The notes below the pieces were generated by a model, which saw nothing but the letters and a program-made list of their open reading frames with translations, was not told the origin of the DNA and searched no databases. Below, piece after piece: positions 1-64,000 of a stretch of DNA of 64,000 bases. The DNA is from Methanocaldococcus vulcanius M7. GTDB taxonomy: Archaea > AGJL01 > Methanococci > Methanococcales > Methanocaldococcaceae. Both the position numbers and the translations under genes were made by a program. Position 1 is the stretch's first letter; every line of letters begins with the position of its first letter. The DNA lies in the NCBI RefSeq assembly GCF_000024625.1, contig NC_013407.1, positions 310,001 through 374,000 on the forward strand, written 5' to 3'.

Positions 1-375
1 ATTTTCAGAATACTGCTGATCATCCTTTGTATAGTTGCAATAAACCGTTATTTTATAATCATAATTTGGAGCATTTGGCTTTATTTTTATTATTAAATGG
101 GCTACTCCATACTCATAAGGAAAGAGATGTCCAATCCACTTCTTTCCTTTAATAATTTCTATGTTCTCTTTTGATATTTCATTTGTTGGTTTTATATATA
201 TGACTGTATTGTTAATCTCTTTATCTGATTCTATTGTTATATATAAATCATAGGTTTTAGACGGCTCCAAGTATTGGGCTTTATAATCAAAATTTTTAAA
301 GATTATGTAAGCAGAAACCTGAGATAAAAGAAATAGGAAGATAAATATGATAAATAATTTTTTTAAGCCCTTCAT
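1..375 (-). CDS. Exported protein, C-terminus beyond window edge
   Basis: The reading frame is open from an ATG at 375 to the left edge (125 codons visible), so the gene is cut by the window. Residues 1-22 form a typical signal peptide: a Lys-containing start, a Leu/Ile/Phe-rich core and a VSA end. The following part is beta-rich with DLYITIESD-like strands, as in exported NEW3/COG1361-type domains found beside archaeal ABC transporters. An SD (GAGGG) lies 6 nt upstream, and the gene starts 14 nt after the Yip1-like gene, so the two are probably co-transcribed. The rest of a possible ABC transporter would lie outside the window. The family assignment is inference. Confidence 0.7.
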   Translation of the reverse strand, partial: MKGLKKLFIIFIFLFLLSQVSAYIIFKNFDYKAQYLEPSKTYDLYITIESDKEINNTVIYIKPTNEISKENIEIIKGKKWIGHLFPYEYGVAHLIIKIKPNAPNYDYKITVYCNYTKDDQQYSEN

Positions 376-389
376 CTTTTTCCCTCATC

Positions 390-1043
390 TTATAATAACT
401 TTAATACGCAGTATAGTTGATACAAACCAAATATAACCGTTGGAATTAAGGCAGTGATAAATGCGTTTTTTAACGTTAGGTTTCTTGCATATTTAATTGC
501 ATAAGTCCATATATATAAATTCCATATAGTTACAGCAAAGCCAATTATTGCATTTGTATAGATTAAAGTTTTTGGGATTATATGCTTTATAACCTCTTGA
601 ACAATTATTGGATTCTGCATCTGAGTTATAGTTAATGGTTGAATATGAATTTGAGATAAGTAGTAATAGGCAATAGGGACTGTTATTAAAGCTCCAACTA
701 TATTTGGAAGGAATCCATAGCCAGTAAAGGATAATGTTTTCTTAAAGCTCCCTTCCCCTTTAAATGCCATTGAAATGAGATGCATAACTCCTGCTATAAT
801 TAACCATGCAACAATTCCGCCAATAAATGTAGATATTAACGCAATAATTTTAGTAAAAGCCAATACTTGCTGATACTGTGGAGGAAAGATTTTGTATATA
901 ATTGAAGTTGATACGTAGGCAGAGATTGCTATCAATATGGAAAATATTAAAACAATTAAAAATGGTTCTTTTAGAGAGATCTCTTTCTGAGAGAGTTTTT
1001 TGAAGAACATGTCTGGATTTGTTAAAGCTTCTATTATATTCAT
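390..1043 (-). CDS. Yip1-domain membrane protein
   Basis: A 217-residue protein with about five membrane segments. A charged N-terminus of about 30 residues (NPDMFFKKLSQKE) precedes the membrane part. The central block, W-L-I-I-A-G-V-M-H-L-I followed by KGEGSFKKTLSFTGYG and a Pro, is the hallmark of Yip1-domain proteins (PF04893). I chose the ATG at 1043 because AGGTGGT sits 5 nt upstream; an in-frame GTG at 1052 lies inside that SD. It follows the SpoIIM gene and precedes the exported protein in an apparent operon. A Yip1-type protein next to SpoIIM suggests an export accessory complex; that role is inferred. Confidence 0.75.
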   Translation of the reverse strand: MNIIEALTNPDMFFKKLSQKEISLKEPFLIVLIFSILIAISAYVSTSIIYKIFPPQYQQVLAFTKIIALISTFIGGIVAWLIIAGVMHLISMAFKGEGSFKKTLSFTGYGFLPNIVGALITVPIAYYYLSQIHIQPLTITQMQNPIIVQEVIKHIIPKTLIYTNAIIGFAVTIWNLYIWTYAIKYARNLTLKNAFITALIPTVIFGLYQLYCVLKLL

Positions 1044-1100
1044 TAATACCACCTATTAGATTTTTCAATGATTGTATTTGTTGCTTCAACTATTTAAATC

Positions 1101-1637
1101 TTACGTTAGTAGATAAGTGGCTATCTTTGGAGTAATATAAACTTCGATAAAAGCGGCTATTATGATTAGAATTATTGAAATTATTGCTAATTTTAAAAAG
1201 ACCTTTATATCTTCCTCTGTTATTGGTTTTTCTTTTTTATCTAATAAGTAGAGAGTTATCTCATAAGGAATTTTAAAACCAGCTACTGCTGATATTAATA
1301 TAGCTGGGATTTCGAATATTCCATGTGGTAAAATAAAACCAGCAATAATTTTTAATGGTTCGTTAGTTAAGAATGTAGAGCCAATTAAGGCACCAACATT
1401 AAAACCGTTAAATAATAGGTTTATAAAAGTAGATAAACCGAAAGTTATTGCTCCTGCCAACATTAGAAATATAACTTTTAAGTTGTTTGATAGTATTGAA
1501 ATAAAATTAAACTCTATTTTAGGTTTAAAATTTGATAAATCCTTATCATTAATTTTCGAGAAGTTGTTTATTGATATTAAGCCAAAAATAAAACCTAATG
1601 AAAAGATTATTAGAGTTAAGATTATTGGTATTTTCAT
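1101..1637 (-). CDS. SpoIIM/DUF95 family membrane protein (complete copy)
   Basis: A 178-residue membrane protein with four or five helices. The motif PHGIFEIPAILISAVAGFKI at about residues 104-123 and the NNLKVIFLMLAGAITFG block at about 51-67 are diagnostic of the stage II sporulation protein M family (DUF95). In circular-bacteriocin loci such as AS-48, DUF95 proteins are needed for peptide maturation or secretion; other archaeal members have no known function. The start is the ATG in GTGAAACCATGAA, a context also present in front of four truncated copies in this window. It lies 24 nt after the small membrane gene at 1661-1939 and before the Yip1 gene. This is the only full-length copy here. 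Confidence 0.85.
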   Translation of the reverse strand: MKIPIILTLIIFSLGFIFGLISINNFSKINDKDLSNFKPKIEFNFISILSNNLKVIFLMLAGAITFGLSTFINLLFNGFNVGALIGSTFLTNEPLKIIAGFILPHGIFEIPAILISAVAGFKIPYEITLYLLDKKEKPITEEDIKVFLKLAIISIILIIIAAFIEVYITPKIATYLLT

Positions 1638-1660
1638 GGTTTCACAATTAGCTATTTGTC

Positions 1661-1939
1661 TTAACTCAAAAACCTACATAAGTTTGCTATTAATAACCCA
1701 ATATATGCCAAGAATAATATTATATAGGTTAATTTCTTTCCAAACATAGCATACATTTTTACATATTTTTTAGTATATACAATAAATCCAAGAGCTAAAT
1801 AGAACGTAGTAATATTGAATATAGCGAATATGTTTATTTTATTGTAATGGATATATAAAATTATTAAAAATATTCCTGATAACCATATGAATATTGCAAT
1901 AATCCTATGAAGTGATGTATCTTTCAATAATCTCACCAT
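1661..1939 (-). CDS. Small three-helix membrane protein, possible immunity protein
   Basis: A 92-residue protein predicted to span the membrane three times (about residues 11-30, 37-55, 69-88), with a basic stretch YTKKYVKMY between helices 2 and 3. I recognise no family. GGTGAGAT overlaps the ATG at 1939, so translation may start at the in-frame TTG at 1927 instead. It sits between the precursor peptide at 2005-2319 and SpoIIM, the place taken by a different four-helix protein in the second module (3012-3422). A small hydrophobic protein beside a peptide gene fits bacteriocin immunity, but that rests on context alone. Confidence 0.6.
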   Translation of the reverse strand: MVRLLKDTSLHRIIAIFIWLSGIFLIILYIHYNKINIFAIFNITTFYLALGFIVYTKKYVKMYAMFGKKLTYIILFLAYIGLLIANLCRFLS

Positions 1940-2004
1940 TTAATTCATAAATAATACAAAAAATTGAATAATAGAATTATGGAATATCATTACTTCTAAT
2001 TAAG

Positions 2005-2319
2005 CTATGCTATAGCAGCTAAACCAAGAGCTACTACGGGAGCTCCAGCAATACATAAGCCTGCACCCACCATATACATTATTGATCCTTCTTCAGCTAC
2101 TTCCATAAGTATGCCTCCTGCAGTAACCGCTGCCCCGCCAGCTTCAGTAGCAGATACTCCATCATTAAATATTTGGTGCCCTTCTTTATTATGTAAAATA
2201 TAATACATAGTTGCTCCAACATCCCCTACTGCAACTGGCTCAGCCACCAAAGCTCCAATCATGCTTACTAAAACCAGACCTGCAAAAACCTTATATACTC
2301 CCTTTTCCAAAAATTTCAT
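2005..2319 (-). CDS. Short Gly/Ala-rich precursor peptide 1 (bacteriocin-like)
   Basis: A 104-residue peptide starting at an ATG preceded by GGGTGG. Residues 1-30 are a leader with charges (KFLEKGVYK) and one hydrophobic helix ending near ALVAEPVA. The remaining 70 or so residues are rich in Gly, Ala, Val and Met and end in the very hydrophobic GAPVVALGLAAIA. The first 36 residues match precursor peptide 2 (3429-3731) at 30 positions while the C-terminal halves differ, as expected of a constant leader and variable core. Size, leader and hydrophobic core resemble AS-48-type circular bacteriocin precursors (about 35 plus 70 residues). No sequence homology is proven. The net charge is acidic, unlike AS-48. 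Confidence 0.7.
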   Translation of the reverse strand: MKFLEKGVYKVFAGLVLVSMIGALVAEPVAVGDVGATMYYILHNKEGHQIFNDGVSATEAGGAAVTAGGILMEVAEEGSIMYMVGAGLCIAGAPVVALGLAAIA

Positions 2320-2358
2320 ATTGCCACCCTTTTATGTGGTGTTAGCAATTCCCGAATT

Positions 2359-2424
2359 GGCTCCGCCTCTATACTGAGGCATCATCGCCAGTTGGCTCAG
2401 CTCCTACACCGGAGCGTCATCGCC
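2359..2424 (-). ncRNA. Tandem kink-turn hairpin leader, copy 1
   Basis: A GC-rich island in AT-rich DNA, 40 nt upstream of the precursor peptide 1 start. On the minus strand it forms two 31-nt hairpins (2424-2394 and 2389-2359) joined by AACT. Each reads GGC, GAT, GA, stem, 6-nt loop, stem, GA, GCC, which is the Kt-7 kink-turn layout: C-stem, 3-nt bulge, tandem G.A pairs, second stem. The second stems differ compensatorily (GCTCC/GGAGC and GCCTC/GAGGC) while the loops share RGTRTA. This supports a structured RNA in the peptide mRNA leader, possibly bound by L7Ae. The regulatory role is inference. Confidence 0.7.
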
Positions 2425-2516
2425 GACTATATTTTTGTCTAATATACTTCTTTACCCTACATATCGTTTTACACTTTTTTCATTATCATAATAATACAAT
2501 CCCCCTATATATATAT

Positions 2517-2606
2517 ATTACGATTTAATTCAGATCGTAAAATATTTATACGGAAATAAATGCCCTATTAGAAACTTTAATAAATATAAAAAAGTAAAGT
2601 AGTTTA
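2517..2606 (-). repeat. 90-bp promoter repeat R, copy 1
   Basis: This is the first of four 90-bp copies in the window (others at 3930-4019, 7611-7700, 10781-10870). On the minus strand it contains a TATA-like element (TATAAATATT, 2550-2541) followed by an imperfectly spaced palindrome ACGAT-9 nt-ATCGT (2538-2520), placed where an operator would block RNA polymerase. Copies 1 and 2 are the same as far as I can compare, and the identity continues left through the kink-turn leader into the peptide gene. It is the likely promoter of the 2319-to-1 operon. Confidence 0.7.
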
Positions 2607-2625
2607 ATTTAATGAAATAAACTAT

Positions 2626-2800
2626 TTATTTTAATTTTTTAATTAGATCTTCTTTTGAAATGTTATTCCATTTAGATATGTCATTTAAAATAGCATTTAA
2701 GGTTCCTTTTGCGATTTCTTTAATGATAAGGTATAGCTATATTGTAAATCCTAAATTCTGTTTCTTTTTTTAATCTTACATGACTTCCTCTTTGTCTAAC
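2626..2800 (-). pseudogene. hicA: HicA toxin remnant fused to a SpoIIM fragment
   Basis: Reading the minus strand from 2800 gives VRQRGSHVRLKKETEF, then IAIPYH, a frameshift, KEIAKGTLNAILNDISKW and a C-terminal EDLIKKLK. This is the HicA mRNA-interferase signature: GSHxRL with the catalytic His, IPxH, and GTLxxIL. The 5' third of hicA is missing and replaced by the start of a SpoIIM gene, and there is a one-base frameshift after IPYH, so the copy is dead. A second decayed hicA lies at 9466-9700. Confidence 0.75.
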
Positions 2801-3007
2801 TAAACCAAAGGTTATCGCTCCAGCTAACATTAAAAAAATAACTTTTAAGTTGTTTGTTAGGATTATAGGAAAGTTGAATTGTATTTTAGGTTTAAAATTA
2901 GATAAATCTTTATCGTTAATCTTTGATAAATTGTTTATTGAAATAAACCCCACAATAAAACCTAATGAGAAGATTATTAGAGTTAAGATTATTGGTAGTT
3001 TGTTCAT
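2801..3007 (-). pseudogene. SpoIIM/DUF95 5' fragment (module 2)
   Basis: The first 69 codons match the SpoIIM gene at 1101-1637 (MNKLPIILTLIIFSLGF at the start, LKVIFLMLAGAITFGL at the end). The frame then runs directly into HicA sequence at 2800, so the last two thirds, including the PHGIFE motif, are missing. The start context GTGAAACCATGAA is conserved. It begins 5 nt after the stop of the four-helix membrane gene 3012-3422 and so occupies the third position of the second peptide / membrane protein / SpoIIM module. Confidence 0.85.
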
Positions 3008-3011
3008 GGTT

Positions 3012-3422
3012 TCACAGTGCTAAGATTATTAAAACTTTTATAAACAATTCTGCTATGTCTATTAAAGATATTAATAATAATATAATTGCAGCGTATTTGG
3101 TAGTTTTATTTAATTTCTCAGACTGGTATTTAATATATAATATTACTCCAAGCCCAAAAAATATTGTTGAGATAAACACGTGGGACAATGTTTTTAGACC
3201 GATATTTCCTATAACATAATAACCAAATATACTCAGCAATGCATAAACTCCACAAATAACAAATATGGTTGCAGATTTTTTAAGGTTAATACCAATTTTA
3301 TGTTTTAATAATACGATAAATGATAAACTAACAATAAACATTGCCCATAAGTTTAATATTACACGCCAATTATTTAAAAAATAAAGAATAATAGATTTAA
3401 CATTTACCATCCTATCACTCAT
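3012..3422 (-). CDS. Four-helix membrane protein, immunity-like, paralogue of 10874-11242
   Basis: A 136-residue protein with four predicted membrane helices, opening with an amphipathic ILYFLNNWRVILNLWAMF stretch. It aligns along its length with the protein at 10874-11242 (LLDNWREILYLWTM; ICGGYMLLSV against ICGVYALLSI; STIFFGLGVIL against STIFLGLGIIL), so the two are a family. An in-frame ATG at 3410 is an alternative start. It follows precursor peptide 2 by 6 nt and precedes a SpoIIM fragment, the position of the unrelated small membrane protein in module 1. Immunity to the neighbouring peptide is the simplest guess from context. Confidence 0.65.
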   Translation of the reverse strand: MSDRMVNVKSIILYFLNNWRVILNLWAMFIVSLSFIVLLKHKIGINLKKSATIFVICGVYALLSIFGYYVIGNIGLKTLSHVFISTIFFGLGVILYIKYQSEKLNKTTKYAAIILLLISLIDIAELFIKVLIILAL

Positions 3423-3428
3423 TAAATA

Positions 3429-3731
3429 TTAACAAATCAATGTAACACCTACAGCTATAAGTCCTGCTCCAGTAAGACCAGCTGCAGCCCATAATGCCAC
3501 TTCTGCTGCTCCTTCAACACTTTCAACTTCAGATACAGTTAAAAGAAGTTCTGCTCCACAGTCGCCCCATTCACGCCCATCCTCAAGGTACCCCTTATCA
3601 TCATGATATTTGTAGTAGTATGCTGCTCCTAAATCCCCTACAGCAACTGACTCAGCAACTAACGCTCCTATCATGCTTACTAAAACAACTGCCCCAAAAA
3701 TCTTATATACTCCCTTTTCTAAAAATTTCAT
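3429..3731 (-). CDS. Short Gly/Ala-rich precursor peptide 2 (bacteriocin-like)
   Basis: A 100-residue paralogue of the peptide at 2005-2319. The start is the ATG at 3731 with GGTGG upstream; an in-frame GTG at 3740 lies inside the SD. Residues 1-36 are nearly the same leader (KFLEKGVYKIF, then VLVSMIGALVAESVAVGD). The remainder diverges: a charged, Tyr-rich part (AYYYKYHDDKGYLEDG), then a hydrophobic Ala/Gly-rich end GLTGAGLIAVGVTLIC with a C-terminal Cys. A constant leader with variable cores is typical of ribosomally made, exported peptides. The activity and any cyclisation are unproven. Confidence 0.7.
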   Translation of the reverse strand: MKFLEKGVYKIFGAVVLVSMIGALVAESVAVGDLGAAYYYKYHDDKGYLEDGREWGDCGAELLLTVSEVESVEGAAEVALWAAAGLTGAGLIAVGVTLIC

Positions 3732-3769
3732 ATTGCCCACCTTTTAGTTGGTTGGCAATTCCCGAATTT

Positions 3770-3835
3770 GGCTCCGCCTCTATACTGAGGCATCATCGCC
3801 AGTTGGCTCAGCTCCTACACCGGAGCGTCATCGCC
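3770..3835 (-). ncRNA. Tandem kink-turn hairpin leader, copy 2
   Basis: A second copy of the structured leader, upstream of precursor peptide 2. The two 31-nt hairpins lie at 3835-3805 and 3800-3770 and have the same sequence as in copy 1, including the GGC-GAT-GA and GA-GCC kink-turn elements and the RGTRTA loops. The flank differs by small indels near 3745-3770, so the hairpins are at least as well kept as their surroundings. Confidence 0.7.
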
Positions 3836-3929
3836 GACTATATTTTTGTCTAATATACTTCTTTACCCTACATATCGTTTTACACTTTTTTCATTATCAT
3901 AATAATACAATCCCCCTATATATATATAT

Positions 3930-4019
3930 ATTACGATTTAATTCAGATCGTAAAATATTTATACGGAAATAAATGCCCTATTAGAAACTTTAATAAATAT
4001 AAAAAAGTAAAGTAGTTTA
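3930..4019 (-). repeat. 90-bp promoter repeat R, copy 2
   Basis: Same as copy 1 at 2517-2606, with a TATA-like element near 3963-3954 and the ACGAT/ATCGT palindrome at 3951-3933 on the minus strand. It lies between the end of the ATPase gene (4029) and the leader of precursor peptide 2, and is the likely promoter of module 2. Confidence 0.7.
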
Positions 4020-4028
4020 AAACTTTGT

Positions 4029-5126
4029 TTATAACAACCTTTTTATAGCATTCCAAACCAAAAATGATTGTGGTTTTAAAATTCCTTTTTGTGGATTTAA
4101 GAATAAAATATTCTCTTTAATTAAAAATATCCTAATTTTCCTTTTTATCTTACTTTTTGGAAGTTCATAGTTGTCTTTAAACAATTTCAATGCCTCTAAG
4201 ACATCATCATAATTTATTCCCTCATAACCTTCTTCAATCTTCTCTAATAACTCTTCCAAGTGATTCCGCTCCTCTTCAAGTTTTGTCTCTAAGATGTATT
4301 TCAAATCTTTAACAGCTTTTAACTTGACAATAACATCATAAATATCCTTTGCCTTTCCACCAACATAAGAATAAATCAACTCCTTATCATCATTAGTTAG
4401 ATTAATATTTTTTTCTTTAGCTAAAAAATCCATAAACTTTAAAGCTGTCTCTTTATCAAAATCATCAACTAAAATATAATCAACTCTTCCTTTTAATTCA
4501 GCTTTTCCGTATATGTATTCAATAAACAAACTATCAGAACTTAGACAAAAGACATGACATAGATGTTGAACTTTGGTTAATGCCACTAAGAACTGGAACA
4601 AACTCCATAATAACAACCTATTCCCGTTTAAAGTTATCTCTTTAATCATTTGCAATTCATCAAATATTAAAATTGGTTTTTTACCCTTCTCATTTAATTT
4701 AGCAAATAAATATTCTATATATTGATAGACATCTGCTGATTTATCTCTTTTACTAAAAATTTTATCAAAGAATGGTTTTGGCACTTTAATAGGCATGCCC
4801 AAGTAGTATTTACTAATCTCTTCAGAACCTCTAACTAATAAATCAGCTAATGATTTAGCATACTCTCTAAAATCATCTATTTTTGATTTCTCATCCACTT
4901 CAAATAAACATTCAATAAAATTATCAACGTTTAAAATATTCCTCGTTCTAAAATCAATAAAGAATGTAATGTATTTGGACTTATCTAACCTATTAGTTAT
5001 AACTTCTCTTATTAGGGTTGATTTCCCACTATTTAAAGGACCATAAATAAAATAAATATTATTTGGTTCTTCTTCTAAGATTAAAAGAATCTCATTAATC
5101 TCCTTTTCTCTATTAAAAAATTTCAT
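4029..5126 (-). CDS. Archaeal P-loop ATPase (PF01637-like), copy A
   Basis: A 365-residue ATPase. Walker A is GPLNSGKST at residues 29-37 and Walker B is ILIFDELQM near 153-161; a sensor-like FCLSSDS follows near 195, and a C-terminal winged-helix-like region ends in [17 protein letters not shown]. This is the multi-copy archaeal ATPase family, abundant in M. jannaschii, whose function is unknown. Copy B at 7710-8819 is a clear paralogue; both begin [14 protein letters not shown] and end almost identically. It is flanked by repeat R on the 3' side and a 215-bp identical block on the 5' side. Confidence 0.85.
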
Positions 5127-5341
5127 AATTACACCTTTTTTAGTAGTTATTAAGATCCTTAGATTCTTTTCATTTAAATCTTACGTTATTGAAGGAAAGT
5201 TAAAATTTATTTTAGGTTTAAAATTTGATGAATCCTTATCATTAATTTTCGAGAAGTTGTTTATTGATATTAAGCCAAAAATAAAACCTAATGAGAAGAT
5301 TGTTATTGTTAAAATTATTGGTAGTTTATTCATGGTTTCAC
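5127..5341 (-). repeat. 215-bp repeat upstream of ATPase A
   Basis: By eye, base for base the same as 8820-9034. It contains the ATPase SD region (AAAAAAGGTGTAATT on the minus strand) and an internally deleted SpoIIM gene. Identity stops within a few bases of the ATG context at the right end, while on the left it continues into the first codons of the ATPases. Confidence 0.85.
5181..5333 (-). pseudogene. Internally deleted SpoIIM (50 codons), copy A
   Basis: The frame starts at the conserved GTGAAACCATGAA and gives about 47 SpoIIM N-terminal residues (MNKLPIILTITIFSLGF through NFKPKINFNFPSI). It then joins the very last codon and stop of SpoIIM (ACG TAA) plus the 3' flank GATTTAAAT seen after the complete gene at 1101. 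The middle, including PHGIFE, is gone. It may still be translated as a 50-residue single-helix peptide. It follows the BaxI-like gene at 5355. Confidence 0.8.
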
Positions 5342-5354
5342 ATTTGATAGCTTT

Positions 5355-6026
5355 TTAATACCCAATATTATCTAAATTATCTCTTAGTTTTTTAAAGAGT
5401 ATTATTATTTCAATGTAAATCCATATAAGTGTTGTTAATAAAGCAAATGCACAATACCACTCAAAATCTTTTGGAAATTGGTTTTTAACCATTTTTTCAA
5501 TCATATTAAAATCCAATAATAGATTTAATGATGCAATTGTTCCTACAAACAAACTAAATCCAATACCTATTAAACCACTTTTAAATGTAGGTAAATATAT
5601 ACCGGCAAAGACTATCAATGCAATAGATATGATATAGTATAACACAATTCCAAGAGTTGTAAATATAATTACCGCTTTAAATTTATTGGTAACTTTAATA
5701 ATCTTATATTTGTATATAAAAAGCATGATTAAAAAGATACCAAATGTTACAAATAATGCTTGAGATACTATTCCATCGTAAGATGATTCAAACATGTATG
5801 ATATTGCCCCAATACATAATCCTTCAACAACCGCATGTATTGGAGACAGATATTTTACAACTTGAGGATGATTAAAATCAAAATAAACCCAAACAAATAA
5901 AATCAACATAATAATAACTCCTACAGTACTGGTTAAGATTATAAGTAAGGGTGAGTGAATATAATAAAAAGAAATTATGGATGATGCTAATGTGATTAAA
6001 ATTAAAATAGCTGATTTATTTACCAC
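5355..6026 (-). CDS. Bax inhibitor-1-like (BaxI_1/YccA superfamily) membrane protein
   Basis: A 223-residue protein with about seven membrane segments. The block YLSPIHAVVEGLCIGAIS at about residues 58-75, then YDGIVSQALFVTFGIF, then IIKVTNKFK, matches the bacterial BaxI_1 branch (PF12811) of the TMBIM superfamily (leak channels and death suppressors). Such proteins are uncommon in archaea. The start is a GTG next to GGAG and is uncertain. It lies in the position occupied elsewhere here by immunity-like genes: directly before a SpoIIM 5' fragment, 21 nt apart. The family call is from memory of the motif. Confidence 0.65.
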   Translation of the reverse strand: MVNKSAILILITLASSIISFYYIHSPLLIILTSTVGVIIMLILFVWVYFDFNHPQVVKYLSPIHAVVEGLCIGAISYMFESSYDGIVSQALFVTFGIFLIMLFIYKYKIIKVTNKFKAVIIFTTLGIVLYYIISIALIVFAGIYLPTFKSGLIGIGFSLFVGTIASLNLLLDFNMIEKMVKNQFPKDFEWYCAFALLTTLIWIYIEIIILFKKLRDNLDNIGY

Positions 6027-6154
6027 TCCATTTAAACTTATAAACTCTTCTTTAGTTGTTTAATGGTATTATTATTCATATCTAATACACGTTTTAACAA
6101 CATATCGGTCATACTTATCCCTCTAAATATTCTTCAAGAAAGCCATATAAAAAA

Positions 6155-6376
6155 TTATTTTACATTTTTTATTATATTGAAGTATAGTATTAAACTAATA
6201 ACTGTCAATAGTAGGTATTTACTGATAAGCCATAACATATACGGCTGATTTAGAGCTAACAATAGTACTAAAATCACTATATAGCACAACAAAATTATTA
6301 ACATAATCTTTGTATTTGAGTTGATTCTTTTTGCTTTTATTGAGTGTAATATTTTATTATAGGTTAGTTTTGACAT
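6155..6376 (-). CDS. Small two-helix membrane protein
   Basis: A 73-residue protein with a basic N-terminus (KILHSIKAKRINSNTK) and two hydrophobic helices separated by NQPYML. GGTGAATCTAA precedes the ATG. I recognise no family. It resembles the neighbour at 6509-6700 in size, topology and a PY-containing turn, so the pair may be diverged duplicates. It belongs to the run of small membrane genes between repeat R3 and the BaxI-like gene. Confidence 0.55.
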   Translation of the reverse strand: MSKLTYNKILHSIKAKRINSNTKIMLIILLCYIVILVLLLALNQPYMLWLISKYLLLTVISLILYFNIIKNVK

Positions 6377-6508
6377 TTAGATTCACCAAACTTAATTTCA
6401 TTCAGATTTTTACTACCCTCAAATATTCTCCACAAATATGGCCATTCTTTTTCTTTTCTAATAGCATTAGGAGAAATCCAATAAAATCACCTCTTTTAGC
6501 AGGTTTTA

Positions 6509-6700
6509 TCATTTTTTCTTCGCTAATTTTGTTACTATAAATTTATAACAGATATACAATATATTTAATAAAATTGCTAATATTGCCAGTTTCATTGCCA
6601 ATATCCCATAGGGATGTTTTAAGACATATTCCAATATAGAAAGGGTTAAAATTATAATAATTACAATACTACCATATCTGTCTATTTTTTTATTATTCAT
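6509..6700 (-). CDS. Small two-helix membrane protein
   Basis: A 63-residue protein with two hydrophobic helices separated by LKHPYGILAMK and a Lys-rich C-terminus (KLAKKK). The SD GAGGTAAT precedes the ATG. No family is recognised; similar in layout to 6155-6376. Its place in a minus-strand chain of short membrane genes suggests co-transcription from repeat R3. Confidence 0.55.
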   Translation of the reverse strand: MNNKKIDRYGSIVIIIILTLSILEYVLKHPYGILAMKLAILAILLNILYICYKFIVTKLAKKK

Positions 6701-6788
6701 ACTAATATTACCTCACTTCCCGAATTTTCAAAGTTTTTAATATATACTACAAAATTCTAACATCTTCTCTAATAGTATTTTAACGATA

Positions 6789-7160
6789 TTAATGTAATTC
6801 GACTGATTTAATGTTATTAAAGAATTTTGAATATATTTTGCATCTGATTAGGTAAATTACATAGGTATAAATGACTATTGATGCCAATATAAACCAAATA
6901 TTGAATTTTAAATAATACCCACATATTATAAAGCCAATTGCTAAAATAATATCTGCTAATATAATTATTATCGTGCTTCTAAATCCCAGTATCTTTTCAT
7001 GCCTATATCTAACAAAATTATATATTGTCATGATAATGTCCTCTTCTTTTAACCCCAAACCATCTTTGAATTTCATATATACAACTACATCCATCAAAAA
7101 TGGCAATATCACAAACAAAAATGCCAAATATGTTAAAAATATTATACTCTCAAAATCCAT
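6789..7160 (-). CDS. Three-helix membrane protein of unknown function
   Basis: A 123-residue protein. A first helix (residues 5-28) is followed by a charged cytosolic-type loop (MKFKDGLGLKEEDI, NFVRYRHEK), two helices, and a basic tail. GGTGAAGAT precedes the ATG. No family is recognised. It is part of the small membrane gene chain between 7550 and 5355. Confidence 0.55.
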   Translation of the reverse strand: MDFESIIFLTYLAFLFVILPFLMDVVVYMKFKDGLGLKEEDIIMTIYNFVRYRHEKILGFRSTIIIILADIILAIGFIICGYYLKFNIWFILASIVIYTYVIYLIRCKIYSKFFNNIKSVELH

Positions 7161-7367
7161 ATCTTCACCTTTTTTACTTTAATGTGAGATTGTCAAGTTA
7201 ACAATTTTACCCAATTGTAGCATAATGAAGCTTTTTATCCAACTAATAGAGGGGCATCGAATTTTACTATTATTGGAAAATCTATTATAAAATTATAAAA
7301 TACTTTTACTTAGATTCAACATCGATAGCAGATCACACGTAAGTATGTTTTTACCTCCAACCTTTGA

Positions 7368-7550
7368 TTATTGCCAATATAGCAACAATATAAAGAATGA
7401 GATCAATATTCCTCCTCCAAACCCTATAGAAAATGATAACGGTAAATAGTTGATCGCTTTAAAATAATTCGATATAATTGGTTGAAGTATCCAATCGAAG
7501 AGGTATACAATAATAACTATAGCTACCAAATATATCTTAAATAAATTCAT
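7368..7550 (-). CDS. Small two-helix membrane protein behind promoter repeat R3
   Basis: A 60-residue protein with two hydrophobic helices; the second contains FSIGFGGGILISFFILLL. I chose the ATG at 7550, preceded by AAGGAAT, because the frame further upstream lies in the conserved leader of repeat R. The gene occupies the place that precursor peptides take behind repeats R1 and R2, but the kink-turn hairpins are absent here. Confidence 0.5.
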   Translation of the reverse strand: MNLFKIYLVAIVIIVYLFDWILQPIISNYFKAINYLPLSFSIGFGGGILISFFILLLYWQ

Positions 7551-7610
7551 ATTCCTTAATAGTTTTTTTTCATTATCATAATAATACGATCCCACTGTAT
7601 ACATTTATAT

Positions 7611-7700
7611 ATTACGATTTAATTCAGATCGTAAAATATTTATACGGAAATAAATGCCCTATTAGAAACTTTAATAAATATAAAAAAGTAAAGTAGTTTA
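7611..7700 (-). repeat. 90-bp promoter repeat R, copy 3
   Basis: Same 90 bp as R1 and R2, with the TATA-like element and the ACGAT/ATCGT palindrome. It sits 10 nt from the end of ATPase copy B, exactly as R2 sits by ATPase copy A; the shared junction extends into the last codons of both ATPases. It probably drives 7550 to 5355. Confidence 0.7.
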
Positions 7701-7709
7701 AAACTTTGT

Positions 7710-8819
7710 TTATAACAACCTTTTTATAGCATTCCAAACCAGATAACTTTGTGGTTTTAAAATTCCCCTAATAGGATCTAAAAATAAGATGTTCTCTTTA
7801 ATTAAATAGATATAAACTGGTTCTGGTATTTTATCATCACTTATCTCATAAGTATTTTTAAATAATTTTAACGCTTCAATAATATCCTCTTTTTTAATTT
7901 CGATAAGTTCATCTTTAATACTAACTTTTGGTTTTATATAATCCAAGTCATTTAAAAAATACTTTAGCTTTTGCATGTCATCTTTAAGCATTAATTCTAA
8001 CACATCTTTCAAATCCATAATACCTAACTTATTTATAACCCTAACAATAAGTTTTGGCTTTCCACCCACATAAGAGTATATTAATTCCTTATCTTCATTA
8101 TTTAGCTCAATATTATTATCTACTGCTAAAAAATCCATAAATTTTAAGGCAGTTTGTTTATCAAAATCATCTACCAAAATATAATCAGCCCTATCCCTTA
8201 ACTCTCCAGCATTATAAACATACTCAATGAATAAACTATCTGAACTTAGACAAAAAACATGAGCTATATGTCTTTCTTTTGTTAAAGAGACCAAAAATTG
8301 GAATAAGCTTTTTAATAATGGCTTTCCTCCATTCATAACAATATCTTTAATCATCTGCAATTCATCTAAAATAAATACTGGCTGAATGCCCTTTTTATGC
8401 AAACTCATAAATAAGTCCCTAATAAACTTAAAAACTAACCTTCCTCTTTCTTTCTCCCCAAATAATTTATCTAAAATTGGCTCTGGAACTTTTATGCCAT
8501 AATATAAGTTTATAATATCATTAACTCCCGTTGTAAAACTCTCTATGTATGATTTTATCTTCTTTTCTTTTGAATTTTCATCTATTTCAAACAATGCCTC
8601 GACGAAATTATCCATTGATGAAATATCATACTCTCTGAAATTAACATAAAAGACAGCATATTTTTTACTGCATTTTTTTAATTCATTGTTTATTATGTGG
8701 TTTATTAAAGTTGTTTTTCCACTGTTTAAGGGTCCATATATAAAATAAATATCATCTGGCTCTCTATTTAAAATTCGAAGTATTTCATTAATCTCCTTTT
8801 CCCTATTAAAAAATTTCAT
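7710..8819 (-). CDS. Archaeal P-loop ATPase (PF01637-like), copy B
   Basis: A 369-residue paralogue of 4029-5126. Walker [10 protein letters not shown] is at residues 29-37 and Walker [10 protein letters not shown] near 155. The [15 protein letters not shown] and [19 protein letters not shown] blocks are shared with copy A, as is the C-terminal [15 protein letters not shown]. The middle and the region before the C-terminus differ, so the copies are not recent duplicates although their flanks are identical. Confidence 0.85.
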
Positions 8820-9034
8820 AATTACACCTTTTTTAGTAGTTATTAAGATCCTTAGATTCTTTTCATTTAAATCTTACGTTATTGAAGGAAAGTTAAAATT
8901 TATTTTAGGTTTAAAATTTGATGAATCCTTATCATTAATTTTCGAGAAGTTGTTTATTGATATTAAGCCAAAAATAAAACCTAATGAGAAGATTGTTATT
9001 GTTAAAATTATTGGTAGTTTATTCATGGTTTCAC
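8820..9034 (-). repeat. 215-bp repeat upstream of ATPase B
   Basis: Second copy of the block at 5127-5341, without any difference that I can see. It carries the ATPase SD and the internally deleted SpoIIM. Confidence 0.85.
8874..9026 (-). pseudogene. Internally deleted SpoIIM (50 codons), copy B
   Basis: The same sequence as 5181-5333: SpoIIM residues 1-47 joined to the final Thr codon and stop. It starts 20 nt after the stop of the membrane gene at 9047. Two matching copies imply recent duplication or gene conversion. Confidence 0.8.
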
Positions 9035-9046
9035 TTTTTTAATTAA

Positions 9047-9361
9047 TCAATTGCCTTTATTTAAAAATTTTAGAAGAAAGCTTAAACTGATCTCATATAT
9101 TATAAAAAATAAAGCTAATATTATTGAACCTAAAGCATATGGAATAAAAGATTTAGAGCTAAAACCAATATTTATTATAAAATCAATACTATATTTCATT
9201 ACTACAAATGATAAAATTATTGGTATCACAAACTTATAAACTACTTCAAAATCATTAAGTTTTACAGAACTTTTATTTAATTTTTTCATTAGAGAATTAT
9301 ATAATAATATGCTTATTAATACTGAAATTGTTAATATAATCATTGTAAATATACTAACCAT
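9047..9361 (-). CDS. Small membrane protein preceding a SpoIIM fragment
   Basis: A 104-residue protein with three predicted helices (about 1-22, 40-60, 75-98) and a Ser/Lys-rich loop (KKLNKSSVKLNDFE). I chose the ATG at 9361 because AGGTGTGAT lies just upstream; an in-frame ATG at 9382 is possible. No family is recognised. Like the other immunity-like genes here it is followed by a SpoIIM 5' fragment. Confidence 0.55.
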   Translation of the reverse strand: MVSIFTMIILTISVLISILLYNSLMKKLNKSSVKLNDFEVVYKFVIPIILSFVVMKYSIDFIINIGFSSKSFIPYALGSIILALFFIIYEISLSFLLKFLNKGN

Positions 9362-9465
9362 AACTATCACACCTATTGCCATAATAATATTTTTTTATTA
9401 TCTATTTTACACTTTTTTGTTATTAATAATCAATAGTAAAGTAGTTTAAATTTAGAAAATAAACT

Positions 9466-9700
9466 GTTTATTTTTAGTTTTTTAATTACCTCCTCTTTTG
9501 GAATGTTATTCCATTTAGAAATATCATTTAAAATAGCATTTAAGGTTCCTTTTGTGATTTCTTTATGATAAGGTATAGTTATATTGGGAATTCCAAATTC
9601 TGTTTCTTTTTTAATCTTACATGGCGTCCTCTCTGTTTAACAATCTCATAACTCAATTTTTTTAAAATTTTATCACACTCACAACTGGAAGTTTAGGCAA
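9466..9700 (-). pseudogene. hicA: HicA toxin pseudogene
   Basis: Minus-strand fragments read PKLPVVS, then in another frame ECDKILKKLSYEIVKQRGRH, then in a third frame ETEFGIPNITIPYHKEI and GTLNAILNDISKWNN. These are the start, catalytic-His region (RGRHVRL) and end of a HicA mRNA interferase, separated by two frameshifts. It lies directly behind hicB, the usual order of a HicBA operon in archaea. It cannot make toxin. Confidence 0.8.
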
Positions 9701-9898
9701 TATTTGACACTTCCATCTCAGAAACAGAGAGGATTTTTATAACTTCTCCTGCCTTTAACTCATCTTCAAAATGCAATTCTACAGCTTCTTTAAGATTTTT
9801 CATTAATTCATCTAAACTTTCACCCTGAGTAAAATACTTACGCCAACACCCTCTGCAATCCAATAATTCCCATCATAATAAACTCTAAACTTAATCAT
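9693..9898 (-). pseudogene. hicB: HicB antitoxin pseudogene
   Basis: From the ATG at 9898 the frame reads MIKFRVYYDGNYWIAEGVGV, typical of the HicB partial RNase-H-like fold. After a frameshift near 9840 it continues TQGESLDELMKNLKEAVELH and KILSVSEMEVSNIA to a stop that overlaps the start of hicA. Both genes of this toxin-antitoxin pair are broken. Confidence 0.8.
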
Positions 9899-9981
9899 TC
9901 TCATTATTAATCACCAAAATTTTGTTTTCATCAAATACTCAACAACCTATCAATAAGTCATGATTGTTAATTTATTTAATT

Positions 9982-10155
9982 TTATGTTAGTAGATAAGTG
10001 GCTATCTTTGTAGTTATGTAGATCCCAATAACAATTGAAGAAGGTTTTAAAAGTCCTTAATCGAGAGTTAGTTTTGATAAATTGTTTATTGAGATAAATC
10101 CAACAATAAAACCTAATGAGAAGATTAGGATTGTTAAAATTATTGATATTTTCAT
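9982..10155 (-). pseudogene. SpoIIM deletion remnant (both ends kept)
   Basis: The first 28 codons match SpoIIM (MKISIILTILIFSLGFIVGF), then a stop. After a short degenerate stretch the sequence encodes the SpoIIM C-terminus (YITTKIATYLLT) ending at 9982. It is a more decayed independent deletion than the 50-codon copies. It starts 34 nt after the gene at 10189. Confidence 0.75.
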
Positions 10156-10188
10156 AGTTTCACATTAATTTATCTAATTTTGGGGATT

Positions 10189-10680
10189 TTAATAAACAAT
10201 AACAACTACTTGTTCTCCTTTATCTTCAATACTCTTTACATGTCTTTTTAAATCACTTAAATTAGATATGACTTTGTTATATATGAGTTTCTTGGTAGGA
10301 TAACACAATATTCGTGCAAATTTGTCGGCGAGGTCTTTTCTCTTAAATACGAATCTTATTATCGCGTCTACTGGTATTAGCAATACTGCAAACAGTGCAG
10401 AAACCAGCATTAAAATTATATTCCAATAATTCCATCTCTTTAAACAGTTAGATACTTCCTCATCTTTAATATGGTAATGAATGACGTCTAAACCATGTTT
10501 TTTAAGCATATTCTCTATTTCATTAACCTCATCAAATACATGAGAATACATCTGTGGATCGTTAATATAAGCATACGCGCCAAGCTCTACCAAAATCACC
10601 TTTGGATGTTTTTTTACTAATTCACTGATAATTTTGTATTTTTTTTCACAAAAATCTGGTAAAGTTATGTATTTAGCCAT
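10189..10680 (-). CDS. Unknown protein with one central membrane region
   Basis: A 163-residue protein. An N-terminal soluble part (VILVELGAYAYINDP, VFDEVNEIENMLKKHGLDV) looks like an alpha/beta domain. A hydrophobic pair of helices follows at about residues 88-112, then a basic tail and a terminal strand EQVVVIVY. The ATG at 10680 has GGGGGT 5 nt upstream; the in-frame TTG at 10692 is inside that SD. No family is recognised. It is the first gene behind repeat R4 and is followed by a SpoIIM remnant. Confidence 0.6.
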   Translation of the reverse strand: MAKYITLPDFCEKKYKIISELVKKHPKVILVELGAYAYINDPQMYSHVFDEVNEIENMLKKHGLDVIHYHIKDEEVSNCLKRWNYWNIILMLVSALFAVLLIPVDAIIRFVFKRKDLADKFARILCYPTKKLIYNKVISNLSDLKRHVKSIEDKGEQVVVIVY

Positions 10681-10780
10681 TTTTACCCCCAAATTAATAA
10701 AAAGTAATGAAAAATACTTAAAAATAATTTTGAAAATTTTTGCTATTATAATAATACGATCTCACTGTATATATTTATAT

Positions 10781-10870
10781 ATTATGATTTAATTCAGATC
10801 GTAAAATATATATACGGAAACAAATGTCCTATTAAAAACTTTAATAAATATAAAAAAGTAGAGTAAGTTA
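10781..10870 (-). repeat. 90-bp promoter repeat R, copy 4 (diverged)
   Basis: About 90% like the other three copies. The left palindrome arm has changed to ATGAT, and the TATA-like element reads TATATATATT on the minus strand. It stands 100 bp upstream of the gene at 10189-10680 without kink-turn hairpins and is probably its promoter. Confidence 0.65.
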
Positions 10871-10873
10871 AAT

Positions 10874-11242
10874 TTATGTAATTAGAGATTTTATAAAGAG
10901 AGATAGGAGATCTATATCTGATATTATTATAATTATAATTGCAATATGTTTTGTTTTTTGTTTTTGATGCAAGATTATTCCAAGTCCTAAAAATATTGTT
11001 GATGTAAAAACTTGAAGAATGTCTTTTAAATCAGTAGGGGTTTTCTTATAGTGTATTAAGCAGAGGACACTTAACAACATATAACCCCCACAGATAAACA
11101 GTATTAAATATCTCTTAAATTTAAAATCTATATTATTATGCTTTAAAATTGCAATAGATACTAAAATAATGATAAGCATAGTCCACAAATACAAAATTTC
11201 TCTCCAATTATCTAAAAGATAATAAATAATAGATCTTAGCAT
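10874..11242 (-). CDS. Four-helix membrane protein, paralogue of 3012-3422
   Basis: A 122-residue protein with four membrane helices and the same opening (IIYYLLDNWREILYLW) and middle (STIFLGLGIIL) as 3012-3422. GGGAGAT precedes the ATG. Here no peptide gene lies upstream, so if the family gives immunity this would be an orphan immunity gene. It ends 4 nt before repeat R4. Confidence 0.6.
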   Translation of the reverse strand: MLRSIIYYLLDNWREILYLWTMLIIILVSIAILKHNNIDFKFKRYLILFICGGYMLLSVLCLIHYKKTPTDLKDILQVFTSTIFLGLGIILHQKQKTKHIAIIIIIISDIDLLSLFIKSLIT

Positions 11243-11351
11243 TAGTATCTCCCATAAATCGTTATAATTTTCTCATATATTGAAAATGAAATCATATTAC
11301 TGAAATTATAACATCCATGATCTCCCTATTTATTATTGTCGATAGTAGTAA

Positions 11352-11549
11352 TTATTTATGTTTTAAAAGGAAGAGGCATATAATATCTATAATTACGATT
11401 AGTATGAAGCTCAAAATATTTAAAAGCGGGCTTTTGAAGTTGTAAGATAATAGAGCAGTTATAATAATCATATTTAGCGTTAAAATTAAAAAATAACTAT
11501 TTCTATCTTTATTATTTTTTATCATTTTGTTATTTTTAGTTATGGGCAT
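11352..11549 (-). CDS. Small two-helix membrane protein
   Basis: A 65-residue protein with a Lys/Asn-rich N-terminus (ITKNNKMIKNNKDR) and two hydrophobic helices. I chose the ATG at 11549 because GGGTGGAATA precedes it; the frame also opens at 11600 with no clear SD. It resembles the other small membrane genes to its left and marks the right end of the accessory region. Confidence 0.45.
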   Translation of the reverse strand: MPITKNNKMIKNNKDRNSYFLILTLNMIIITALLSYNFKSPLLNILSFILIVIIDIICLFLLKHK

Positions 11550-11698
11550 TATTCCACCCAGTATACTAATAAAGGATTTTAAATAAAACAAATATTCCAT
11601 AGGGTTGCTAAAATGATATGGTAGATTATTATGTATAAATTATTATTTATTATATTATTACGTTGACTAATATGTATATTAAAAAAGATTATATAAGG

Positions 11699-13654
11699 TT
11701 ATTGGTTTAGTCGAATTTTTTCATTTTCAACTGATTTAGCCCATTTTATCATCTCATTATATATTTTATCCTGTTTTAAAAGATTTTCATTTCCTATTAA
11801 GACCAATTTTCTTTTTGGACGAGTTATTGCAACATTTAATCTTCTCAAATCTTTTAAAAATCCAAACTTCTCTGTTCTAACGAATGAAATAACTATTGTC
11901 TCATTTTCCCTACCCTGAAAACCATCTACTGTATTAACTTCCACATCTATGTTGTTTTCTTCAAACATGCTTCTTAGATACCTTACTTGGGCGTCGTAAG
12001 GGGTTATAACGCTTATTGGAATTCTATATTTCAAAAGTTTTTTAACAATATCAAAAACCTGTTCTGCTTCTTCTATGTTGTAGTAAGAGTAGGATTCTTT
12101 ATCTCGTCGCTCTTTTCCTTCTACATTAATAAATTGGACAGGAATCTTATTTACGATGCTTTTATCTGTTTCTTCTATCTCCTCTTCTTTAACCAAGTCC
12201 AACAATGTTATGTTTTTTACACTTTCATCTGCTTTTAGTTTGTTGTCATAGAACATTCTATTTGGAAATTCCATTATTTTTTCGTTCATTCTATATTGAA
12301 TTTCTAATATTGACGAAAAATCTGGATATTTTTTAATTAAACGTTCGAATAGGGTCTTTTTTAATTCTTTATTTTCACTTAAAACTGTTGGGGGTAGTTG
12401 TTTATGGTCTCCTGCCATTATTAGCTTATTTCCTTTAACTATTGGGATTAAGCAAGATGGTTCCATTGCTTGGCTTCCTTCATCTATAACAACCACATCA
12501 AATTCCCAATCTTTTAACACATCAGAACCGGCCATTGAGTTCGTTGACACAACAACATCCGCTTCTGAGAGTATCTCATTTATAATTTTTTCAGTTAGAT
12601 CATCTAAATTTCTGATTATTTTCTGTATTTTCTTATTTTTTGTAATCCATTCTGCCATACTTATGATTTTTTCTTTTGGAATTCCTCGATATGATTTTTT
12701 CTTTTTCGATATTTTTAAAATCTGCTCATCGCTCATTCCTCTCCTCCATCTTGGAGATGGTTTTAAAAATTTATCTCTTTCTTCTTTAATCTGTTTAATT
12801 CTCTCTTTTAGAGATAAAACCTCTTGATATTTTTCATGATTTTCAATTAAATAAGGAAGAGAGTGTTCAATTAAGTCCTTCGAGATTCTTGTTGGATGTC
12901 CAACCCTAACGACTTTTAAATCAGGATATTTCTTAACTAAATACTCTAAAATGTTATCAGCTGCGGTATTCGAATCAGCGGTTGCTAAAACTTTATGTTT
13001 ATTGAAATTAACCTCTTGAACTATTACTTCTGTCAAAGTTCTTGTTTTTCCAGTGCCTGGGGGACCATGAATCAAGTATAAATCTTTACTTAACACTGCT
13101 CTTTTTACTGCCAATTTTTGGGAATCATTGAGTTTATCGTCATAAAACTTTATTTTAATATCTTCTCTTAACGGTTTTTCTGGACGTTCAAGTCCTAAAA
13201 TTATATATATAAGCTTATTTTTTCTTTTTGCGAACTCTCTTAATGCTTCTTTCATTCTTTTAAATGTTATGTCATTGACATAGAGATCAATTCTAACTCT
13301 ATCTTTGTAGACCCATTTTGGAACATCTTCATCAAAAGCCACATCTATGAAGTTTTTTCCTACTGAGATTACATTTGCATAGAGATCACTTTTTAGAGGA
13401 TCTTCTCTACTTATTAAAACAACATCTCCAGGGGATATTTCAGTTTTAAATGGCTTTTTTCTACCAAATCTCACCAATGTGCAACCTAAACTTTCTCCCA
13501 AAAACTTTCCTTTTAAATTTAAAATTGCTCTTCCTACGTTTTCTCTCTTCTTTCCTAATCGAATAATCTCATTTTTATGGAAGTCCATTTCACATCTTCT
13601 TTCAATCTCGATAAGATCTTTGAATTTTTTAACATAAAGATCTATAATGTTCAC
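11699..13654 (-). CDS. UPF1/IGHMBP2-like superfamily 1 helicase
   Basis: A 651-residue SF1B helicase. An N-terminal beta-barrel-like domain (about 1-170) precedes Walker A GPPGTGKTRT (197-206), motif II VVVIDEGSQAME (about 388-399), motif III AGDHKQLPPTV (about 414-424), QYRM (about 453), motif V TVDGFQGRENE (about 575) and motif VI LNVAITRPKRKL (about 617). This is the DNA2/NAM7, SMUBP-2-like family, which unwinds DNA or RNA 5' to 3'; the length matches the M. jannaschii homologue I remember (MJ0104). The start is a GTG with GGTGAT upstream. It is followed upstream by the radical SAM gene, as in M. jannaschii. Confidence 0.9.
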   Translation of the reverse strand: MNIIDLYVKKFKDLIEIERRCEMDFHKNEIIRLGKKRENVGRAILNLKGKFLGESLGCTLVRFGRKKPFKTEISPGDVVLISREDPLKSDLYANVISVGKNFIDVAFDEDVPKWVYKDRVRIDLYVNDITFKRMKEALREFAKRKNKLIYIILGLERPEKPLREDIKIKFYDDKLNDSQKLAVKRAVLSKDLYLIHGPPGTGKTRTLTEVIVQEVNFNKHKVLATADSNTAADNILEYLVKKYPDLKVVRVGHPTRISKDLIEHSLPYLIENHEKYQEVLSLKERIKQIKEERDKFLKPSPRWRRGMSDEQILKISKKKKSYRGIPKEKIISMAEWITKNKKIQKIIRNLDDLTEKIINEILSEADVVVSTNSMAGSDVLKDWEFDVVVIDEGSQAMEPSCLIPIVKGNKLIMAGDHKQLPPTVLSENKELKKTLFERLIKKYPDFSSILEIQYRMNEKIMEFPNRMFYDNKLKADESVKNITLLDLVKEEEIEETDKSIVNKIPVQFINVEGKERRDKESYSYYNIEEAEQVFDIVKKLLKYRIPISVITPYDAQVRYLRSMFEENNIDVEVNTVDGFQGRENETIVISFVRTEKFGFLKDLRRLNVAITRPKRKLVLIGNENLLKQDKIYNEMIKWAKSVENEKIRLNQ

Positions 13655-13748
13655 TATATCACCTTAATTTTGATATTATCCGCTCAATATTGTTTTAAAA
13701 TATTTAAAATGTCAAATTACAACTATAATGAAATAACTTATATCTAAT

Positions 13749-15050
13749 TCAAATTCTCTCAGCGACAATAATGTTATCTTTATTTCTCAAAATCCTAACC
13801 TTGATGACTTTCCCTATTAATTTTCTTTCATTTTGGCAATTAATTATCTGAATAACCCTATTTTTTGCAACTCCCAAAACTTCTCCCTTAACCCTTCCAT
13901 CTAACTCAACTTTTGCTTTCACAATCTCTCCAACTTTAAAAGGGTAGGGTAATCTTTTCCTTTTATGTGTTCCGAAGTCCTTTGGAGAGGTTATCAACCT
14001 AACGTCAATTCCTTTTTTTGCATACTCTAATTCATAGCTTCTTAATAAATTATAAAATCTTTCAAAATCCCAAATTTTCATCTTTTTAGGTCTTCTTCCA
14101 AATTGGTAAACTCTGCATAATTGACAACCTAAAATAGGGTCTTTTTTCCCTGTTAGTGGATTTAGTATATTTTGAGGATTTTTCTGCTCCAAATCAATAG
14201 CAAAATCAATAACTTTTTTAAATTCATTATCGTTCACGTTTGGTAGTAGAAGAGGGGCTACAAGTAGATGAATCTTAGAGTTTTTTATATATTCTGCTAA
14301 ATCTAAGATCTTTTCAACATTATAATCTTTCCTACCAGAAAGCATTTTAGCCATTTTTTCATCTAATGCGTTAATTGATAGATTTATTCTATGTAATCCT
14401 ACTTCTTCTAACTCATCTATTAGTTTATAGCTCAAAACTGTTCCGTTAGTTTGCATAGAAACGATACCATTGCCTTTTTTGTTTATATCTACCAAGTTTT
14501 GCACCAAATCAACTAATGGATAATAAAGGGAGGGCTCTCCTTGCCCGTCTAAGTGGGCTTCTAAGTATTTATTTTCTTTAAATTCAGATAGTTTTTTATA
14601 CTCACTAATTAGGTAATCGAGATCTACATAATAATCGTTTTTTCTTGTTTTTGAAAACTCTCCTTCGTCCACAGAGCAGAATATGCAGTTTAAATTACAT
14701 CCGCAGTGCCCTCTAACTTGTATGATGTTTCTTCCTCTTTCAATCAAACCAAAGGCAGTGTGTCCAATCAAAGGAATCGGTTCATTTATATATATAGTCC
14801 TCCTTTTGGTTATCTTATTTTTTAAATTGTTTGCAATAGTATAGGAGATCAGATTTAATATACCTATTTTTATATTCTCTGCTCTTCTTGGGTGGGTATT
14901 AATTTTTATTATTGGAGGAGATACCTCAACTTCTTGATAAGGAATTTCTAAAACAACTTCATAGTTTTTATTTATCTCTAACAATAGTTTGTTATTTTTG
15001 CATTTAACATCCGTTATCATTCTGTATTTTGAAAGATCTAACGTTATCAT
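13749..15050 (-). CDS. Radical SAM protein with C-terminal TRAM domain
   Basis: A 433-residue protein. The cluster motif CNLNCIFC (C-x3-C-x2-C) is at about 121-128, followed by the SAM-binding HLDGQGEPSLY segment and a TNGT strand. Residues 370-433 form a TRAM-like RNA-binding barrel (PFKVGEIVKAKVELDGRVKG). The TRAM domain suggests action on RNA, but the substrate is unknown. It corresponds to the M. jannaschii protein I recall as MJ0103, beside the same helicase. Confidence 0.8.
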   Translation of the reverse strand: MITLDLSKYRMITDVKCKNNKLLLEINKNYEVVLEIPYQEVEVSPPIIKINTHPRRAENIKIGILNLISYTIANNLKNKITKRRTIYINEPIPLIGHTAFGLIERGRNIIQVRGHCGCNLNCIFCSVDEGEFSKTRKNDYYVDLDYLISEYKKLSEFKENKYLEAHLDGQGEPSLYYPLVDLVQNLVDINKKGNGIVSMQTNGTVLSYKLIDELEEVGLHRINLSINALDEKMAKMLSGRKDYNVEKILDLAEYIKNSKIHLLVAPLLLPNVNDNEFKKVIDFAIDLEQKNPQNILNPLTGKKDPILGCQLCRVYQFGRRPKKMKIWDFERFYNLLRSYELEYAKKGIDVRLITSPKDFGTHKRKRLPYPFKVGEIVKAKVELDGRVKGEVLGVAKNRVIQIINCQNERKLIGKVIKVRILRNKDNIIVAERI

Positions 15051-15251
15051 AGTCCCCCTGTTTCAAAAATACTAATTCATAATGAAGCTAAAAAATTAAA
15101 TAAAATAACGAAATAACGTAAAAACCTCTACTTAACGTAGATAATTAAAGGATAAATTCTTAAAAATGAACTAAATTAAGATAAAATAAAATTATGGCAA
15201 AAATAGAGAAATTAATTTATTGAATCAAAAAAGAACTTTTCTCTCAATATT

Positions 15252-15339
15252 TGGTGCGGGGGACGGGATTTGAACCCGCGAACCCCTACGGGACCAGACC
15301 CTCAATCTGGCGCCTTTGACCTGGCTTGGCGACCCCCGC
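15252..15339 (-). tRNA. tRNA-Leu (GAG)
   Basis: Minus-strand cloverleaf with a 7-bp acceptor (GCGGGGG/CCCCCGC), discriminator A and an encoded CCA at 15254-15252. The anticodon loop TTGAGGG gives anticodon GAG. The long variable arm (class II) is typical of tRNA-Leu. A TATA-like TTTATAAATA lies about 25 nt upstream, in the space shared with the divergent tRNA-Met gene. Confidence 0.95.
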
Positions 15340-15387
15340 AATCAAAGACAGATTTTATTTATAAACATCCCTATATAAAACTTACGC

Positions 15388-15403
15388 CGAAAAGTATATA
15401 TAT
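15388..15403 (+). promoter_or_regulatory. BRE/TATA promoter of tRNA-Met
   Basis: The BRE-like CGAAAA (15388-15393) directly precedes TATATATAT (15395-15403), ending 27 nt before the tRNA-Met 5' end. Spacing and sequence are canonical for archaeal TBP/TFB promoters. Confidence 0.8.
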
Positions 15404-15430
15404 GTGTTTCTGTTTATTAAGGTATTGCAT

Positions 15431-15538
15431 GCCGAGGTGGCTTAGCGGGTTATAGCGCCCGGCTCATACGGACATCCCAGCTGCAAAGCTGGGTCCTGGG
15501 AAACCGGGAGGTCGAGGGTTCGAATCCCTCCCTCGGCA
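15431..15538 (+). tRNA. tRNA-Met (CAT), elongator type, with intron
   Basis: Acceptor GCCGAGG pairs with CCTCGGC, with discriminator A and no encoded CCA. Exon 1 is 15431-15468 and exon 2 is 15503-15538; the joined anticodon loop is CTCATAA. The 34-nt intron at 15469-15502 sits after position 37 and pairs with the exons as a bulge-helix-bulge, the archaeal splicing substrate. The closing stem CCCGG/CCGGG is intact. Confidence 0.95.
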
Positions 15539-15655
15539 CTATTTATACTATTTTATCAAGATATTAACTTCCCTTGTTTATTGAAATATACAAATTAGAA
15601 TCGCTTTTGATGATCTAACTTTTTAACAAGTAAGCATGATCTTTTTTCTGTTCAA

Positions 15656-15769
15656 TTATCTTATACTAATGTTATAGGGTGGAGAGGTAATAATAACATC
15701 AATTGATTTATCTTTTAATTGTTTCATCCCTTCTAAGCAATCCATACAGTAGATTTTGTTTATCTCCAT
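15656..15769 (-). pseudogene. DNA methyltransferase N-terminal fragment
   Basis: A 37-codon minus-strand frame begins [18 protein letters not shown] and ends near the catalytic motif [10 protein letters not shown] of N4-cytosine/N6-adenine methyltransferases, then stops. The rest of the enzyme is absent. It lies between tRNA-Met and mevalonate kinase. The TSPPYN motif makes the family clear; which methyltransferase it came from is not. Confidence 0.8.
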
Positions 15770-15807
15770 CTTTATTCCTTATTTTTATTGAGTTTCTGTT
15801 ATTTTCG

Positions 15808-16755
15808 TCATTCAACCATTTTACATTCAAAAATCTTTACATCTTCTTTATTTAGTTCTTTTAAAAGTTCCTTCTCTTTTTCTTCATTAACTAAGATTAT
15901 TACACAGCCCCCTCCACCAGCCCCTGTTAATTTTGCCCCAAAACCTAATCTATTACCAATATCTACAATCCTATCAAGTTTTGGTGTTGAGATATTTAGC
16001 TTTTTTAACAAATTATGGTTTTTAGCCATCAATTTCCCAAAATCTTCTTTATTATTAGTTTTTAATGCCTCATTAATAACTTTATCTATTTCCTTAAATA
16101 TCTCATCTTTATTCTCGATCTTGGCAACTTCATTAACTAATTCAGCAGTTTTTTTCTTTCTTTTTTCAGCATAAACAATTAAAAACTTGCAGTTTTTTAA
16201 AAAGTCCTCAAACTCTCCTTTAATTTTTTTGAACTTGTTGTTTTTTATTTCTAAAATACCTTTATAGGTTATTGTTGATGTATCAGTAATGCTTGCCTTA
16301 CCTTGAATTTCTTTCTCAACTAAATATCCAATGTTAGCAATATTTTCATTATCTAACTCTTTTTCATAGAATTTGCTAATTGCTTTTATAGTTCCGATTG
16401 TTATTGAGGCAGAACTTCCCAAACCACAACTTACTGGAATTTTTGAGGAAATATTTAATTCGAATCCAAAATTTGGATTAATTTTACAGTAATTTAGTGT
16501 ATTTTTGATTGCACAGAGGCAGTATTTGAAGTCGTCAAATTTGTTATATGTTGAAGGGTTAAGATTGTAAATACTGTCCAAATCAAAGTTTTGAGCTTTG
16601 TTTAAATCTAAAAGGTTTAATCTTACCATGTTTCCTTCTTTTTTTACGATCTCTACTGTTGACATTAAGTTAATTGCAATAGATACTGCTCTATATCCAT
16701 AAACTACTGCATGTTCCCCAAATAAGATTACTTTTGAAGGAGTTTTTATGATCAT
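15808..16755 (-). CDS. mvk: Mevalonate kinase
   Basis: A 315-residue GHMP kinase that phosphorylates mevalonate in archaeal isoprenoid lipid synthesis. N-terminal KVILFGEHAVVYG, the ATP loop PVSCGLGSSAS (about residues 101-111) and the C-terminal GAKLTGAGGGGCV (about 276-288) are the three GHMP motifs in the mevalonate kinase form. The length is normal. It is 18 nt downstream of the aminotransferase gene, so the two may share a transcript. Confidence 0.93.
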   Translation of the reverse strand: MIIKTPSKVILFGEHAVVYGYRAVSIAINLMSTVEIVKKEGNMVRLNLLDLNKAQNFDLDSIYNLNPSTYNKFDDFKYCLCAIKNTLNYCKINPNFGFELNISSKIPVSCGLGSSASITIGTIKAISKFYEKELDNENIANIGYLVEKEIQGKASITDTSTITYKGILEIKNNKFKKIKGEFEDFLKNCKFLIVYAEKRKKKTAELVNEVAKIENKDEIFKEIDKVINEALKTNNKEDFGKLMAKNHNLLKKLNISTPKLDRIVDIGNRLGFGAKLTGAGGGGCVIILVNEEKEKELLKELNKEDVKIFECKMVE

Positions 16756-16773
16756 AGTAAAAACCTCAGTAAA

Positions 16774-17883
16774 TTACTCAATAAATTCTTTTATTCTTTC
16801 TAAACCTTCTTTAATATTTTCGTAGGAGTTTGCATAACTAATTCTTACGTGGTTTTTTCCATTACTTCCGAATCCAATACCTGGGGCTAATGCAACATGT
16901 TTTTCTTTTAGGAGTTTGTAGGTAAATTCTTTTCCGTCCTCTCCAATATTTGGAAATACATAGTAAGCTCCGATAGGGTTGTTAACTTTCCATCCAAAAT
17001 TTTTAACATATTTTAGAACTAATTTCCTTCTTCTATTAAATTCATTTAACATTTTTTTAACTATTTTTTCTGTTTCTTCTTCGAATGCTTTTAGAGCAGA
17101 ATACTGCGAGATTGTTGGGGCAGATATAAACAAATTTTGTTGTAATTTTAATATTGCATTCATAATTTCGTTGTTTGAAATAACATATCCAAGTCGCCAT
17201 CCAGTCATTGCGTAAAGTTTTGAGAAACCATTTATTAATATTGTTTTTTCCATGTTTTCATCAAACTCTACTGCTGAATAATTTTTTCCGTCGTAAACTA
17301 AGCCATTGTAGATTTCATCTGATATGATGTAAGGTATGTTATCATATGCAAACTCGTATATTTCTTTTTTTACTGTTTCTCCGAGAGGATTAGATGGAGA
17401 ATTTATAATTATTGCCTTTGTTTTTTTAGATATGGCATTTTCTAAACTCTCAATGGTAAAATCACAAAAAACTGGCTTAGCTCCCAAGAATCTGATAAAG
17501 TTTTTGTAGCATGGATAGCATGGATTTTGAATTAGAACCTCATCTCCATCGTCTATTATTGATGATAGAGCGAAGAATAACCCTAATGAACTACCTCCTG
17601 TAATAATAACATTATCTGGATTTAAATCTGCTCCATATTTTTTGAGATATAATTCACAGATTTTCTTCCTAAGTTCTATTATCCCCCTGCTATCTGTGTA
17701 GTGAGTTTTTCCATCTTTTAATGAATTTATTCCTTCTTCGATTATTGGTTTTGGGGTGTTAAAGTCCGGTTCTCCAATTTCCAAGTGGATTACATGTTTT
17801 CCTTCACTTTCTAACTTCTGTGCTATTGTCAAAATATCCATCACTTCAAAGGAATCAAAATTTAACATTCGTTTTGATAGCAT
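16774..17883 (-). CDS. Class I aminotransferase, aspartate-aminotransferase-like
   Basis: A 369-residue PLP enzyme of fold type I. HLEIGEPDFNTP near the start binds substrate, IINSPSNPLGE carries the conserved Asn, ISDEIYNGLVY the Asp/Tyr pair, and NGFSKLYAMTGWRLGYV the PLP lysine. The C-terminal Arg (HVRISYANS) binds the substrate carboxylate. I chose the ATG at 17883; GGTGA lies 5 nt upstream and contains the alternative GTG at 17892. The closest M. jannaschii protein I recall is MJ0001. The exact amino-acid specificity cannot be read from sequence. Confidence 0.85.
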   Translation of the reverse strand: MLSKRMLNFDSFEVMDILTIAQKLESEGKHVIHLEIGEPDFNTPKPIIEEGINSLKDGKTHYTDSRGIIELRKKICELYLKKYGADLNPDNVIITGGSSLGLFFALSSIIDDGDEVLIQNPCYPCYKNFIRFLGAKPVFCDFTIESLENAISKKTKAIIINSPSNPLGETVKKEIYEFAYDNIPYIISDEIYNGLVYDGKNYSAVEFDENMEKTILINGFSKLYAMTGWRLGYVISNNEIMNAILKLQQNLFISAPTISQYSALKAFEEETEKIVKKMLNEFNRRRKLVLKYVKNFGWKVNNPIGAYYVFPNIGEDGKEFTYKLLKEKHVALAPGIGFGSNGKNHVRISYANSYENIKEGLERIKEFIE

Positions 17884-18119
17884 ATACTTCACCGATCTGA
17901 TTTTAATTAATTCTCACATTTTTAAAACATTATTTTAAATAATTATTTTTAACTAATTTAGGAATAATATAAACCTAATGAGATTTATTAATAAGGTTTA
18001 TTTATCTAAAACTACTTTCCATTATGTAAGAACTATTTCTATTTAATTAACTAAGAAATATTTTATTTTTAATTGAACAATGAAATAAAAATCACTAAAA
18101 ATTATTTATGGTGAAATTA

Positions 18120-18881
18120 ATGATTATTGCAGTGAGCGGAAAAGGGGGCGTTGGAAAGACGGCATTTACAACATTGTTAATTAAAGCCCTATCTAAAAAA
18201 ACAAACAGCATTTTGGTTGTTGATGCCGATCCTGACTCGAATCTACCAGAGACGTTGGGAGTTGAAGTTGAGAAGACGGTTGGTGATATTAGAGAAGAGT
18301 TAAAAAAATTGGTCGAAAAAGATGAAATTCCCGGTGGAATGACAAAGTTGGATTATTTAAGAAGTAAGATTTTTGAAATTTTGGTTGAGACAAAATATTA
18401 TGACTTGTTAGTTATGGGAAGACCTGAAGGTAGTGGTTGTTATTGTAGTGTAAACAACTGGCTTAGACAAATTATAGATAACTTATCTAAGGATTATGAG
18501 TTTGTTATTATAGATACAGAAGCTGGCTTAGAGCATCTCAGCAGAAGAACAACACAAAATGTTGACGTGATGATTGTTATTACGGATGCTTCAAAGAGGG
18601 GCTTAGGAACTGCTAAGAGAATTAAAAAGTTAGCTAATGAGTTAGAGGTTAAGTTTAAAGATATTTATGTTGTTGCAAATAAGGTCAAACCAGAGTATGA
18701 AGAGGTAATTGATAACTATGCAAAAGAGCTTGGTTTGAATTTGATTGGGAAGCTTCCTTATAATAAGGAAATAGCTGAGTATGATTTAAAAGGTATACCT
18801 TTATGGAATCTACCAGAGGATAATGAGGTCTATAAAAAAGTTGAAGAGATTGCTGAGAAAATAATTAAAAATAAAAAATAA
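18120..18881 (+). CDS. cooC: CooC-like nickel-insertion ATPase for CO dehydrogenase
   Basis: A 253-residue MinD-type ATPase. The deviant P-loop GKGGVGKT is at residues 8-15, the switch VVDADPDSNLPETLG follows, and the metal-binding CxC is in GSGCYCSVN (about 108-116). This is the CooC signature: ATP-dependent nickel insertion into the CODH C-cluster. The start is the ATG at 18120 because GGTGA precedes it by 6 nt and overlaps the ATG at 18108. It stands alone between divergent genes; no CODH subunit gene is in this window. Confidence 0.87.
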   Translation: MIIAVSGKGGVGKTAFTTLLIKALSKKTNSILVVDADPDSNLPETLGVEVEKTVGDIREELKKLVEKDEIPGGMTKLDYLRSKIFEILVETKYYDLLVMGRPEGSGCYCSVNNWLRQIIDNLSKDYEFVIIDTEAGLEHLSRRTTQNVDVMIVITDASKRGLGTAKRIKKLANELEVKFKDIYVVANKVKPEYEEVIDNYAKELGLNLIGKLPYNKEIAEYDLKGIPLWNLPEDNEVYKKVEEIAEKIIKNKK

Positions 18882-18927
18882 AAATTAAGTGAAAATTTAA
18901 AATAATAAAAAAATAAAATAAATAGTT

Positions 18928-19938
18928 TTATACGATCATTGAATTTGCCATTTTTATTAACTCATCTTTATTTAGCGTTCCGGTTATTACAACCTTAACA
19001 CCACTGTATTCAAACATCATCATATTTACTGTATTTCTGCTCGTTAGAATTGCCTTAACTCCGTTTTTTAGAGTTATTGTGTTATTGTAATTTTCTGGAA
19101 TGATCAGTGGAGTTTTACTCTTAACTTCGTAGATATTTACTTCTCCTTTCTTTCCATAGGTTAGCACAACGGTCTCTTCTGTTTTATTATCGGTATTTTG
19201 TTTTGTAGCCATGGCATTCTGCAATTCAAGCCCAGCAGTGTATTTTGGAACTAAGATTTTAAAGCTAACGTCTTTTTGAACTTCATCTATATTTTTTGAT
19301 GTTGTCATGGATCCTGAACCCACGAGCTTTGCTCCCTTAGGAGGGACAAAGTTGAATTTATCATTTGGTATATCTACATTGAATTTAACGTTCTTATATT
19401 CAATTGTTAGGCCATTCATCTCTATCTTTAAGGGTTGCCAGTATTCTTCATCAACATACATTGTCATCTTTTCTTCGGGGTTTTCTTTAGAGATTAACTC
19501 CAAAACATAACATTTTCTTCCATCATAAGTTTTTTCTCCGACATATGAAACATTAAATTTGTCAAGCATTGATTTTATGAACTTTCCATAATCAGGGTTA
19601 AATATATTGCTTGTATCTCCATTTACATCCATTTTTGTGTATTGATTCTTTATTTTATCATACATGTAGTAGGTTTTTCCATTAAAGACCATTAACATTT
19701 TATTGTTTTCCATGTAAAATTTATTTGGTTTTTCAAACGCATATTCGTATTGCATTGTCTCTGTCTGCCCCATCATGTTTGTTGTGATTACAACATCTGC
19801 TTCCATTGACTTCATTGCATCGTACTTCTCTTGCATTTTCTTTGCGATTTCATCTGCGTTCATCTGTTGTGTGCATCCTGCAAAGAAAATCCCAACTATT
19901 AAAAATAAGCAAAGCATTATGTATTTGTATTTCATCAT
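18928..19938 (-). CDS. LolA-like lipoprotein
   Basis: A 336-residue exported lipoprotein. The signal peptide ends in the lipobox FFAGC (Cys at about 21). A LolA/LppX-type beta domain follows: an ADEIAKKMQEKYDAMKSM helix, MQYEYAFEKPNKFYM, YVDEEYWQPLKIEM, FNFVPPKGAKLV. The C-terminal 110 residues form a second DUF4367-like domain (TVNMMMFEYSGVKVVITG). Function in archaea, which lack an outer membrane, is unknown; binding of a hydrophobic ligand is inferred from the fold. Confidence 0.8.
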   Translation of the reverse strand: MMKYKYIMLCLFLIVGIFFAGCTQQMNADEIAKKMQEKYDAMKSMEADVVITTNMMGQTETMQYEYAFEKPNKFYMENNKMLMVFNGKTYYMYDKIKNQYTKMDVNGDTSNIFNPDYGKFIKSMLDKFNVSYVGEKTYDGRKCYVLELISKENPEEKMTMYVDEEYWQPLKIEMNGLTIEYKNVKFNVDIPNDKFNFVPPKGAKLVGSGSMTTSKNIDEVQKDVSFKILVPKYTAGLELQNAMATKQNTDNKTEETVVLTYGKKGEVNIYEVKSKTPLIIPENYNNTITLKNGVKAILTSRNTVNMMMFEYSGVKVVITGTLNKDELIKMANSMIV

Positions 19939-20042
19939 GTCCCTCTCATTATTTATTATTTAAGTTTTTAATGAAGTTGATAAAAAATACTTATAACTTT
20001 AAGGTTATTTAAATGTTTCTAAAATTTTAAAGATGTGAAAAG

Positions 20043-20459
20043 ATGGATATTGATGCGATTGTTGAATTTATAAAAATTAATGCAGAAAAAAAAGAATGTA
20101 GAAGGATTGTGGAGGTTGGAATTGGTTTTAGCTTTGAAATTGCGAAAAGATTAATGAGATATTTTAATGTCACGGTTGTGGATGTTAATGATAATGCGGT
20201 TGATAAAGCAAGATCGTTGGGGTTGGATGGTAGAAAAGATGATATATTTAACCCAAATATAGAGATATATAAAAACGTAGGGTTAATATATGCTATACGT
20301 CCTCCGAGAGATCTTCAACATCCAATTTTGAATTTAGCTGAAAAAATAGGAGCGGATGTTATAATAAGGCCTCTCTTAAATGAATCTCCCGTAGATGGTT
20401 TACAATTAAAAAATTACAAGGGAGAAGTATTCTATATCAAATCGAACGAAAAAATTTGA
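20043..20459 (+). CDS. UPF0146 family protein
   Basis: A 138-residue protein with a Rossmann-like opening: RRIVEVGIGFSFEIAKRL and VTVVDVNDNAV, followed by LIYAIRPPRDLQ. These are the signatures of UPF0146, small methyltransferase-like proteins of archaea that keep the SAM-site fold but have no assigned reaction. M. jannaschii has one (MJ0688 by memory) near the same L39e/S19e cluster. It is convergent with L39e. Confidence 0.85.
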   Translation: MDIDAIVEFIKINAEKKECRRIVEVGIGFSFEIAKRLMRYFNVTVVDVNDNAVDKARSLGLDGRKDDIFNPNIEIYKNVGLIYAIRPPRDLQHPILNLAEKIGADVIIRPLLNESPVDGLQLKNYKGEVFYIKSNEKI

Positions 20460-20514
20460 AAATATTAAAAAAAGTAATAAATAACATAAAAATTAAAAAA
20501 CTAAATAAGAAAAA

Positions 20515-20670
20515 TTATGCTTTTAATTTTTTTCTCCTCCAGTATCTCATCTTTGGATGGAATCTAACTTCTCCTCTTGTTTTAACAATAACAAATAGAG
20601 GAACTCTTCTGTTCTGTTTTAATGCCTTTGCCAATCTCAACTTTTTACCTAATGGTTTGTTGCTTCCCAT
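20515..20670 (-). CDS. rpl39e: Ribosomal protein L39e
   Basis: A 51-residue basic protein: [20 protein letters not shown] at the start and [15 protein letters not shown] at the end. Size and sequence match L39e, which lines the ribosomal exit tunnel in archaea and eukaryotes. The ATG is preceded by AAGGTGAGAAGGC. It is the last gene of the minus-strand translation cluster starting with S19e. Confidence 0.95.
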
Positions 20671-20749
20671 GCCTTCTCACCTTTTGCATTAAATATATTG
20701 AGATTTTACGTATTTTGTTTTTTGTTTTTTATTTAGGTTATTATGTTTT

Positions 20750-21343
20750 TTATATATTCTTTTTTAGTCCCAATACCCTTGTCTGCTTATGTTCTGGGAA
20801 GTATTTTGAAGGATCTTCTCCTCTCTCCTTTAATAGATGCCTAATCTCTGCTTCATAATCAGAACTTAATTTAGTTCCACTTTTTATCTCTTCTAATTCA
20901 AAGAACTCAGCAGTTAACTGCCTTAGTGTTTTATAACCGAATCCCATCAGTGGGGTTAGATACTGGATATTTTTTCGCATTTCCAAACTCTGAACTTCTG
21001 AATAACTTAACTTTGGAACTTTATCGTCCCTTCTCGTCCCATCTGCTAAGATCTCAAATTCATCAGCCAATATTTCTAAGACGGTTTTATGAACGTATTG
21101 TATGGCTGGGGATGGATATTTTTTTTCAATTATCATATCAACAGCTTTTTTAATTATTTTATCATCTAATTTAATTACTTTATGGTCGAATCCTAAAATT
21201 TTAGCTGTCTCTTCAGCTAATTTATAGGATGGGATAATATCAAAGTTTATTGTTATTAATTTTGGAGTATAGCCAAGTTTTTTTAATATGATCGCTGAGA
21301 GGGAGCTGTCTTTCCCTCCGCTAAAGAGAACATAGGCATCCAT
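20750..21343 (-). CDS. PP-loop ATPase (adenine nucleotide alpha-hydrolase fold)
   Basis: A 197-residue protein with the PP-loop SGGKDSS at residues 9-15 and the secondary motif ILADGTRRDD near 101-110. The family activates substrates by AMP transfer, as in tRNA-modifying and NAD synthetase-like enzymes. Conservation beside ribosomal genes hints at RNA modification, but the substrate is unknown. The ATG at 21343 is favoured; a GTG at 21352 overlaps its SD-like GTGAAAT. It starts 5 nt after the PDCD5-like gene. Confidence 0.8.
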   Translation of the reverse strand: MDAYVLFSGGKDSSLSAIILKKLGYTPKLITINFDIIPSYKLAEETAKILGFDHKVIKLDDKIIKKAVDMIIEKKYPSPAIQYVHKTVLEILADEFEILADGTRRDDKVPKLSYSEVQSLEMRKNIQYLTPLMGFGYKTLRQLTAEFFELEEIKSGTKLSSDYEAEIRHLLKERGEDPSKYFPEHKQTRVLGLKKNI

Positions 21344-21348
21344 ATATT

Positions 21349-21678
21349 TCACTTTCTAATGATTTTAATATCTCTCTTCTTCTTACTCATAGCACTCAAT
21401 CTTTCAAGTATTGCTTTGAACTCGCTATCTTTTAAAGGGATTGGTAATCTACCAAGTTGTGCTAACTGTATTAGCTGTATTTCCACTGCTTCAGCAAATT
21501 CTGGTCTTGCTAATCTTATTCTCTCCAGACGTTCTCTTGCTTCAGGAGTTAAGATTTTTCTAAGTAGTGATCTTTTCTGTAATTCTGCTTCGATTAGGGC
21601 TTCTTCCTGTTCCTGCTGTTCTGCAAGCTTTTTTTGAAGTTCGAGAAGTTTTCTTCTCTTTATTTCTTCAGGATCCAT
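21349..21678 (-). CDS. PDCD5-like DNA-binding protein
   Basis: A 109-residue, helical, Lys/Glu/Arg-rich protein: [20 protein letters not shown], then [20 protein letters not shown] and FKAILERLS. It is the archaeal homologue of human PDCD5, a nucleic-acid-binding three-helix bundle. The ATG at 21678 has GGGGAT upstream; the frame is open further but lacks conservation. It lies 10 nt behind S19e, the usual archaeal order. Confidence 0.9.
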
Positions 21679-21688
21679 TGGTATCCCC

Positions 21689-22135
21689 TTAATATTTAGC
21701 AAGAGCTGGGATTTCATCGACGACCTCGTCCCTAACTTCTTTTGCTATGTTGTCTAAGAAACTTCTTCCTTTTGGTGTGATAACTCTCCCTTCTGGTGTT
21801 TTTTCAACAAAACCTAATCTTTCTAATTCTTGTAGGGCTTTTCTGATGATGTTTCCACTACCCTTATAGAAGTGTTCTGGCTCGTGTCCTCTGTTTTTTC
21901 GTCCTCCATAAGCAGTTCTTAATCTTGATATTCCTACAGGTCCGTAGATGTAGATCTTTCTTAAAATTGATGCACACCTTACATACCACCAGTCGTCCTG
22001 TTCTGGTCTTCTCTCTCTACTAACTCCGGTTTTAACGAAATTTACCCATTCAGGAACATTAATATCTAATTCTTTTAACTTCTCAGCTGTTTTTTGGATT
22101 AACTTCTCAGCTGGAACATCGTAAACAGTTACCAT
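21689..22135 (-). CDS. rps19e: Ribosomal protein S19e
   Basis: A 148-residue small-subunit protein of archaea and eukaryotes. The [20 protein letters not shown] region, [19 protein letters not shown] and [13 protein letters not shown] are the S19e signatures. It heads the minus-strand unit S19e, PDCD5-like, PP-loop ATPase, L39e. The ATG is preceded by AAGAGGTGCAAAA. Confidence 0.97.
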
Positions 22136-22423
22136 TTTTGCACCTCTTTTAATTATCTTTTTGATATTTCTTTTTGATATTTTTAGTTTTTATTTTTTAT
22201 TTTTATCTGTTTTTTCATACATCAATTAAATGCTTTTTACTAATTGTTGGTATCATATCCTCTTTAATTGGGGTTTATAGTTTAAACCAATAAAACAAGC
22301 TTAGTATTAATTTGATTAGGTTATATTTATATCTTATTATTGTGTGATGAGTTAAGATAAAAAAGAGAAATTTTTACCAATGTTGGCGTGAATTATTAAA
22401 AAGTAAAATTTCCTGAATTCAAA

Positions 22424-22498
22424 TGGAGCCGGGGGTGGGATTTGAACCCACGTAAAGCGGATCTGCAGTCCGCTGCCTAGCCTCTAGACTACCCCGGC
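22424..22498 (-). tRNA. tRNA-Cys (GCA)
   Basis: Acceptor GCCGGGG pairs with CCCCGGC; the anticodon stem GCGGA/TCCGC closes the loop CTGCAGA, anticodon GCA. The discriminator is T and CCA is encoded (22426-22424). No intron. A TATA element (CTATATATACT) lies about 35 nt upstream. Confidence 0.95.
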
Positions 22499-22618
22499 TC
22501 TTGCATAGATTAACTAATAGGAAGTAGTATATATAGTTTATGGTTAGTAATGTGGGTTTAATGGTCAATATAAAAATATTTATAAATGCTTATTGGACGA
22601 TTTTCTATTAAATCAAAA

Positions 22619-23248
22619 TTAAATAAAGGTTTTGTTTGAGTAATATTTCTTCCATAAGATCCTTAAACACTCTAAAACCATAAGTTTGGATATCTCGTTT
22701 AAAGAGTATGGGGTTATTGGTTCAAAGTCCCTTATAAACTTTTCAGTTCCAACAACTATATGTCCCTCCTCTTCTAAGTTCAAAAACTTGGCAGGTCCTT
22801 TCGCATATTTTGCATCACACACCTTTACTTTTTCGTCTATTCCAAATACTCCATTAGTTCCTATTGTTTTAATTCCTCGATTTTTGCAGTGTTCAATTAT
22901 CGATCTTGTTGTTGGGATTGTATCTCCTCCAGCAATGCATATAATTGCCACATCTCCTTTAATTAAGTCCAAATTTTCTTTTGTTATATTTTCCCTAACT
23001 GCTTCAACCCTATCCTTAAAAAATCTTTTTACGAGGTCTACCTTATAGTCCCCAATTTTTCCACCGAGTTTTCTGTGAATTATATCATTCTCCTCTATTT
23101 TTGCATTGTCGAATACATGGATTCTTTTAACTCCTCCTCTATGCACTTCTAATAAGTCAAAAGCAACTCTAATCCCCAATCTTCCACACCCAATTATGGA
23201 AACTTCTCCTTTTGGCTTTAATTTATTTTCGATTTCTTCTATATTCAT
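22619..23248 (-). CDS. ThiF/HesA-family (E1-like) protein, possible HcgE
   Basis: A 209-residue Rossmann protein. VSIIGCGRLGIRVAFDLL binds the nucleotide, VHVFDNAKIEENDI-type residues follow (HVFDNAKIEENDIIHRKLGG), and VAIICIAGGD and TIGTNGVFG strands complete the adenylation core. The catalytic Cys arm and zinc motifs of larger E1 enzymes are absent. HcgE, which adenylates the pyridinol carboxylate of the FeGP cofactor, is a ThiF-like protein of this size in Hmd-containing methanogens, so HcgE is possible, especially as hcgB and hcgC are in this window. A search is needed to decide. Confidence 0.65.
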   Translation of the reverse strand: MNIEEIENKLKPKGEVSIIGCGRLGIRVAFDLLEVHRGGVKRIHVFDNAKIEENDIIHRKLGGKIGDYKVDLVKRFFKDRVEAVRENITKENLDLIKGDVAIICIAGGDTIPTTRSIIEHCKNRGIKTIGTNGVFGIDEKVKVCDAKYAKGPAKFLNLEEEGHIVVGTEKFIRDFEPITPYSLNEISKLMVLECLRILWKKYYSNKTFI

Positions 23249-23386
23249 TTAAACCACCAAAGAGACGTATTAAAAAATAAAAGCCCATAATCAAACCATA
23301 ATTAAATATAACAATTCCTGCCATGTTAAAGTATTTATTTAGGAAAATTTAATGTTGATTATATAAAAGCTTATGGAGGGATCATT

Positions 23387-24649
23387 TTGATTTATGTCGC
23401 GTTTACACCATTTGGGGCATTTGGAGTAAAAGAAAATACAGAGGTCAAAAAATTAGAAGATATATCTTATAAAAAACTTTTTAGTGATGAAGATATTCCC
23501 AATATGATGTTTAAAGTGAAGATGCATCCGAATAGTGTGGCAGATGAGCTTAAAAAAGAGTGGAATGATGAGGTTAGGTTAGAAGTTGTTAGCGTTGAAC
23601 CGTTTAAGATAGGGGACTTTTTAAGAGAAAATATGTTTGAAATTGGGAAACACTTTGGATACTTTGAGGATTATGAAGATTTTAGAGAAAAAATGCATTT
23701 TTGGAGTACTGAACTAACAAAAAAAGTCATAAAAAGTTATGCTCAGCAAAAAGATAAGATTATAATTCAAGTGGCTGAGGCAATTTCTGATCTGGATAAA
23801 ACTTTAAATTTACTATCTGAAAGATTAAGGGAGTGGTATTCTTTATACTTCCCAGAACTTGATCATTTAATAAGTAAACACGAAGTATATGCTGATCTAA
23901 TAACAAAATTAAAAACTCGAGAAAATTTTACGAAAAGTCAGCTGAAAAAAATACTTCCATCAAAATTGGCAGGAAAAGTTGCTGATGCAGCAAAAAATTC
24001 AATGGGAGGGGACTTGGAGGATTATGATTTAAATGCGATAGTTAAATTTGCTGAGGAGATAAATCATCTTTATGAAAAGAGGAAGGAGTTATATAATTAT
24101 TTGGAAAAGTTAATGAATGAGGAAGTGCCAAATATTACGAAAATTGCTGGTGTTTCTTTGGGAGCAAAGCTTATCGGATTGGCAGGAGGCCTGGAGAGGT
24201 TATCAAAAATGCCTGCTTCTACAATACAAGTTTTAGGGGCTGAGAAGGCGTTATTTGCTCATTTGAAGATGGGAGTTGAACCACCAAAACATGGGATTAT
24301 ATTTAATCATCCGTTAATTCAGGGTTCTCCTTACTGGCAGAGGGGAAAGATTGCAAGAGCATTAGCTTGTAAGTTGGCAATTGCTTCGAGAGCTGATTAT
24401 GCTGGGGATTATATTGCAGATGAACTCTTAGAAAAACTTAATAAGAGGGTTGAGGAAATTAAGAGAAAATATCCAAACCCTCCAAAGAAAAAGAAACAGA
24501 AAAAATCTAAAAAATTTGATAAAAAACCAAAAACTAAAAAAGATAAATCAAAACCTAAATCCAAAAAATCTAAGAAAAATAAAGAAAAAAAGAAAGAAAA
24601 ATCAAAAAAAGAGAGGAAAGTTATTGGAAAGACAAAGAGTAGAAAATAA
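23387..24649 (+). CDS. nop5: Nop5 (Nop56/58), box C/D sRNP core protein
   Basis: A 420-residue protein with the N-terminal domain, a coiled coil (about 120-170) and the Nop domain, marked by GVSLGAKLIGLAGGLERLSKMP and IQVLGAEKALFAHL. Nop5 binds L7Ae/sRNA and fibrillarin to guide rRNA 2'-O-methylation. The C-terminus is a long Lys-rich tail (residues 365-420). The likely start is a TTG with GGAGGGATC upstream, giving MIYVAFTP. The fibrillarin gene flpA, often close by, is not adjacent. Confidence 0.93.
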   Translation: MIYVAFTPFGAFGVKENTEVKKLEDISYKKLFSDEDIPNMMFKVKMHPNSVADELKKEWNDEVRLEVVSVEPFKIGDFLRENMFEIGKHFGYFEDYEDFREKMHFWSTELTKKVIKSYAQQKDKIIIQVAEAISDLDKTLNLLSERLREWYSLYFPELDHLISKHEVYADLITKLKTRENFTKSQLKKILPSKLAGKVADAAKNSMGGDLEDYDLNAIVKFAEEINHLYEKRKELYNYLEKLMNEEVPNITKIAGVSLGAKLIGLAGGLERLSKMPASTIQVLGAEKALFAHLKMGVEPPKHGIIFNHPLIQGSPYWQRGKIARALACKLAIASRADYAGDYIADELLEKLNKRVEEIKRKYPNPPKKKKQKKSKKFDKKPKTKKDKSKPKSKKSKKNKEKKKEKSKKERKVIGKTKSRK

Positions 24650-24708
24650 TTAATGATTAATTTTATTTTTTGTGATATTTTTGTAATTTTTGAAAAAAGG
24701 GGGAAATT

Positions 24709-25998
24709 ATGGAGTCATATTATGATACAATTCCAAATTTTAGATATTGGGATGTAAATGCATGGAGAAAATATGTTCAAGAGTATATCGTCCCAATGTA
24801 TGAAACTACAAAATGCCTATTAGATTTTAAGAATGAACTTTCTTTTTATGTAGGTATGTCATTAGAAAACGTAAATCAAAGCAATAATTATCTCATGCCT
24901 TTTTTCATTGGGGGAATTGATGAAGAAGGAAATTACAAAGAAAATGCTCTTGCAAAATTAATTTATTTAATGTTTGGAATATATGTTGATGCTAAGGAAT
25001 TTGTTAATACCATGGAATTAACTGGAGAGGAAGGATTAAAGGACATTAAGGTAGAATCTAAGGATATGGACAACTGGCCATTTATTAAGTTCTTGGAGAA
25101 GATAAATAAGCATAGTTTAGAGATTATTAAAAAGTTAAATATTGATGTTCAACCTTCTATTAAAGTTGAGGATATATTAAAAAATCCAGATAAGATTTTA
25201 GATGTTCTAAAAGAGCTTTATAAAGCATGTGTTTCTTTTAATGCAAGTTATAATTACTATACATTTTTTATTTTGAGTTCATATGGAATACATTTTAGAT
25301 ATTTGATTTCAGCATATCCAAAATTAAATGAGCATTTTGAGGAGATAAAAGAGTTTTTAGGATTTTGTCCAATGTTTGTTCCAGATGTTGATAATAGCAC
25401 AATTAAGAAATACTACACCATATTACGTTATGAAAAAGATAGTATTGGAGATAATTTATTTAAGATGCAACTACACTTGTGGAATTCCTTTGAAAAATCT
25501 GAAATTCATGAGGTTTTTAAATATATTGTTGAAAAACCAGAAAACTTGAAAGAGAAATACAAAGAACTTGCTAAAAAATCTATTGGGGAAGAGTTTAAAG
25601 AGATAAATATTGGTGATGAATGCATACATTTATATGAAGATTATTTTTTAATAGTTAATGGGGTATATGTTAATTCAATATCAAGGTCTAGTTATGACGA
25701 ATATTGTCAAGCCCGTGAAAACTGGATGAATGGGATGATTCATTGGAGTGAATTAGAGTTTTATAAAAGACCTATTAAACGTTCATTGCAAATAAAAATT
25801 TACCTTTTTGACTTTTTAGATAAAATTGCTCCTGTTCTATTTTTAAAACTTGCAACGATCTTACCCAGTAAAGTAGGAAAATTTGATAATTATTATTTAA
25901 CACATTTAAAAGATATAATTAACGACGTACCAAATCTAATTTACTATGGCAATTTTTTAGAAGATTATCCAAGTTTGAAATTAGGGAGATTAGAATGA
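24709..25998 (+). CDS. Uncharacterised protein, first gene of a two-gene module
   Basis: A 429-residue, mostly helical, Tyr/Phe-rich, acidic protein with no membrane segment and no motif that I recognise. It starts MESYYDTIPNFRYWDVNAW with GGGGGAAATT upstream, and its stop overlaps the next start (ATGA at 25995), so the two proteins are translationally coupled and probably act together. It sits between nop5 and purM. Its composition does not differ obviously from the chromosome. Confidence 0.7.
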   Translation: MESYYDTIPNFRYWDVNAWRKYVQEYIVPMYETTKCLLDFKNELSFYVGMSLENVNQSNNYLMPFFIGGIDEEGNYKENALAKLIYLMFGIYVDAKEFVNTMELTGEEGLKDIKVESKDMDNWPFIKFLEKINKHSLEIIKKLNIDVQPSIKVEDILKNPDKILDVLKELYKACVSFNASYNYYTFFILSSYGIHFRYLISAYPKLNEHFEEIKEFLGFCPMFVPDVDNSTIKKYYTILRYEKDSIGDNLFKMQLHLWNSFEKSEIHEVFKYIVEKPENLKEKYKELAKKSIGEEFKEINIGDECIHLYEDYFLIVNGVYVNSISRSSYDEYCQARENWMNGMIHWSELEFYKRPIKRSLQIKIYLFDFLDKIAPVLFLKLATILPSKVGKFDNYYLTHLKDIINDVPNLIYYGNFLEDYPSLKLGRLE

Positions 25999-27857
25999 AT
26001 GAAAAAACTTTATTGGAATTAAAGTATGAAGATGAACGTAAAGAAAGAGAAAGAAGAAAAATAACTAATAAAAAACAAAAAGAAAAAGAAAATAAAAGTT
26101 CTCAAATTAAATTTTCAAAACAGGAAGAACTTAAAGAAAAAATTATAATCAAGGAAATAAAATTTTCTGAAATTCCAAAAATTGTTTTTGATGATATAAA
26201 AATAAACTTTAAACATGTTGGTTTAGAAAAAAATCTACTTATACAAAGAGAAAAACTTAATCTAAAACTACCACACATCGAACTAACTAAACCATCTTGT
26301 AAATTTTTAAATAGCTGTGTAGATAAAAACTTTAACATTGCAAAAGCTGAAAATTCTTTTTTAATCCCAAAATTTGGCATAATTCCTTTAAATTATAGAT
26401 TTCTAAAAACTGAAATTGATAAAGATTTTTATAGTGCAAAAGATAAAAACTGCTTATTCATTCCAAATATCGAGATTTTAGAGTCAGAAATTAAATATCC
26501 TCAAAATAAATTAAATAGGGAATATCAACTTCTAAAACTGAATAAAGATATAAAAATGTTTGAGATTCCTAAAATTTCCATTCCAACGAGTCCAATAACT
26601 ATATCTAATTTTAAGGGGATTGAGATGTCTAAAAACTTAGAAATTAAAGGAATTGCTAAGATTAAAGAAGAAGACAAGGAATATGCAATAACAGAAGAAA
26701 TTAAAATAGCAAATACATCTATTCCAAATGAAAATGAAACCAATGAAACAGAAATTGAAATGTCCAAAGATCCTATGGAATTTTTATTTGGTAGCAATAT
26801 TGAAGGGATGAAAAGGGGAGGACCGTTAATTGTTTTATTTAAAGATTATAAAGACGACAGCTACATTCAAACATTTGAAACATTATTATTAAGGATTTGT
26901 AGAGAGAAATATGGAGGAATTCCAAAAGTTAAAAAACTAAGTTTAAAGGAAGATTGGAATAAATATGAGATTGAAAGATACCTCGATGAAGGAAACATTT
27001 TTATTGTAGAGTTGGACTCTAAAGAGGAAATAAATAAAGACAACCTCTCAGATCGATTATGGGCAATATTTTCAAAAGAAAGAGGAATCGTCATCTTTTA
27101 CACAAAATCTGAAAATATCTTTGAAAAATACAAAACAATTCTAAACGAAATAAATTGGACTAAATTAAATTTAAAAGCAAAAATCATTGAAATAATCCCA
27201 AAAAGGTTATCATTTAAAGAAAAAATTAATGTTGCAAAAGCACTTTTTGGTTTTATAGATATAGAAAAGGATGTTCCACCAATCGCTCCAATGGACGCTG
27301 TTCTCAATTTTGCCAAAGAAAAATACAAAGAAAAACTCGAAAAAATCAATAATAAATATTATATAAACTTGGGAATTATAAATGAAGGAGAAAATGAAAG
27401 TGAAGAACACATGAATTTAAAATCCTTTGTTGCCCATTATTTAATCAAAAAACTTGAAAAAGAAGGAAAAATCCCAAAAGAAGATAAGGAAAAAGATTGG
27501 GACTATATTAAAGAAAATATTATAATCACTGAACATTCAAAAGAAGGAAAGAACAATAATCTAATTGTTGACGTTTATTTTGATGATAAAAATGAAAACT
27601 ACGAAATTGAAACATTATTTAAAGAAGGTTTTGGAAAAATACATAAAACATTGGAAAAATATAACCCAAATGAGAAAATTAATATTGTTATTGAAAACAT
27701 AACTGCCTTTTTACATGCAAAGGAATTTTTAAATTTAATAAATCTTATTGAAAAGAAACAAAGATATAAAAACTTAGAAATCAACTTTTACACTCTTGAC
27801 CTAAAAAATAATAAATTAACTGATCTAAAATATTATTACAAAAAAAATAAAAATTAG
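25995..27857 (+). CDS. Uncharacterised protein with a probable PD-(D/E)XK nuclease-like C-terminus
   Basis: A 620-residue protein. Residues 1-60 are a charged coiled coil (ERKERERRKITNKKQKEKE); about 60-255 is a low-complexity Lys/Ile/Pro stretch of short repeats (F-x-I-P-K). About 275-430 is an alpha/beta domain (GPLIVLFKDYKDDS; IFIVELDSKEE; GIVIFYTKSE) that looks ATPase-like but has no P-loop. The last 160 residues show SEEHMNLKSFVAHYL, LIVDVYFDD and ENYEIETLFKEG, the E...D...ExE pattern of restriction-like nucleases. It overlaps the preceding gene by 4 nt. Function unknown. Confidence 0.65.
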   Translation: MNEKTLLELKYEDERKERERRKITNKKQKEKENKSSQIKFSKQEELKEKIIIKEIKFSEIPKIVFDDIKINFKHVGLEKNLLIQREKLNLKLPHIELTKPSCKFLNSCVDKNFNIAKAENSFLIPKFGIIPLNYRFLKTEIDKDFYSAKDKNCLFIPNIEILESEIKYPQNKLNREYQLLKLNKDIKMFEIPKISIPTSPITISNFKGIEMSKNLEIKGIAKIKEEDKEYAITEEIKIANTSIPNENETNETEIEMSKDPMEFLFGSNIEGMKRGGPLIVLFKDYKDDSYIQTFETLLLRICREKYGGIPKVKKLSLKEDWNKYEIERYLDEGNIFIVELDSKEEINKDNLSDRLWAIFSKERGIVIFYTKSENIFEKYKTILNEINWTKLNLKAKIIEIIPKRLSFKEKINVAKALFGFIDIEKDVPPIAPMDAVLNFAKEKYKEKLEKINNKYYINLGIINEGENESEEHMNLKSFVAHYLIKKLEKEGKIPKEDKEKDWDYIKENIIITEHSKEGKNNNLIVDVYFDDKNENYEIETLFKEGFGKIHKTLEKYNPNEKINIVIENITAFLHAKEFLNLINLIEKKQRYKNLEINFYTLDLKNNKLTDLKYYYKKNKN

Positions 27858-27947
27858 ATTAAGAAGCGGTGTGTAAGAGGATTGTATTTATATACTGGTT
27901 ATTTCCTGCCAATAAAAAACTAAAAATATAACAAAAAAGGTGAAATA

Positions 27948-29003
27948 ATGATTACCTATAAGGATGCTGGAGTGGATATATCCCATGAGGATAGAGTGAT
28001 TAAAGCATTGGTTTCACAGATAACATTTAAAAGAAGTGATATAAAACCTGCTGATCTTGGCTTACATTATGCTGGAGCAGTTGAGTTTGGAGATTATTAT
28101 CTGGTGTTATCTACTGATGGTGTTGGAAGTAAGATGATTGTTGCAGAGATGGCAAATAAGTTCGATACTGTTGGAATTGACATGATCGCTATGAATGTAA
28201 ATGATGCAATCTGTATCGGTGCGGAGCCAGTTGCTTTGGTTGATTATTTGGCAGTTGGGCATATAACTGAAGAAATAGCGGAGCAGATTGGAAAAGGACT
28301 GAATGAGGGAGCTAAGGAAGCGAATATAAATATTGTTGGTGGAGAGACAGCTACACTACCAGACATGATCAAGGGCATAGATCTGGCTGGAACTGTCTTA
28401 GCAATAGTTAAAAAGGATGAAATAATAACTGGGAAGGATGTTAAGCCAGGAGATCTGATCGTTGGTTTGAGAAGCTCTGGAATACATAGTAATGGTTTAT
28501 CATTGGCAAGGAAGGTGTTTTTTGATATAGCCAAGTTAAACATCAATGATAAACTTTCCTATGGAAAGACCGTTGCTGAAGAGCTTTTAACTCCAACAAG
28601 GATATATGTAAAGCCAGTTTTAGAGATGATTAGGGATGAGGAGATATATGTTAAGGGCTTAGCACATATAACAGGAGGAAGTTTTAGAAAGCTTAAACGG
28701 CTAAATGATAAAGTTGTATACTATATAAACGATCTTCCTGAGCCCCTTCCAATATTTAAGGAAATTCAGAGATTGGGTAATGTTCCAGATGAAGAGATGT
28801 TTAGAACGTTTAATATGGGAGTTGGATTTTGTGTTATTGTTGGTAGTGAGGAGGAAGCTGAGAAAGTTATAAAAATATCTGATAAGTATGGAATCTCTGC
28901 GAAGATCGTTGGAGAGGTTGTAGATGAAGTAAATATTAATAATAAAAAAATTAAAAGTGGAGCGGTTGTAGATTATAATGGAAAGCATATCCTCCTAAAA
29001 TAA
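27948..29003 (+). CDS. purM: Phosphoribosylformylglycinamidine cyclo-ligase
   Basis: A 351-residue PurM that closes the imidazole ring to AIR in purine synthesis. MITYKDAGVDIS, LSTDGVGSKM, NVNDAICIGAEP, VGGETATLPDM and GLAHITGGSFRK are family motifs. GGTGAAATA precedes the ATG, and a TATA-like ATTTATATACT lies at 27885-27895. It is followed 80 nt later by purF. Confidence 0.95.
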   Translation: MITYKDAGVDISHEDRVIKALVSQITFKRSDIKPADLGLHYAGAVEFGDYYLVLSTDGVGSKMIVAEMANKFDTVGIDMIAMNVNDAICIGAEPVALVDYLAVGHITEEIAEQIGKGLNEGAKEANINIVGGETATLPDMIKGIDLAGTVLAIVKKDEIITGKDVKPGDLIVGLRSSGIHSNGLSLARKVFFDIAKLNINDKLSYGKTVAEELLTPTRIYVKPVLEMIRDEEIYVKGLAHITGGSFRKLKRLNDKVVYYINDLPEPLPIFKEIQRLGNVPDEEMFRTFNMGVGFCVIVGSEEEAEKVIKISDKYGISAKIVGEVVDEVNINNKKIKSGAVVDYNGKHILLK

Positions 29004-29083
29004 AGGATTCAAGAATTGAGTGTAATCTTATAACAAAAATAAAAAAATAAAAAAGAAAATAAAAATCATAAAAGGGAATCAAT

Positions 29084-30502
29084 ATGTGTGGGATATTTGG
29101 AATCTACTCCTTCGAGAGAATAAATGTTGCTAAGAAAATATACTATGGATTATTCGCACTACAACACAGAGGACAGGAAGGAGCAGGGATTGCCACAAGT
29201 GATGGGAGAAACATCCATCATTATAAAAATATTGGTCTCGTTACGGATGTTTTTAGGGATGATGTTCTCCAAAATCTCTTTGGTTATATTGGGATAGGGC
29301 ATGTAAGATACTCAACAACCGGAGGAAAAGCGGTAGAAAATTGTCAACCCTTTGTAGTAAAAAGCTCCTTTGGAAATATTGCAATAGCACATAATGGAGA
29401 TCTTGTTAACTCCAATGAACTAAGGATGGACTTAGAAAAAAAAGGACATATATTCACTTCTTCAACCGACTCAGAAGTGATCGCTCAATTATTAGTAAGG
29501 GAACTGTTAAAAACATCTGATAAAATTGAGGCAATAAAAAACACTCTAAAAAAATTAATAGGGGCTTATTCTCTCCTAATAATGTTTAACGATTCGTTAA
29601 TTGCGGTTAGAGATCCTTGGGGTTTTAAACCTTTATGTATTGGGAGAGATGATGAGAACATCTACATCTCTTCTGAGGACTGTGCTTTAACAACCCTTGA
29701 TGCAGAGTTTGTAAAAGATCTTGAACCAGGAGAAATCATTGAAATAAAGGATGGAGGAGAAATATCTTCCTATAAGTTAGATTTTGATGTTCCTGAGTAT
29801 ATGTCGATAGATGTTGATGTTCCTTCAATTTACAAGGGAGCTACAACATGCATGTTTGAGTATGTATATTTTGCAAGGCCTGATTCAACTATCGACGGCA
29901 TTAGCGTTTACAAGGTTAGAAAAAGGATAGGAAAGATATTGGCTAAGGAACATCCTGTAGAAGCAGATGTCGTTTCTCCAATTCCTGATTCAGGAGTTGC
30001 ATTTGCTTTAGGATTTTCAGAGGGTTCAAAAATCCCTTACTATGAGGGATTAATAAAGAACAGATACGTTGGAAGAACATTCATCCTCCCCTCACAAAAC
30101 GAGAGAGAATTAGCAGTAAGATTAAAATTAAGCCCAGTAAAAAGCGTATTGGAAGGGAAGAGGGTAGTGTTGGTAGATGATAGTGTAGTTAGAGGAACAA
30201 CTTCTCGAAGGATTGTAAATATGGTTAGAAAAGCAGGAGCGAAGGAAGTGCATTTGAGAATTGGGAGTCCAAAGATCATTTCTCCATGCTATTATGGAAT
30301 AGATATGGCTACCAAAAAGGAATTAATTGCCTCAAATAAAACAGAGGAAGAGATTGGAAAAAAGATTGGAGTCGAGTCAATTGGCTATTTATCATTAGAG
30401 GGATTAATAAAAGCAATTGGTAGAAAAGATTTATGTCTGGCTTGCATCACTGGAAAATATCCAACTGATATAAATTTTGAAAAAATAGCAAAACGATTAT
30501 AG
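29084..30502 (+). CDS. purF: Amidophosphoribosyltransferase
   Basis: A 472-residue enzyme for the first step of purine synthesis. It starts [13 protein letters not shown], so Cys2 becomes the N-terminal glutaminase nucleophile with no propeptide. [16 protein letters not shown], and the PRPP loop [17 protein letters not shown] (about 362-378) are present. Late cysteines (SPCYYG, LCLAC) could hold an Fe-S cluster as in the Bacillus type. It is in line with purM. Confidence 0.95.
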
Positions 30503-30573
30503 TGTTTTATTTAGGCGGATGAATTTTTATTTCTATTTTTGGCTCTTTTTAATTATTTATTTTAATTTTTTAA

Positions 30574-30747
30574 TTATTTATGTTTGGGGTGTATTAAATG
30601 TCCTACAATTACTACCATAGCTATTATTGTCAAATTTAAGAGCATATTAACGTCTATATAATTATTCCATATCAAATAAGCGTTTATGACAGCAACTACA
30701 ACTGTAATTGTCCATAAAACCTCTCCAACAATCTTTTTATTTTTCAT
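30574..30747 (-). CDS. Small two-helix membrane protein
   Basis: A 57-residue frame: MKNKKIVGEVLWTITVVVAV, then a second helix LLNLTIIAMVVIVGHL and a basic tail HPKHK. Two predicted helices separated by a short polar turn WNNYIDVN. No strong SD is visible upstream. It is the only plausible gene in the 395-bp space between purF and hcgB. Function unknown. Confidence 0.5.
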   Translation of the reverse strand: MKNKKIVGEVLWTITVVVAVINAYLIWNNYIDVNMLLNLTIIAMVVIVGHLIHPKHK

Positions 30748-30897
30748 ATTTTCCCATATTACCGATCTATTACTAATTTTAATTAGTTATATATTTATAG
30801 TTATTATTTATAAGTTTTTACCTTTCTTAAAACTTCCTTTAAATCTTAAAAATGATTATGAGATAGTTATGGAATGCCATACTGAGGTGGTTGCAAA

Positions 30898-31374
30898 ATG
30901 GAAGAAATCATTAAAAGGGCATATTTAGAATCGTTAGATGGGAGAAGATTCGGAGATAAAAAAGAAGAAGTAGAGAAGATTAGAGAAAAGATACTTTCTG
31001 CTAAAAAGATTGTAGTTGCCACAAACAACCAAAAGAAATTTAACATAATAAAGGACATTATTTCAAAAATATGTAATGCCACTATAACAATGATAGATAT
31101 AGATACAAGATTTGCTGATTTAACAAGAGTTCCGGCACTGAATAAAGGATTAATGGCATTAGATACTGAAACGGCAGATTTAGTGATTGCAAGAGGTCGA
31201 CTTGGAGTTCCTGGTTCAGGATCAATGCTTGTAATATTAGATGGAAAGGGAAGAATTTTAACGGCCTCTCTCTCCCCTTCCTCAATAGTTCATAGAGAGA
31301 ATATAGAAGATAGGATAAAAAAAGAAATCATAGAAGCACTGAGTAGGATCGGGATAAACTTAGAAAAGTATTAA
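30898..31374 (+). CDS. hcgB: HcgB, FeGP cofactor biosynthesis guanylyltransferase
   Basis: A 158-residue DUF3236 protein. HcgB joins GMP to the guanylylpyridinol precursor of the iron cofactor of [Fe]-hydrogenase (Hmd). Recognisable parts are KKIVVATNNQKKFNIIKDII, IDIDTRFADLTRVPALNKG and VIARGRLGVPGSGSMLVI. AGGTGG precedes the ATG. It is followed by hcgC and mdh, the order I recall for MJ0488-MJ0490. Confidence 0.88.
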   Translation: MEEIIKRAYLESLDGRRFGDKKEEVEKIREKILSAKKIVVATNNQKKFNIIKDIISKICNATITMIDIDTRFADLTRVPALNKGLMALDTETADLVIARGRLGVPGSGSMLVILDGKGRILTASLSPSSIVHRENIEDRIKKEIIEALSRIGINLEKY

Positions 31375-31546
31375 AACCAAAAAACTATGAAGTTAGAATA
31401 AAGAGAATAAATGAAGAAAAATAAAAATGAGTAATATTTAAAAATCTAAAAGGCAATTTAAAAGATAATGAAAAATAAAAATTAAAAAATAAAAGGGGAA
31501 TAAATGATTAGTATATTTTACAAGAGACGATTTGGAGTGTGAAATT

Positions 31547-32338
31547 ATGAAATATGGAATAACTGAACTGGTTAAAACGATTGATACTAAAACAAGGGTT
31601 GTAGATGTTATAAATGAAATAGCCAAGAAAAAATATCACGCAATTAGAGATTTTTTAGAAGGAGAGGAGTTTAAAGAAGTTGTTATATTTGGGGTATATT
31701 TATGGGGAAACTACACTGCTCAGATGATTTCCAAATATGCAGATAAAGTTTACTTAGTGGATATTCATGAATTTATGAAAGGATTTGTTCCAAATAACAA
31801 TAATATTAAATTTTTGAGTTTAAATGACTTTAAATTAAAATGTATGAGAAAAGAGGTAAATCCCGACTTAATAATCGATTTAACAGGATTAGGCGGGTTA
31901 GATAAGGATTTCTTATCCAAATTCACGCCAGAGGTTTTTATAATAGAAGATCCAAGGGGAGTTTTTGATGTTGATATTTATGAGGTGGATGATACATATG
32001 ATAGGATTTCTCCGTTCATTAACAACGCAAAGATTGGTATTTTGAAAACATACAGAAAGGCAAGAGTGTCTAAAACCTCAGGAACGATGACATTAACGAT
32101 CGATACAATAGTTGACGCTTCGAGGGAAATAACATCGTTAGATGGCGTTTTATATGCAATTCCTAATTTAAGATATTATGAAGGAATATTATTCCACGAA
32201 AATGACACCCACAAATTTTTATCTGAAATTTCACAGCCAGCAATTACAATAAGCACATTAAATGATGTTTTAGATAAGGCAGAAAAGATTTTATCCAAAA
32301 ATATGGATCTCGTTTATTCTTTTATCGAAGAAATTTAA
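31547..32338 (+). CDS. hcgC: HcgC, FeGP cofactor biosynthesis methyltransferase
   Basis: A 263-residue DUF1188 protein. HcgC methylates the pyridinol ring C3 using SAM. A Rossmann strand EVVIFGVYLWGNYTAQMI, DKVYLVDIHEFM, and PDLIIDLTGLGGLD form the SAM region; VSKTSGTMTLTIDTIVDAS is a conserved late block. I chose the ATG at 31547 (GTGAAATT upstream) over the TTG at 31532. It presumably works with HcgB next door. Confidence 0.88.
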   Translation: MKYGITELVKTIDTKTRVVDVINEIAKKKYHAIRDFLEGEEFKEVVIFGVYLWGNYTAQMISKYADKVYLVDIHEFMKGFVPNNNNIKFLSLNDFKLKCMRKEVNPDLIIDLTGLGGLDKDFLSKFTPEVFIIEDPRGVFDVDIYEVDDTYDRISPFINNAKIGILKTYRKARVSKTSGTMTLTIDTIVDASREITSLDGVLYAIPNLRYYEGILFHENDTHKFLSEISQPAITISTLNDVLDKAEKILSKNMDLVYSFIEEI

Positions 32339-32450
32339 ATTTTTCAAATTTTTAAAATAATTCAAAATATAAAAATAAAAAAATAAAACGAATAATTACA
32401 GATAAGCATATAAGAATATGTAATTTTACAATCTTTTTTGAGGGGAAATT

Positions 32451-33392
32451 ATGAAAGTTTCGATAATAGGAGCATCAGGTAGAGTCGGCAGTGCAACAGC
32501 CCTACTTTTAGCAAAAGAACCATTTATGAAGGACTTAGTTTTAATAGGGAGGAAAAAATCAAAAAATAAATTAGAAGGATTAAAGAGAGATATATACGAT
32601 GCATTAGCAGGATCGAGAAGCGATGCAAACATCTTCGTTGGAACAGATGATGATTTGAAAATAGTTGATGAGAGCGATGTAGTAATAATAACAAGTGGCG
32701 TTCCAAGAACTGAAGGAATGAGCAGAATGGATTTAGCAAAAATAAACGCAAAAATTGTGGGAAATTATGCAAAAAAAATATCCGAAATATGCGATACTAA
32801 ACTATTTATCATAACAAATCCCGTAGATGTTATGACATACAAAGCACTCATTGATTCAAAATATGAGAGAAATAATGTATTTGGCCTTGGAACTCATCTT
32901 GATTCATTAAGATTTAAAGTAGCAATTGCCAAATTTTTTGGAGTCCATATAGATGAAGTTAGAACGAGGATAATAGGAGAACATGGAGACAGCATGGTGC
33001 CTCTGCTAAGTGCTACATCGATCGGAGGAATTCCTATCCAAAAATTTGAAAAATTTAAAGATCTTCCAATAAAAGAGATAATTGAAGACGTAAAAACGAA
33101 AGGAGAGCAAATAATAAGATTAAAAGGAGGATCAGAATTTGGTCCTGCCGCTGCAATCTTAAATGTAGTAGGGTGCATAGTGAACAATGAAAAAAGATTA
33201 TTAACATTATCTGCATATGTGAATGGAGAATTTGACGGAATTAGAGATGTATGTATAGGAGTTCCTGTGAAAATAGGAAGAGATGGGATTGAAGAAGTGG
33301 TTTCAATAGATCTTGATAAAGATGAGATAGAAGCGTTTAGAAAATCAGCTGAGATTATCAAAAAATACTGTGAAGAGGTAAAATTTATTTAA
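32451..33392 (+). CDS. mdh: L-malate/lactate dehydrogenase family, archaeal malate dehydrogenase
   Basis: A 313-residue NAD(P)-dependent dehydrogenase. VSIIGASGRVGSATALLLAK is the dinucleotide loop, followed by the substrate-loop SGVPRTEGMSRMDLAK, LFIITNPVDVMTYKA, and the catalytic His in RIIGEHGDSMVPLLS. The Arg in the active loop (PRTEGMSR) fits malate rather than lactate. M. jannaschii MJ0490 has the same neighbours. Confidence 0.92.
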   Translation: MKVSIIGASGRVGSATALLLAKEPFMKDLVLIGRKKSKNKLEGLKRDIYDALAGSRSDANIFVGTDDDLKIVDESDVVIITSGVPRTEGMSRMDLAKINAKIVGNYAKKISEICDTKLFIITNPVDVMTYKALIDSKYERNNVFGLGTHLDSLRFKVAIAKFFGVHIDEVRTRIIGEHGDSMVPLLSATSIGGIPIQKFEKFKDLPIKEIIEDVKTKGEQIIRLKGGSEFGPAAAILNVVGCIVNNEKRLLTLSAYVNGEFDGIRDVCIGVPVKIGRDGIEEVVSIDLDKDEIEAFRKSAEIIKKYCEEVKFI

Positions 33393-33405
33393 TAGGTGAA
33401 TGAAC

Positions 33406-33840
33406 ATGTGGAAAGCGGATATTGGAAAGTTGATGTATTCATTAAAGGCGTTTAGAGGATCGAAACCTCTATTTGAGACAGATAATCTTTTAATGGTAAA
33501 AGGTGTTTGTAGAGATACAACCGTTGAATCGCATAAAAATATAAAGGACTATTTAATTGAAAAGTTAAAACAAGAGGGGTTTGAGATAGTTGAAGATGTA
33601 GAGGAAATAGACACATTTGTCAGCAGGATAAATGAAATTTTTAAAGAAAACCCAATATTTCCAGATACATTCGGATTTGAAAAGATGAAAGAGAGTTTTG
33701 AGATGATCGGATGTAATTGCGATTATGCCATTGCAAAGAAAGGAAACATAATGGTGGGAATATCAATGTATTTCGATAAAAAAATAAAAAATCCGAAATT
33801 TATAGAGGTTTTAGGAGTATTAATACCCAAAAAGGCCTGA
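33406..33840 (+). CDS. DUF2120 protein
   Basis: A 144-residue methanogen protein starting MWKADIGKLMYSLKAFRGSK. I place the start at the ATG 33406, 6 nt after GGTGA; the ATG at 33400 is too close. Two Cys occur in CNCDY. It is only found beside mdh/hcg genes as far as I recall. No function is known. Confidence 0.75.
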   Translation: MWKADIGKLMYSLKAFRGSKPLFETDNLLMVKGVCRDTTVESHKNIKDYLIEKLKQEGFEIVEDVEEIDTFVSRINEIFKENPIFPDTFGFEKMKESFEMIGCNCDYAIAKKGNIMVGISMYFDKKIKNPKFIEVLGVLIPKKA

Positions 33841-33902
33841 ACTAAAAATAAAAAAGTAAGAAAACAGAAGAATATCTATCTTGTTCATTTGGAGGTCTCA
33901 AC

Positions 33903-34742
33903 ATGTTCATTCCAGGGCATATAACTGGATTCTTCGCAGGATACCGCTCAAAAAATATACTAAAAACCGGATCCATCGGTGCAGGGATAACAGTAAATAA
34001 GGGAGTGAAGATAGAACTACAAGAAGGAGATGGAAAGATATTTTACAACGGAAAAAAGATAAAGATCTGTCCCGTAGAGAAAGTTATTCAGCAATATAAA
34101 AAATTAGGATATATTGGAAATCATGATATAAAATTTTCAGCTGATTTTCCACTTGGAAGTGGATTAGGCATGTCAGGAGGATGTGCCCTCTCATTATCAA
34201 AAGAATTATTCAAAAATCAAAATAAAATTCAAAATAATCTAAATCTAAATCCAATAGATTGTGTAAAAATAGCCCACATAAGTGAAGTTGAATGTGGGAC
34301 AGGACTTGGAGATGTTATTGCTCAACACATCAAAGGTTTTGTGATAAGAAAATCCCCAGGTTTTCCAATAAACGTTAAAAAAATCACGAATATAGGAGAT
34401 GAATACTACGTGATAGTAGAGATATTTGGACAAAAAGAAACAAAAGAAACCCTCTCAAACCCAGAAGTGATGAAGAGAATTAATGAAATAGGAAAATCCT
34501 GCCTTAACTCTCTATTAAAAAATCCAACCCTTGAAAATTTCATGAAATTATCTTTAAAATTTGCAATTGATTCTCAACTGATCAATGACAGGATATTATC
34601 AATCTGTGAGGACTTAAAATTTACAGTTGGTGCCTCTCAATCAATGTTAGGAAATACCTTATTCTGCATATCAAAAAAAGAAACACTAAATGATGCACTA
34701 TCTATTTTAAACAACCCCATCGTTTGTAAAATATACCCATAA
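33903..34742 (+). CDS. Pantoate kinase
   Basis: A 279-residue GHMP kinase that makes 4-phosphopantoate in the archaeal CoA pathway. It opens with PGHITGFFAGYRSKN, has the ATP loop PLGSGLGMSGGCALS at about 82-96, and VECGTGLGDVIAQ after it. This set, and the lack of mevalonate or homoserine kinase motifs, matches archaeal PoK. GGAGG precedes the ATG. Confidence 0.88.
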   Translation: MFIPGHITGFFAGYRSKNILKTGSIGAGITVNKGVKIELQEGDGKIFYNGKKIKICPVEKVIQQYKKLGYIGNHDIKFSADFPLGSGLGMSGGCALSLSKELFKNQNKIQNNLNLNPIDCVKIAHISEVECGTGLGDVIAQHIKGFVIRKSPGFPINVKKITNIGDEYYVIVEIFGQKETKETLSNPEVMKRINEIGKSCLNSLLKNPTLENFMKLSLKFAIDSQLINDRILSICEDLKFTVGASQSMLGNTLFCISKKETLNDALSILNNPIVCKIYP

Positions 34743-34829
34743 ACTAAAATTAAAAATTAATATAAAATAATTGGATTAAAGATTGTATTAAAATTTAAAA
34801 AATTTAAAATAGATTTAAAGGGTGATGAC

Positions 34830-37517
34830 ATGAAACATAACTACAAAGTAAAATTATTTGATGAATTGGGATTTGTAAGAAAAAAATGCAAAAAATGTGG
34901 GCAATGGTTTTGGACTTTGGATGAAGAAAGAGAAACCTGCGGAGATGCTCCCTGCGATATTTATTCATTTATAGGAAAGCCAATAACAAAAAAACCTTAT
35001 GATTATAAAGAGATGGTTAAAGAGTTTATAAACTTCTTTAAAGAGCATGGGCATGAACCAATAAAAAGAGCTCCCGTAACAGCGAGAAGATGGAGAGATG
35101 ATATTTTATTAACAATCGCTTCAATAGCTGTCTTTCAACCATGGATCACCAAAGGAATAGTAAAACCAAAAGCAAATCCCTTAGTTATAGCACAGCCATG
35201 CATTCGACTGAACGATATAGACAACGTTGGAAGAACTGGAAGACATTTAACCTGCTTTACAATGGGAGGACATCATGCCTTTAACAGAGAAGATGATTTC
35301 AAATACTGGCAAGATGAGACAGTTGAACTCTGCTTCAACTTCTTTAAAAAATTGGGCATAGATGAGAAATCTATAACATTTATTGAAAGTTGGTGGGAAG
35401 GTGGGGGAAATGCAGGACCCTGCTATGAGGTAATAACTCATGGTGTTGAATTAGCAACCCTTGTTTTTATGCAGTATGAGAAGGTTGGAGATAATTATAA
35501 AGAGATTCCATTAAAAATCGTTGATACAGGTTATGGGATTGAGAGATTTGTCTGGGCTTCAACTGGAGAGCCAACGATATACGATGCCATATTTAAAAAT
35601 ATCGTCAATAAGTTGAAGGAAGATGCAGGAGTTAAAGATATAGATAAGGAGATATTGGCTAAAATTACAGAAGTTGCTGGATTAATGGATGTTAAGGATG
35701 TTGGGGACTTGAGAAAGTTGAGAGAGGAAGTAGCTAAAAAAGTAAATATCCAAGTTGAAGATTTAGATAAGTTAATTTCTCCTTATGAGGATATTTATGC
35801 AATAGCAGACCATACGAGAGCTTTGGCATTTATGTTAGGAGATGGGATCGTTCCATCAAACGTTAAAGATGGTTATTTGGTTAGAATGCTGATAAGAAAG
35901 ACATTGAGGCATATGGATCGGCTAAACCTCTCAACACCAATAACTGAGATTGTTGCAATGCAGTTGAATGAGTTGAAGGATTTATATCCAGAGTTATTAG
36001 ATATGGAAGATTACATTATGGAAATTTTAGAACTTGAGGAGGATAAATATAGGCAAACAATTGAAAGAGGTAAAGGAATTGTTGAGAGATTATTAAAGAA
36101 TAAAAAAGACATTGATTTAGAGAACTTAATTGAGTTGTATGATAGCCATGGATTACCTCCAGAGATCGTTAAAGATGTTGCTAAATCGTTAGGGAAAGAT
36201 GTTAAAATTCCAGACAACTTCTATACAATAGTTGCAGAGAGACACGAAAATAAAAAAGAAGTTAAAGAGAAAATTAAACTTCCAGAAGTTGATGTTGATA
36301 AGACAGAACTGTTATTCTATGAATATCCAAAAATGAAAGAGTTTGAGGCAAAAGTTCTAAAAGTTGCTGATGATTATGTAATCTTAGATAAGACAGCATT
36401 CTATCCAGAAGGAGGAGGGCAGAAGGCAGATACTGGCTACATAATAAAAGGAGATAAGAAATTTAGAGTTATTGATGTGCAGAAAGAAAATAATATAGTT
36501 TATCATAAAATAGAGGGCTTAAATGATGATATAAACGAATTAAAAGAAGGAGACATTGTTAAAGGAGTCATTGATTGGGATAGAAGGTTAAGTTTAATGA
36601 GAAATCACACAGCAACACACGTAATAAACGCAGCAGCTCAGAAGGTTTTAGGAAGGCATATTTGGCAGGCAGGTTCAGATGTTGATGTAGATAAAGCGAG
36701 ATTAGATATAACTCACTATAAGAGAATAAGCAGAGAAGAACTGAAAGAGATTGAGAGAGTAGCTAATGAAATTGTTTTAAATAATTATAACGTAAAGAGT
36801 ATATTTATGGATAGAAATGAGGCAGAAGAGAAATTTGGATTTAGAATATATCAAGGAGGGGTAGTTCCAGGAAATGTTTTAAGAATAGTGATTATTGAGG
36901 ATGAAAACGGCAATATCGTTGATGTTCAGGCCTGTGGAGGAACTCACTGCCAAAACACTGGTGAAATAGGATTTATAAAGATAATTAAAACAGAGAGAGT
37001 TCAGGATGGTGTTGAAAGGTTGATTTATTCAAGTGGTTTAAGTGCTTTAAAGGCAGTGCAAGAGATGGAAGATATATTAGAGGAGAGTGCAGAGATATTG
37101 AGATGTCCAAGTGAAGAACTGCCAAAGGTTATAAAGAGATTCTTTGAGGAGTGGAAGGAGCAAAGAAAGAAGATCGAGGAGTTGGAGAAAAAGATAGGAG
37201 AGCTTAAAAAGTTTGAGTTGATGAATAAATTTGAGAGAGTTGGAAATTACAAAGTTTTAGTTGAGAAAGTTGAGGCAAATCCAAAAGAAATGCTAAATAT
37301 AGCTGATAACTTAGCAACTGAAAATACCATAGTTGTATTATTAAATGATAAAGGTAATATCTTATGCAAAAGAGGAGAAAATGTAGATATAAAGATGAAT
37401 GAACTTATAAGATATATTGCCAAAGGAGGAGGAAGAGAGCATTTAGCCCAAGGAAAGTATGAAGGAGAGGTAGAGGGGATTAAAAAGAAGGTTATTGAGT
37501 TTATTAAAAATAAATAA
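34830..37517 (+). CDS. alaS: Alanyl-tRNA synthetase (archaeal type)
   Basis: An 895-residue class II synthetase. The archaeal N-terminal zinc-type module [18 protein letters not shown] is followed by the catalytic domain ([37 protein letters not shown]). The editing domain carries HTATH (about 594) and CGGTHC (about 711). The C-terminal C-Ala region starts with a coiled coil (about 755-800). The full length is normal. An oligo-T stretch right after the stop is a probable terminator. Confidence 0.97.
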
Positions 37518-37562
37518 AATTTTTTTATTTTCCATTTTAAAATTTTAATAGTGTGCGTAAAT

Positions 37563-38501
37563 ATGAACAATGAATGGTTGAGCTTTTTATATAAATATTG
37601 GCTTAAAGGATGTGAGTTTTATAATAAAAAGGACTACAATAAAGCAATTGAGTATTCTAAGTTAGTAAATAAAGTTTTTAAAGAAAATGTCCAAAAATAT
37701 GATTACTATGAACTTAGAGAAGAAGCATATAAAGAAATTTTAAAAAATAACGTTGAAGAAGGAATTAAAAAATTTATCTGGTTTGTTGAAGGGATTTTGT
37801 CCGATGGGGATTATTACGATTTAAGTAGTGAGTTATCAACTATTGCCTCAATATTTGCAAAAATTGGGAGATGGGATATTGCTAAGAACTTTTTAAATAT
37901 AAGTGCAGAGTGGATTTATAACGAGGATATTAAAAATGCTAAGCCAGAAGATATTTTAAAGAGTATCTTGACCATTGCATTTAGTGATGAGGAAAGAAAA
38001 GAAATTTTAAACAAAGAACCTAATTTAAAAAAGTTATTTGAAGATAAAGCATATTACTTCAATTTAGATTTCTTTAACTTTATGATGAGCTTTTTTATAG
38101 AAGCAGGGAATTGGGAGAGGTTTTTAGAGGTCTATGAAGAATTTAAAAATAAAATTAAGAACTATCAAATATCAGAAGAAGATAAAATTATTAAAGAAGT
38201 TGAAAAATACTTAAATAAAGAGTTAGCTACTGCTAATCTATTGAAAGGAGATTACGAAAAATGCTTTTACTATATAAAGTTGAATGATCATAATGATGTT
38301 GGCATTTTAATAACTGAAATTGCAGATAATTTAAAAAATGGTATCGTTAAAAAAGAAGAATGGCTAAATAAGTTAAATGAAATCTATAAAGATATTTTAA
38401 ACCAGCCACTACCAAAGACATATAAAGAAGCTTATCATAGTGATTTATGGGAAATATCGGATTATTGTATTCTAAAAGAGTTTATTGAGAAGATATATTA
38501 A
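37563..38501 (+). CDS. Helical-repeat (TPR-like) protein of unknown function
   Basis: A 312-residue, all-helical protein. [20 protein letters not shown] and [20 protein letters not shown] and [17 protein letters not shown] look like degenerate tetratricopeptide pairs. The ATG at 37563 is preferred over the GTG at 37551. It ends 15 nt before the DNA methyltransferase, so the two are probably co-transcribed. Nothing indicates a nuclease. Confidence 0.65.
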
Positions 38502-38516
38502 ATTAAACGTGATAGC

Positions 38517-39449
38517 ATGAATGTTATTGATTTATTTTCTGGCTGTGGAGGATTTTCAAAAGGTTTTTTAGATGAAAACTTCAGAATTTTGGGAGCTATA
38601 GAGAACTTTAAGCCGGTTGTTAAAACTTACCTCTATAATATAAAAGCCCCCGTCTGGATGGATGACATAAAGAGGATTCCCCCGAAAGCATTTGATGAAT
38701 TTATAAAAAATGAGAAAGTTGATGTAATTATCGGCTCTCCCCCATGTGAGCCATTTACAAAGGCAAATAAATTAATTAAAGACAATCCATCAGATAGATT
38801 GTATAAAGACAAAGTTGGTAGGTTAGTTTTGTATTATATTGACTATGTCAATTACTTTACACAAAAAAATGATGATTTAATATTTGTTATGGAAAATGTT
38901 CCACAAATTAAGGAAATTAAGGATGAACTAAAAAAGTTGTTTGGGGATATAGGGCATAGGGTTTATTTTAATATATTAAGGGCAGAGGATTATGGAAATC
39001 CTTCTAAAAGAGCGAGAATGTTTATTTCAAATATAAAATTAAAACCAAAGAAGGTCGATAAAATTGTTGTGGTAGAAGAGGCATTAAAAGACATTCCAAA
39101 AGACGCAAAAAATCATGAAATTAAAAAACTTTCTAAGGAAAAGGTAGAGATGATTTCAAAATTAAAGTGGGGAGAGGCACTATATAGATATAGAGGAAAG
39201 AAAAAGTTAATGTTTAATTGGTATAAGTTGCATCCTAAAAAATTAGCTCCAACTGTTAAAGGGAGGAGTAGGTTTATCCATCCTTATGAAGATCGACTCT
39301 TAACTGTAAGGGAACAGGCAAGGTTGATGAGTTATCCTGATGATTTTGTATTCTTTGGGGGAAGAGATGTTCAATATAATCAAATTGGAGAAAGTGTTCC
39401 TCCAATATTAAGTAGAGTTATAGCAGGAGAAGTTAAAAAGAGATTATAA
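38517..39449 (+). CDS. DNA (cytosine-5) methyltransferase
   Basis: A 310-residue C5 methyltransferase. Motif I VIDLFSGCGGFSKGF (3-17), motif IV GSPPCEPFTKAN with the catalytic Cys (about 75-86), motif VI FVMENVP (about 121-127), motif VIII NPSKRARMFI, motif IX-like REQARLMSYPDDF and motif X IGESVPPILSRVIA are all present. No restriction gene is adjacent; it may be an orphan or partner the helical-repeat gene upstream. It resembles M. jannaschii MJ0563 by memory. The target sequence cannot be predicted. Confidence 0.92.
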   Translation: MNVIDLFSGCGGFSKGFLDENFRILGAIENFKPVVKTYLYNIKAPVWMDDIKRIPPKAFDEFIKNEKVDVIIGSPPCEPFTKANKLIKDNPSDRLYKDKVGRLVLYYIDYVNYFTQKNDDLIFVMENVPQIKEIKDELKKLFGDIGHRVYFNILRAEDYGNPSKRARMFISNIKLKPKKVDKIVVVEEALKDIPKDAKNHEIKKLSKEKVEMISKLKWGEALYRYRGKKKLMFNWYKLHPKKLAPTVKGRSRFIHPYEDRLLTVREQARLMSYPDDFVFFGGRDVQYNQIGESVPPILSRVIAGEVKKRL

Positions 39450-39463
39450 GAGGCGTTGAATTA

Positions 39464-40231
39464 TTAGATGGTTATCTCTTCAAAAACTGGTTTTTCTTTT
39501 TTAACTTTTGCATATACTGACACATAGTTTTTTATTCCACTCCATTTTATTTTTTCCCCTAAAACTTCTTGAATCTGAAAAATTCCGGCTTCATTTGAGA
39601 GAATTACTTCAATGTGAATGGGTTTTTCATCTCCTTCTTTTATCTCTACTTTTTCAACCGAGGCCGCTGAAACAGAGTGTATATCATAACATTTTTTACA
39701 GATGGGAACTCTCGATCTGCCTTTTGTCATGTCCGTTCCGTCTGCAACAGCTACTACTCCTGCTTCAATGGTTAGTCCCATTATCCCCTCGCTGTGAGAA
39801 TAGATTGCATGTAAGATTTCAGTAGTTAGTTGATATGCCTTTTCTTCTTTGTAGTGTCTCTTTAAGATTTCTTCTACAATGCCTAATGCTAAATATGAAG
39901 AGTGCAAATGATGAATATCTCTATGTATTGAATTTCCAATATCATGTAGATATGCTCCTAAAAGCGTTATTGTAAGTGAGTCATCAAAAGTTCCCTTGCA
40001 ATCCCTCATAAAACTTGGTAAAATTCCTTTTTTGTATAGAATTTTTAACATCTTTATTGCATTATTTGCCACTATCTTAGCGTGGGTTTTTCCATGGTCG
40101 TTGTATCCTAATCTTCCAACAGCCATTACATTAGACATTTTTAAAAGTGTATTGATTTTTTTATTTTCATCTATTTCTTCGTAAATTTTTTTTGGAATCC
40201 CTCTTAGTGATTCTAATTCTTCAAACTCCAT
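39464..40231 (-). CDS. HD-domain phosphohydrolase
   Basis: A 255-residue metal-dependent phosphohydrolase. DHGKTHAKIVANNAI supplies the first His, GAYLHDIGNSIHRDIHH the HD pair, and HAIYSHSEG the later His; DGTDMTKGRSR is a conserved late motif. The substrate is unknown. It is convergent with the methyltransferase gene, with 14 bp between. Confidence 0.8.
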   Translation of the reverse strand: MEFEELESLRGIPKKIYEEIDENKKINTLLKMSNVMAVGRLGYNDHGKTHAKIVANNAIKMLKILYKKGILPSFMRDCKGTFDDSLTITLLGAYLHDIGNSIHRDIHHLHSSYLALGIVEEILKRHYKEEKAYQLTTEILHAIYSHSEGIMGLTIEAGVVAVADGTDMTKGRSRVPICKKCYDIHSVSAASVEKVEIKEGDEKPIHIEVILSNEAGIFQIQEVLGEKIKWSGIKNYVSVYAKVKKEKPVFEEITI

Positions 40232-40386
40232 GTTTTTTCACCATTCCAAATAAACTTAATATAAAACTATAAAACTCTATAAAATATTTGTCGCATATAA
40301 AATTTAAATTAATTTTATCATAAAACTTTAATTGTATATAAAACAGATAAACAAAAAATTGAAAGATTGCTAAATATTTTTATTTT

Positions 40387-41304
40387 TTATTCTTCTCCAT
40401 AATATATTTTCAAAGCTTCTTCTAAACTTTTTCCTTCAATTGTTATTGCATATATTGCATTACACATTCTAATTGCCTGATCTAATGGTTTTTGATGGAT
40501 ATTTCTCCCTGTTGCGTTTCCTCGTGCTCCACTTATGTGAATTTGCTCCCAGATCTGCCTTAAAAACTTTTCTGGATCTATGCTCTTCCCTCCTGCACAT
40601 AAAACTCCCGTTCTTCCAGCGGCTAATATTGCCTCTTTAAATTTTTCTGCTGGATTATCACACTTTGGATAGTTAACTTTAACAAAATCGGCTCCTAAGC
40701 ATGTAGCAACACCAGCAGCTCCTGCTATTAAATGCGGATCTCTCTCATTTTCTACATTTTTTCCCCTTGGATAACTCCATATTATTGCAATTAATCCATG
40801 TTTATGTGCCTCTAATATAACTCTCGATGCCTCTTCAAACATTATATGCTCATATTCGCTTCCTGGATAAATTGTATATCCCACTCCAAGGATGTTTAAT
40901 CCAGAGTTCTCTTTAAAGTTTACAACGTCTTTTACAGAGACCAATGCCCTGCTTATTGGATCTCTGGTTTTAACTAAGTGGGTTTTTGAGTTGATCTTTA
41001 CAATATAGGGTATTTTTCCATAATCCATTCCATACCTTGCTATTAATCCGAGTTGTGTTGCAAATGCACAGATCTTTCCTTTACTTGCTATATTGAAGAG
41101 ATGATCAGGAGATGCGTCATCTTTGGCAATTCCCTCCCCAAAGAAGTCATCATTTAAATGTTCTATTTTTTGATCTCCTGCAAATATCATAACGTTTCCG
41201 GTTTTTTTAGTTAGATCTAAGTAATTATTTATGTATTCTTTTTTAACGCTTTCTGGAACTGTTAAAGGAACTTTTATATCTCTTTTTTTAAGTTTTTTTA
41301 TCAT
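40387..41304 (-). CDS. DhnA-type class I aldolase
   Basis: A 305-residue TIM-barrel aldolase of the archaeal DhnA/FbaB family. FAGDQKIEHLNDDF is near the start, the Schiff-base Lys is in DFVKVNYPK (about 211-219), and VLCAGGKSIDPE and GARGNATGRNIHQ bind phosphate. Paralogues act as fructose-bisphosphate aldolase or as the aldolase for aromatic amino acid precursors (ADH synthase); this one looks like the less studied MJ1585 type. Exact substrate uncertain. ATG at 41304; a GTG lies one codon upstream. Confidence 0.8.
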   Translation of the reverse strand: MIKKLKKRDIKVPLTVPESVKKEYINNYLDLTKKTGNVMIFAGDQKIEHLNDDFFGEGIAKDDASPDHLFNIASKGKICAFATQLGLIARYGMDYGKIPYIVKINSKTHLVKTRDPISRALVSVKDVVNFKENSGLNILGVGYTIYPGSEYEHIMFEEASRVILEAHKHGLIAIIWSYPRGKNVENERDPHLIAGAAGVATCLGADFVKVNYPKCDNPAEKFKEAILAAGRTGVLCAGGKSIDPEKFLRQIWEQIHISGARGNATGRNIHQKPLDQAIRMCNAIYAITIEGKSLEEALKIYYGEE

Positions 41305-41396
41305 CACGATCCCCGCTTCTAATTTGGTATTGGTAATATTAAAAATACTAATTTCATTAATAATGTTTGCTTAAACCCCTATTAAAAGATTTTGCA

Positions 41397-41540
41397 TTAT
41401 TTCAAAGTTGAATATTTATTTCTAATGATATGTGCTATTCCAAACAAAAAGAACATTAACATTATTAAAACCAATGCCACTCCATAGGCCATTTGCAATT
41501 CCTTCTGAGATGTGTAGTCATAAGAGGATATAATTAAATC
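41397..41540 (-). pseudogene. Possible phosphate ABC permease C-terminal remnant
   Basis: A minus-strand frame bounded by a stop at about 41541 encodes QKELQMAYGVALVLIMLMFF and a basic end IIRNKYSTLK. The hydrophobic AYGVALVLI helix with a basic tail is like the end of PstC/PstA-type permeases. There is no start or upstream part, so it would be a remnant. The match is short and the call weak. It is the only coding-like sequence in the 417-bp gap 41305-41721. Confidence 0.35.
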
Positions 41541-41721
41541 TTAATAAATATTAAACTATAAAATCAATTATAAAATCGAATAAAAATAGCTTACATTGAG
41601 AGCATGTTGTATATCTTAACTGTTGATATTAAAACTGTTATTCTTATGCTCGATAAGATAATAATAAAATAGTAATAAAATGATAATATATAAATATGTA
41701 AATATATATAATATACTCTAT

Positions 41722-42192
41722 TTACACGTTTTCAGCATCGTCAGTAATGCTTGATACATATTTTTCTAACATTACATCATCTCTGTATGCTAAAAGCACG
41801 TTTTCAGAGACAAATCCTAATTTATAGTTTAATACATTCATATAGTCCCTAAATTCGTTTATTTCTTTTATTATTGACTCAAAGGGAACTTCTTCAACAT
41901 TTACAATTACAACGTCAAATTCTGGAATTTTATCTTTTATATTCTCAAAATCTAAGGGATGTTTAATCCTAACTACATAGAGTTTTGGCAATATCTTCTC
42001 TACTTTGACAATCTGTTCTACCGATTCGCTCTTCTGTTCGTCTTCAACCGCAATATCTGCCTCTGGCTCTTCTTCTAATATATAGGCAGGTTTTTCTTCT
42101 CCAATAACAATATACTCTTCGTCAGGAACATCTACCGGTTTAGGAAGGTCTTTATTTCCTCTGATTTTCTTTATTATCTTTTTTATGACCAT
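41722..42192 (-). CDS. sepF: SepF-like cell division protein
   Basis: A 156-residue protein. Residues 1-12 (MVIKKIIKKIRG) are a basic amphipathic membrane-targeting helix, about 20-65 is an acidic linker, and about 66-150 is a SepF core (KVEKILPKLYVVRIKHPLDF; DVVIVNVEEVPFESI; YKLGFVSENVLLAY). SepF anchors FtsZ at the membrane in many archaea. No ftsZ is in the window. The start is an ATG after GGGAGAGGAGTT. Confidence 0.85.
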   Translation of the reverse strand: MVIKKIIKKIRGNKDLPKPVDVPDEEYIVIGEEKPAYILEEEPEADIAVEDEQKSESVEQIVKVEKILPKLYVVRIKHPLDFENIKDKIPEFDVVIVNVEEVPFESIIKEINEFRDYMNVLNYKLGFVSENVLLAYRDDVMLEKYVSSITDDAENV

Positions 42193-42295
42193 AACTCCTC
42201 TCCCTCTTTAAAACCTTAAAATGTTATTATGTATTGCTTTTTATTATATAAATTTAATTATATTATTGATTCATTAATATTTCATTAATATTAAA

Positions 42296-45112
42296 TTACT
42301 CAACTGTAACACTCTTAGCCAGACCTCTCGGTTTGTCTACATCTCTTCCCAACTCAACGGCTTTATAGTATGCAAGTAATTGAAATGCAGGGGCATAGAC
42401 AATTGGAGAAATTTCCTCAATTACCTCAGGAACAGTGATATTTTTAACCCCGTCTATGTTAGTGGGAGTTATTGCAATAACTTTTCCATTTCTTGCTTTA
42501 ACTTCTTCAATATTTGCGATTAGGGAGTTAAATACACGGGAGGATTTTGGAGGAACTATTGCAATAGTATCCATATTCTCATCTATAAGAGAGATCGTTC
42601 CATGTTTTAACATCCCTCCACTCATTCCTTCCGCGTGAAGATATGTGATCTCTTTAAATTTTAATGCCCCCTCCAATGCACTCGCAATGTTTATTCCACG
42701 AGATATAAAAATATAGTTTTTTACATTTAGATCTTGAGCGATCTTTTTAATCTCTTCTTTGATATTTAAGACCTCTTTTATATATTCGGGAATCATCTCT
42801 AACTCTTTCTCATATTTGCTCATATCTCTTCCCAATAATTTACCATATTCAATAAACAACCTATAAAGAATTACAAGTTGTGATGTGTAAGTTTTGGTGG
42901 CACAGACAGCTATTTCAATCCCTGCTCCCATCATAACGGTAATGTCTGCCTCTCTCGTAGCTGTACTCCCCAATACATTTACTATAACTCCCGTTTTTGC
43001 TCCTTTTTTCTTAGCAAATCTTAACGCTTTTAAGGTATCGTATGTTTCTCCACTTTGGGTTATTCCAATCACAAGGGTATTGTTATCTACAACCGCTTTA
43101 TCTAAAAATTCTGAAGCATCGCAGGCAATAATCAACTTTCCAAGTTTTGCAAATAGATACTCTGCAACCATGGCAGAGTGTAGGGAAGTCCCCATTGCAA
43201 CGATGTATACTTTGTCATATTTTTTAATGTTTTTTGCAAGTTCTTTTATCTCTTCTGCTGATATTTTTGCTGAGGTCTTTAAAACTTCTGGCTGTTCCAT
43301 TATCTCTTTTAGCATAAAATGAGGATACCCCATTTTTTCAGCAGATCTCATATCCCATTCTATTTTTATCATCTTCCTATGCACTTTATTTCCTCTGTTT
43401 TCAATCGTTAGATCGAATTCATTTTCTCTTTTTTTTCTTATAATGGCAATATCTCCATCTTCTAATGGAATAGCTCTGTTTGTATAATCCAAAAATGCAG
43501 TTATATCGCTTCCTAAAAAGTAGCCATCATCACTTATACCGAGTATTAATGGACTTTCATTTCTTGCTCCGATTAATATGTTTGGAAACTTTTTATTTAT
43601 TATTGCTAATGCATATGTTCCTTTTATCTTGCTAATCGCATTTTTAACCGCTTTTATATAATTTTCTTCATTAATCTTATCAAACTTCTTTAATTCTTCT
43701 TCGATCAAATGAGGAACAACTTCGGTATCTGTTTCTGATGTAAATATATGTCCTTTTTTTATTAACTCTTCTTTTAACTCTTTATAGTTTGAAATTATCC
43801 CGTTGTGAACTACTGCAATTTCTCCAGCACAATCTACATGAGGATGAGCGTTTTCTTTACTAACGTTTCCATGTGTTGCCCATCTTGAATTATGGTTTAC
43901 TATTAAGTTTCCAATAAAGTTTTCAAAATCCTCAACTTCTAAATCGTAAACATATTTTACATCTGAGGGAATTTTTTCTATATCGAACTTAACCCATATA
44001 ATTTTTTCTTGTTCCGTGTTAATATTCTTATTTTCAAAGAGATCGCTAATTTTATTCTTCTCTATTGTAAGTTTTATAACGTCCTCTGATTTCCCTCCCC
44101 AACATCTATTAACTTTAATTTTTGAATATATAGGTAATATTCCAAACCTGAGGAGTAAAAATTGTATATCTCTTGCAAATTCTTCTGATGGTAATATGAT
44201 CTCTATTTTCTCTGATTTTTCAGTTTTAGCGTCAAAAATTCCTTTTAAATAATATTTTATTGCATTATTATCAAGGTTGAATATAAACTTTGGATTTTTT
44301 CTTTCTTTTAGTTTAAGGGATAATTCAGGAATATTTCTTTTAATCCAAGATACTATTTTATTATCCTGTATTTCAAGAGTGTTTTCTTTTATTATGGATT
44401 TTTTAACATTAAACACTTCCTCGATCAGTTTTTTATATCTTTTTAGTGTATTGATGTCTTCGCTTTTTAATAGTAATGTCTCATTTAAAATGATCCCTCC
44501 CGCCATTATGAAGCCAAGAATTTGCATCATTAGTTGTGCGATATTTTTATCAGACATTGTATACTGGAAAGGGTGTTTAAACTCCTTAATATTTTTTAAA
44601 GGAAGTTTTCTAAGCACTCCGATGAGTTCTTTTCCAGTGAGATCTTTAACGCACTTCTCTACAATTCTTCCATTTTCTAAAACAAAGAGTTTATGCTCCC
44701 CTGTGGTTATTAGTTCTGAGTATGGGCATTTTATTTTATATAAAATTTCTGGGGCTCTGTGTTTAAACGTTTTAACTTTCTTTTTATATATTTTTAGATC
44801 TTCAAAATTCACTGAAAGAACTTCTTCCCCATCTTTCATTTCTGATATTTTTTTAAATGAGCCATCTGCCAATGCCACATAGGTGTCCGGATGTAAACAG
44901 TGTCCAATTCCAACATTTCCCTTAACATCTAAAAATCTCTCCTTTTTAGCAACTTCTTCAACCTTTCCAACGTTCTTTTTTATTATTAGTTTTCCATTCT
45001 CTAAAACCCCGATTCCGCAACTATCATACCCTCTGTATTCTAACCGTTTTAGTCCATTTAAAAGTATTTCAGATGCATTTTTGTTCCCAATGTAGCCGAT
45101 AATTCCACACAT
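42296..45112 (-). CDS. glmS: Glutamine-fructose-6-phosphate aminotransferase with intein
   Basis: A 938-residue precursor; without the 337-residue intein it is 601 residues, normal for GlmS, which makes glucosamine-6-phosphate. MCGIIGYIG puts Cys2 as the glutaminase nucleophile, so the ATG at 45112 is the start (the GTG at 45121 is not). The glutaminase part continues with HCxxxSRWATHG split by the intein. Two SIS domains follow (MGTSLHSAMVAEYL, SQSGETYDT-like ITQSGETYDTLKAL, ISRGINIASALEGALKFKE), ending KPRGLAKSVTVE. Confidence 0.97.
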   Translation of the reverse strand: MCGIIGYIGNKNASEILLNGLKRLEYRGYDSCGIGVLENGKLIIKKNVGKVEEVAKKERFLDVKGNVGIGHCLHPDTYVALADGSFKKISEMKDGEEVLSVNFEDLKIYKKKVKTFKHRAPEILYKIKCPYSELITTGEHKLFVLENGRIVEKCVKDLTGKELIGVLRKLPLKNIKEFKHPFQYTMSDKNIAQLMMQILGFIMAGGIILNETLLLKSEDINTLKRYKKLIEEVFNVKKSIIKENTLEIQDNKIVSWIKRNIPELSLKLKERKNPKFIFNLDNNAIKYYLKGIFDAKTEKSEKIEIILPSEEFARDIQFLLLRFGILPIYSKIKVNRCWGGKSEDVIKLTIEKNKISDLFENKNINTEQEKIIWVKFDIEKIPSDVKYVYDLEVEDFENFIGNLIVNHNSRWATHGNVSKENAHPHVDCAGEIAVVHNGIISNYKELKEELIKKGHIFTSETDTEVVPHLIEEELKKFDKINEENYIKAVKNAISKIKGTYALAIINKKFPNILIGARNESPLILGISDDGYFLGSDITAFLDYTNRAIPLEDGDIAIIRKKRENEFDLTIENRGNKVHRKMIKIEWDMRSAEKMGYPHFMLKEIMEQPEVLKTSAKISAEEIKELAKNIKKYDKVYIVAMGTSLHSAMVAEYLFAKLGKLIIACDASEFLDKAVVDNNTLVIGITQSGETYDTLKALRFAKKKGAKTGVIVNVLGSTATREADITVMMGAGIEIAVCATKTYTSQLVILYRLFIEYGKLLGRDMSKYEKELEMIPEYIKEVLNIKEEIKKIAQDLNVKNYIFISRGINIASALEGALKFKEITYLHAEGMSGGMLKHGTISLIDENMDTIAIVPPKSSRVFNSLIANIEEVKARNGKVIAITPTNIDGVKNITVPEVIEEISPIVYAPAFQLLAYYKAVELGRDVDKPRGLAKSVTVE
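43889..44899 (-). mobile_element. Intein in GlmS, probably without endonuclease activity
   Basis: A 337-codon insertion between GNVGIGH and SRWATHG. Block A starts CLHPDTYVALADGS, block B is TTGEHKLFVL, and block G ends VNHN before the +1 Ser, so splicing should work. The region between holds two LAGLIDADG-like helices, LGFIMAGGIIL and YLKGIFDAKTE, each lacking the catalytic Asp (Gly and Lys instead). M. jannaschii GlmS has an intein at what I recall is the same site but longer (about 499 residues). Confidence 0.9.
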
Positions 45113-45468
45113 GACGTTCACCGATAAAACTAAATATCTCCTAAACTAATAAATAGTTAAAGATACTTAAACAATTTTTAACCTTCTCAATTAAATATTT
45201 TATTGAATGTTGACATTTTAATTTATAAAGTATATATAGTCGATTGAGATGGCTAAAATTTGGGTAAGATAGAATTTTTGCAGATATTGATTAGGATATA
45301 AATTAGAATTAAAAAGGACGATCAAATCAGTAAAAGATTATGATACATAAACCTCAATACGTTTAGATCTGCCAAAACAATTGTAATTTAATATAGAAAT
45401 ATGATAATTAAATAATAATTAAATAAATAGAAACATATAGAAAGAAATAGTGTTGGAGGTGGTGGAGT
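45113..45468. other. Divergent intergenic region glmS / UPF0147
   Basis: These 356 bp separate two divergent genes and hold no frame that looks coding. TATA-like elements occur at about 45228-45240 (AAGTATATATAG) and near 45393 (TTTAATATAG), the latter at a fair distance for the UPF0147 gene, whose SD is GGAGGTGGTGGAG. I see no hairpin-rich RNA. Confidence 0.5.
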
Positions 45469-45750
45469 ATGGTATTTGGAAGTTCAGCAAGCGAGAAAAC
45501 ACCAGAGGAGATATTAAAAGGCGTTGCGTTAATGTTGGATGAGATTATTAACGATACAACTGTTCCAAGAAACATAAGGGCAGCAGCAGAAAAGGCCAAA
45601 GAGACCGTTCTAAAAGAGGAAGAGGAACCAATAGTAAGAAGTGCAACAGCAATCCATATATTAGATGAGATAAGCAACGATCCAAACATGCCTTTACATA
45701 CAAGAACACAGATATGGAGTATAGTCAGTGAATTGGAGAGGGTAAAATAA
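45469..45750 (+). CDS. UPF0147 protein
   Basis: A 93-residue helical protein: EEILKGVALMLDEIINDTTV, NIRAAAEKAKETVL, and HILDEISNDPNMPLHTRTQI. This is the UPF0147 family found across archaea, of unknown function. It has two similar halves (DEIINDTTVPRNIRA and DEISNDPNMPLHTRT), a HEAT-like duplication. SD GGAGGTGGTGG upstream. Next to fucA, as in M. jannaschii. Confidence 0.92.
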   Translation: MVFGSSASEKTPEEILKGVALMLDEIINDTTVPRNIRAAAEKAKETVLKEEEEPIVRSATAIHILDEISNDPNMPLHTRTQIWSIVSELERVK

Positions 45751-45782
45751 TATTAAAAATTAATATAAAAAATAAAAATTGG

Positions 45783-46328
45783 TTATCTTTCAAAAAGATA
45801 TTTTAAAAGCGTTAGTTTTGCCTGCTCTTCTAAGACCTCAACTTTTATATATGCGTCAAGCAGATCCTTTCCCAAGCAAACAACACCATGATTTTTTAGT
45901 AAAATTACATCTTCGTCTCTTTTTCCTGCCTCTTCTGCTAATTTTAAGCTCCCTGCCTCGAAATAGTCAACATATCCAATCTTTTTTAGGAATATTTTAC
46001 CCTCGGGAGTTAATAGTTCAATCTCCCTATCCATTGTAGATAAAAATGTGGAAATAATCGAGTGGGTATGGATTATTGCGTTAATATCTTTTCTCTTTTT
46101 ATATAATGCTAAGTGGAGATTTTTTTCTGATGTGGGATTTCCTTTTATAATATTTCCTCTGAGATCGATTTCTGCAATATCTTCCTCTCTCAGAAAACCT
46201 AAAATGGAACCCGTTGGGGTTAGATACACTTTTTCATCTTCTCTAACAGAAACATTTCCTCCACTTCCAACAACATATTTTCTATCGTATAGCATCTTAC
46301 ATATTTTAATAAATAACTTTTTATCCAC
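45783..46328 (-). CDS. fucA: Class II aldolase, L-fuculose-phosphate aldolase type
   Basis: A 181-residue zinc aldolase. [10 protein letters not shown] binds phosphate, [10 protein letters not shown] follows, Zn ligands are in HTHS (about 92-95) and the late His in [11 protein letters not shown]. In methanogens this enzyme makes lactaldehyde for the lactate part of coenzyme F420. The start is a GTG at 46328 within a weak SD context. It is convergent with UPF0147. Confidence 0.88.
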
Positions 46329-46589
46329 TATACCACCAACCTCAACGATAAAAATTTTTTTAATTTTTCATTATTTTTTTATAATATTATTTTATTAAGA
46401 TTAAGATATTAATTTAATTTTTTATAGCCCTTATCAGTTTTAGTTGTCTAAGAATAAACTTTATTAATCATATTAACTATTATTATCTATTTTGCAATTA
46501 AATATTTTATACTCCAATTAATCATAACTAAAAACTAAAAAATTTTAATGGTTTGAATTTATATAGTAATAAACATGGATGGGGATGAT

Positions 46590-47264
46590 ATGATTAACAT
46601 ATACAATAAATTTGCGGATAGTAAATGCTATGAAGTTGCGATCGTTGTAGATGTATTGAGGGCATCAACTACAATAACAACATTACTCTCCTTTATTGAT
46701 GAAGTTTATATAACAACATCAACAGAGAGAAGGGAGAAAGGTGTTTATATTGGAGAAAGAAAAGGAAAAAAGATTAAAGGTTTTGATTTTGGAAACTCTC
46801 CAACGGAAATCTTGGCAAACAAGGAAACAATAAAAGAAAGATATATGGCTGGAGAAGATGTTATACTATCCACTACAAATGGAACGAGGGTTTTAAAGAA
46901 TTTGAATGCAGACGAAATATATATTGGAGCCATTATCAATGCAAAATTTGTGGCTGATATTGTTAAAGAACATGAAAATGTGAGTTTAGTTCCTTGCCAT
47001 AGGGAAAATACGTTTGCGATTGATGATTTTATTGGATGTGGCATTATAGCCAATTATTTAACTCATGAATTCGATGAATTTGTTAAAGTGGCTTTGGAAT
47101 TAATTAAAGGGGACTGGCGATCGCTCATTTTAAACTCTTCTTCTGCACAAAATTTAAAGAATCTGGGGTATGAAGGAGATGTCACCTTTGCCATGTTGGA
47201 AAATAGTTTTAAAGTTGTTGGATCTTATAAAAAAGAAGAAAGTAAAGTTGTTCGTGTTAAATAA
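46590..47264 (+). CDS. comB: 2-phosphosulfolactate phosphatase
   Basis: A 224-residue ComB, which dephosphorylates phosphosulfolactate in coenzyme M synthesis. VAIVVDVLRASTTITTLLS, GERKGKKIKGFDFGNSP, VILSTTNGTRVLKN and VPCHRENTFAIDDFIGCG are the family motifs. I prefer the ATG at 46590 behind GGGGATGAT; the in-frame ATG at 46575 is possible. rnp3 follows, as MJ1140-MJ1139 by memory. Confidence 0.93.
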   Translation: MINIYNKFADSKCYEVAIVVDVLRASTTITTLLSFIDEVYITTSTERREKGVYIGERKGKKIKGFDFGNSPTEILANKETIKERYMAGEDVILSTTNGTRVLKNLNADEIYIGAIINAKFVADIVKEHENVSLVPCHRENTFAIDDFIGCGIIANYLTHEFDEFVKVALELIKGDWRSLILNSSSAQNLKNLGYEGDVTFAMLENSFKVVGSYKKEESKVVRVK

Positions 47265-47350
47265 TTGATGTAATTATAAAACAAAATTAAAGTAAAAAAT
47301 TTGCGTTCATAATATGATGAGAAACGATTAATAAAGGAGCAGGGATGATG

Positions 47351-48043
47351 ATGAGGATTGATATAAATAGGATAGAGAAAGAAGAGGATATAAAACTTTT
47401 AAGCGAATTGAATTGGGATGGGTTTGTGTTTTATCAGTATGATGATGAATTTGATAAGGAGAGGTATAATCACGTTAAAGAAATTGCTAAAAACTATGAT
47501 CTAAAAATATACTGTGGAGTTAAGATAAGAAGTTGTGAAAATTTAAAGGAGTTAAAGAATAAGGTAAAAAAGTATCGAAACAACTGTCATATAATCTTAG
47601 TAGAAGGAGGAGTTTTAAAAGTAAATAGGGCAACTGTGGAGATGCATGAGGTAGATGTGCTCTCAACTCCTGAACGTGGACGAAAGGATAGTGGAATAGA
47701 TCACACCTTAGCAAGATTGGCCTCGCTTCATAGGGTTGCGTTGGAGATAAATTTTAAAAATCTTTTAAATAAAGAAGGATACGAAAGAGCGAGAACACTG
47801 CTATTTTTTAGGAATAATCTAAAATTGGCTAAAAAATTTAAGGTTCCGGTCGTTATATCAACTGACGCAGAGACCAAATATGAAATTAAAAATTCAAATG
47901 ATCTGAGAGCATTTTTAAACACACTTATTGATTTTGAATATACAAAAGAGATCTTAACTACAACTTATAAGATATGCAGTTTTAGAGAACATCTAATGAA
48001 GGATAATGTTATTAGATGGGGAGTAGAGATTTTAGAAGATTAA
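47351..48043 (+). CDS. rnp3: RNase P protein component 3 (Rpp30)
   Basis: A 230-residue archaeal Rpp30 homologue, a PHP-like TIM barrel that supports RNase P RNA in tRNA 5' maturation. IDINRIEKEEDIKLL, LVEGGVLKVNRATVEMHEVD, STPERGRKDSGIDHTLARLA and STDAETKYEIKN are seen. Three ATGs in a row lie at 47345-47353; the third gives the usual MRIDINRI start, with GGAGCAGGG upstream. Confidence 0.92.
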   Translation: MRIDINRIEKEEDIKLLSELNWDGFVFYQYDDEFDKERYNHVKEIAKNYDLKIYCGVKIRSCENLKELKNKVKKYRNNCHIILVEGGVLKVNRATVEMHEVDVLSTPERGRKDSGIDHTLARLASLHRVALEINFKNLLNKEGYERARTLLFFRNNLKLAKKFKVPVVISTDAETKYEIKNSNDLRAFLNTLIDFEYTKEILTTTYKICSFREHLMKDNVIRWGVEILED

Positions 48044-48087
48044 AAGAAAATAATTAAAATTAATAAGAAATTAAGGAAGATATTAAA

Positions 48088-48612
48088 TTATGAAATTGAT
48101 TTTATTTGGTTGCTTAAATTATTGGCATTTAAGTTTAAACTGTTTAAGACCGCCTCTTTTGCAATCTCCGAAACATCGATCTCTTGTTTAATGTCTATTG
48201 GAATGTTGACTTTGGTTATTAGTAAGTTGATTGATATATTTCCAACAACTTCAACAGGAAGTTTAGTGCTTTTTTGCTTTATTGCAACTTCTACAAGTTT
48301 TTTATTTGAAATGATTACTGGAAGGGTGAATGTTGTATTTCCAGAGGTTATTTTTATATTTTCTTGCTCTCCATGTCCTAAAAACACTTTTCCATCGTCG
48401 GTTAGTGCGTATATATTAAATGATATTTTGTCAATTGTTATTCCGACAGGGTTGGGGTTGTTTACTAAAACCTCAATCTCCATTTTTGTATTATCTGCAT
48501 TTAATTTTTGAATTTTTTCTCCAACAACTTCTATCTTTGGTTGCTCTAAACATCCAGAAAGACCAAGGGTTATAACAATCAACCCTAATAATAAAAATTT
48601 AATATATCTCAT
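48088..48612 (-). CDS. LEA/WHy-domain lipoprotein
   Basis: A 174-residue protein. The signal peptide ends in the lipobox LGLSGC (Cys about 21). The rest is one LEA14/WHy beta domain: KMEIEVLVNNPNPVGITIDK, ISFNIYALTDDGKVFLGHG, TSGNTTFTLPVII. Such domains occur in desiccation-related proteins and in archaeal surface proteins of unknown role. Confidence 0.85.
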   Translation of the reverse strand: MRYIKFLLLGLIVITLGLSGCLEQPKIEVVGEKIQKLNADNTKMEIEVLVNNPNPVGITIDKISFNIYALTDDGKVFLGHGEQENIKITSGNTTFTLPVIISNKKLVEVAIKQKSTKLPVEVVGNISINLLITKVNIPIDIKQEIDVSEIAKEAVLNSLNLNANNLSNQIKSIS

Positions 48613-48660
48613 AACATCCCCTCTTTACAGTTTTTATGTGGGATTGTTAAAGGGGGTCTT

Positions 48661-48782
48661 CCCAACGTGGTCATTCATGGACAATTATAGATTTTGAGAT
48701 ACCTACCATTTAAATCTACTGTATAGACCATCAGAGGAAAACCTTCGGTTTTCCTTACTGGAAGCTTCGCTTCCACGTTGGG
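48661..48782 (-). ncRNA. Probable omega-RNA (reRNA) region at the tnpB 3' end
   Basis: On the minus strand a 10-bp inverted repeat (48782-48773 with 48670-48661) encloses two adjacent perfect hairpins: GGAAGCGAAGCTTCC (48774-48760) and GGAAAACCGAAGGTTTTCC (48754-48736). They overlap the last codons of tnpB. TnpB nucleases are guided by an RNA from exactly this place, with the guide taken from beyond the element end. Structure is visible; expression and the guide boundary are inferred. Confidence 0.55.
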
Positions 48783-50036
48783 ATTGGGTGGCATCGGTCT
48801 CAACTCTCCTCTGGGTTCATTGGAGAGTAAATCATCGACCTTCACCCCAGTCACGGGAACCCCAACTCCGCCTAAGAGTTTTTTAGCTAATTCAACTCCT
48901 CTTTTAAAAATATTATAACAACCAACAAATTGTCTATCAAAAATTCCACACTTATCGCATTTTACAACCTGCCCCTCTTGGGACTTCATTTTACTCCCGC
49001 ATACGGGGCAGGTTTTTGAAGTATAGTGAGGATTAACGTAAAAAACAACGCTTTTATACTCCAACTTTTTCGCTATTTTTTTCCAGTTAGTTCTATCCAA
49101 ATCCCTATTAAAATCCGAATTCTTATCATACATGTTGAATTTGTCTAAATCTTCAAAGATGAAAATCGCATCTGGAAAGAGTTTAGATAGTTGGGACGTT
49201 AGCTTGTTAATAAAGTCCTCAACTCGATTTTTTCTTCTATTCCAGTATTTTTTCAATAATTTGCCAATCCTCTTTGGAGATTTTTTATAGATTGATTTTA
49301 ACTTATCAATAATAGCATCATAAACTCTTTTTATTCGATGCAATTCGGACAAATCAACTCTAATCCACCCTTTTTCTGGATGATACAAGTCCAACGATTT
49401 TAAATTACTATCAACACCAACAACTTTTTTATCGGATAAATCTAACTGTTTTTTAAAGGTTATTAATGCCTCGTTATCCTTTAAAATAACCTCTCCAATG
49501 TCAAAATCTTTAACTCTTTCGAAAAACCATTCATCTTTAATGTTTAAAATTAAATACTCTTTTCTCGGTTTTATTGTAATTCTTATCTCTCCTTTCTCTT
49601 TATCGTATTTCATCAAGGTAGTTTTAACTCTAACAAAAGGTCTTTTGAATATCGGTTTATTTCTTTTTCTCTTTCCATTTAAATAATTTGACTTCCAACT
49701 CTCTATTGCTGAATAAGCTGTCTTAATAGCTCCATCGACATAGTGAGAGGCAAATTCCCAACCTTTCAATAGATAATTTCTTAACGCTTTTTTGAAATCA
49801 TTGTCCTTTGGAATTTCTGGAATTAATCGAGTAGTTGTATAATATTTGTATTTCTTCTTTCCTATTTTGTATCGATGTTTAACTATCTTTTCCTTCCAGT
49901 CGATATTTTCCCAAATAACATCGACAGCCCTTTGAGAGGTTTTTATAAACTCGTAGGGTAAGTTTTTTAAATCGTGGTTGTGTTTAACCTTATAAGTCAA
50001 TACTATTTCAGTTGGGAGTTTGTTTTTACTTGACAT
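48675..50036 (-). CDS. tnpB: TnpB RNA-guided nuclease (IS607/IS605 OrfB family)
   Basis: A 453-residue TnpB. RuvC motifs: [15 protein letters not shown] (Asp, about 204), [11 protein letters not shown] (Glu, about 297), and the zinc finger [10 protein letters not shown]...[17 protein letters not shown] with the last motif reading DRQ rather than DRD. The N-terminal helix-turn region and the Gly-rich tail (GGVGVPVTG) are as in relatives. It overlaps tnpA. Whether DRQ supports cleavage needs checking; the form does occur in other archaeal OrfB proteins as I recall. Confidence 0.92.
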
Positions 50037-50432
50037 CCTCCTCCCTTACGATTTCTTTAACTGTTTTTGTAAGCTTTTTATACTTAGGAGAGCGAGTTCC
50101 ATAAAGTTTCCCAGCAAAGTGGGAAACAATAGTTATCAAGTCATCAACTAACTCTTCCTGTGGAGTTTTATGCTTTTTATTTATGATTACAATCTCAGTT
50201 CCATAAGATTTAAAGAATTCCTTTAACGTTTCAAAAGCAAATCTTGTTAATCTATCTGGATAAGCAATTATTACTTTTTCAACCTCACGATTCATAACCA
50301 TTTTCAAAAGTTTTTTGTAGTTTTTTCTCTTTTCGTTTAAACCACTACCTTATCCCATCGTTGCAACGTTTTAACTGAAACTCTTAAGATTTTTGACGCC
50401 TCTTTTAGAGTATAATGTCGCTCCATAACCAT
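50026..50432 (-). pseudogene. tnpA: TnpA serine recombinase (IS607), internal deletion
   Basis: From the ATG at 50432 ([16 protein letters not shown]) the frame gives a MerR-like helix-turn-helix ([11 protein letters not shown]), then breaks at about 50345. In another frame the C-terminal part continues [40 protein letters not shown] and [17 protein letters not shown]. The missing roughly 80 residues include the catalytic Ser region (YARVSS in intact relatives), so the enzyme is inactive. Confidence 0.85.
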
Positions 50433-50609
50433 CAATATCTATATTTGTCTATCTAATTTATAACAGCTTCGGAAGGCAATATAATTATATGCTTTTAAAT
50501 ATTTATAAGGTTATTTATTAATTACTGAAAAGTTAATTAGGAATTAATTAAAAGGTTAATAAAAACTAATAAACGAAAAAACTTAAAAAAAGAATCTAAG
50601 TGATTCAAG

Positions 50610-51401
50610 ATGCTAATAAACAAAAGTAAGATTGAGATTATCGAGCAGTTTATTTATATTTTAGAGATTTTAAGTAGTTATGCAAAAGAAGGAAGTGATG
50701 AAAAGGCAGTTATTAAAATAATGCTCGATTATCTTGAAAAAGGACAACTTTTAGATGAAGATGTTTTACCAATAGCTATGAAAATCTCTGAAATTGCAAA
50801 AAAAGTGGGAAGTTATGATATGAAACGAGAAATAAATCTCCTTCTATTTGGAGAGAAGAAAAAAAGGTTAACAAAAGCACAAAAAAATAAGATAAAAAAA
50901 ATAATTGAGATTTTGGAGTATTTAAAAGGTTATATTGAGAAAAAACCTTACAAGTCATATGAAGATATTCATATTTTAAATTTAATAGGGTTAAAAATTT
51001 TAAGATTGGATGAGGGGATAGTTATAGATTATAAAGCAGAAGTGAGAAGTTTAACGAACATTGCTTTAAGAATAGGAAGTTATGAATTAAAAAGCGAGAT
51101 TGAATTGTTATTAACTGGAAGAAAAAGACGAAAGTTAACAGAGGAATTTTTAGAAAAAAGATTGTTGATAATAAAAATCTTAGAGATGATTAAGGACTTT
51201 ATAGATAAAAAAGAGTTCAAATCACCATTTGATTATGAGGCCATATTTTTAATAAACTTGAAAATTCATAGAATAGAAGAGGGAATATTAAAAAACTATG
51301 ATGAAGAAGTGGAATCACTACTTGGAATAGCGAGAAAAGTAGGTAATCATCAATTAAGAGATCAGATTGTTTTGTTAAAAGAGAGTATTAAGGAAAAATG
51401 A
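50610..51401 (+). CDS. Unknown protein with three helical repeats
   Basis: A 263-residue helical, charged protein made of three related units of about 85 residues. Matching blocks are ISEIAKKVGSYDMKREINLL, LTNIALRIGSYELKSEIELL and LLGIARKVGNHQLRDQIVLL, each preceded by a helix pair (EILEYLKGYIEKKPYKS; KILEMIKDFIDKKEFKS). No family is recognised. It lies between the IS607 element and hemD and is transcribed towards hemD. Confidence 0.65.
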   Translation: MLINKSKIEIIEQFIYILEILSSYAKEGSDEKAVIKIMLDYLEKGQLLDEDVLPIAMKISEIAKKVGSYDMKREINLLLFGEKKKRLTKAQKNKIKKIIEILEYLKGYIEKKPYKSYEDIHILNLIGLKILRLDEGIVIDYKAEVRSLTNIALRIGSYELKSEIELLLTGRKRRKLTEEFLEKRLLIIKILEMIKDFIDKKEFKSPFDYEAIFLINLKIHRIEEGILKNYDEEVESLLGIARKVGNHQLRDQIVLLKESIKEK

Positions 51402-51455
51402 CAACAAATAATAAAATAACTATAAAAAATAATTAGTATATTAAAAAGGGAGAAT

Positions 51456-52190
51456 ATGAAAGTAGTTATAACAAGGCCAAAAGAAAGAGCAGAAGCATTT
51501 TCAACTATTTTAAAAAAAGAAAACTTCGATCCAATAATCTTTCCAACATTAAAGTTAGAATACAATAAAGATCTAAAAATTGATTTAGATGAATATGGTT
51601 GGATTATTTTTACATCACCAAGTGGTGTGATTGGACTTAACAACATACTGTCAGAAAAAGAAAAAGAAAATGTTAAAGATAAAAAAATTGCCGCAATAGG
51701 AGAAAAAACCGCAAAAATGGTTAAAAAAATATTTGGAAAGTATCCAGATATTGTTCCAAAGCAATATACTGCTGAATGTTTGTTAGAAGAAATAAAAAAA
51801 CGTGCTGATAAAAACGATAGATTTTTAGTGCCGACAACACCATCAACAAGAGATATTTTAAAAAATAACCTAAATGCAGATTTAGTATTTGTTTATAAAT
51901 CGGTAGAGCCAGAAAATTTAAAAGAAAATATGGAAGTATTAAAAGAAACATTAAAAAACGAGGAGAGGTTTATTATAACCTTTACAAGTGGCTTAACTGC
52001 GAAAAATTTTTTTAAATATGTAGATGATGAATTTTACCAAATGATTAAAAATAACTATATTGTTGCGATAGGGCCAATTACAGCAAAAGTTATTCAAAAA
52101 TTTGGAATTAATCCAAAAATTCCAGATAAATATACGATTGAAGGAATGTTGGAAGTTATTAAATCAATTAGAAGAGAAAATAACATTTAA
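51456..52190 (+). CDS. hemD: Uroporphyrinogen-III synthase
   Basis: A 244-residue two-domain HemD, which cyclises hydroxymethylbilane with inversion of ring D for corrinoid, F430 and sirohaem. KVVITRPKERAEAFSTILKK, IIFTSPSGVIGLNNIL, IAAIGEKTAKMVK, FTSGLTAKNFFKYV and VAIGPITAKVIQKFGI are typical, though the family is poorly conserved. hypD follows 12 nt later. Confidence 0.88.
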   Translation: MKVVITRPKERAEAFSTILKKENFDPIIFPTLKLEYNKDLKIDLDEYGWIIFTSPSGVIGLNNILSEKEKENVKDKKIAAIGEKTAKMVKKIFGKYPDIVPKQYTAECLLEEIKKRADKNDRFLVPTTPSTRDILKNNLNADLVFVYKSVEPENLKENMEVLKETLKNEERFIITFTSGLTAKNFFKYVDDEFYQMIKNNYIVAIGPITAKVIQKFGINPKIPDKYTIEGMLEVIKSIRRENNI

Positions 52191-52202
52191 AAAGGGGAAA
52201 CT

Positions 52203-53279
52203 ATGATAAACATCAACGACAAAGATATGATAAAAAAGGCAATAGATAAAATAGAAAAACTATCAGAAAAAGTGGATCAATTGAAAATAATGCACGTATG
52301 TGGAAGTCATGAACATACTATCTGTAAATATGGAATCAGAGAAGTTCTTCCAGAAAATATCAAAGTTATTCCTGGCCCTGGATGCCCTGTCTGCGTAACA
52401 ACGCAAAAAGAGATAGATACTGCAATATACTTGGCAGATAATGGATATGTAATAACAACCCTCGGAGATATGTATAGAGTTCCTGGTAGTGAAAAATCCC
52501 TGATGGAAAAACAGTCAGAGGGTTGCGATGTTAGGATTGTTTATAGCATAAGTGAAGCTGTAAAAATGGCTAAAAAAGAAAAAGATAAAAAATTTGTTTT
52601 TGTAGCAATAGGGTTTGAAACAACCGCTCCAACCACAGGAGCAGAATTAATAGCTCTAAAAAATAAGGATGTTAACAACTTCTTTATACTGAACTGTCAT
52701 AGACAAACACCTCCAGTTATGGAGTTTTTATTGAAAGAAGGTGTTTACTTAAACGCTTTTATCTGTCCAGGTCATGTTTCTACAATAACCGGATTAAAGC
52801 CATACTATAAACTTTGTAAGGAGTTTAAAACTCCAATGGTTGTGGCTGGTTTTGAACCCATAGATGTTCTGATCTCAATTGTTATGATATTAAAGCAGAT
52901 TATTAGTGGAGATATAAAGGTGGAGAATGAATATAAAAGAGCAGTGCGAGATGAAGGAAATGTTTTAGCCCAAAAGATAATAAATGAGGTTTTTGAAAGC
53001 ATAGATGTGCCTTGGAGGGGCTTTCCAGTGGTAGAAAATGGAGGTTTTGGTCTTAGGGATAAATATAGAATTTTTGATATTTATGAACATGAAGATATTC
53101 CAGAAATAAAAGAAAAAATTCCAAAAGGTTGCATCTGCGATAAAATTTTAAGAGGAGAAAAACTTCCAACCGACTGCCCATTATTTGGAACCGTCTGCAC
53201 CCCCCTAAACCCAGTTGGTAGTTGTATGGTTTCGGATGAGGGGACTTGTAGGATATTTTATAAGTATAGGGGAATTTGA
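52203..53279 (+). CDS. hypD: Hydrogenase maturation protein HypD
   Basis: A 358-residue Fe-S protein that with HypC assembles the Fe(CN)2CO unit of [NiFe]-hydrogenases. MHVCGSHEHTICKYG, PGPGCPVCVT, AIGFETTAPTT, NCHRQTPPVM, CPGHVSTITG, and the C-terminal cluster CICDKI, DCPLFGTVCTPLNPVG are all present. It is in a tight pair with hemD and convergent with the MscS gene. Confidence 0.96.
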   Translation: MININDKDMIKKAIDKIEKLSEKVDQLKIMHVCGSHEHTICKYGIREVLPENIKVIPGPGCPVCVTTQKEIDTAIYLADNGYVITTLGDMYRVPGSEKSLMEKQSEGCDVRIVYSISEAVKMAKKEKDKKFVFVAIGFETTAPTTGAELIALKNKDVNNFFILNCHRQTPPVMEFLLKEGVYLNAFICPGHVSTITGLKPYYKLCKEFKTPMVVAGFEPIDVLISIVMILKQIISGDIKVENEYKRAVRDEGNVLAQKIINEVFESIDVPWRGFPVVENGGFGLRDKYRIFDIYEHEDIPEIKEKIPKGCICDKILRGEKLPTDCPLFGTVCTPLNPVGSCMVSDEGTCRIFYKYRGI

Positions 53280-53299
53280 ATATTCAATTTTGATGAAAA

Positions 53300-54388
53300 T
53301 TATTGGTTGTCAAACTTTAAATAAACCGTATACGTTGGAAATGCAAATTCTATTCCTTCTTTATCGAATTCTTCTTTTATTTTTAAATTAATTTCATTTA
53401 CCGTGTTAATATATCTCCTATAACCATCATACTTAAAATTTTTAACATAATAAACCACTTGGATATTTAAACTCCAATCCCCATATTCTTTAAAGTAAAC
53501 GGTTATAGGTTCTTCTTCGACATTTGGATGGTTTAATAAAATATTTTTTATTATTTCCTCCGCTTTTTTGATCTTTTCAACAGGTGTAGAATAAGTTATA
53601 CCTATCGTTGTTATAACCCTCCATTTATTTTTAGATGGAACATTCTGTATAACATCATCTATGAGTTTAGAGTTTGGAACTACGATGATAGAGTTGTCTT
53701 GAGATCTTATCTTTGTGCTTCTTATTCCAATATCTTCAACAATACCACTGCCTCCACTAAAAGTTATCCAATTTCCTATTTTAAAGGGCTTATCTGTTAT
53801 GATTATCAAACCTGCAATTAAATTGGAAACAAGATTTTGAGATGCCAACGCAACTGCTAAACCACCTATCCCCAAACCTGCAAGAAGTGTTTTTATATCA
53901 TAACCAAGATTACTCAAAATTAACAACAGCCCAATAACCCAAACAATCAATCTAACGAGTTTTTTAGTTAAAACTACAAACTGATCGTCAACATCTTTTT
54001 TTGTCTTTTTTGAAATTGTATGGGCTAAATATCTCTCTACGAGTTCTGTGAAAAATCTATCTAAAAATACAATAATACACAAAATAAACGCAGTTAAAAT
54101 ACCCTCATTTGTCGTAGTTTTTAGAGAAAGTGGAAGGTAAAGAAAATTAACTCCAAAATAAAACCCTGCCAATATTATGGCTATCGCTACGGGGAGGGAT
54201 AAAGCCCTAACAAGGAGTTCATCCAATTCTATTCCGCTTTTTTCATGTAGTTTATCAGCTATTCTTTCAATTAATGCATTAGCATATTTTCCGATAATTA
54301 TTGACACAAGAATAGAAATGATGGATAGAACATAGTTGGTTAGAGAGTTGTTGGATATTACATATGAGATCATCTGCATGATAGTCAT
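53300..54388 (-). CDS. mscS: Small-conductance mechanosensitive channel (MscS family)
   Basis: A 362-residue channel. Five N-terminal helices precede the pore helix GLGIGGLAVALASQNLVSNL (about 170-189). The beta domain has DKPFKIGNWITFSGGSGIVEDIGIRSTKIR and VVPNSKLIDDVIQN. It opens on membrane tension to release solutes. Length and layout match the M. jannaschii MscMJ/MscMJLR channels. Confidence 0.93.
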   Translation of the reverse strand: MTIMQMISYVISNNSLTNYVLSIISILVSIIIGKYANALIERIADKLHEKSGIELDELLVRALSLPVAIAIILAGFYFGVNFLYLPLSLKTTTNEGILTAFILCIIVFLDRFFTELVERYLAHTISKKTKKDVDDQFVVLTKKLVRLIVWVIGLLLILSNLGYDIKTLLAGLGIGGLAVALASQNLVSNLIAGLIIITDKPFKIGNWITFSGGSGIVEDIGIRSTKIRSQDNSIIVVPNSKLIDDVIQNVPSKNKWRVITTIGITYSTPVEKIKKAEEIIKNILLNHPNVEEEPITVYFKEYGDWSLNIQVVYYVKNFKYDGYRRYINTVNEINLKIKEEFDKEGIEFAFPTYTVYLKFDNQ

Positions 54389-54423
54389 ATCTTCACCATC
54401 AAATAGAAGGTTTCTTGTTAGAT

Positions 54424-54882
54424 CTATTCCTTATTGCAGTATCGTTTGACTATCTCTTTAACAATATCAAAAGAGCTATGGAATGGACATTTTTTATAAT
54501 TTTTAAATCTAACAATTTTTGGATGTAGATTGTGTTTTTCAAGTTCTTTTTTTAACGTTTCTTCATCAAATGTCATCTGATCTGGGCCAAGAACTATTAT
54601 ATCGGGTTTTAATTTTAATATTGGCTCTAATTTATTATTTAAGCTACCCAATATTGCTTTATCTACTGGTTTTAATGCCTCTACCATCTCTCTCCTCTGA
54701 TTTTCTGGGATTATTGGTTTTCTACCTTTTAATCTTTCAACGGTCTTATCTCTTGCTATTATTACTATTAACTCGTCTCCTAAACTTTTAGCAAACTTTA
54801 ATATCTCATAATGCCCCGGATGAAGAATATCAAACGTTCCTGCCGTTATTACTCTTTTTTTTACATTTCTATCTTTTTCCAT
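54424..54882 (-). CDS. ribL: FAD synthase (RibL type)
   Basis: A 152-residue nucleotidyltransferase with the HIGH-like [14 protein letters not shown] (residues 15-28) and [18 protein letters not shown]. The cluster MJ1177-MJ1179 in M. jannaschii contains RibL, an air-sensitive archaeal FAD synthase that uses conserved C-terminal cysteines; KKCPFHSSF and RYCNKE here carry two. It adenylylates FMN. Confidence 0.85.
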
Positions 54883-54999
54883 AGAGTATACACCACATAA
54901 TCCACTTGTTATTAATATTTTCTTGCTGTTTTTGTCATATTATTTTGTATTTATTTTTCACTTAATTTATTATTTTGAATTTATTTTAATTTTTATTTT

Positions 55000-55995
55000 T
55001 TAAATCTTCTTATCTCTATATTTAGCCAAATAGAAAGCATTTAACGCTCCAACAACTAAGGGACCTATTGCAAATCCACTTAGACCAAGAGATAAAGGGG
55101 CGATTAAAAATGCAACTACAACAAGAACAGGATGTATGTCAACTTCTTTTTTCACGATATATGGCCTTATAACAAAATCAGGAGCAATAGATAAGAATAA
55201 CTCCCCATATATAAATATAAAAATTGCCTTTGCATAGTTATGTGTTAGGAAGAAGTATATTGCAATTGCAATATAAACCATCCAGCCCCCAAGTATTGGA
55301 AGGAGGGCAAAAACACCCGTAATTATTGCAAATAACTCAGCATATTTAACTCCTGCTATTAAGTAGCCAATGTATGAGAGAATTGTAATTATGATCGATA
55401 AAGATACGCAACTTATGAATAAATTTTTATAGGAATCGTGAAGATACTGTAAATAGATCCTCATCTTCTCTTTATAGTTTTCTGGAGTGAATGATATAAC
55501 CACGTCTTTGAACTTATAGCCATCCCTTAAAAAGTAGAATGTTATAAATAATACCAAAATTGTTTTTATAGCCAGATAACCAACATCTATAATTTTTCCA
55601 GAAAGCTGGCTTATTGCATATTTTATCAACTCATTAACATATTTTGTTATCATCTCATCGTTGGTTATAATCCTGTCCAGTAGGGGGTTGTTTAGCACAC
55701 TGAGGAAGTATTGGTTTATGGAATTAGGATCTATCGATAAGACGATATTTAAGAATGTAGAGAATGCATAAATAGTGATTAAGGTTATTGGAATTAAATA
55801 TATACCTATTGCAAGAGCTGCTGACACTGTTCTATTTAGCTTTTTTACCAGCAAATTATAGATCGGAAGAGCCATATAGGCAAATGCACATGCATAAGCA
55901 AACGTATCAATAAATGGAAACACTATATACAACAACACAAGCAACAAACCGATAACAATGGCCTTTCTTATATACTTAAACTCATCAAAATTCAT
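55000..55995 (-). CDS. AI-2E family transporter (UPF0118)
   Basis: A 331-residue protein with about eight membrane helices. The central TFYFLRDGYKFKDVVISF, the YKNLFISCVSLSIIITILSYIG segment and the late LLPILGGWMVYIAIAIYFFL and FVIRPYIV blocks are typical of the AI-2E/UPF0118 family, which includes TqsA and some Na+/H+ antiporters. The substrate in archaea is unknown. It starts 17 bp from the divergent glycosyltransferase gene. Confidence 0.88.
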   Translation of the reverse strand: MNFDEFKYIRKAIVIGLLLVLLYIVFPFIDTFAYACAFAYMALPIYNLLVKKLNRTVSAALAIGIYLIPITLITIYAFSTFLNIVLSIDPNSINQYFLSVLNNPLLDRIITNDEMITKYVNELIKYAISQLSGKIIDVGYLAIKTILVLFITFYFLRDGYKFKDVVISFTPENYKEKMRIYLQYLHDSYKNLFISCVSLSIIITILSYIGYLIAGVKYAELFAIITGVFALLPILGGWMVYIAIAIYFFLTHNYAKAIFIFIYGELFLSIAPDFVIRPYIVKKEVDIHPVLVVVAFLIAPLSLGLSGFAIGPLVVGALNAFYLAKYRDKKI

Positions 55996-56040
55996 GGTAT
56001 CACGGGATCTATATGAAAGTTTTAATGCCTACTATATATC
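55964..56040. promoter_or_regulatory. Overlapping divergent promoters inside coding sequence
   Basis: The two genes starting at 55995 (minus) and 56013 (plus) are 17 bp apart, so each promoter must lie within the other gene. Plus strand: CTTATATACTT near 55966-55976. Minus strand: TGATATATAGT near 56040-56030. Both are about 25 bp from a start point just upstream of each gene. Confidence 0.5.
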
Positions 56041-57059
56041 ACCCTCACATTGGAGGAATTACCTTACATGTAGAGAACTTAGTAAAGAATTTGAGTAATG
56101 TCGAGTTCCATATAATTACTTATGATAGATATGAAGAAAACAGATATAAAAATGTAATTGTTCATGAAGTCCCACATTTAAAAAGAATTAGGGGAATAAG
56201 TTATCTAATAAACGCATATAAACTTGGAAAAAAAATAATCGAAAAAGAGGAAATCGATCTGATACATTCACACTATGCGTTTCCACAGGGGTGTGTTGGA
56301 GCGTTATTAAAAAGAAAATACCACATTCCTCATATATTAACACTTCACGGTAGTGATGCTTTAATCTTAAAGAACTCAATAAAAGGAAAATACTTCTTTG
56401 ATTATGCAGTATACAACGCAGATACAATAATATGTGTTAGTAAATACATACAATCCCAATTAGCAAAAGAACTTAGAAAAAAATCCGTAGTTGTTTATAA
56501 TGGAGTAGATGAAAATCTGTTATACAATGAAGGAGATAATGAATTTGGGCTGTTTGTTGGAGCTTTCGTTCCTCAAAAGGGAGTAGATATTTTAATAAAC
56601 GCAATAAAGGGTATTGATTTCAATTTTAAACTTGTAGGAGATGGAAAATTATTTAAAAAAATCGAACGCTTTGTGTTGGAAAATAAACTAAAAAATGTAG
56701 AACTACTTGGAAAAAGGTCATTTAAAGACGTTGCCTCGTTAATGAGAACATGTAGCTTTCTGATAGTTCCTTCTCGAAGTGAGGGCTTTGGAATGGTTGC
56801 TGTGGAAGCAATGGCTTGCTCTAAACCAGTAATTGCTTCTAATGTTGGGGGTTTGAGCGAGATTATTGAAGATAGGGTTAATGGACTGTTATTTGAAAAA
56901 GAAAATATTAATGATTTAAGAGAAAAAATTACACTTCTTGTTAATAATAGAGAGATGAGAAATAACCTTGGAAAAGAAGGAAAAAAACGTTCTAAAAATT
57001 TTTCATGGAAAAAATGTGCTGAGGAGGTTTTAAAACTTTATTACGACAGTGTTGATTAA
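56013..57059 (+). CDS. GT4-family glycosyltransferase
   Basis: A 348-residue retaining glycosyltransferase of GT-B fold. YHPHIGGITLHVENLVKNL and HSHYAFPQGCVGALL form the acceptor side; VGAFVPQKGVDILINAI, the donor-binding VPSRSEGFGMVAVEAMACS (E-x7-E, about 250-268) and PVIASNVGGLSEII form the nucleotide-sugar side. It may act in surface glycan or lipid head-group synthesis; the sugar is unknown. Confidence 0.9.
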   Translation: MKVLMPTIYHPHIGGITLHVENLVKNLSNVEFHIITYDRYEENRYKNVIVHEVPHLKRIRGISYLINAYKLGKKIIEKEEIDLIHSHYAFPQGCVGALLKRKYHIPHILTLHGSDALILKNSIKGKYFFDYAVYNADTIICVSKYIQSQLAKELRKKSVVVYNGVDENLLYNEGDNEFGLFVGAFVPQKGVDILINAIKGIDFNFKLVGDGKLFKKIERFVLENKLKNVELLGKRSFKDVASLMRTCSFLIVPSRSEGFGMVAVEAMACSKPVIASNVGGLSEIIEDRVNGLLFEKENINDLREKITLLVNNREMRNNLGKEGKKRSKNFSWKKCAEEVLKLYYDSVD

Positions 57060-57067
57060 ATACCAAA

Positions 57068-57391
57068 TTAATCATACTCTCTCCACGTATGGCCACACTT
57101 TTTACACTTGTAAAATCTTGTTTCCGGTTCATCTGCACATCTTGTTTGTTGCAACCACCAGTATGCCTCCGTATGTCCACACTTTGGACACTCTATCCTC
57201 GTTGTTGGTAATGTCTCAAGACCCTCATCTTCTATAACAGTTATTTCCTTTTTCTTAGGTTCTAAATGCTCTTTATATTCATACTCATTACTAACTTCGG
57301 CAGTTTCTTCTTCATATCCACAAACAGCACATTTTAATTTTCCATCTTTTGGTAGCATTAGATTTTTACATTTTGGACAAAACTTTACCAT
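57068..57391 (-). CDS. tfs: Transcription factor S (TFS)
   Basis: A 107-residue protein with two zinc ribbons. The N-terminal CPKCKNLMLPKDGKLKCAVC is like the RpoM/Rpb9 ribbon, and the C-terminal CPKCGHTEAYWWLQQTRCAD plus RFYKCKKCGHTW contains the acidic pair seen in TFIIS-like cleavage factors (DEPETRF). TFS rescues backtracked RNA polymerase. It overlaps the end of the Nudix gene by 26 bp. Confidence 0.95.
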   Translation of the reverse strand: MVKFCPKCKNLMLPKDGKLKCAVCGYEEETAEVSNEYEYKEHLEPKKKEITVIEDEGLETLPTTRIECPKCGHTEAYWWLQQTRCADEPETRFYKCKKCGHTWREYD

Positions 57392-57893
57392 CTTTCCACC
57401 TCAGATAATCTTTTATTATTCGCTCATGATCAAAAGCCAACTCTGGCAGAGCATTCAGATCAAAAAACTCCGCCTCTTTTGCATCATCTCCTGCTTTCAG
57501 CTTTCCTCCAACAACCTTTAAGATATAAGTTATAGATATTACATGTCCTCTTGGATCCCTTGTAGGAGATGAATAAACTCCTAAGAGGTCTATTATCTCT
57601 GTAATTAATCCAGTTTCTTCTTTAATTTCTCTAATAACTGCATTTTCAACCGTCTCTCCACACTCGACAAAACCTCCGGGGATTGCAAAATATCCCTTAA
57701 AAGGAGGATTTTTTCTTTTTATTAGTAATATTTTATCATCCTGCTCGATTATTCCATCCACAGCCACAGCAGGATGAAGATACAACCCATACTTTTTTAG
57801 ATCCCTCTTTTTTATAAATTTTTTAGAGAATCTCTTCCCGAAAAGATTTGTGGCAATTATTTTTCCACTTATACAGAAGCACTTTCCTCTCAT
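57366..57893 (-). CDS. Nudix hydrolase, ADP-ribose pyrophosphatase type
   Basis: A 175-residue hydrolase. The Nudix box GGFVECGETVENAVIREIKEETGLI (G-x5-E-x7-REUxEExGU) is complete, and GVYSSPTRDPRGHVISITY is typical of ADP-ribose pyrophosphatases like M. jannaschii MJ1149. I place the start at the ATG 57893, since a TATA-like AATATAAAATC lies near 57930; the frame opens further to 57974. It overlaps TFS, so the two are coupled. Confidence 0.87.
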   Translation of the reverse strand: MRGKCFCISGKIIATNLFGKRFSKKFIKKRDLKKYGLYLHPAVAVDGIIEQDDKILLIKRKNPPFKGYFAIPGGFVECGETVENAVIREIKEETGLITEIIDLLGVYSSPTRDPRGHVISITYILKVVGGKLKAGDDAKEAEFFDLNALPELAFDHERIIKDYLRWKDGKVLSKM

Positions 57894-57997
57894 AAATTCC
57901 ACGTGATTTTTTGTATTAAAGTTAAAAACGATTTTATATTTTTTGGTAATAAATATTAAAGGAAAATGTTTCACAATATATAAAATTTGTGGTATTC

Positions 57998-58546
57998 ATG
58001 AAAAAAGAAATTGAAGTTATAGGATTTGATGATGCTCCATTTAACAGATCAGATAGGGAGTGTATCTTAATAGGAACATACATGAGAGGATCTTGCATAA
58101 TTGATGGCATTTACTTCCGAAAATTTGAGAAAGATGGAATGGATATAACCAAAAAAATAATTGAGGTAGTTAAAGATCGACACTATCCAAAAATAAAAGC
58201 TGTTTTTTTATATGGAATTACCTTTGGTGGGTTTAATATAGCTGATATATATGAAATAAACGAAAAAACAGAAAAGCCAGTTATTGTCGTTATAGATAAA
58301 AAGCCAAATATTGAGAAAATGTTTTCCGCGATTGAAAAACACTTTAACGATTCTGAAGAAAGAATATCTCTTATAAAAAGCTTTCCAAAGCCAGAAAAGT
58401 TGAATGACATATATGTTCAATACGTTGGAACAGATAAAAATTTTGTTAAAAAAGTTATTGAAATTACAAAACTTAAAAGCAAAATTCCAGAATGTCTGAG
58501 AATTTCACACTTGATAGGGAGAGGTTTTTTAGATATTAAAAAGTAG
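57998..58546 (+). CDS. DUF99 protein
   Basis: A 182-residue protein of the archaeal DUF99 family: EVIGFDDAPFNRS at the start, CILIGTYMRGSCIIDGIYF, AVFLYGITFGGFNIADI, and RISHLIGRGFLDI at the end. The fold resembles endonuclease V, but a catalytic set is not obvious and the function is unknown. ATG at 57998; a GTG at 57989 is in frame. Confidence 0.85.
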   Translation: MKKEIEVIGFDDAPFNRSDRECILIGTYMRGSCIIDGIYFRKFEKDGMDITKKIIEVVKDRHYPKIKAVFLYGITFGGFNIADIYEINEKTEKPVIVVIDKKPNIEKMFSAIEKHFNDSEERISLIKSFPKPEKLNDIYVQYVGTDKNFVKKVIEITKLKSKIPECLRISHLIGRGFLDIKK

Positions 58547-58551
58547 TAGTG

Positions 58552-58576
58552 TGAGATTTTTCTCATTTTTTATTTA
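58552..58576. terminator. Short hairpin with T-run between convergent genes
   Basis: TGAGA-TTTT-TCTCA (58552-58565) is followed by a T-rich stretch. It lies between the ends of the DUF99 gene and the convergent protease gene, whose last codons it touches. U-rich termination with a weak hairpin is plausible for the plus-strand gene. Confidence 0.45.
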
Positions 58577-59418
58577 GTTTTTATTCCCTCCTGCTTTACA
58601 GGATAAGGCATAAACTCAACGGTTCCTCTCTGTTTTAATGGCTGTTTATACAACTCCATTAACATATAAACCTCTTCTGGAACGTTTGTATCAACATCCA
58701 ATCCAAGTTCTCGAGCTTCTTCAACAGTTATAGGATAATCATGAGTCCATCTTCCTTCAGTTAAGGTTTTTGATAGTTCTTTTGCCTTTTCTTCTCCATA
58801 TTTATCCTTTAATAAGCCATATACAAATCTTTGAACTTGATTTATAGCTTTCTGTGCTATATCTGCTAATATAATTGTCTGATCATCAGCTTTTTCTACA
58901 CCCTTTTCTTTAACTGCTTTGACTATACTTGGAGCAGGATACTGACCAAGTTGTGGATCTACTGGTCCTAAGACAGCATTTTCGTCCATGATTATTTTAT
59001 CCGCTGCAAGTGCAATTAACGTTCCCCCACTCATTGCATAGTGAGGAACTATAACCCTCGTTTCAGAAGGATGGTTTTTTAATGCCTTTGCAATTTGCGT
59101 GGCTGCTAAAACCAATCCTCCTGGCGTGTGTATTATCAAGTCGATCGGTTTGTCTTTTGGAGCAGATCTTATAGCCCTTAAAATTTCCTCGCTGTCTTCA
59201 ATAGTTATGAATTTATATACTGGAATTCCAAATAAACCAATACTCTCCTGTCTGTGTATCATCGTTATGACTGTTGAATTTCTTTTTCTCGAAAGATCTC
59301 TCAAGATTCTTAATCTTGCAAGTTGAAGTTGTCTATACTGTATCTGAGGGGCCATGATCAAATAAAAAAACAACAGCCACCAAATTAATGAGCTTAAAAA
59401 ACCGCTCAGTGGATCCAT
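58570..59418 (-). CDS. Membrane-anchored ClpP-fold serine protease (SDH/DUF114 family)
   Basis: A 282-residue protein. One N-terminal membrane helix (about 8-25) is followed by a crotonase/ClpP fold. DLIIHTPGGLVLAATQIAKA and the nucleophile Ser in PHYAMSGGTLIALAADKI (about 125-142) with NAVLGPVDPQLGQYPA are the family signature, shared with SppA-like and STOPP-type peptidases. It probably degrades membrane or surface proteins; partners unknown. Confidence 0.85.
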   Translation of the reverse strand: MDPLSGFLSSLIWWLLFFYLIMAPQIQYRQLQLARLRILRDLSRKRNSTVITMIHRQESIGLFGIPVYKFITIEDSEEILRAIRSAPKDKPIDLIIHTPGGLVLAATQIAKALKNHPSETRVIVPHYAMSGGTLIALAADKIIMDENAVLGPVDPQLGQYPAPSIVKAVKEKGVEKADDQTIILADIAQKAINQVQRFVYGLLKDKYGEEKAKELSKTLTEGRWTHDYPITVEEARELGLDVDTNVPEEVYMLMELYKQPLKQRGTVEFMPYPVKQEGIKTK

Positions 59419-59733
59419 ACTCTCACACGTTCAATTTTTATTTTTATTTTATTTCGTTTTCGAGATTTTTTGTTTTTAATCATCTCATTAATTAATTTTT
59501 GGAGTTCTTATTATAAAATATTTTCCTCGCAAGATCTGGAAACATAACAAAACGATAAAATACTAACTAAAAAATAATAAAAAATAAAAAATAATTAAGA
59601 CAAAAAAGTGAGGGATAATGAATTAAAATTACTTAAAAGCTTTATTCTTACGTTTTCCTATCAAATTTTCCTAAGTTTTCATTGCTATTATTTTTAATTC
59701 TGATTATTTTGTTTTATAATTAATCATTTTTAA
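59419..59733. other. Intergenic region between protease and GAPDH genes
   Basis: These 315 bp hold no coding-like frame. The part near 59420-59470 contains a minus-strand CGAAA followed by AT-rich sequence (ATAAAATAAAAATA), a likely promoter of the protease gene; the part near 59700-59733 is T-rich on the minus side after the GAPDH stop and could terminate it. Confidence 0.45.
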
Positions 59734-60765
59734 TTATTTTATTCCCATCGCTTTGTTTGTTTTTTCTATTGATTTAAACTTGTCATCTTCCATTTGAAGC
59801 ATAGCCCTTATACAATCGATATTTTCTGGAACTACAATACTTTCTTGATGAACGGCCTGCATTAAAAAGATCTCTCTGTCTAATACGTTAACACTCTCCT
59901 CCCAAATCACAAGTTCATTTATATCATATCTCAATCTTCCAATATCTCTTCCATATTCGATTATTTTGGCTGTTGAAGTGAATCCGTCCTCTGCTTTAAC
60001 AGTTATAATCCTTGGAGTTTTTAAAATGGAATCTAAAACATCTTCTCTACTGATATTGTCATCAACCTCCACCATCAATGTGTGTTGATGCATCAATGTT
60101 GTTGGAACTATAACCGCAGATGTTAAGATCTTCCCTTCAAGTTCTGGAACAACTGAAACAACATCTGGACCATGATGCGAAGGAACCGTTACTGGATTAG
60201 GAGTTATCGCATTTATAGGCCCAGTTTTATCATCGTTTGGATCTGCCGCTCTCCTAACTAACACAACTCTTGCTTTTTTTATGTTGGATACTTCGTTTAT
60301 TGCATATAAGATCCTACACAACCCGGTTGTGTTGCAAGAAACAACCCTAATATAGTCCTTTCCATAGCATCTATCAAAACTCCACAATGCGTTAAAGCTA
60401 TCCTCCACATCTTTCGCTTTTTCCCCTCCCTGTAATATGGCTTTAACCTTGTTTGGTTTATATATGTTTTCCAAGTTTTGTTTACCAATTTTTTTGGGGG
60501 CTCCATCAACGACAATATCTGCTTCTTCTATAACATCTAAAATAGTTCCCTCTACTGGAATACCTGCCTCTTCAAATAGTTTTATTCTTTCTCTGTCAGG
60601 AACTGCTACAAAAAGCTTGTATCCCTTCTCAACAGCCAATCTTGCTTCAAAATCTGGCTTGGTTTTACTGACTCCTATAACTTCCATATCATCCTGAACT
60701 GCCACAGCATCAGCTACTCTTTTTCCAATAGATCCATACCCATTTATTAAAACCTTTGCTGACAT
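59734..60765 (-). CDS. gap: Glyceraldehyde-3-phosphate dehydrogenase (archaeal phosphorylating)
   Basis: A 343-residue archaeal [22 protein letters not shown] binds NAD(P), the active-site Cys is in [14 protein letters not shown] (about 140-153), and [15 protein letters not shown] and [14 protein letters not shown] follow. It works in gluconeogenesis in methanogens. GAGGTT precedes the ATG. Confidence 0.96.
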
Positions 60766-60913
60766 AACCTCACCACTTTTTTGTTCTTAGGCATACACTA
60801 AGATGGTTTTGGTTTTTATACTTTTTATAATTTGCAATTCAAAAAATAGGAAAGTTTATATTATAAAATTAAATAAAATTATAATTATTGAGAACAACAG
60901 TTGAGGTGAAAAT

Positions 60914-61369
60914 GTGATAATAGAAGAACTTGTAGAGGTCTCTGGAATCGATAGAAAAAGTTTAAGGAGGATTTTAATTATTTTGGAGTTCTCGCTTAGA
61001 AAAAAAGATGGATCACCAACGAGTTTCGCTGAAAAATTCGAAATACAATCATTTGAAGATCTTTATGAATATTTAAAAGAGGTAAAGACAAATCTAAAAA
61101 GAGATCATGAAATTGAAGGATTTAATGGTTTAACCGAGATGTGGAAAAGTGTAGCTCCAAGGGCACAGTACTGGATAATGGAGACATTTGGAGAAGAGAA
61201 CCCAAGAGATGCTTTGTTCTCTGCAAGTGTTTTTACTATGAGGACTTTTGGAATAATGCTTGATAACCTCCGACTATTAAAAAAGATAATTAAAATGTTG
61301 GATGAGCGTAGAAAAGAGGTTAGTGAATTTGTTTCTGCTCAAAAGTTTGAAACTGAGGATTTAGAATAA
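60914..61369 (+). CDS. Conserved methanogen protein of unknown function
   Basis: A 151-residue helical protein: IIEELVEVSGIDRKSLRRIL, then EIEGFNGLTEMWKSVAPRAQ, WIMETFGEENPRDALFSASV and a C-terminal helix LDNLRLLKKIIKMLDERRKE. No catalytic motif is visible. The start is a GTG after GAGGTGAAAAT. It lies in the stretch gap / this gene / PHI / sucD. Confidence 0.7.
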   Translation: MIIEELVEVSGIDRKSLRRILIILEFSLRKKDGSPTSFAEKFEIQSFEDLYEYLKEVKTNLKRDHEIEGFNGLTEMWKSVAPRAQYWIMETFGEENPRDALFSASVFTMRTFGIMLDNLRLLKKIIKMLDERRKEVSEFVSAQKFETEDLE

Positions 61370-61412
61370 CAACGAAAATAGAATCGTCAGTATATCAGAA
61401 TTAACGAAGTGA

Positions 61413-61943
61413 TTAGAGAAGATTAAAATGTCTTTTTATAACTTCTCTCTCTTTTAGATTTAATTTCTTCATAATTTCGGCAATTAGCAGATCTAAAAAT
61501 ATCATTGCAGTTTGTTCAAATGTCGTTCCCATTGGTAGATAATCCGATTTTTCAACATCCAATCGTATGATCAATTCAGCAAATTCTGCAACACTTCCAC
61601 ATTCACATACTATTGCAACGATATTATTATTTACTTTTTTTGCTTTTTTTGCAACAGTTAGAACACTTTCCGTTTTTCCACTTCCAGATATTAGGATTAA
61701 AAGATCATCTTTCTCATATTTTGGAGTTATTGTCTCTCCAACAAAATAGGAATTAAGTCCAAGATGAAACAGTCGCATTGCAAAACATCTTCCAACATAG
61801 CCACTTCTCCCTACTCCAAAAATAAATATTTTTTTGGATTTTAGTATTTTTTCAATCAATAGATAAAATTTTTCACTTTCTCTGATTTTTTTCAACATTG
61901 ATATATTTTTTAATATTATGTCTAATTCATCCAATTTCGACAC
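61413..61943 (-). CDS. hxlB: 6-phospho-3-hexuloisomerase (PHI)
   Basis: A 176-residue SIS-domain isomerase. IFIFGVGRSGYVGRCFAMRL binds the sugar phosphate, LLILISGSGKTESVLTVAKK is the second loop, and YLPMGTTFEQTAMIFLDLLI and KEREVIKRHFNLL end the protein. In methanogens PHI works with 3-hexulose-6-phosphate synthase in ribose-5-phosphate formation. The start is a GTG at 61943; a TTG three codons later has better SD spacing. Confidence 0.92.
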   Translation of the reverse strand: MSKLDELDIILKNISMLKKIRESEKFYLLIEKILKSKKIFIFGVGRSGYVGRCFAMRLFHLGLNSYFVGETITPKYEKDDLLILISGSGKTESVLTVAKKAKKVNNNIVAIVCECGSVAEFAELIIRLDVEKSDYLPMGTTFEQTAMIFLDLLIAEIMKKLNLKEREVIKRHFNLL

Positions 61944-62104
61944 CTATCGGATTTATTTTCACAAATGTATCCAAATTTATTGATTAAATTTTAAAAACAT
62001 TGTAAATCTTATAATAATTAAATTAATAAAATTCAAAAAACTAACAACGATTAACTTATGATTATTATAATCTAATAAATAAGTTATATATTAAGTAAAC
62101 TAAA

Positions 62105-62215
62105 TGGTGGGGGTGCTGGGATTTGAACCCAGGTCCAGGGATTTCTCCTGCCGTGGTCCAGCGCCCTATAGGCAACTGGAGTCCCCGATGATAGACCTGG
62201 CTACACCACACCCCC
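62105..62215 (-). tRNA. tRNA-Trp (CCA) with intron
   Basis: The acceptor GGGGGTG pairs with CACCCCC-type 3' strand, discriminator A, and CCA is encoded (62107-62105). Exon 1 is 62215-62176 and ends CTCCAG; exon 2 runs 62142-62108. The spliced anticodon loop is CTCCAGA. The 33-nt intron (62175-62143) lies after position 37, the usual archaeal place, and forms a bulge-helix-bulge with the anticodon arm. Confidence 0.94.
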
Positions 62216-62257
62216 TCTTTAATAAAAATCAACGACACATATAAAAAGTAAAAGGGG

Positions 62258-62266
62258 TTATATAAA
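62258..62266 (+). promoter_or_regulatory. TATA box of sucD
   Basis: TTATATAAA preceded by A/G-rich AAAAGGGG. Transcription would start near 62287, leaving a leader of about 13 nt that contains the GGAGGGAT SD before the ATG at 62300. Confidence 0.65.
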
Positions 62267-62299
62267 TTTTACGGTTCAACAGGAATGTGGAGGGATACG

Positions 62300-63163
62300 A
62301 TGATTTTGTTGGATGAGAATACAAGAGCAGTAGTTCAAGGAATCACGGGAAAACAGGGAAGCTTCCATACAAAAAAAATGTTAGAATGCGGAACAAAAAT
62401 AGTAGGAGGAATCACGCCAGGAAAAGGAGGAAAAGATGTTTATGGAGTTCCAGTATTTGATACAGTTAAAGAAGCAGTTAAAAAAACAGATGCAAACGCT
62501 TCAGTTATTTTTGTTCCTGCCCCATTTGCCAAAGATGCTGTTTTTGAAGCAATGGATGCAGGATTAGATCTTATAGTAGTTATTACCGAACATATTCCAG
62601 TACACGACACGATGGAATTTGTTAATTATGCAGAAGACCTCGGAATTAAGATAATTGGACCAAACACTCCAGGAATTGCTTCTCCAAAGGTTGGGAAATT
62701 GGGGATAATCCCAATGGAAGTTTTAAAGGAAGGAAATATAGGAATGGTCTCAAGAAGCGGAACTCTAACATATGAGATAGCAAATCAAATAAAAAATGCG
62801 GGTTTTGGTGTTTCAACATGTGTAGGGATTGGAGGAGACCCAATTGTTGGACTTAGATACGGAGAAATATTAGATCTGTTTGAAAAAGATAAAGAAACAG
62901 AAGCAATTGTAATGATCGGAGAGATCGGTGGAGGAGCTGAAGAGGAGGCATCAAAATTTATAAAAAAGATGAAAAAACCAGTAATTGGATATATTGCAGG
63001 GCAATCAGCACCCGAAGGGAAAAGAATGGGACATGCAGGAGCAATAGTTGAAAAAGGAAGAGGAACAGCAGAAAGTAAAATGAGAGCATTAGAAGAGGCA
63101 GGGGCCTATGTGGCAAAAAATATATCAGATATACCGAAGATCCTAAAAGAGATTTTAAAATAA
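62300..63163 (+). CDS. sucD: Succinyl-CoA synthetase alpha subunit
   Basis: A 287-residue subunit. [20 protein letters not shown] binds Co[21 protein letters not shown] follows, [10 protein letters not shown] and [10 protein letters not shown] are conserved, and the phosphorylated His is in [10 protein letters not shown] (about 245-254). ATG at 62300 behind GGAGGGAT; the ATG at 62285 has no SD. The beta subunit gene is not here. In methanogens it serves the incomplete reductive TCA route. Confidence 0.95.
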
Positions 63164-63294
63164 CGAAAATCCAATAATAAATATGAATAAAAATATTGAA
63201 ACATACTAATGTAATGATAGAAATAAACGACTCAAAACAATTAGATAACCAAAAAGTGGCTAATTAAAATGAAAATGTAATAGTTGGTGAGAAG

Positions 63295-64000
63295 ATGCCA
63301 ACAATAAATGTAAAAAAAGCTGATTTAGAGAGATTAGTAAACATGCCCTTGGAAGATGAGTTTATTGAAGAAAAATTCCCCATGATGGGTGTTGAAGTTG
63401 AAGAGATCTTTGAGGAAGATGGAGAGAAGGTTATTCAATTTTCTATAAATCCAAATAGACCCGATTATTTAAGTGTTGAAGGTTTAGCGAGAGGTTTTAG
63501 AGGAATTATGGGAATAGAGATTGGATTAAAGAGATACGATATTGAAAGATCAGATGTAAAATTATATGTTGAAGATGTTAAAACAAGACCTTTTATAGTA
63601 ATGGCAATGGTTAAAGGAGTTATAATAGATGATTATGTTTTAGAGAGTATAATTAACCTCCAAGAAAAACTTCACTGGGTTATGGGAAGAGACAGGAAAA
63701 AAGTAGCGATAGGAATTCACGATGCAGATAAAGTTAAGCCCCCATTCTACTACAAAGAAGTTAGGGGAGATGAGATTAAATTCGTTCCACTAAACTCAGA
63801 GGAAGAGATGACTCCAAGAGAGATTTTAGAGAAACATGAAAAAGGAATAAAATACGCTCACTTAATTAGAGATGATAAGTTTCCAATAATATTGGATAGC
63901 GAAGGGAATGTTTTATCAATGCCACCAATAATTAACGGAGAACTAACAAGAGTTACAACAGAAACAAGAAATCTAATAATTGATGTCACTGGAACCGATA
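63295..64000 (+). CDS. pheT: Phenylalanyl-tRNA synthetase beta subunit, 3' part beyond the window
   Basis: 235 codons are visible from the ATG at 63295, preceded by [63 protein letters not shown] and [20 protein letters not shown] are typical of archaeal/eukaryotic PheT (B1 and B3/B4 domains). The gene runs off the right edge; the full-length protein would be about 550 residues. Confidence 0.95.

Follow-up and report, generated by a model that had tools for sequence, protein, structure and literature searches.

Binding of L7Ae to kink-turns (k-turns) in mRNA leaders, with an effect on translation, has been published for the l7ae gene itself (PMC5539422, PMC6298567). These l7ae leaders are unfolded until L7Ae binds, whereupon the Shine-Dalgarno sequence (SD) is hidden (Daume 2017, PMC5539422; Huang 2019, PMC6298567). 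G1b and G2n of the k-turn are the bases specifically contacted by L7Ae, and every k-turn analysed in the latter work folds on the protein (PMC6298567). In Pyrococcus abyssi, K-turns are located near ORF starts in the sRkB/sRkC leader and repeat RNAs, for which L7Ae binding has been shown (PMC3124441). RIP-seq in Sulfolobus has raised the suspicion that L7Ae controls genes beyond its own; a search of the open-access literature returned no description of a conserved L7Ae regulon. Separately, the arCOG01996/DUF95 loci of Methanococcales have been described as variable, membrane-associated "dark matter" systems, in passages that deal with the proteins and not with a leader RNA (Makarova 2014, PMC4158269).

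The window (the whole stretch of DNA analysed, 64,000 nucleotides at C1:310001-374000 of the 1,761,737-base genome of Methanocaldococcus vulcanius M7) carries on its minus strand two consecutive 31-nt hairpins (2424-2394 and 2389-2359), 5' of a secreted-peptide gene. Read 5' to 3', each consists of GGC, the bulge GAU, GA, a 5-bp stem closed by a 6-base loop, GA and GCC. This is the standard k-turn rule, so that the k-turns recognised by the first-pass annotation hold at both sites, and each hairpin folds as described there. Between its two GA elements the distal hairpin (2394-2424) reads C-GCUCC, GGUGUA and GGAGC-U, with 3b.3n being C.U, and the proximal hairpin (2359-2389) reads U-GCCUC, AGUAUA and GAGGC-G, with 3b.3n being U.G; the compensatory changes claimed for the upper stems amount to two base pairs. 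The 4-nt linker AACU (2390-2393) separates the hairpins, and the proximal one ends 40 nt 5' of the ATG at 2319, an interval that holds a predicted hairpin (2320-2349) pairing the SD region of the gene (GGUGG, 2328-2324). The window contains four occurrences of the pattern GGCGAUGA-N-GAGCC, compared with a mean of 0.01 in shuffled sequence, no shuffle reaching four, and the pattern GGCGATGA-N12-30-GAGCC occurs six times genome-wide.

The same arrangement precedes a second peptide gene on the same strand. Its distal (3805-3835) and proximal (3770-3800) hairpins are identical to 2394-2424 and 2359-2389, respectively, and are followed by a 38-nt segment (3732-3769) in which a hairpin is predicted to pair the SD region of this gene. 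Given that the two leaders are alike over 242 nt and differ only in two bases of a TA run, the second (3835-3770) is a recent duplication; it therefore adds no independent covariation, and the window alone offers one tandem with two compensatory pairs. The copy is real, and as further support it was over-read.

We built a covariance model (R1) from ten 31-mers and searched it across archaeal genomes. The model finds 66 hairpins, 28-36 nt in size, in 51 leaders from 15 of 36 Methanococcales genomes, all in the same orientation relative to the gene; across 297 archaeal genomes, its sole match outside the Methanococcales is a marginal one. The first-pass annotation had staked its reading on further homologues upstream of related peptides in this order, and the search bears it out decisively. 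Two of its details proved local to the window: the tandem arrangement is not essential, since 36 of the 51 leaders carry a single hairpin (the other 15 carry two), and the loop consensus RGTRTA dissolves beyond the nearest copies, where loops vary in sequence and length. Two weaker R1 matches that were checked, in two genomes, are the C/D-box sRNAs sR3 and sR39, which are known substrates of L7Ae. Exact-pattern matches in G002 and G031 (L009 and L022) have no peptide gene downstream and were discarded as chance.

Covariation across the family is strong. Over 43 distinct hairpins, in an alignment that was fitted to the model and whose sequences are related, 97.6% of paired cells are paired, compared with 78.0 (sd 1.7) after shuffling, and the covariation score is 0.477, compared with 0.157 (sd 0.018) for shuffled and 0.052-0.170 for slid controls. 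A script that counts positions from the core outward, independently of the fitted alignment, gives the same picture: stem positions N5-N8 are paired in 84-100% of cases versus roughly one half to four fifths in shuffled sequences, and each shows two to three Watson-Crick types. The compensatory stem changes span genera. It is this evidence from other genomes that substantiates a functional RNA. In Rfam, no family matches the hairpin at its gathering score (the best is sR49, with 15.9 bits versus a gathering score of 50), a scan of the window returns only tRNAs, and no report of this leader element was found in the open-access literature. As a k-turn leader element it belongs to a known kind, but it constitutes a new RNA family whose target regulon is new and whose anatomy differs.

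The hairpins are built as standard simple k-turns, with a 3-nt bulge and then G.A and A.G pairs between a C-helix and an NC-helix, both of which form. Among the 66, L3 U, 2b A and 1n A are invariant, 1b is G in 62 and 2n is G in 63. Of the bulges, 59 read GAU and 7 read UGU, 3b.3n is mostly U.G, U.U or C.U, and the C-helix GGC/GCC is nearly invariant, whereas loops and upper stems drift. The conserved positions coincide with the reported L7Ae contacts. In 44 of the 66, a C:G pair at -1b:-1n is combined with G at 3n or C at 3b, and the ion-folding rules predict that such hairpins fold with metal ions alone; for these, by the same rules, a protein-driven folding switch would not be required. In the tandem leaders L057:6287-6360 (minus strand) and L064:490-562 (plus strand), the centroid fold swaps strands of the identical C-helices between the two k-turns, a predicted exchange that makes a two-state device possible.

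The peptide genes were also sought independently of the RNA. In a search by protein alone (A4; accepted at about E 1e-3 or better), 48 peptide genes were found, 44 of which are preceded by a k-turn on the same strand at a distance of no more than 160 nt. The four without a full k-turn comprise two at contig ends, one of which retains the 3' part of a k-turn at the contig edge, one to which half a k-turn is fused, and one that stops early and lacks a leader. In the fused case (L085, G033:C1:119127-119306), a deletion joined half the k-turn to the signal-peptide coding region, and this element-less allele may serve as a natural mutant. Not every target is a standard peptide: some leaders precede degenerate or cut peptides, a 602-aa secreted protein or a secreted protein with WxLIP/fn3-like matches, and three precede a DUF4855-like protein with no evident signal peptide. 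The element therefore marks a regulon wider than the peptides. The l7ae gene is not downstream of any element and is located elsewhere; the targets comprise secreted peptides plus a small number of other genes.

In most leaders, a TATA-like run lies roughly 60-130 nt 5' of the first hairpin, so that the k-turn should be transcribed. An inverted repeat, TTACGATCTGAATTAAATCGTAA, adjoins the TATA-like run of both window genes (2518-2540 for gene 1, next to the run at about 2506-2518, and 3931-3953 for gene 2; both minus strand). It is a candidate operator or promoter element and a candidate transcription-factor site; control at the level of transcription is therefore likely too. Copies of this promoter at 7635 and 10805 of the window and at 7530 of L054 (all minus strand) have other genes downstream and no k-turn, and are a natural control for the contribution of the k-turn. 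Conversely, the k-turn is also present with a second promoter class and with several unrelated-looking gene types. Taken together, the RNA element goes with the gene and not with the promoter. Members of the second class are L007, L065, L063, L069, L071, L073 and L078, several with a palindrome such as ACTTTACAAAGGTAAAGT shortly 5' of the hairpin. A candidate upstream ORF between the transcript start and the k-turn (MKNVEN...KNSWR-stop) was rejected, as in several leaders it would begin with ACG, ATA or GTG, and its frames break.

Downstream, the k-turn is usually about 25-45 nt from the start codon. In most leaders, a short predicted stem in this interval pairs the SD (CCACC/GGUGG, UCACC/GGUGA, UCACU/AGUGA, CUCC/GGAG or AUUGCC/GGCAAU) and is weaker than the k-turn hairpin. 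Predicted SD pairing is higher in the leaders than in 184 control ORFs (0.69 versus 0.54 at 37 C and 0.41 versus 0.17 at 80 C), a comparison of related leaders with mechanically chosen controls whose p-values are not to be taken at face value.

The genes served by these leaders form cassettes in which genes for a small hydrophobic protein and a SpoIIM/DUF95 protein usually come after the k-turn leader and the peptide; up to about six copies of the module are present, and several arrays end with a Yip1-domain protein. In the window (all minus strand), cassette 1 encodes a secreted peptide of 104 aa with the constant signal MKFLEKGVYKVFAGLVLVSMIGALVA and a hypervariable mature part (2005-2319), a small hydrophobic protein of 92 aa that may be an immunity protein (1661-1939) and a SpoIIM/DUF95 membrane protein (1101-1637; PF01944, E 1.9e-33); a Yip1-domain membrane protein (390-1052) closes the array. 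Cassette 2 encodes a peptide of 100 aa (3429-3731), a small hydrophobic protein of 136 aa (3012-3422) and a truncated SpoIIM (2720-3007; PF01944, below cut-off). Judging from their DUF95/SpoIIM genes, these cassettes are probably the same locus type as the arCOG01996/DUF95 systems, and they have probably been exchanged between species. Further truncated SpoIIM genes lie at 5181-5333, 8874-9026 and about 10069; two of the truncated genes are directly upstream of MJ1010-like ATPase genes (4029-5126 and 7710-8819), and these sites are decayed cassettes that may have taken up ATPase insertions. In L062, the peptide ORF after 2164-2191 has an in-frame TGA inside the conserved frame, either a nonsense mutation or, less likely, selenocysteine.

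Across the family, the peptides combine a near-constant signal sequence with a hypervariable, Gly/Ala-rich mature part. A small hydrophobic Gly/Ala-rich precursor with a DUF95/SpoIIM partner is an architecture of the circular-bacteriocin type, and DUF95 proteins also occur with circular bacteriocins. No Pfam or NCBIfam match connects the peptides to known circular bacteriocins, a search for viral relatives found none, and an AlphaFold model (mean pLDDT 47.8) was too poor for a fold search. The term bacteriocin-like is therefore derived from the architecture, and the peptides are putative toxins.

Considering the conserved k-turn structure, the strict linkage to the peptide genes and the predicted SD pairing, all shown here, the leader k-turn probably controls the yield of peptide per message. 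The element could well be a cis-acting one, in which the k-turn docks L7Ae or a protein of its family, modulates the SD hairpin and thereby controls translation of the peptide. One or two small standard k-turns stand in the leader, followed by the weak hairpin predicted to hold the SD. The free k-turn would dock L7Ae or another member of its family, docking would alter the ease with which the adjacent ribosome-binding hairpin opens, and translation would be gated accordingly. By analogy only, repression when free L7Ae is plentiful appears likelier than activation. Output of a membrane-active peptide would thereby be tied to the supply of a core ribosome and sRNP protein. A broader version is advanced tentatively: acting in trans, L7Ae might be the translational regulator of the whole regulon of hypervariable, bacteriocin-like peptides, sensing free ribosomal/sRNP protein, with the interchangeable C-helices of tandem k-turns serving as a two-site switch. 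The 51 natural leaders from 15 genomes offer a direct test of whether a core ribosomal protein is a trans-acting translational regulator in archaea. Among them is the leader at G004:C1:715446-715476 of M. jannaschii, a species from which L7Ae has been purified and characterised in earlier work. The element is also a handle on the uncharacterised secreted peptides of methanogen "dark matter" islands.

Compared with the l7ae leaders, the peptide leaders share the position in the 5' leader, the GAU bulge, the tandem G.A/A.G pairs, the nearby start codon and L7Ae as the expected ligand. They differ in that the k-turn neither overlaps nor masks the SD, which lies in a separate hairpin, and in that the targets are other genes. 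Moreover, by the published sequence rules the l7ae k-turn is not ion-foldable, whereas in the peptide leaders -1 is C:G and 3n is mostly G, and most are predicted to prefold. They also form one conserved family across an order, with single or tandem copies. Because 44 of 66 hairpins are predicted to be ion-foldable and the SD lies outside the k-turn, the element is better regarded as a preformed docking site beside the SD hairpin than as an l7ae-type switch. The L7Ae-binding control element proposed by the first-pass annotation thus survives as the best reading, in keeping with the L7Ae contacts among the conserved bases and with the C/D sRNAs among the weaker matches. Box C/D sRNAs (sR3, sR39 and others) also have an L7Ae-type k-turn, and second hairpins with UGUGAUGA..CUGA carry canonical box C/D letters; the leader elements, in contrast, are single hairpins in an mRNA leader, without a guide region or a C'/D' pair. 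The sRkB/sRkC RNAs are much longer (about 210 nt), belong to other genes and have no sequence family in common with the peptide-leader element.

The ion-folding prediction also suits a leader that is purely structural, in which a constitutively folded k-turn gives the mRNA 5' end its shape, protects it (from exonucleases, for instance) or keeps the ribosome-binding hairpin insulated, and L7Ae either binds passively or does not bind. Both ion-folding rules hold for two thirds of the hairpins, and the G+C-rich hairpins fold well alone within A+T-rich leaders. However, a mere stem has no need of L3 U, the G.A/A.G pairs and three C-helix pairs, which are kept while the remaining stem and the loop drift, and L7Ae should encounter any k-turn that is free in an archaeal cell; we regard this explanation as rather unlikely. 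Docking of L7Ae is to be weighed against a different reader as well, such as an L30e paralogue or a protein encoded by the cassette, which would make the cassette autoregulatory. The M. vulcanius M7 genome has two L7Ae/L30e-family genes, and the element goes with the cassette and is absent where the peptide family is absent; yet none of the cassette proteins examined has an RNA-binding domain and L7Ae binds k-turns generically, which makes another reader unlikely.

An action at the level of DNA, as an operator or recombination site, or mere hitch-hiking in duplicated cassettes, is suggested by the recent duplication in the window and by the repetition and probable exchange of cassettes. It is difficult to reconcile with compensatory changes across genera, the retention of non-Watson-Crick G.A pairs, the single orientation and the promoter copies that precede other genes without a k-turn, and is improbable. 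The riboswitch that the first-pass annotation had offered as an alternative, or any other ligand sensor, would fit the tandem copies in 15 of 51 leaders, reminiscent of tandem aptamers, and a second hairpin that holds the SD. Only the k-turn core and C-helix are constant, though, and loops vary in sequence and length, so that the 31 nt offer no visible ligand pocket; Rfam has no matching family either, and this proposal is disfavoured as very improbable. The AUGA..GA core and k-turn-like geometry are shared with eukaryotic and euryarchaeal SECIS elements, the core resembling the eukaryotic one; selenocysteine is used in Methanococcales, where some SECIS elements contain [A/G]UGA_[G/A]A (PMC11227280). 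The peptide-leader element nevertheless differs in its 5' leader position and in missing the euryarchaeal GAA/A bulge, and there is no UGA to recode: the peptide genes are open frames with no in-frame UGA, a TGA being present inside only the L062 gene and one already degenerate match among the 48 search hits. A SECIS function is accordingly hardly credible.

With respect to the L7Ae family itself, the leaders of L089 and L090, which are the l7ae gene and the L30e-type gene of one genome, both have CCCTCC 5' of a GGAGG SD. The l7ae leader of this pair reads CCAC-GAUGACAA-stem-GA-GUGG, which is k-turn-like with three extra bases.
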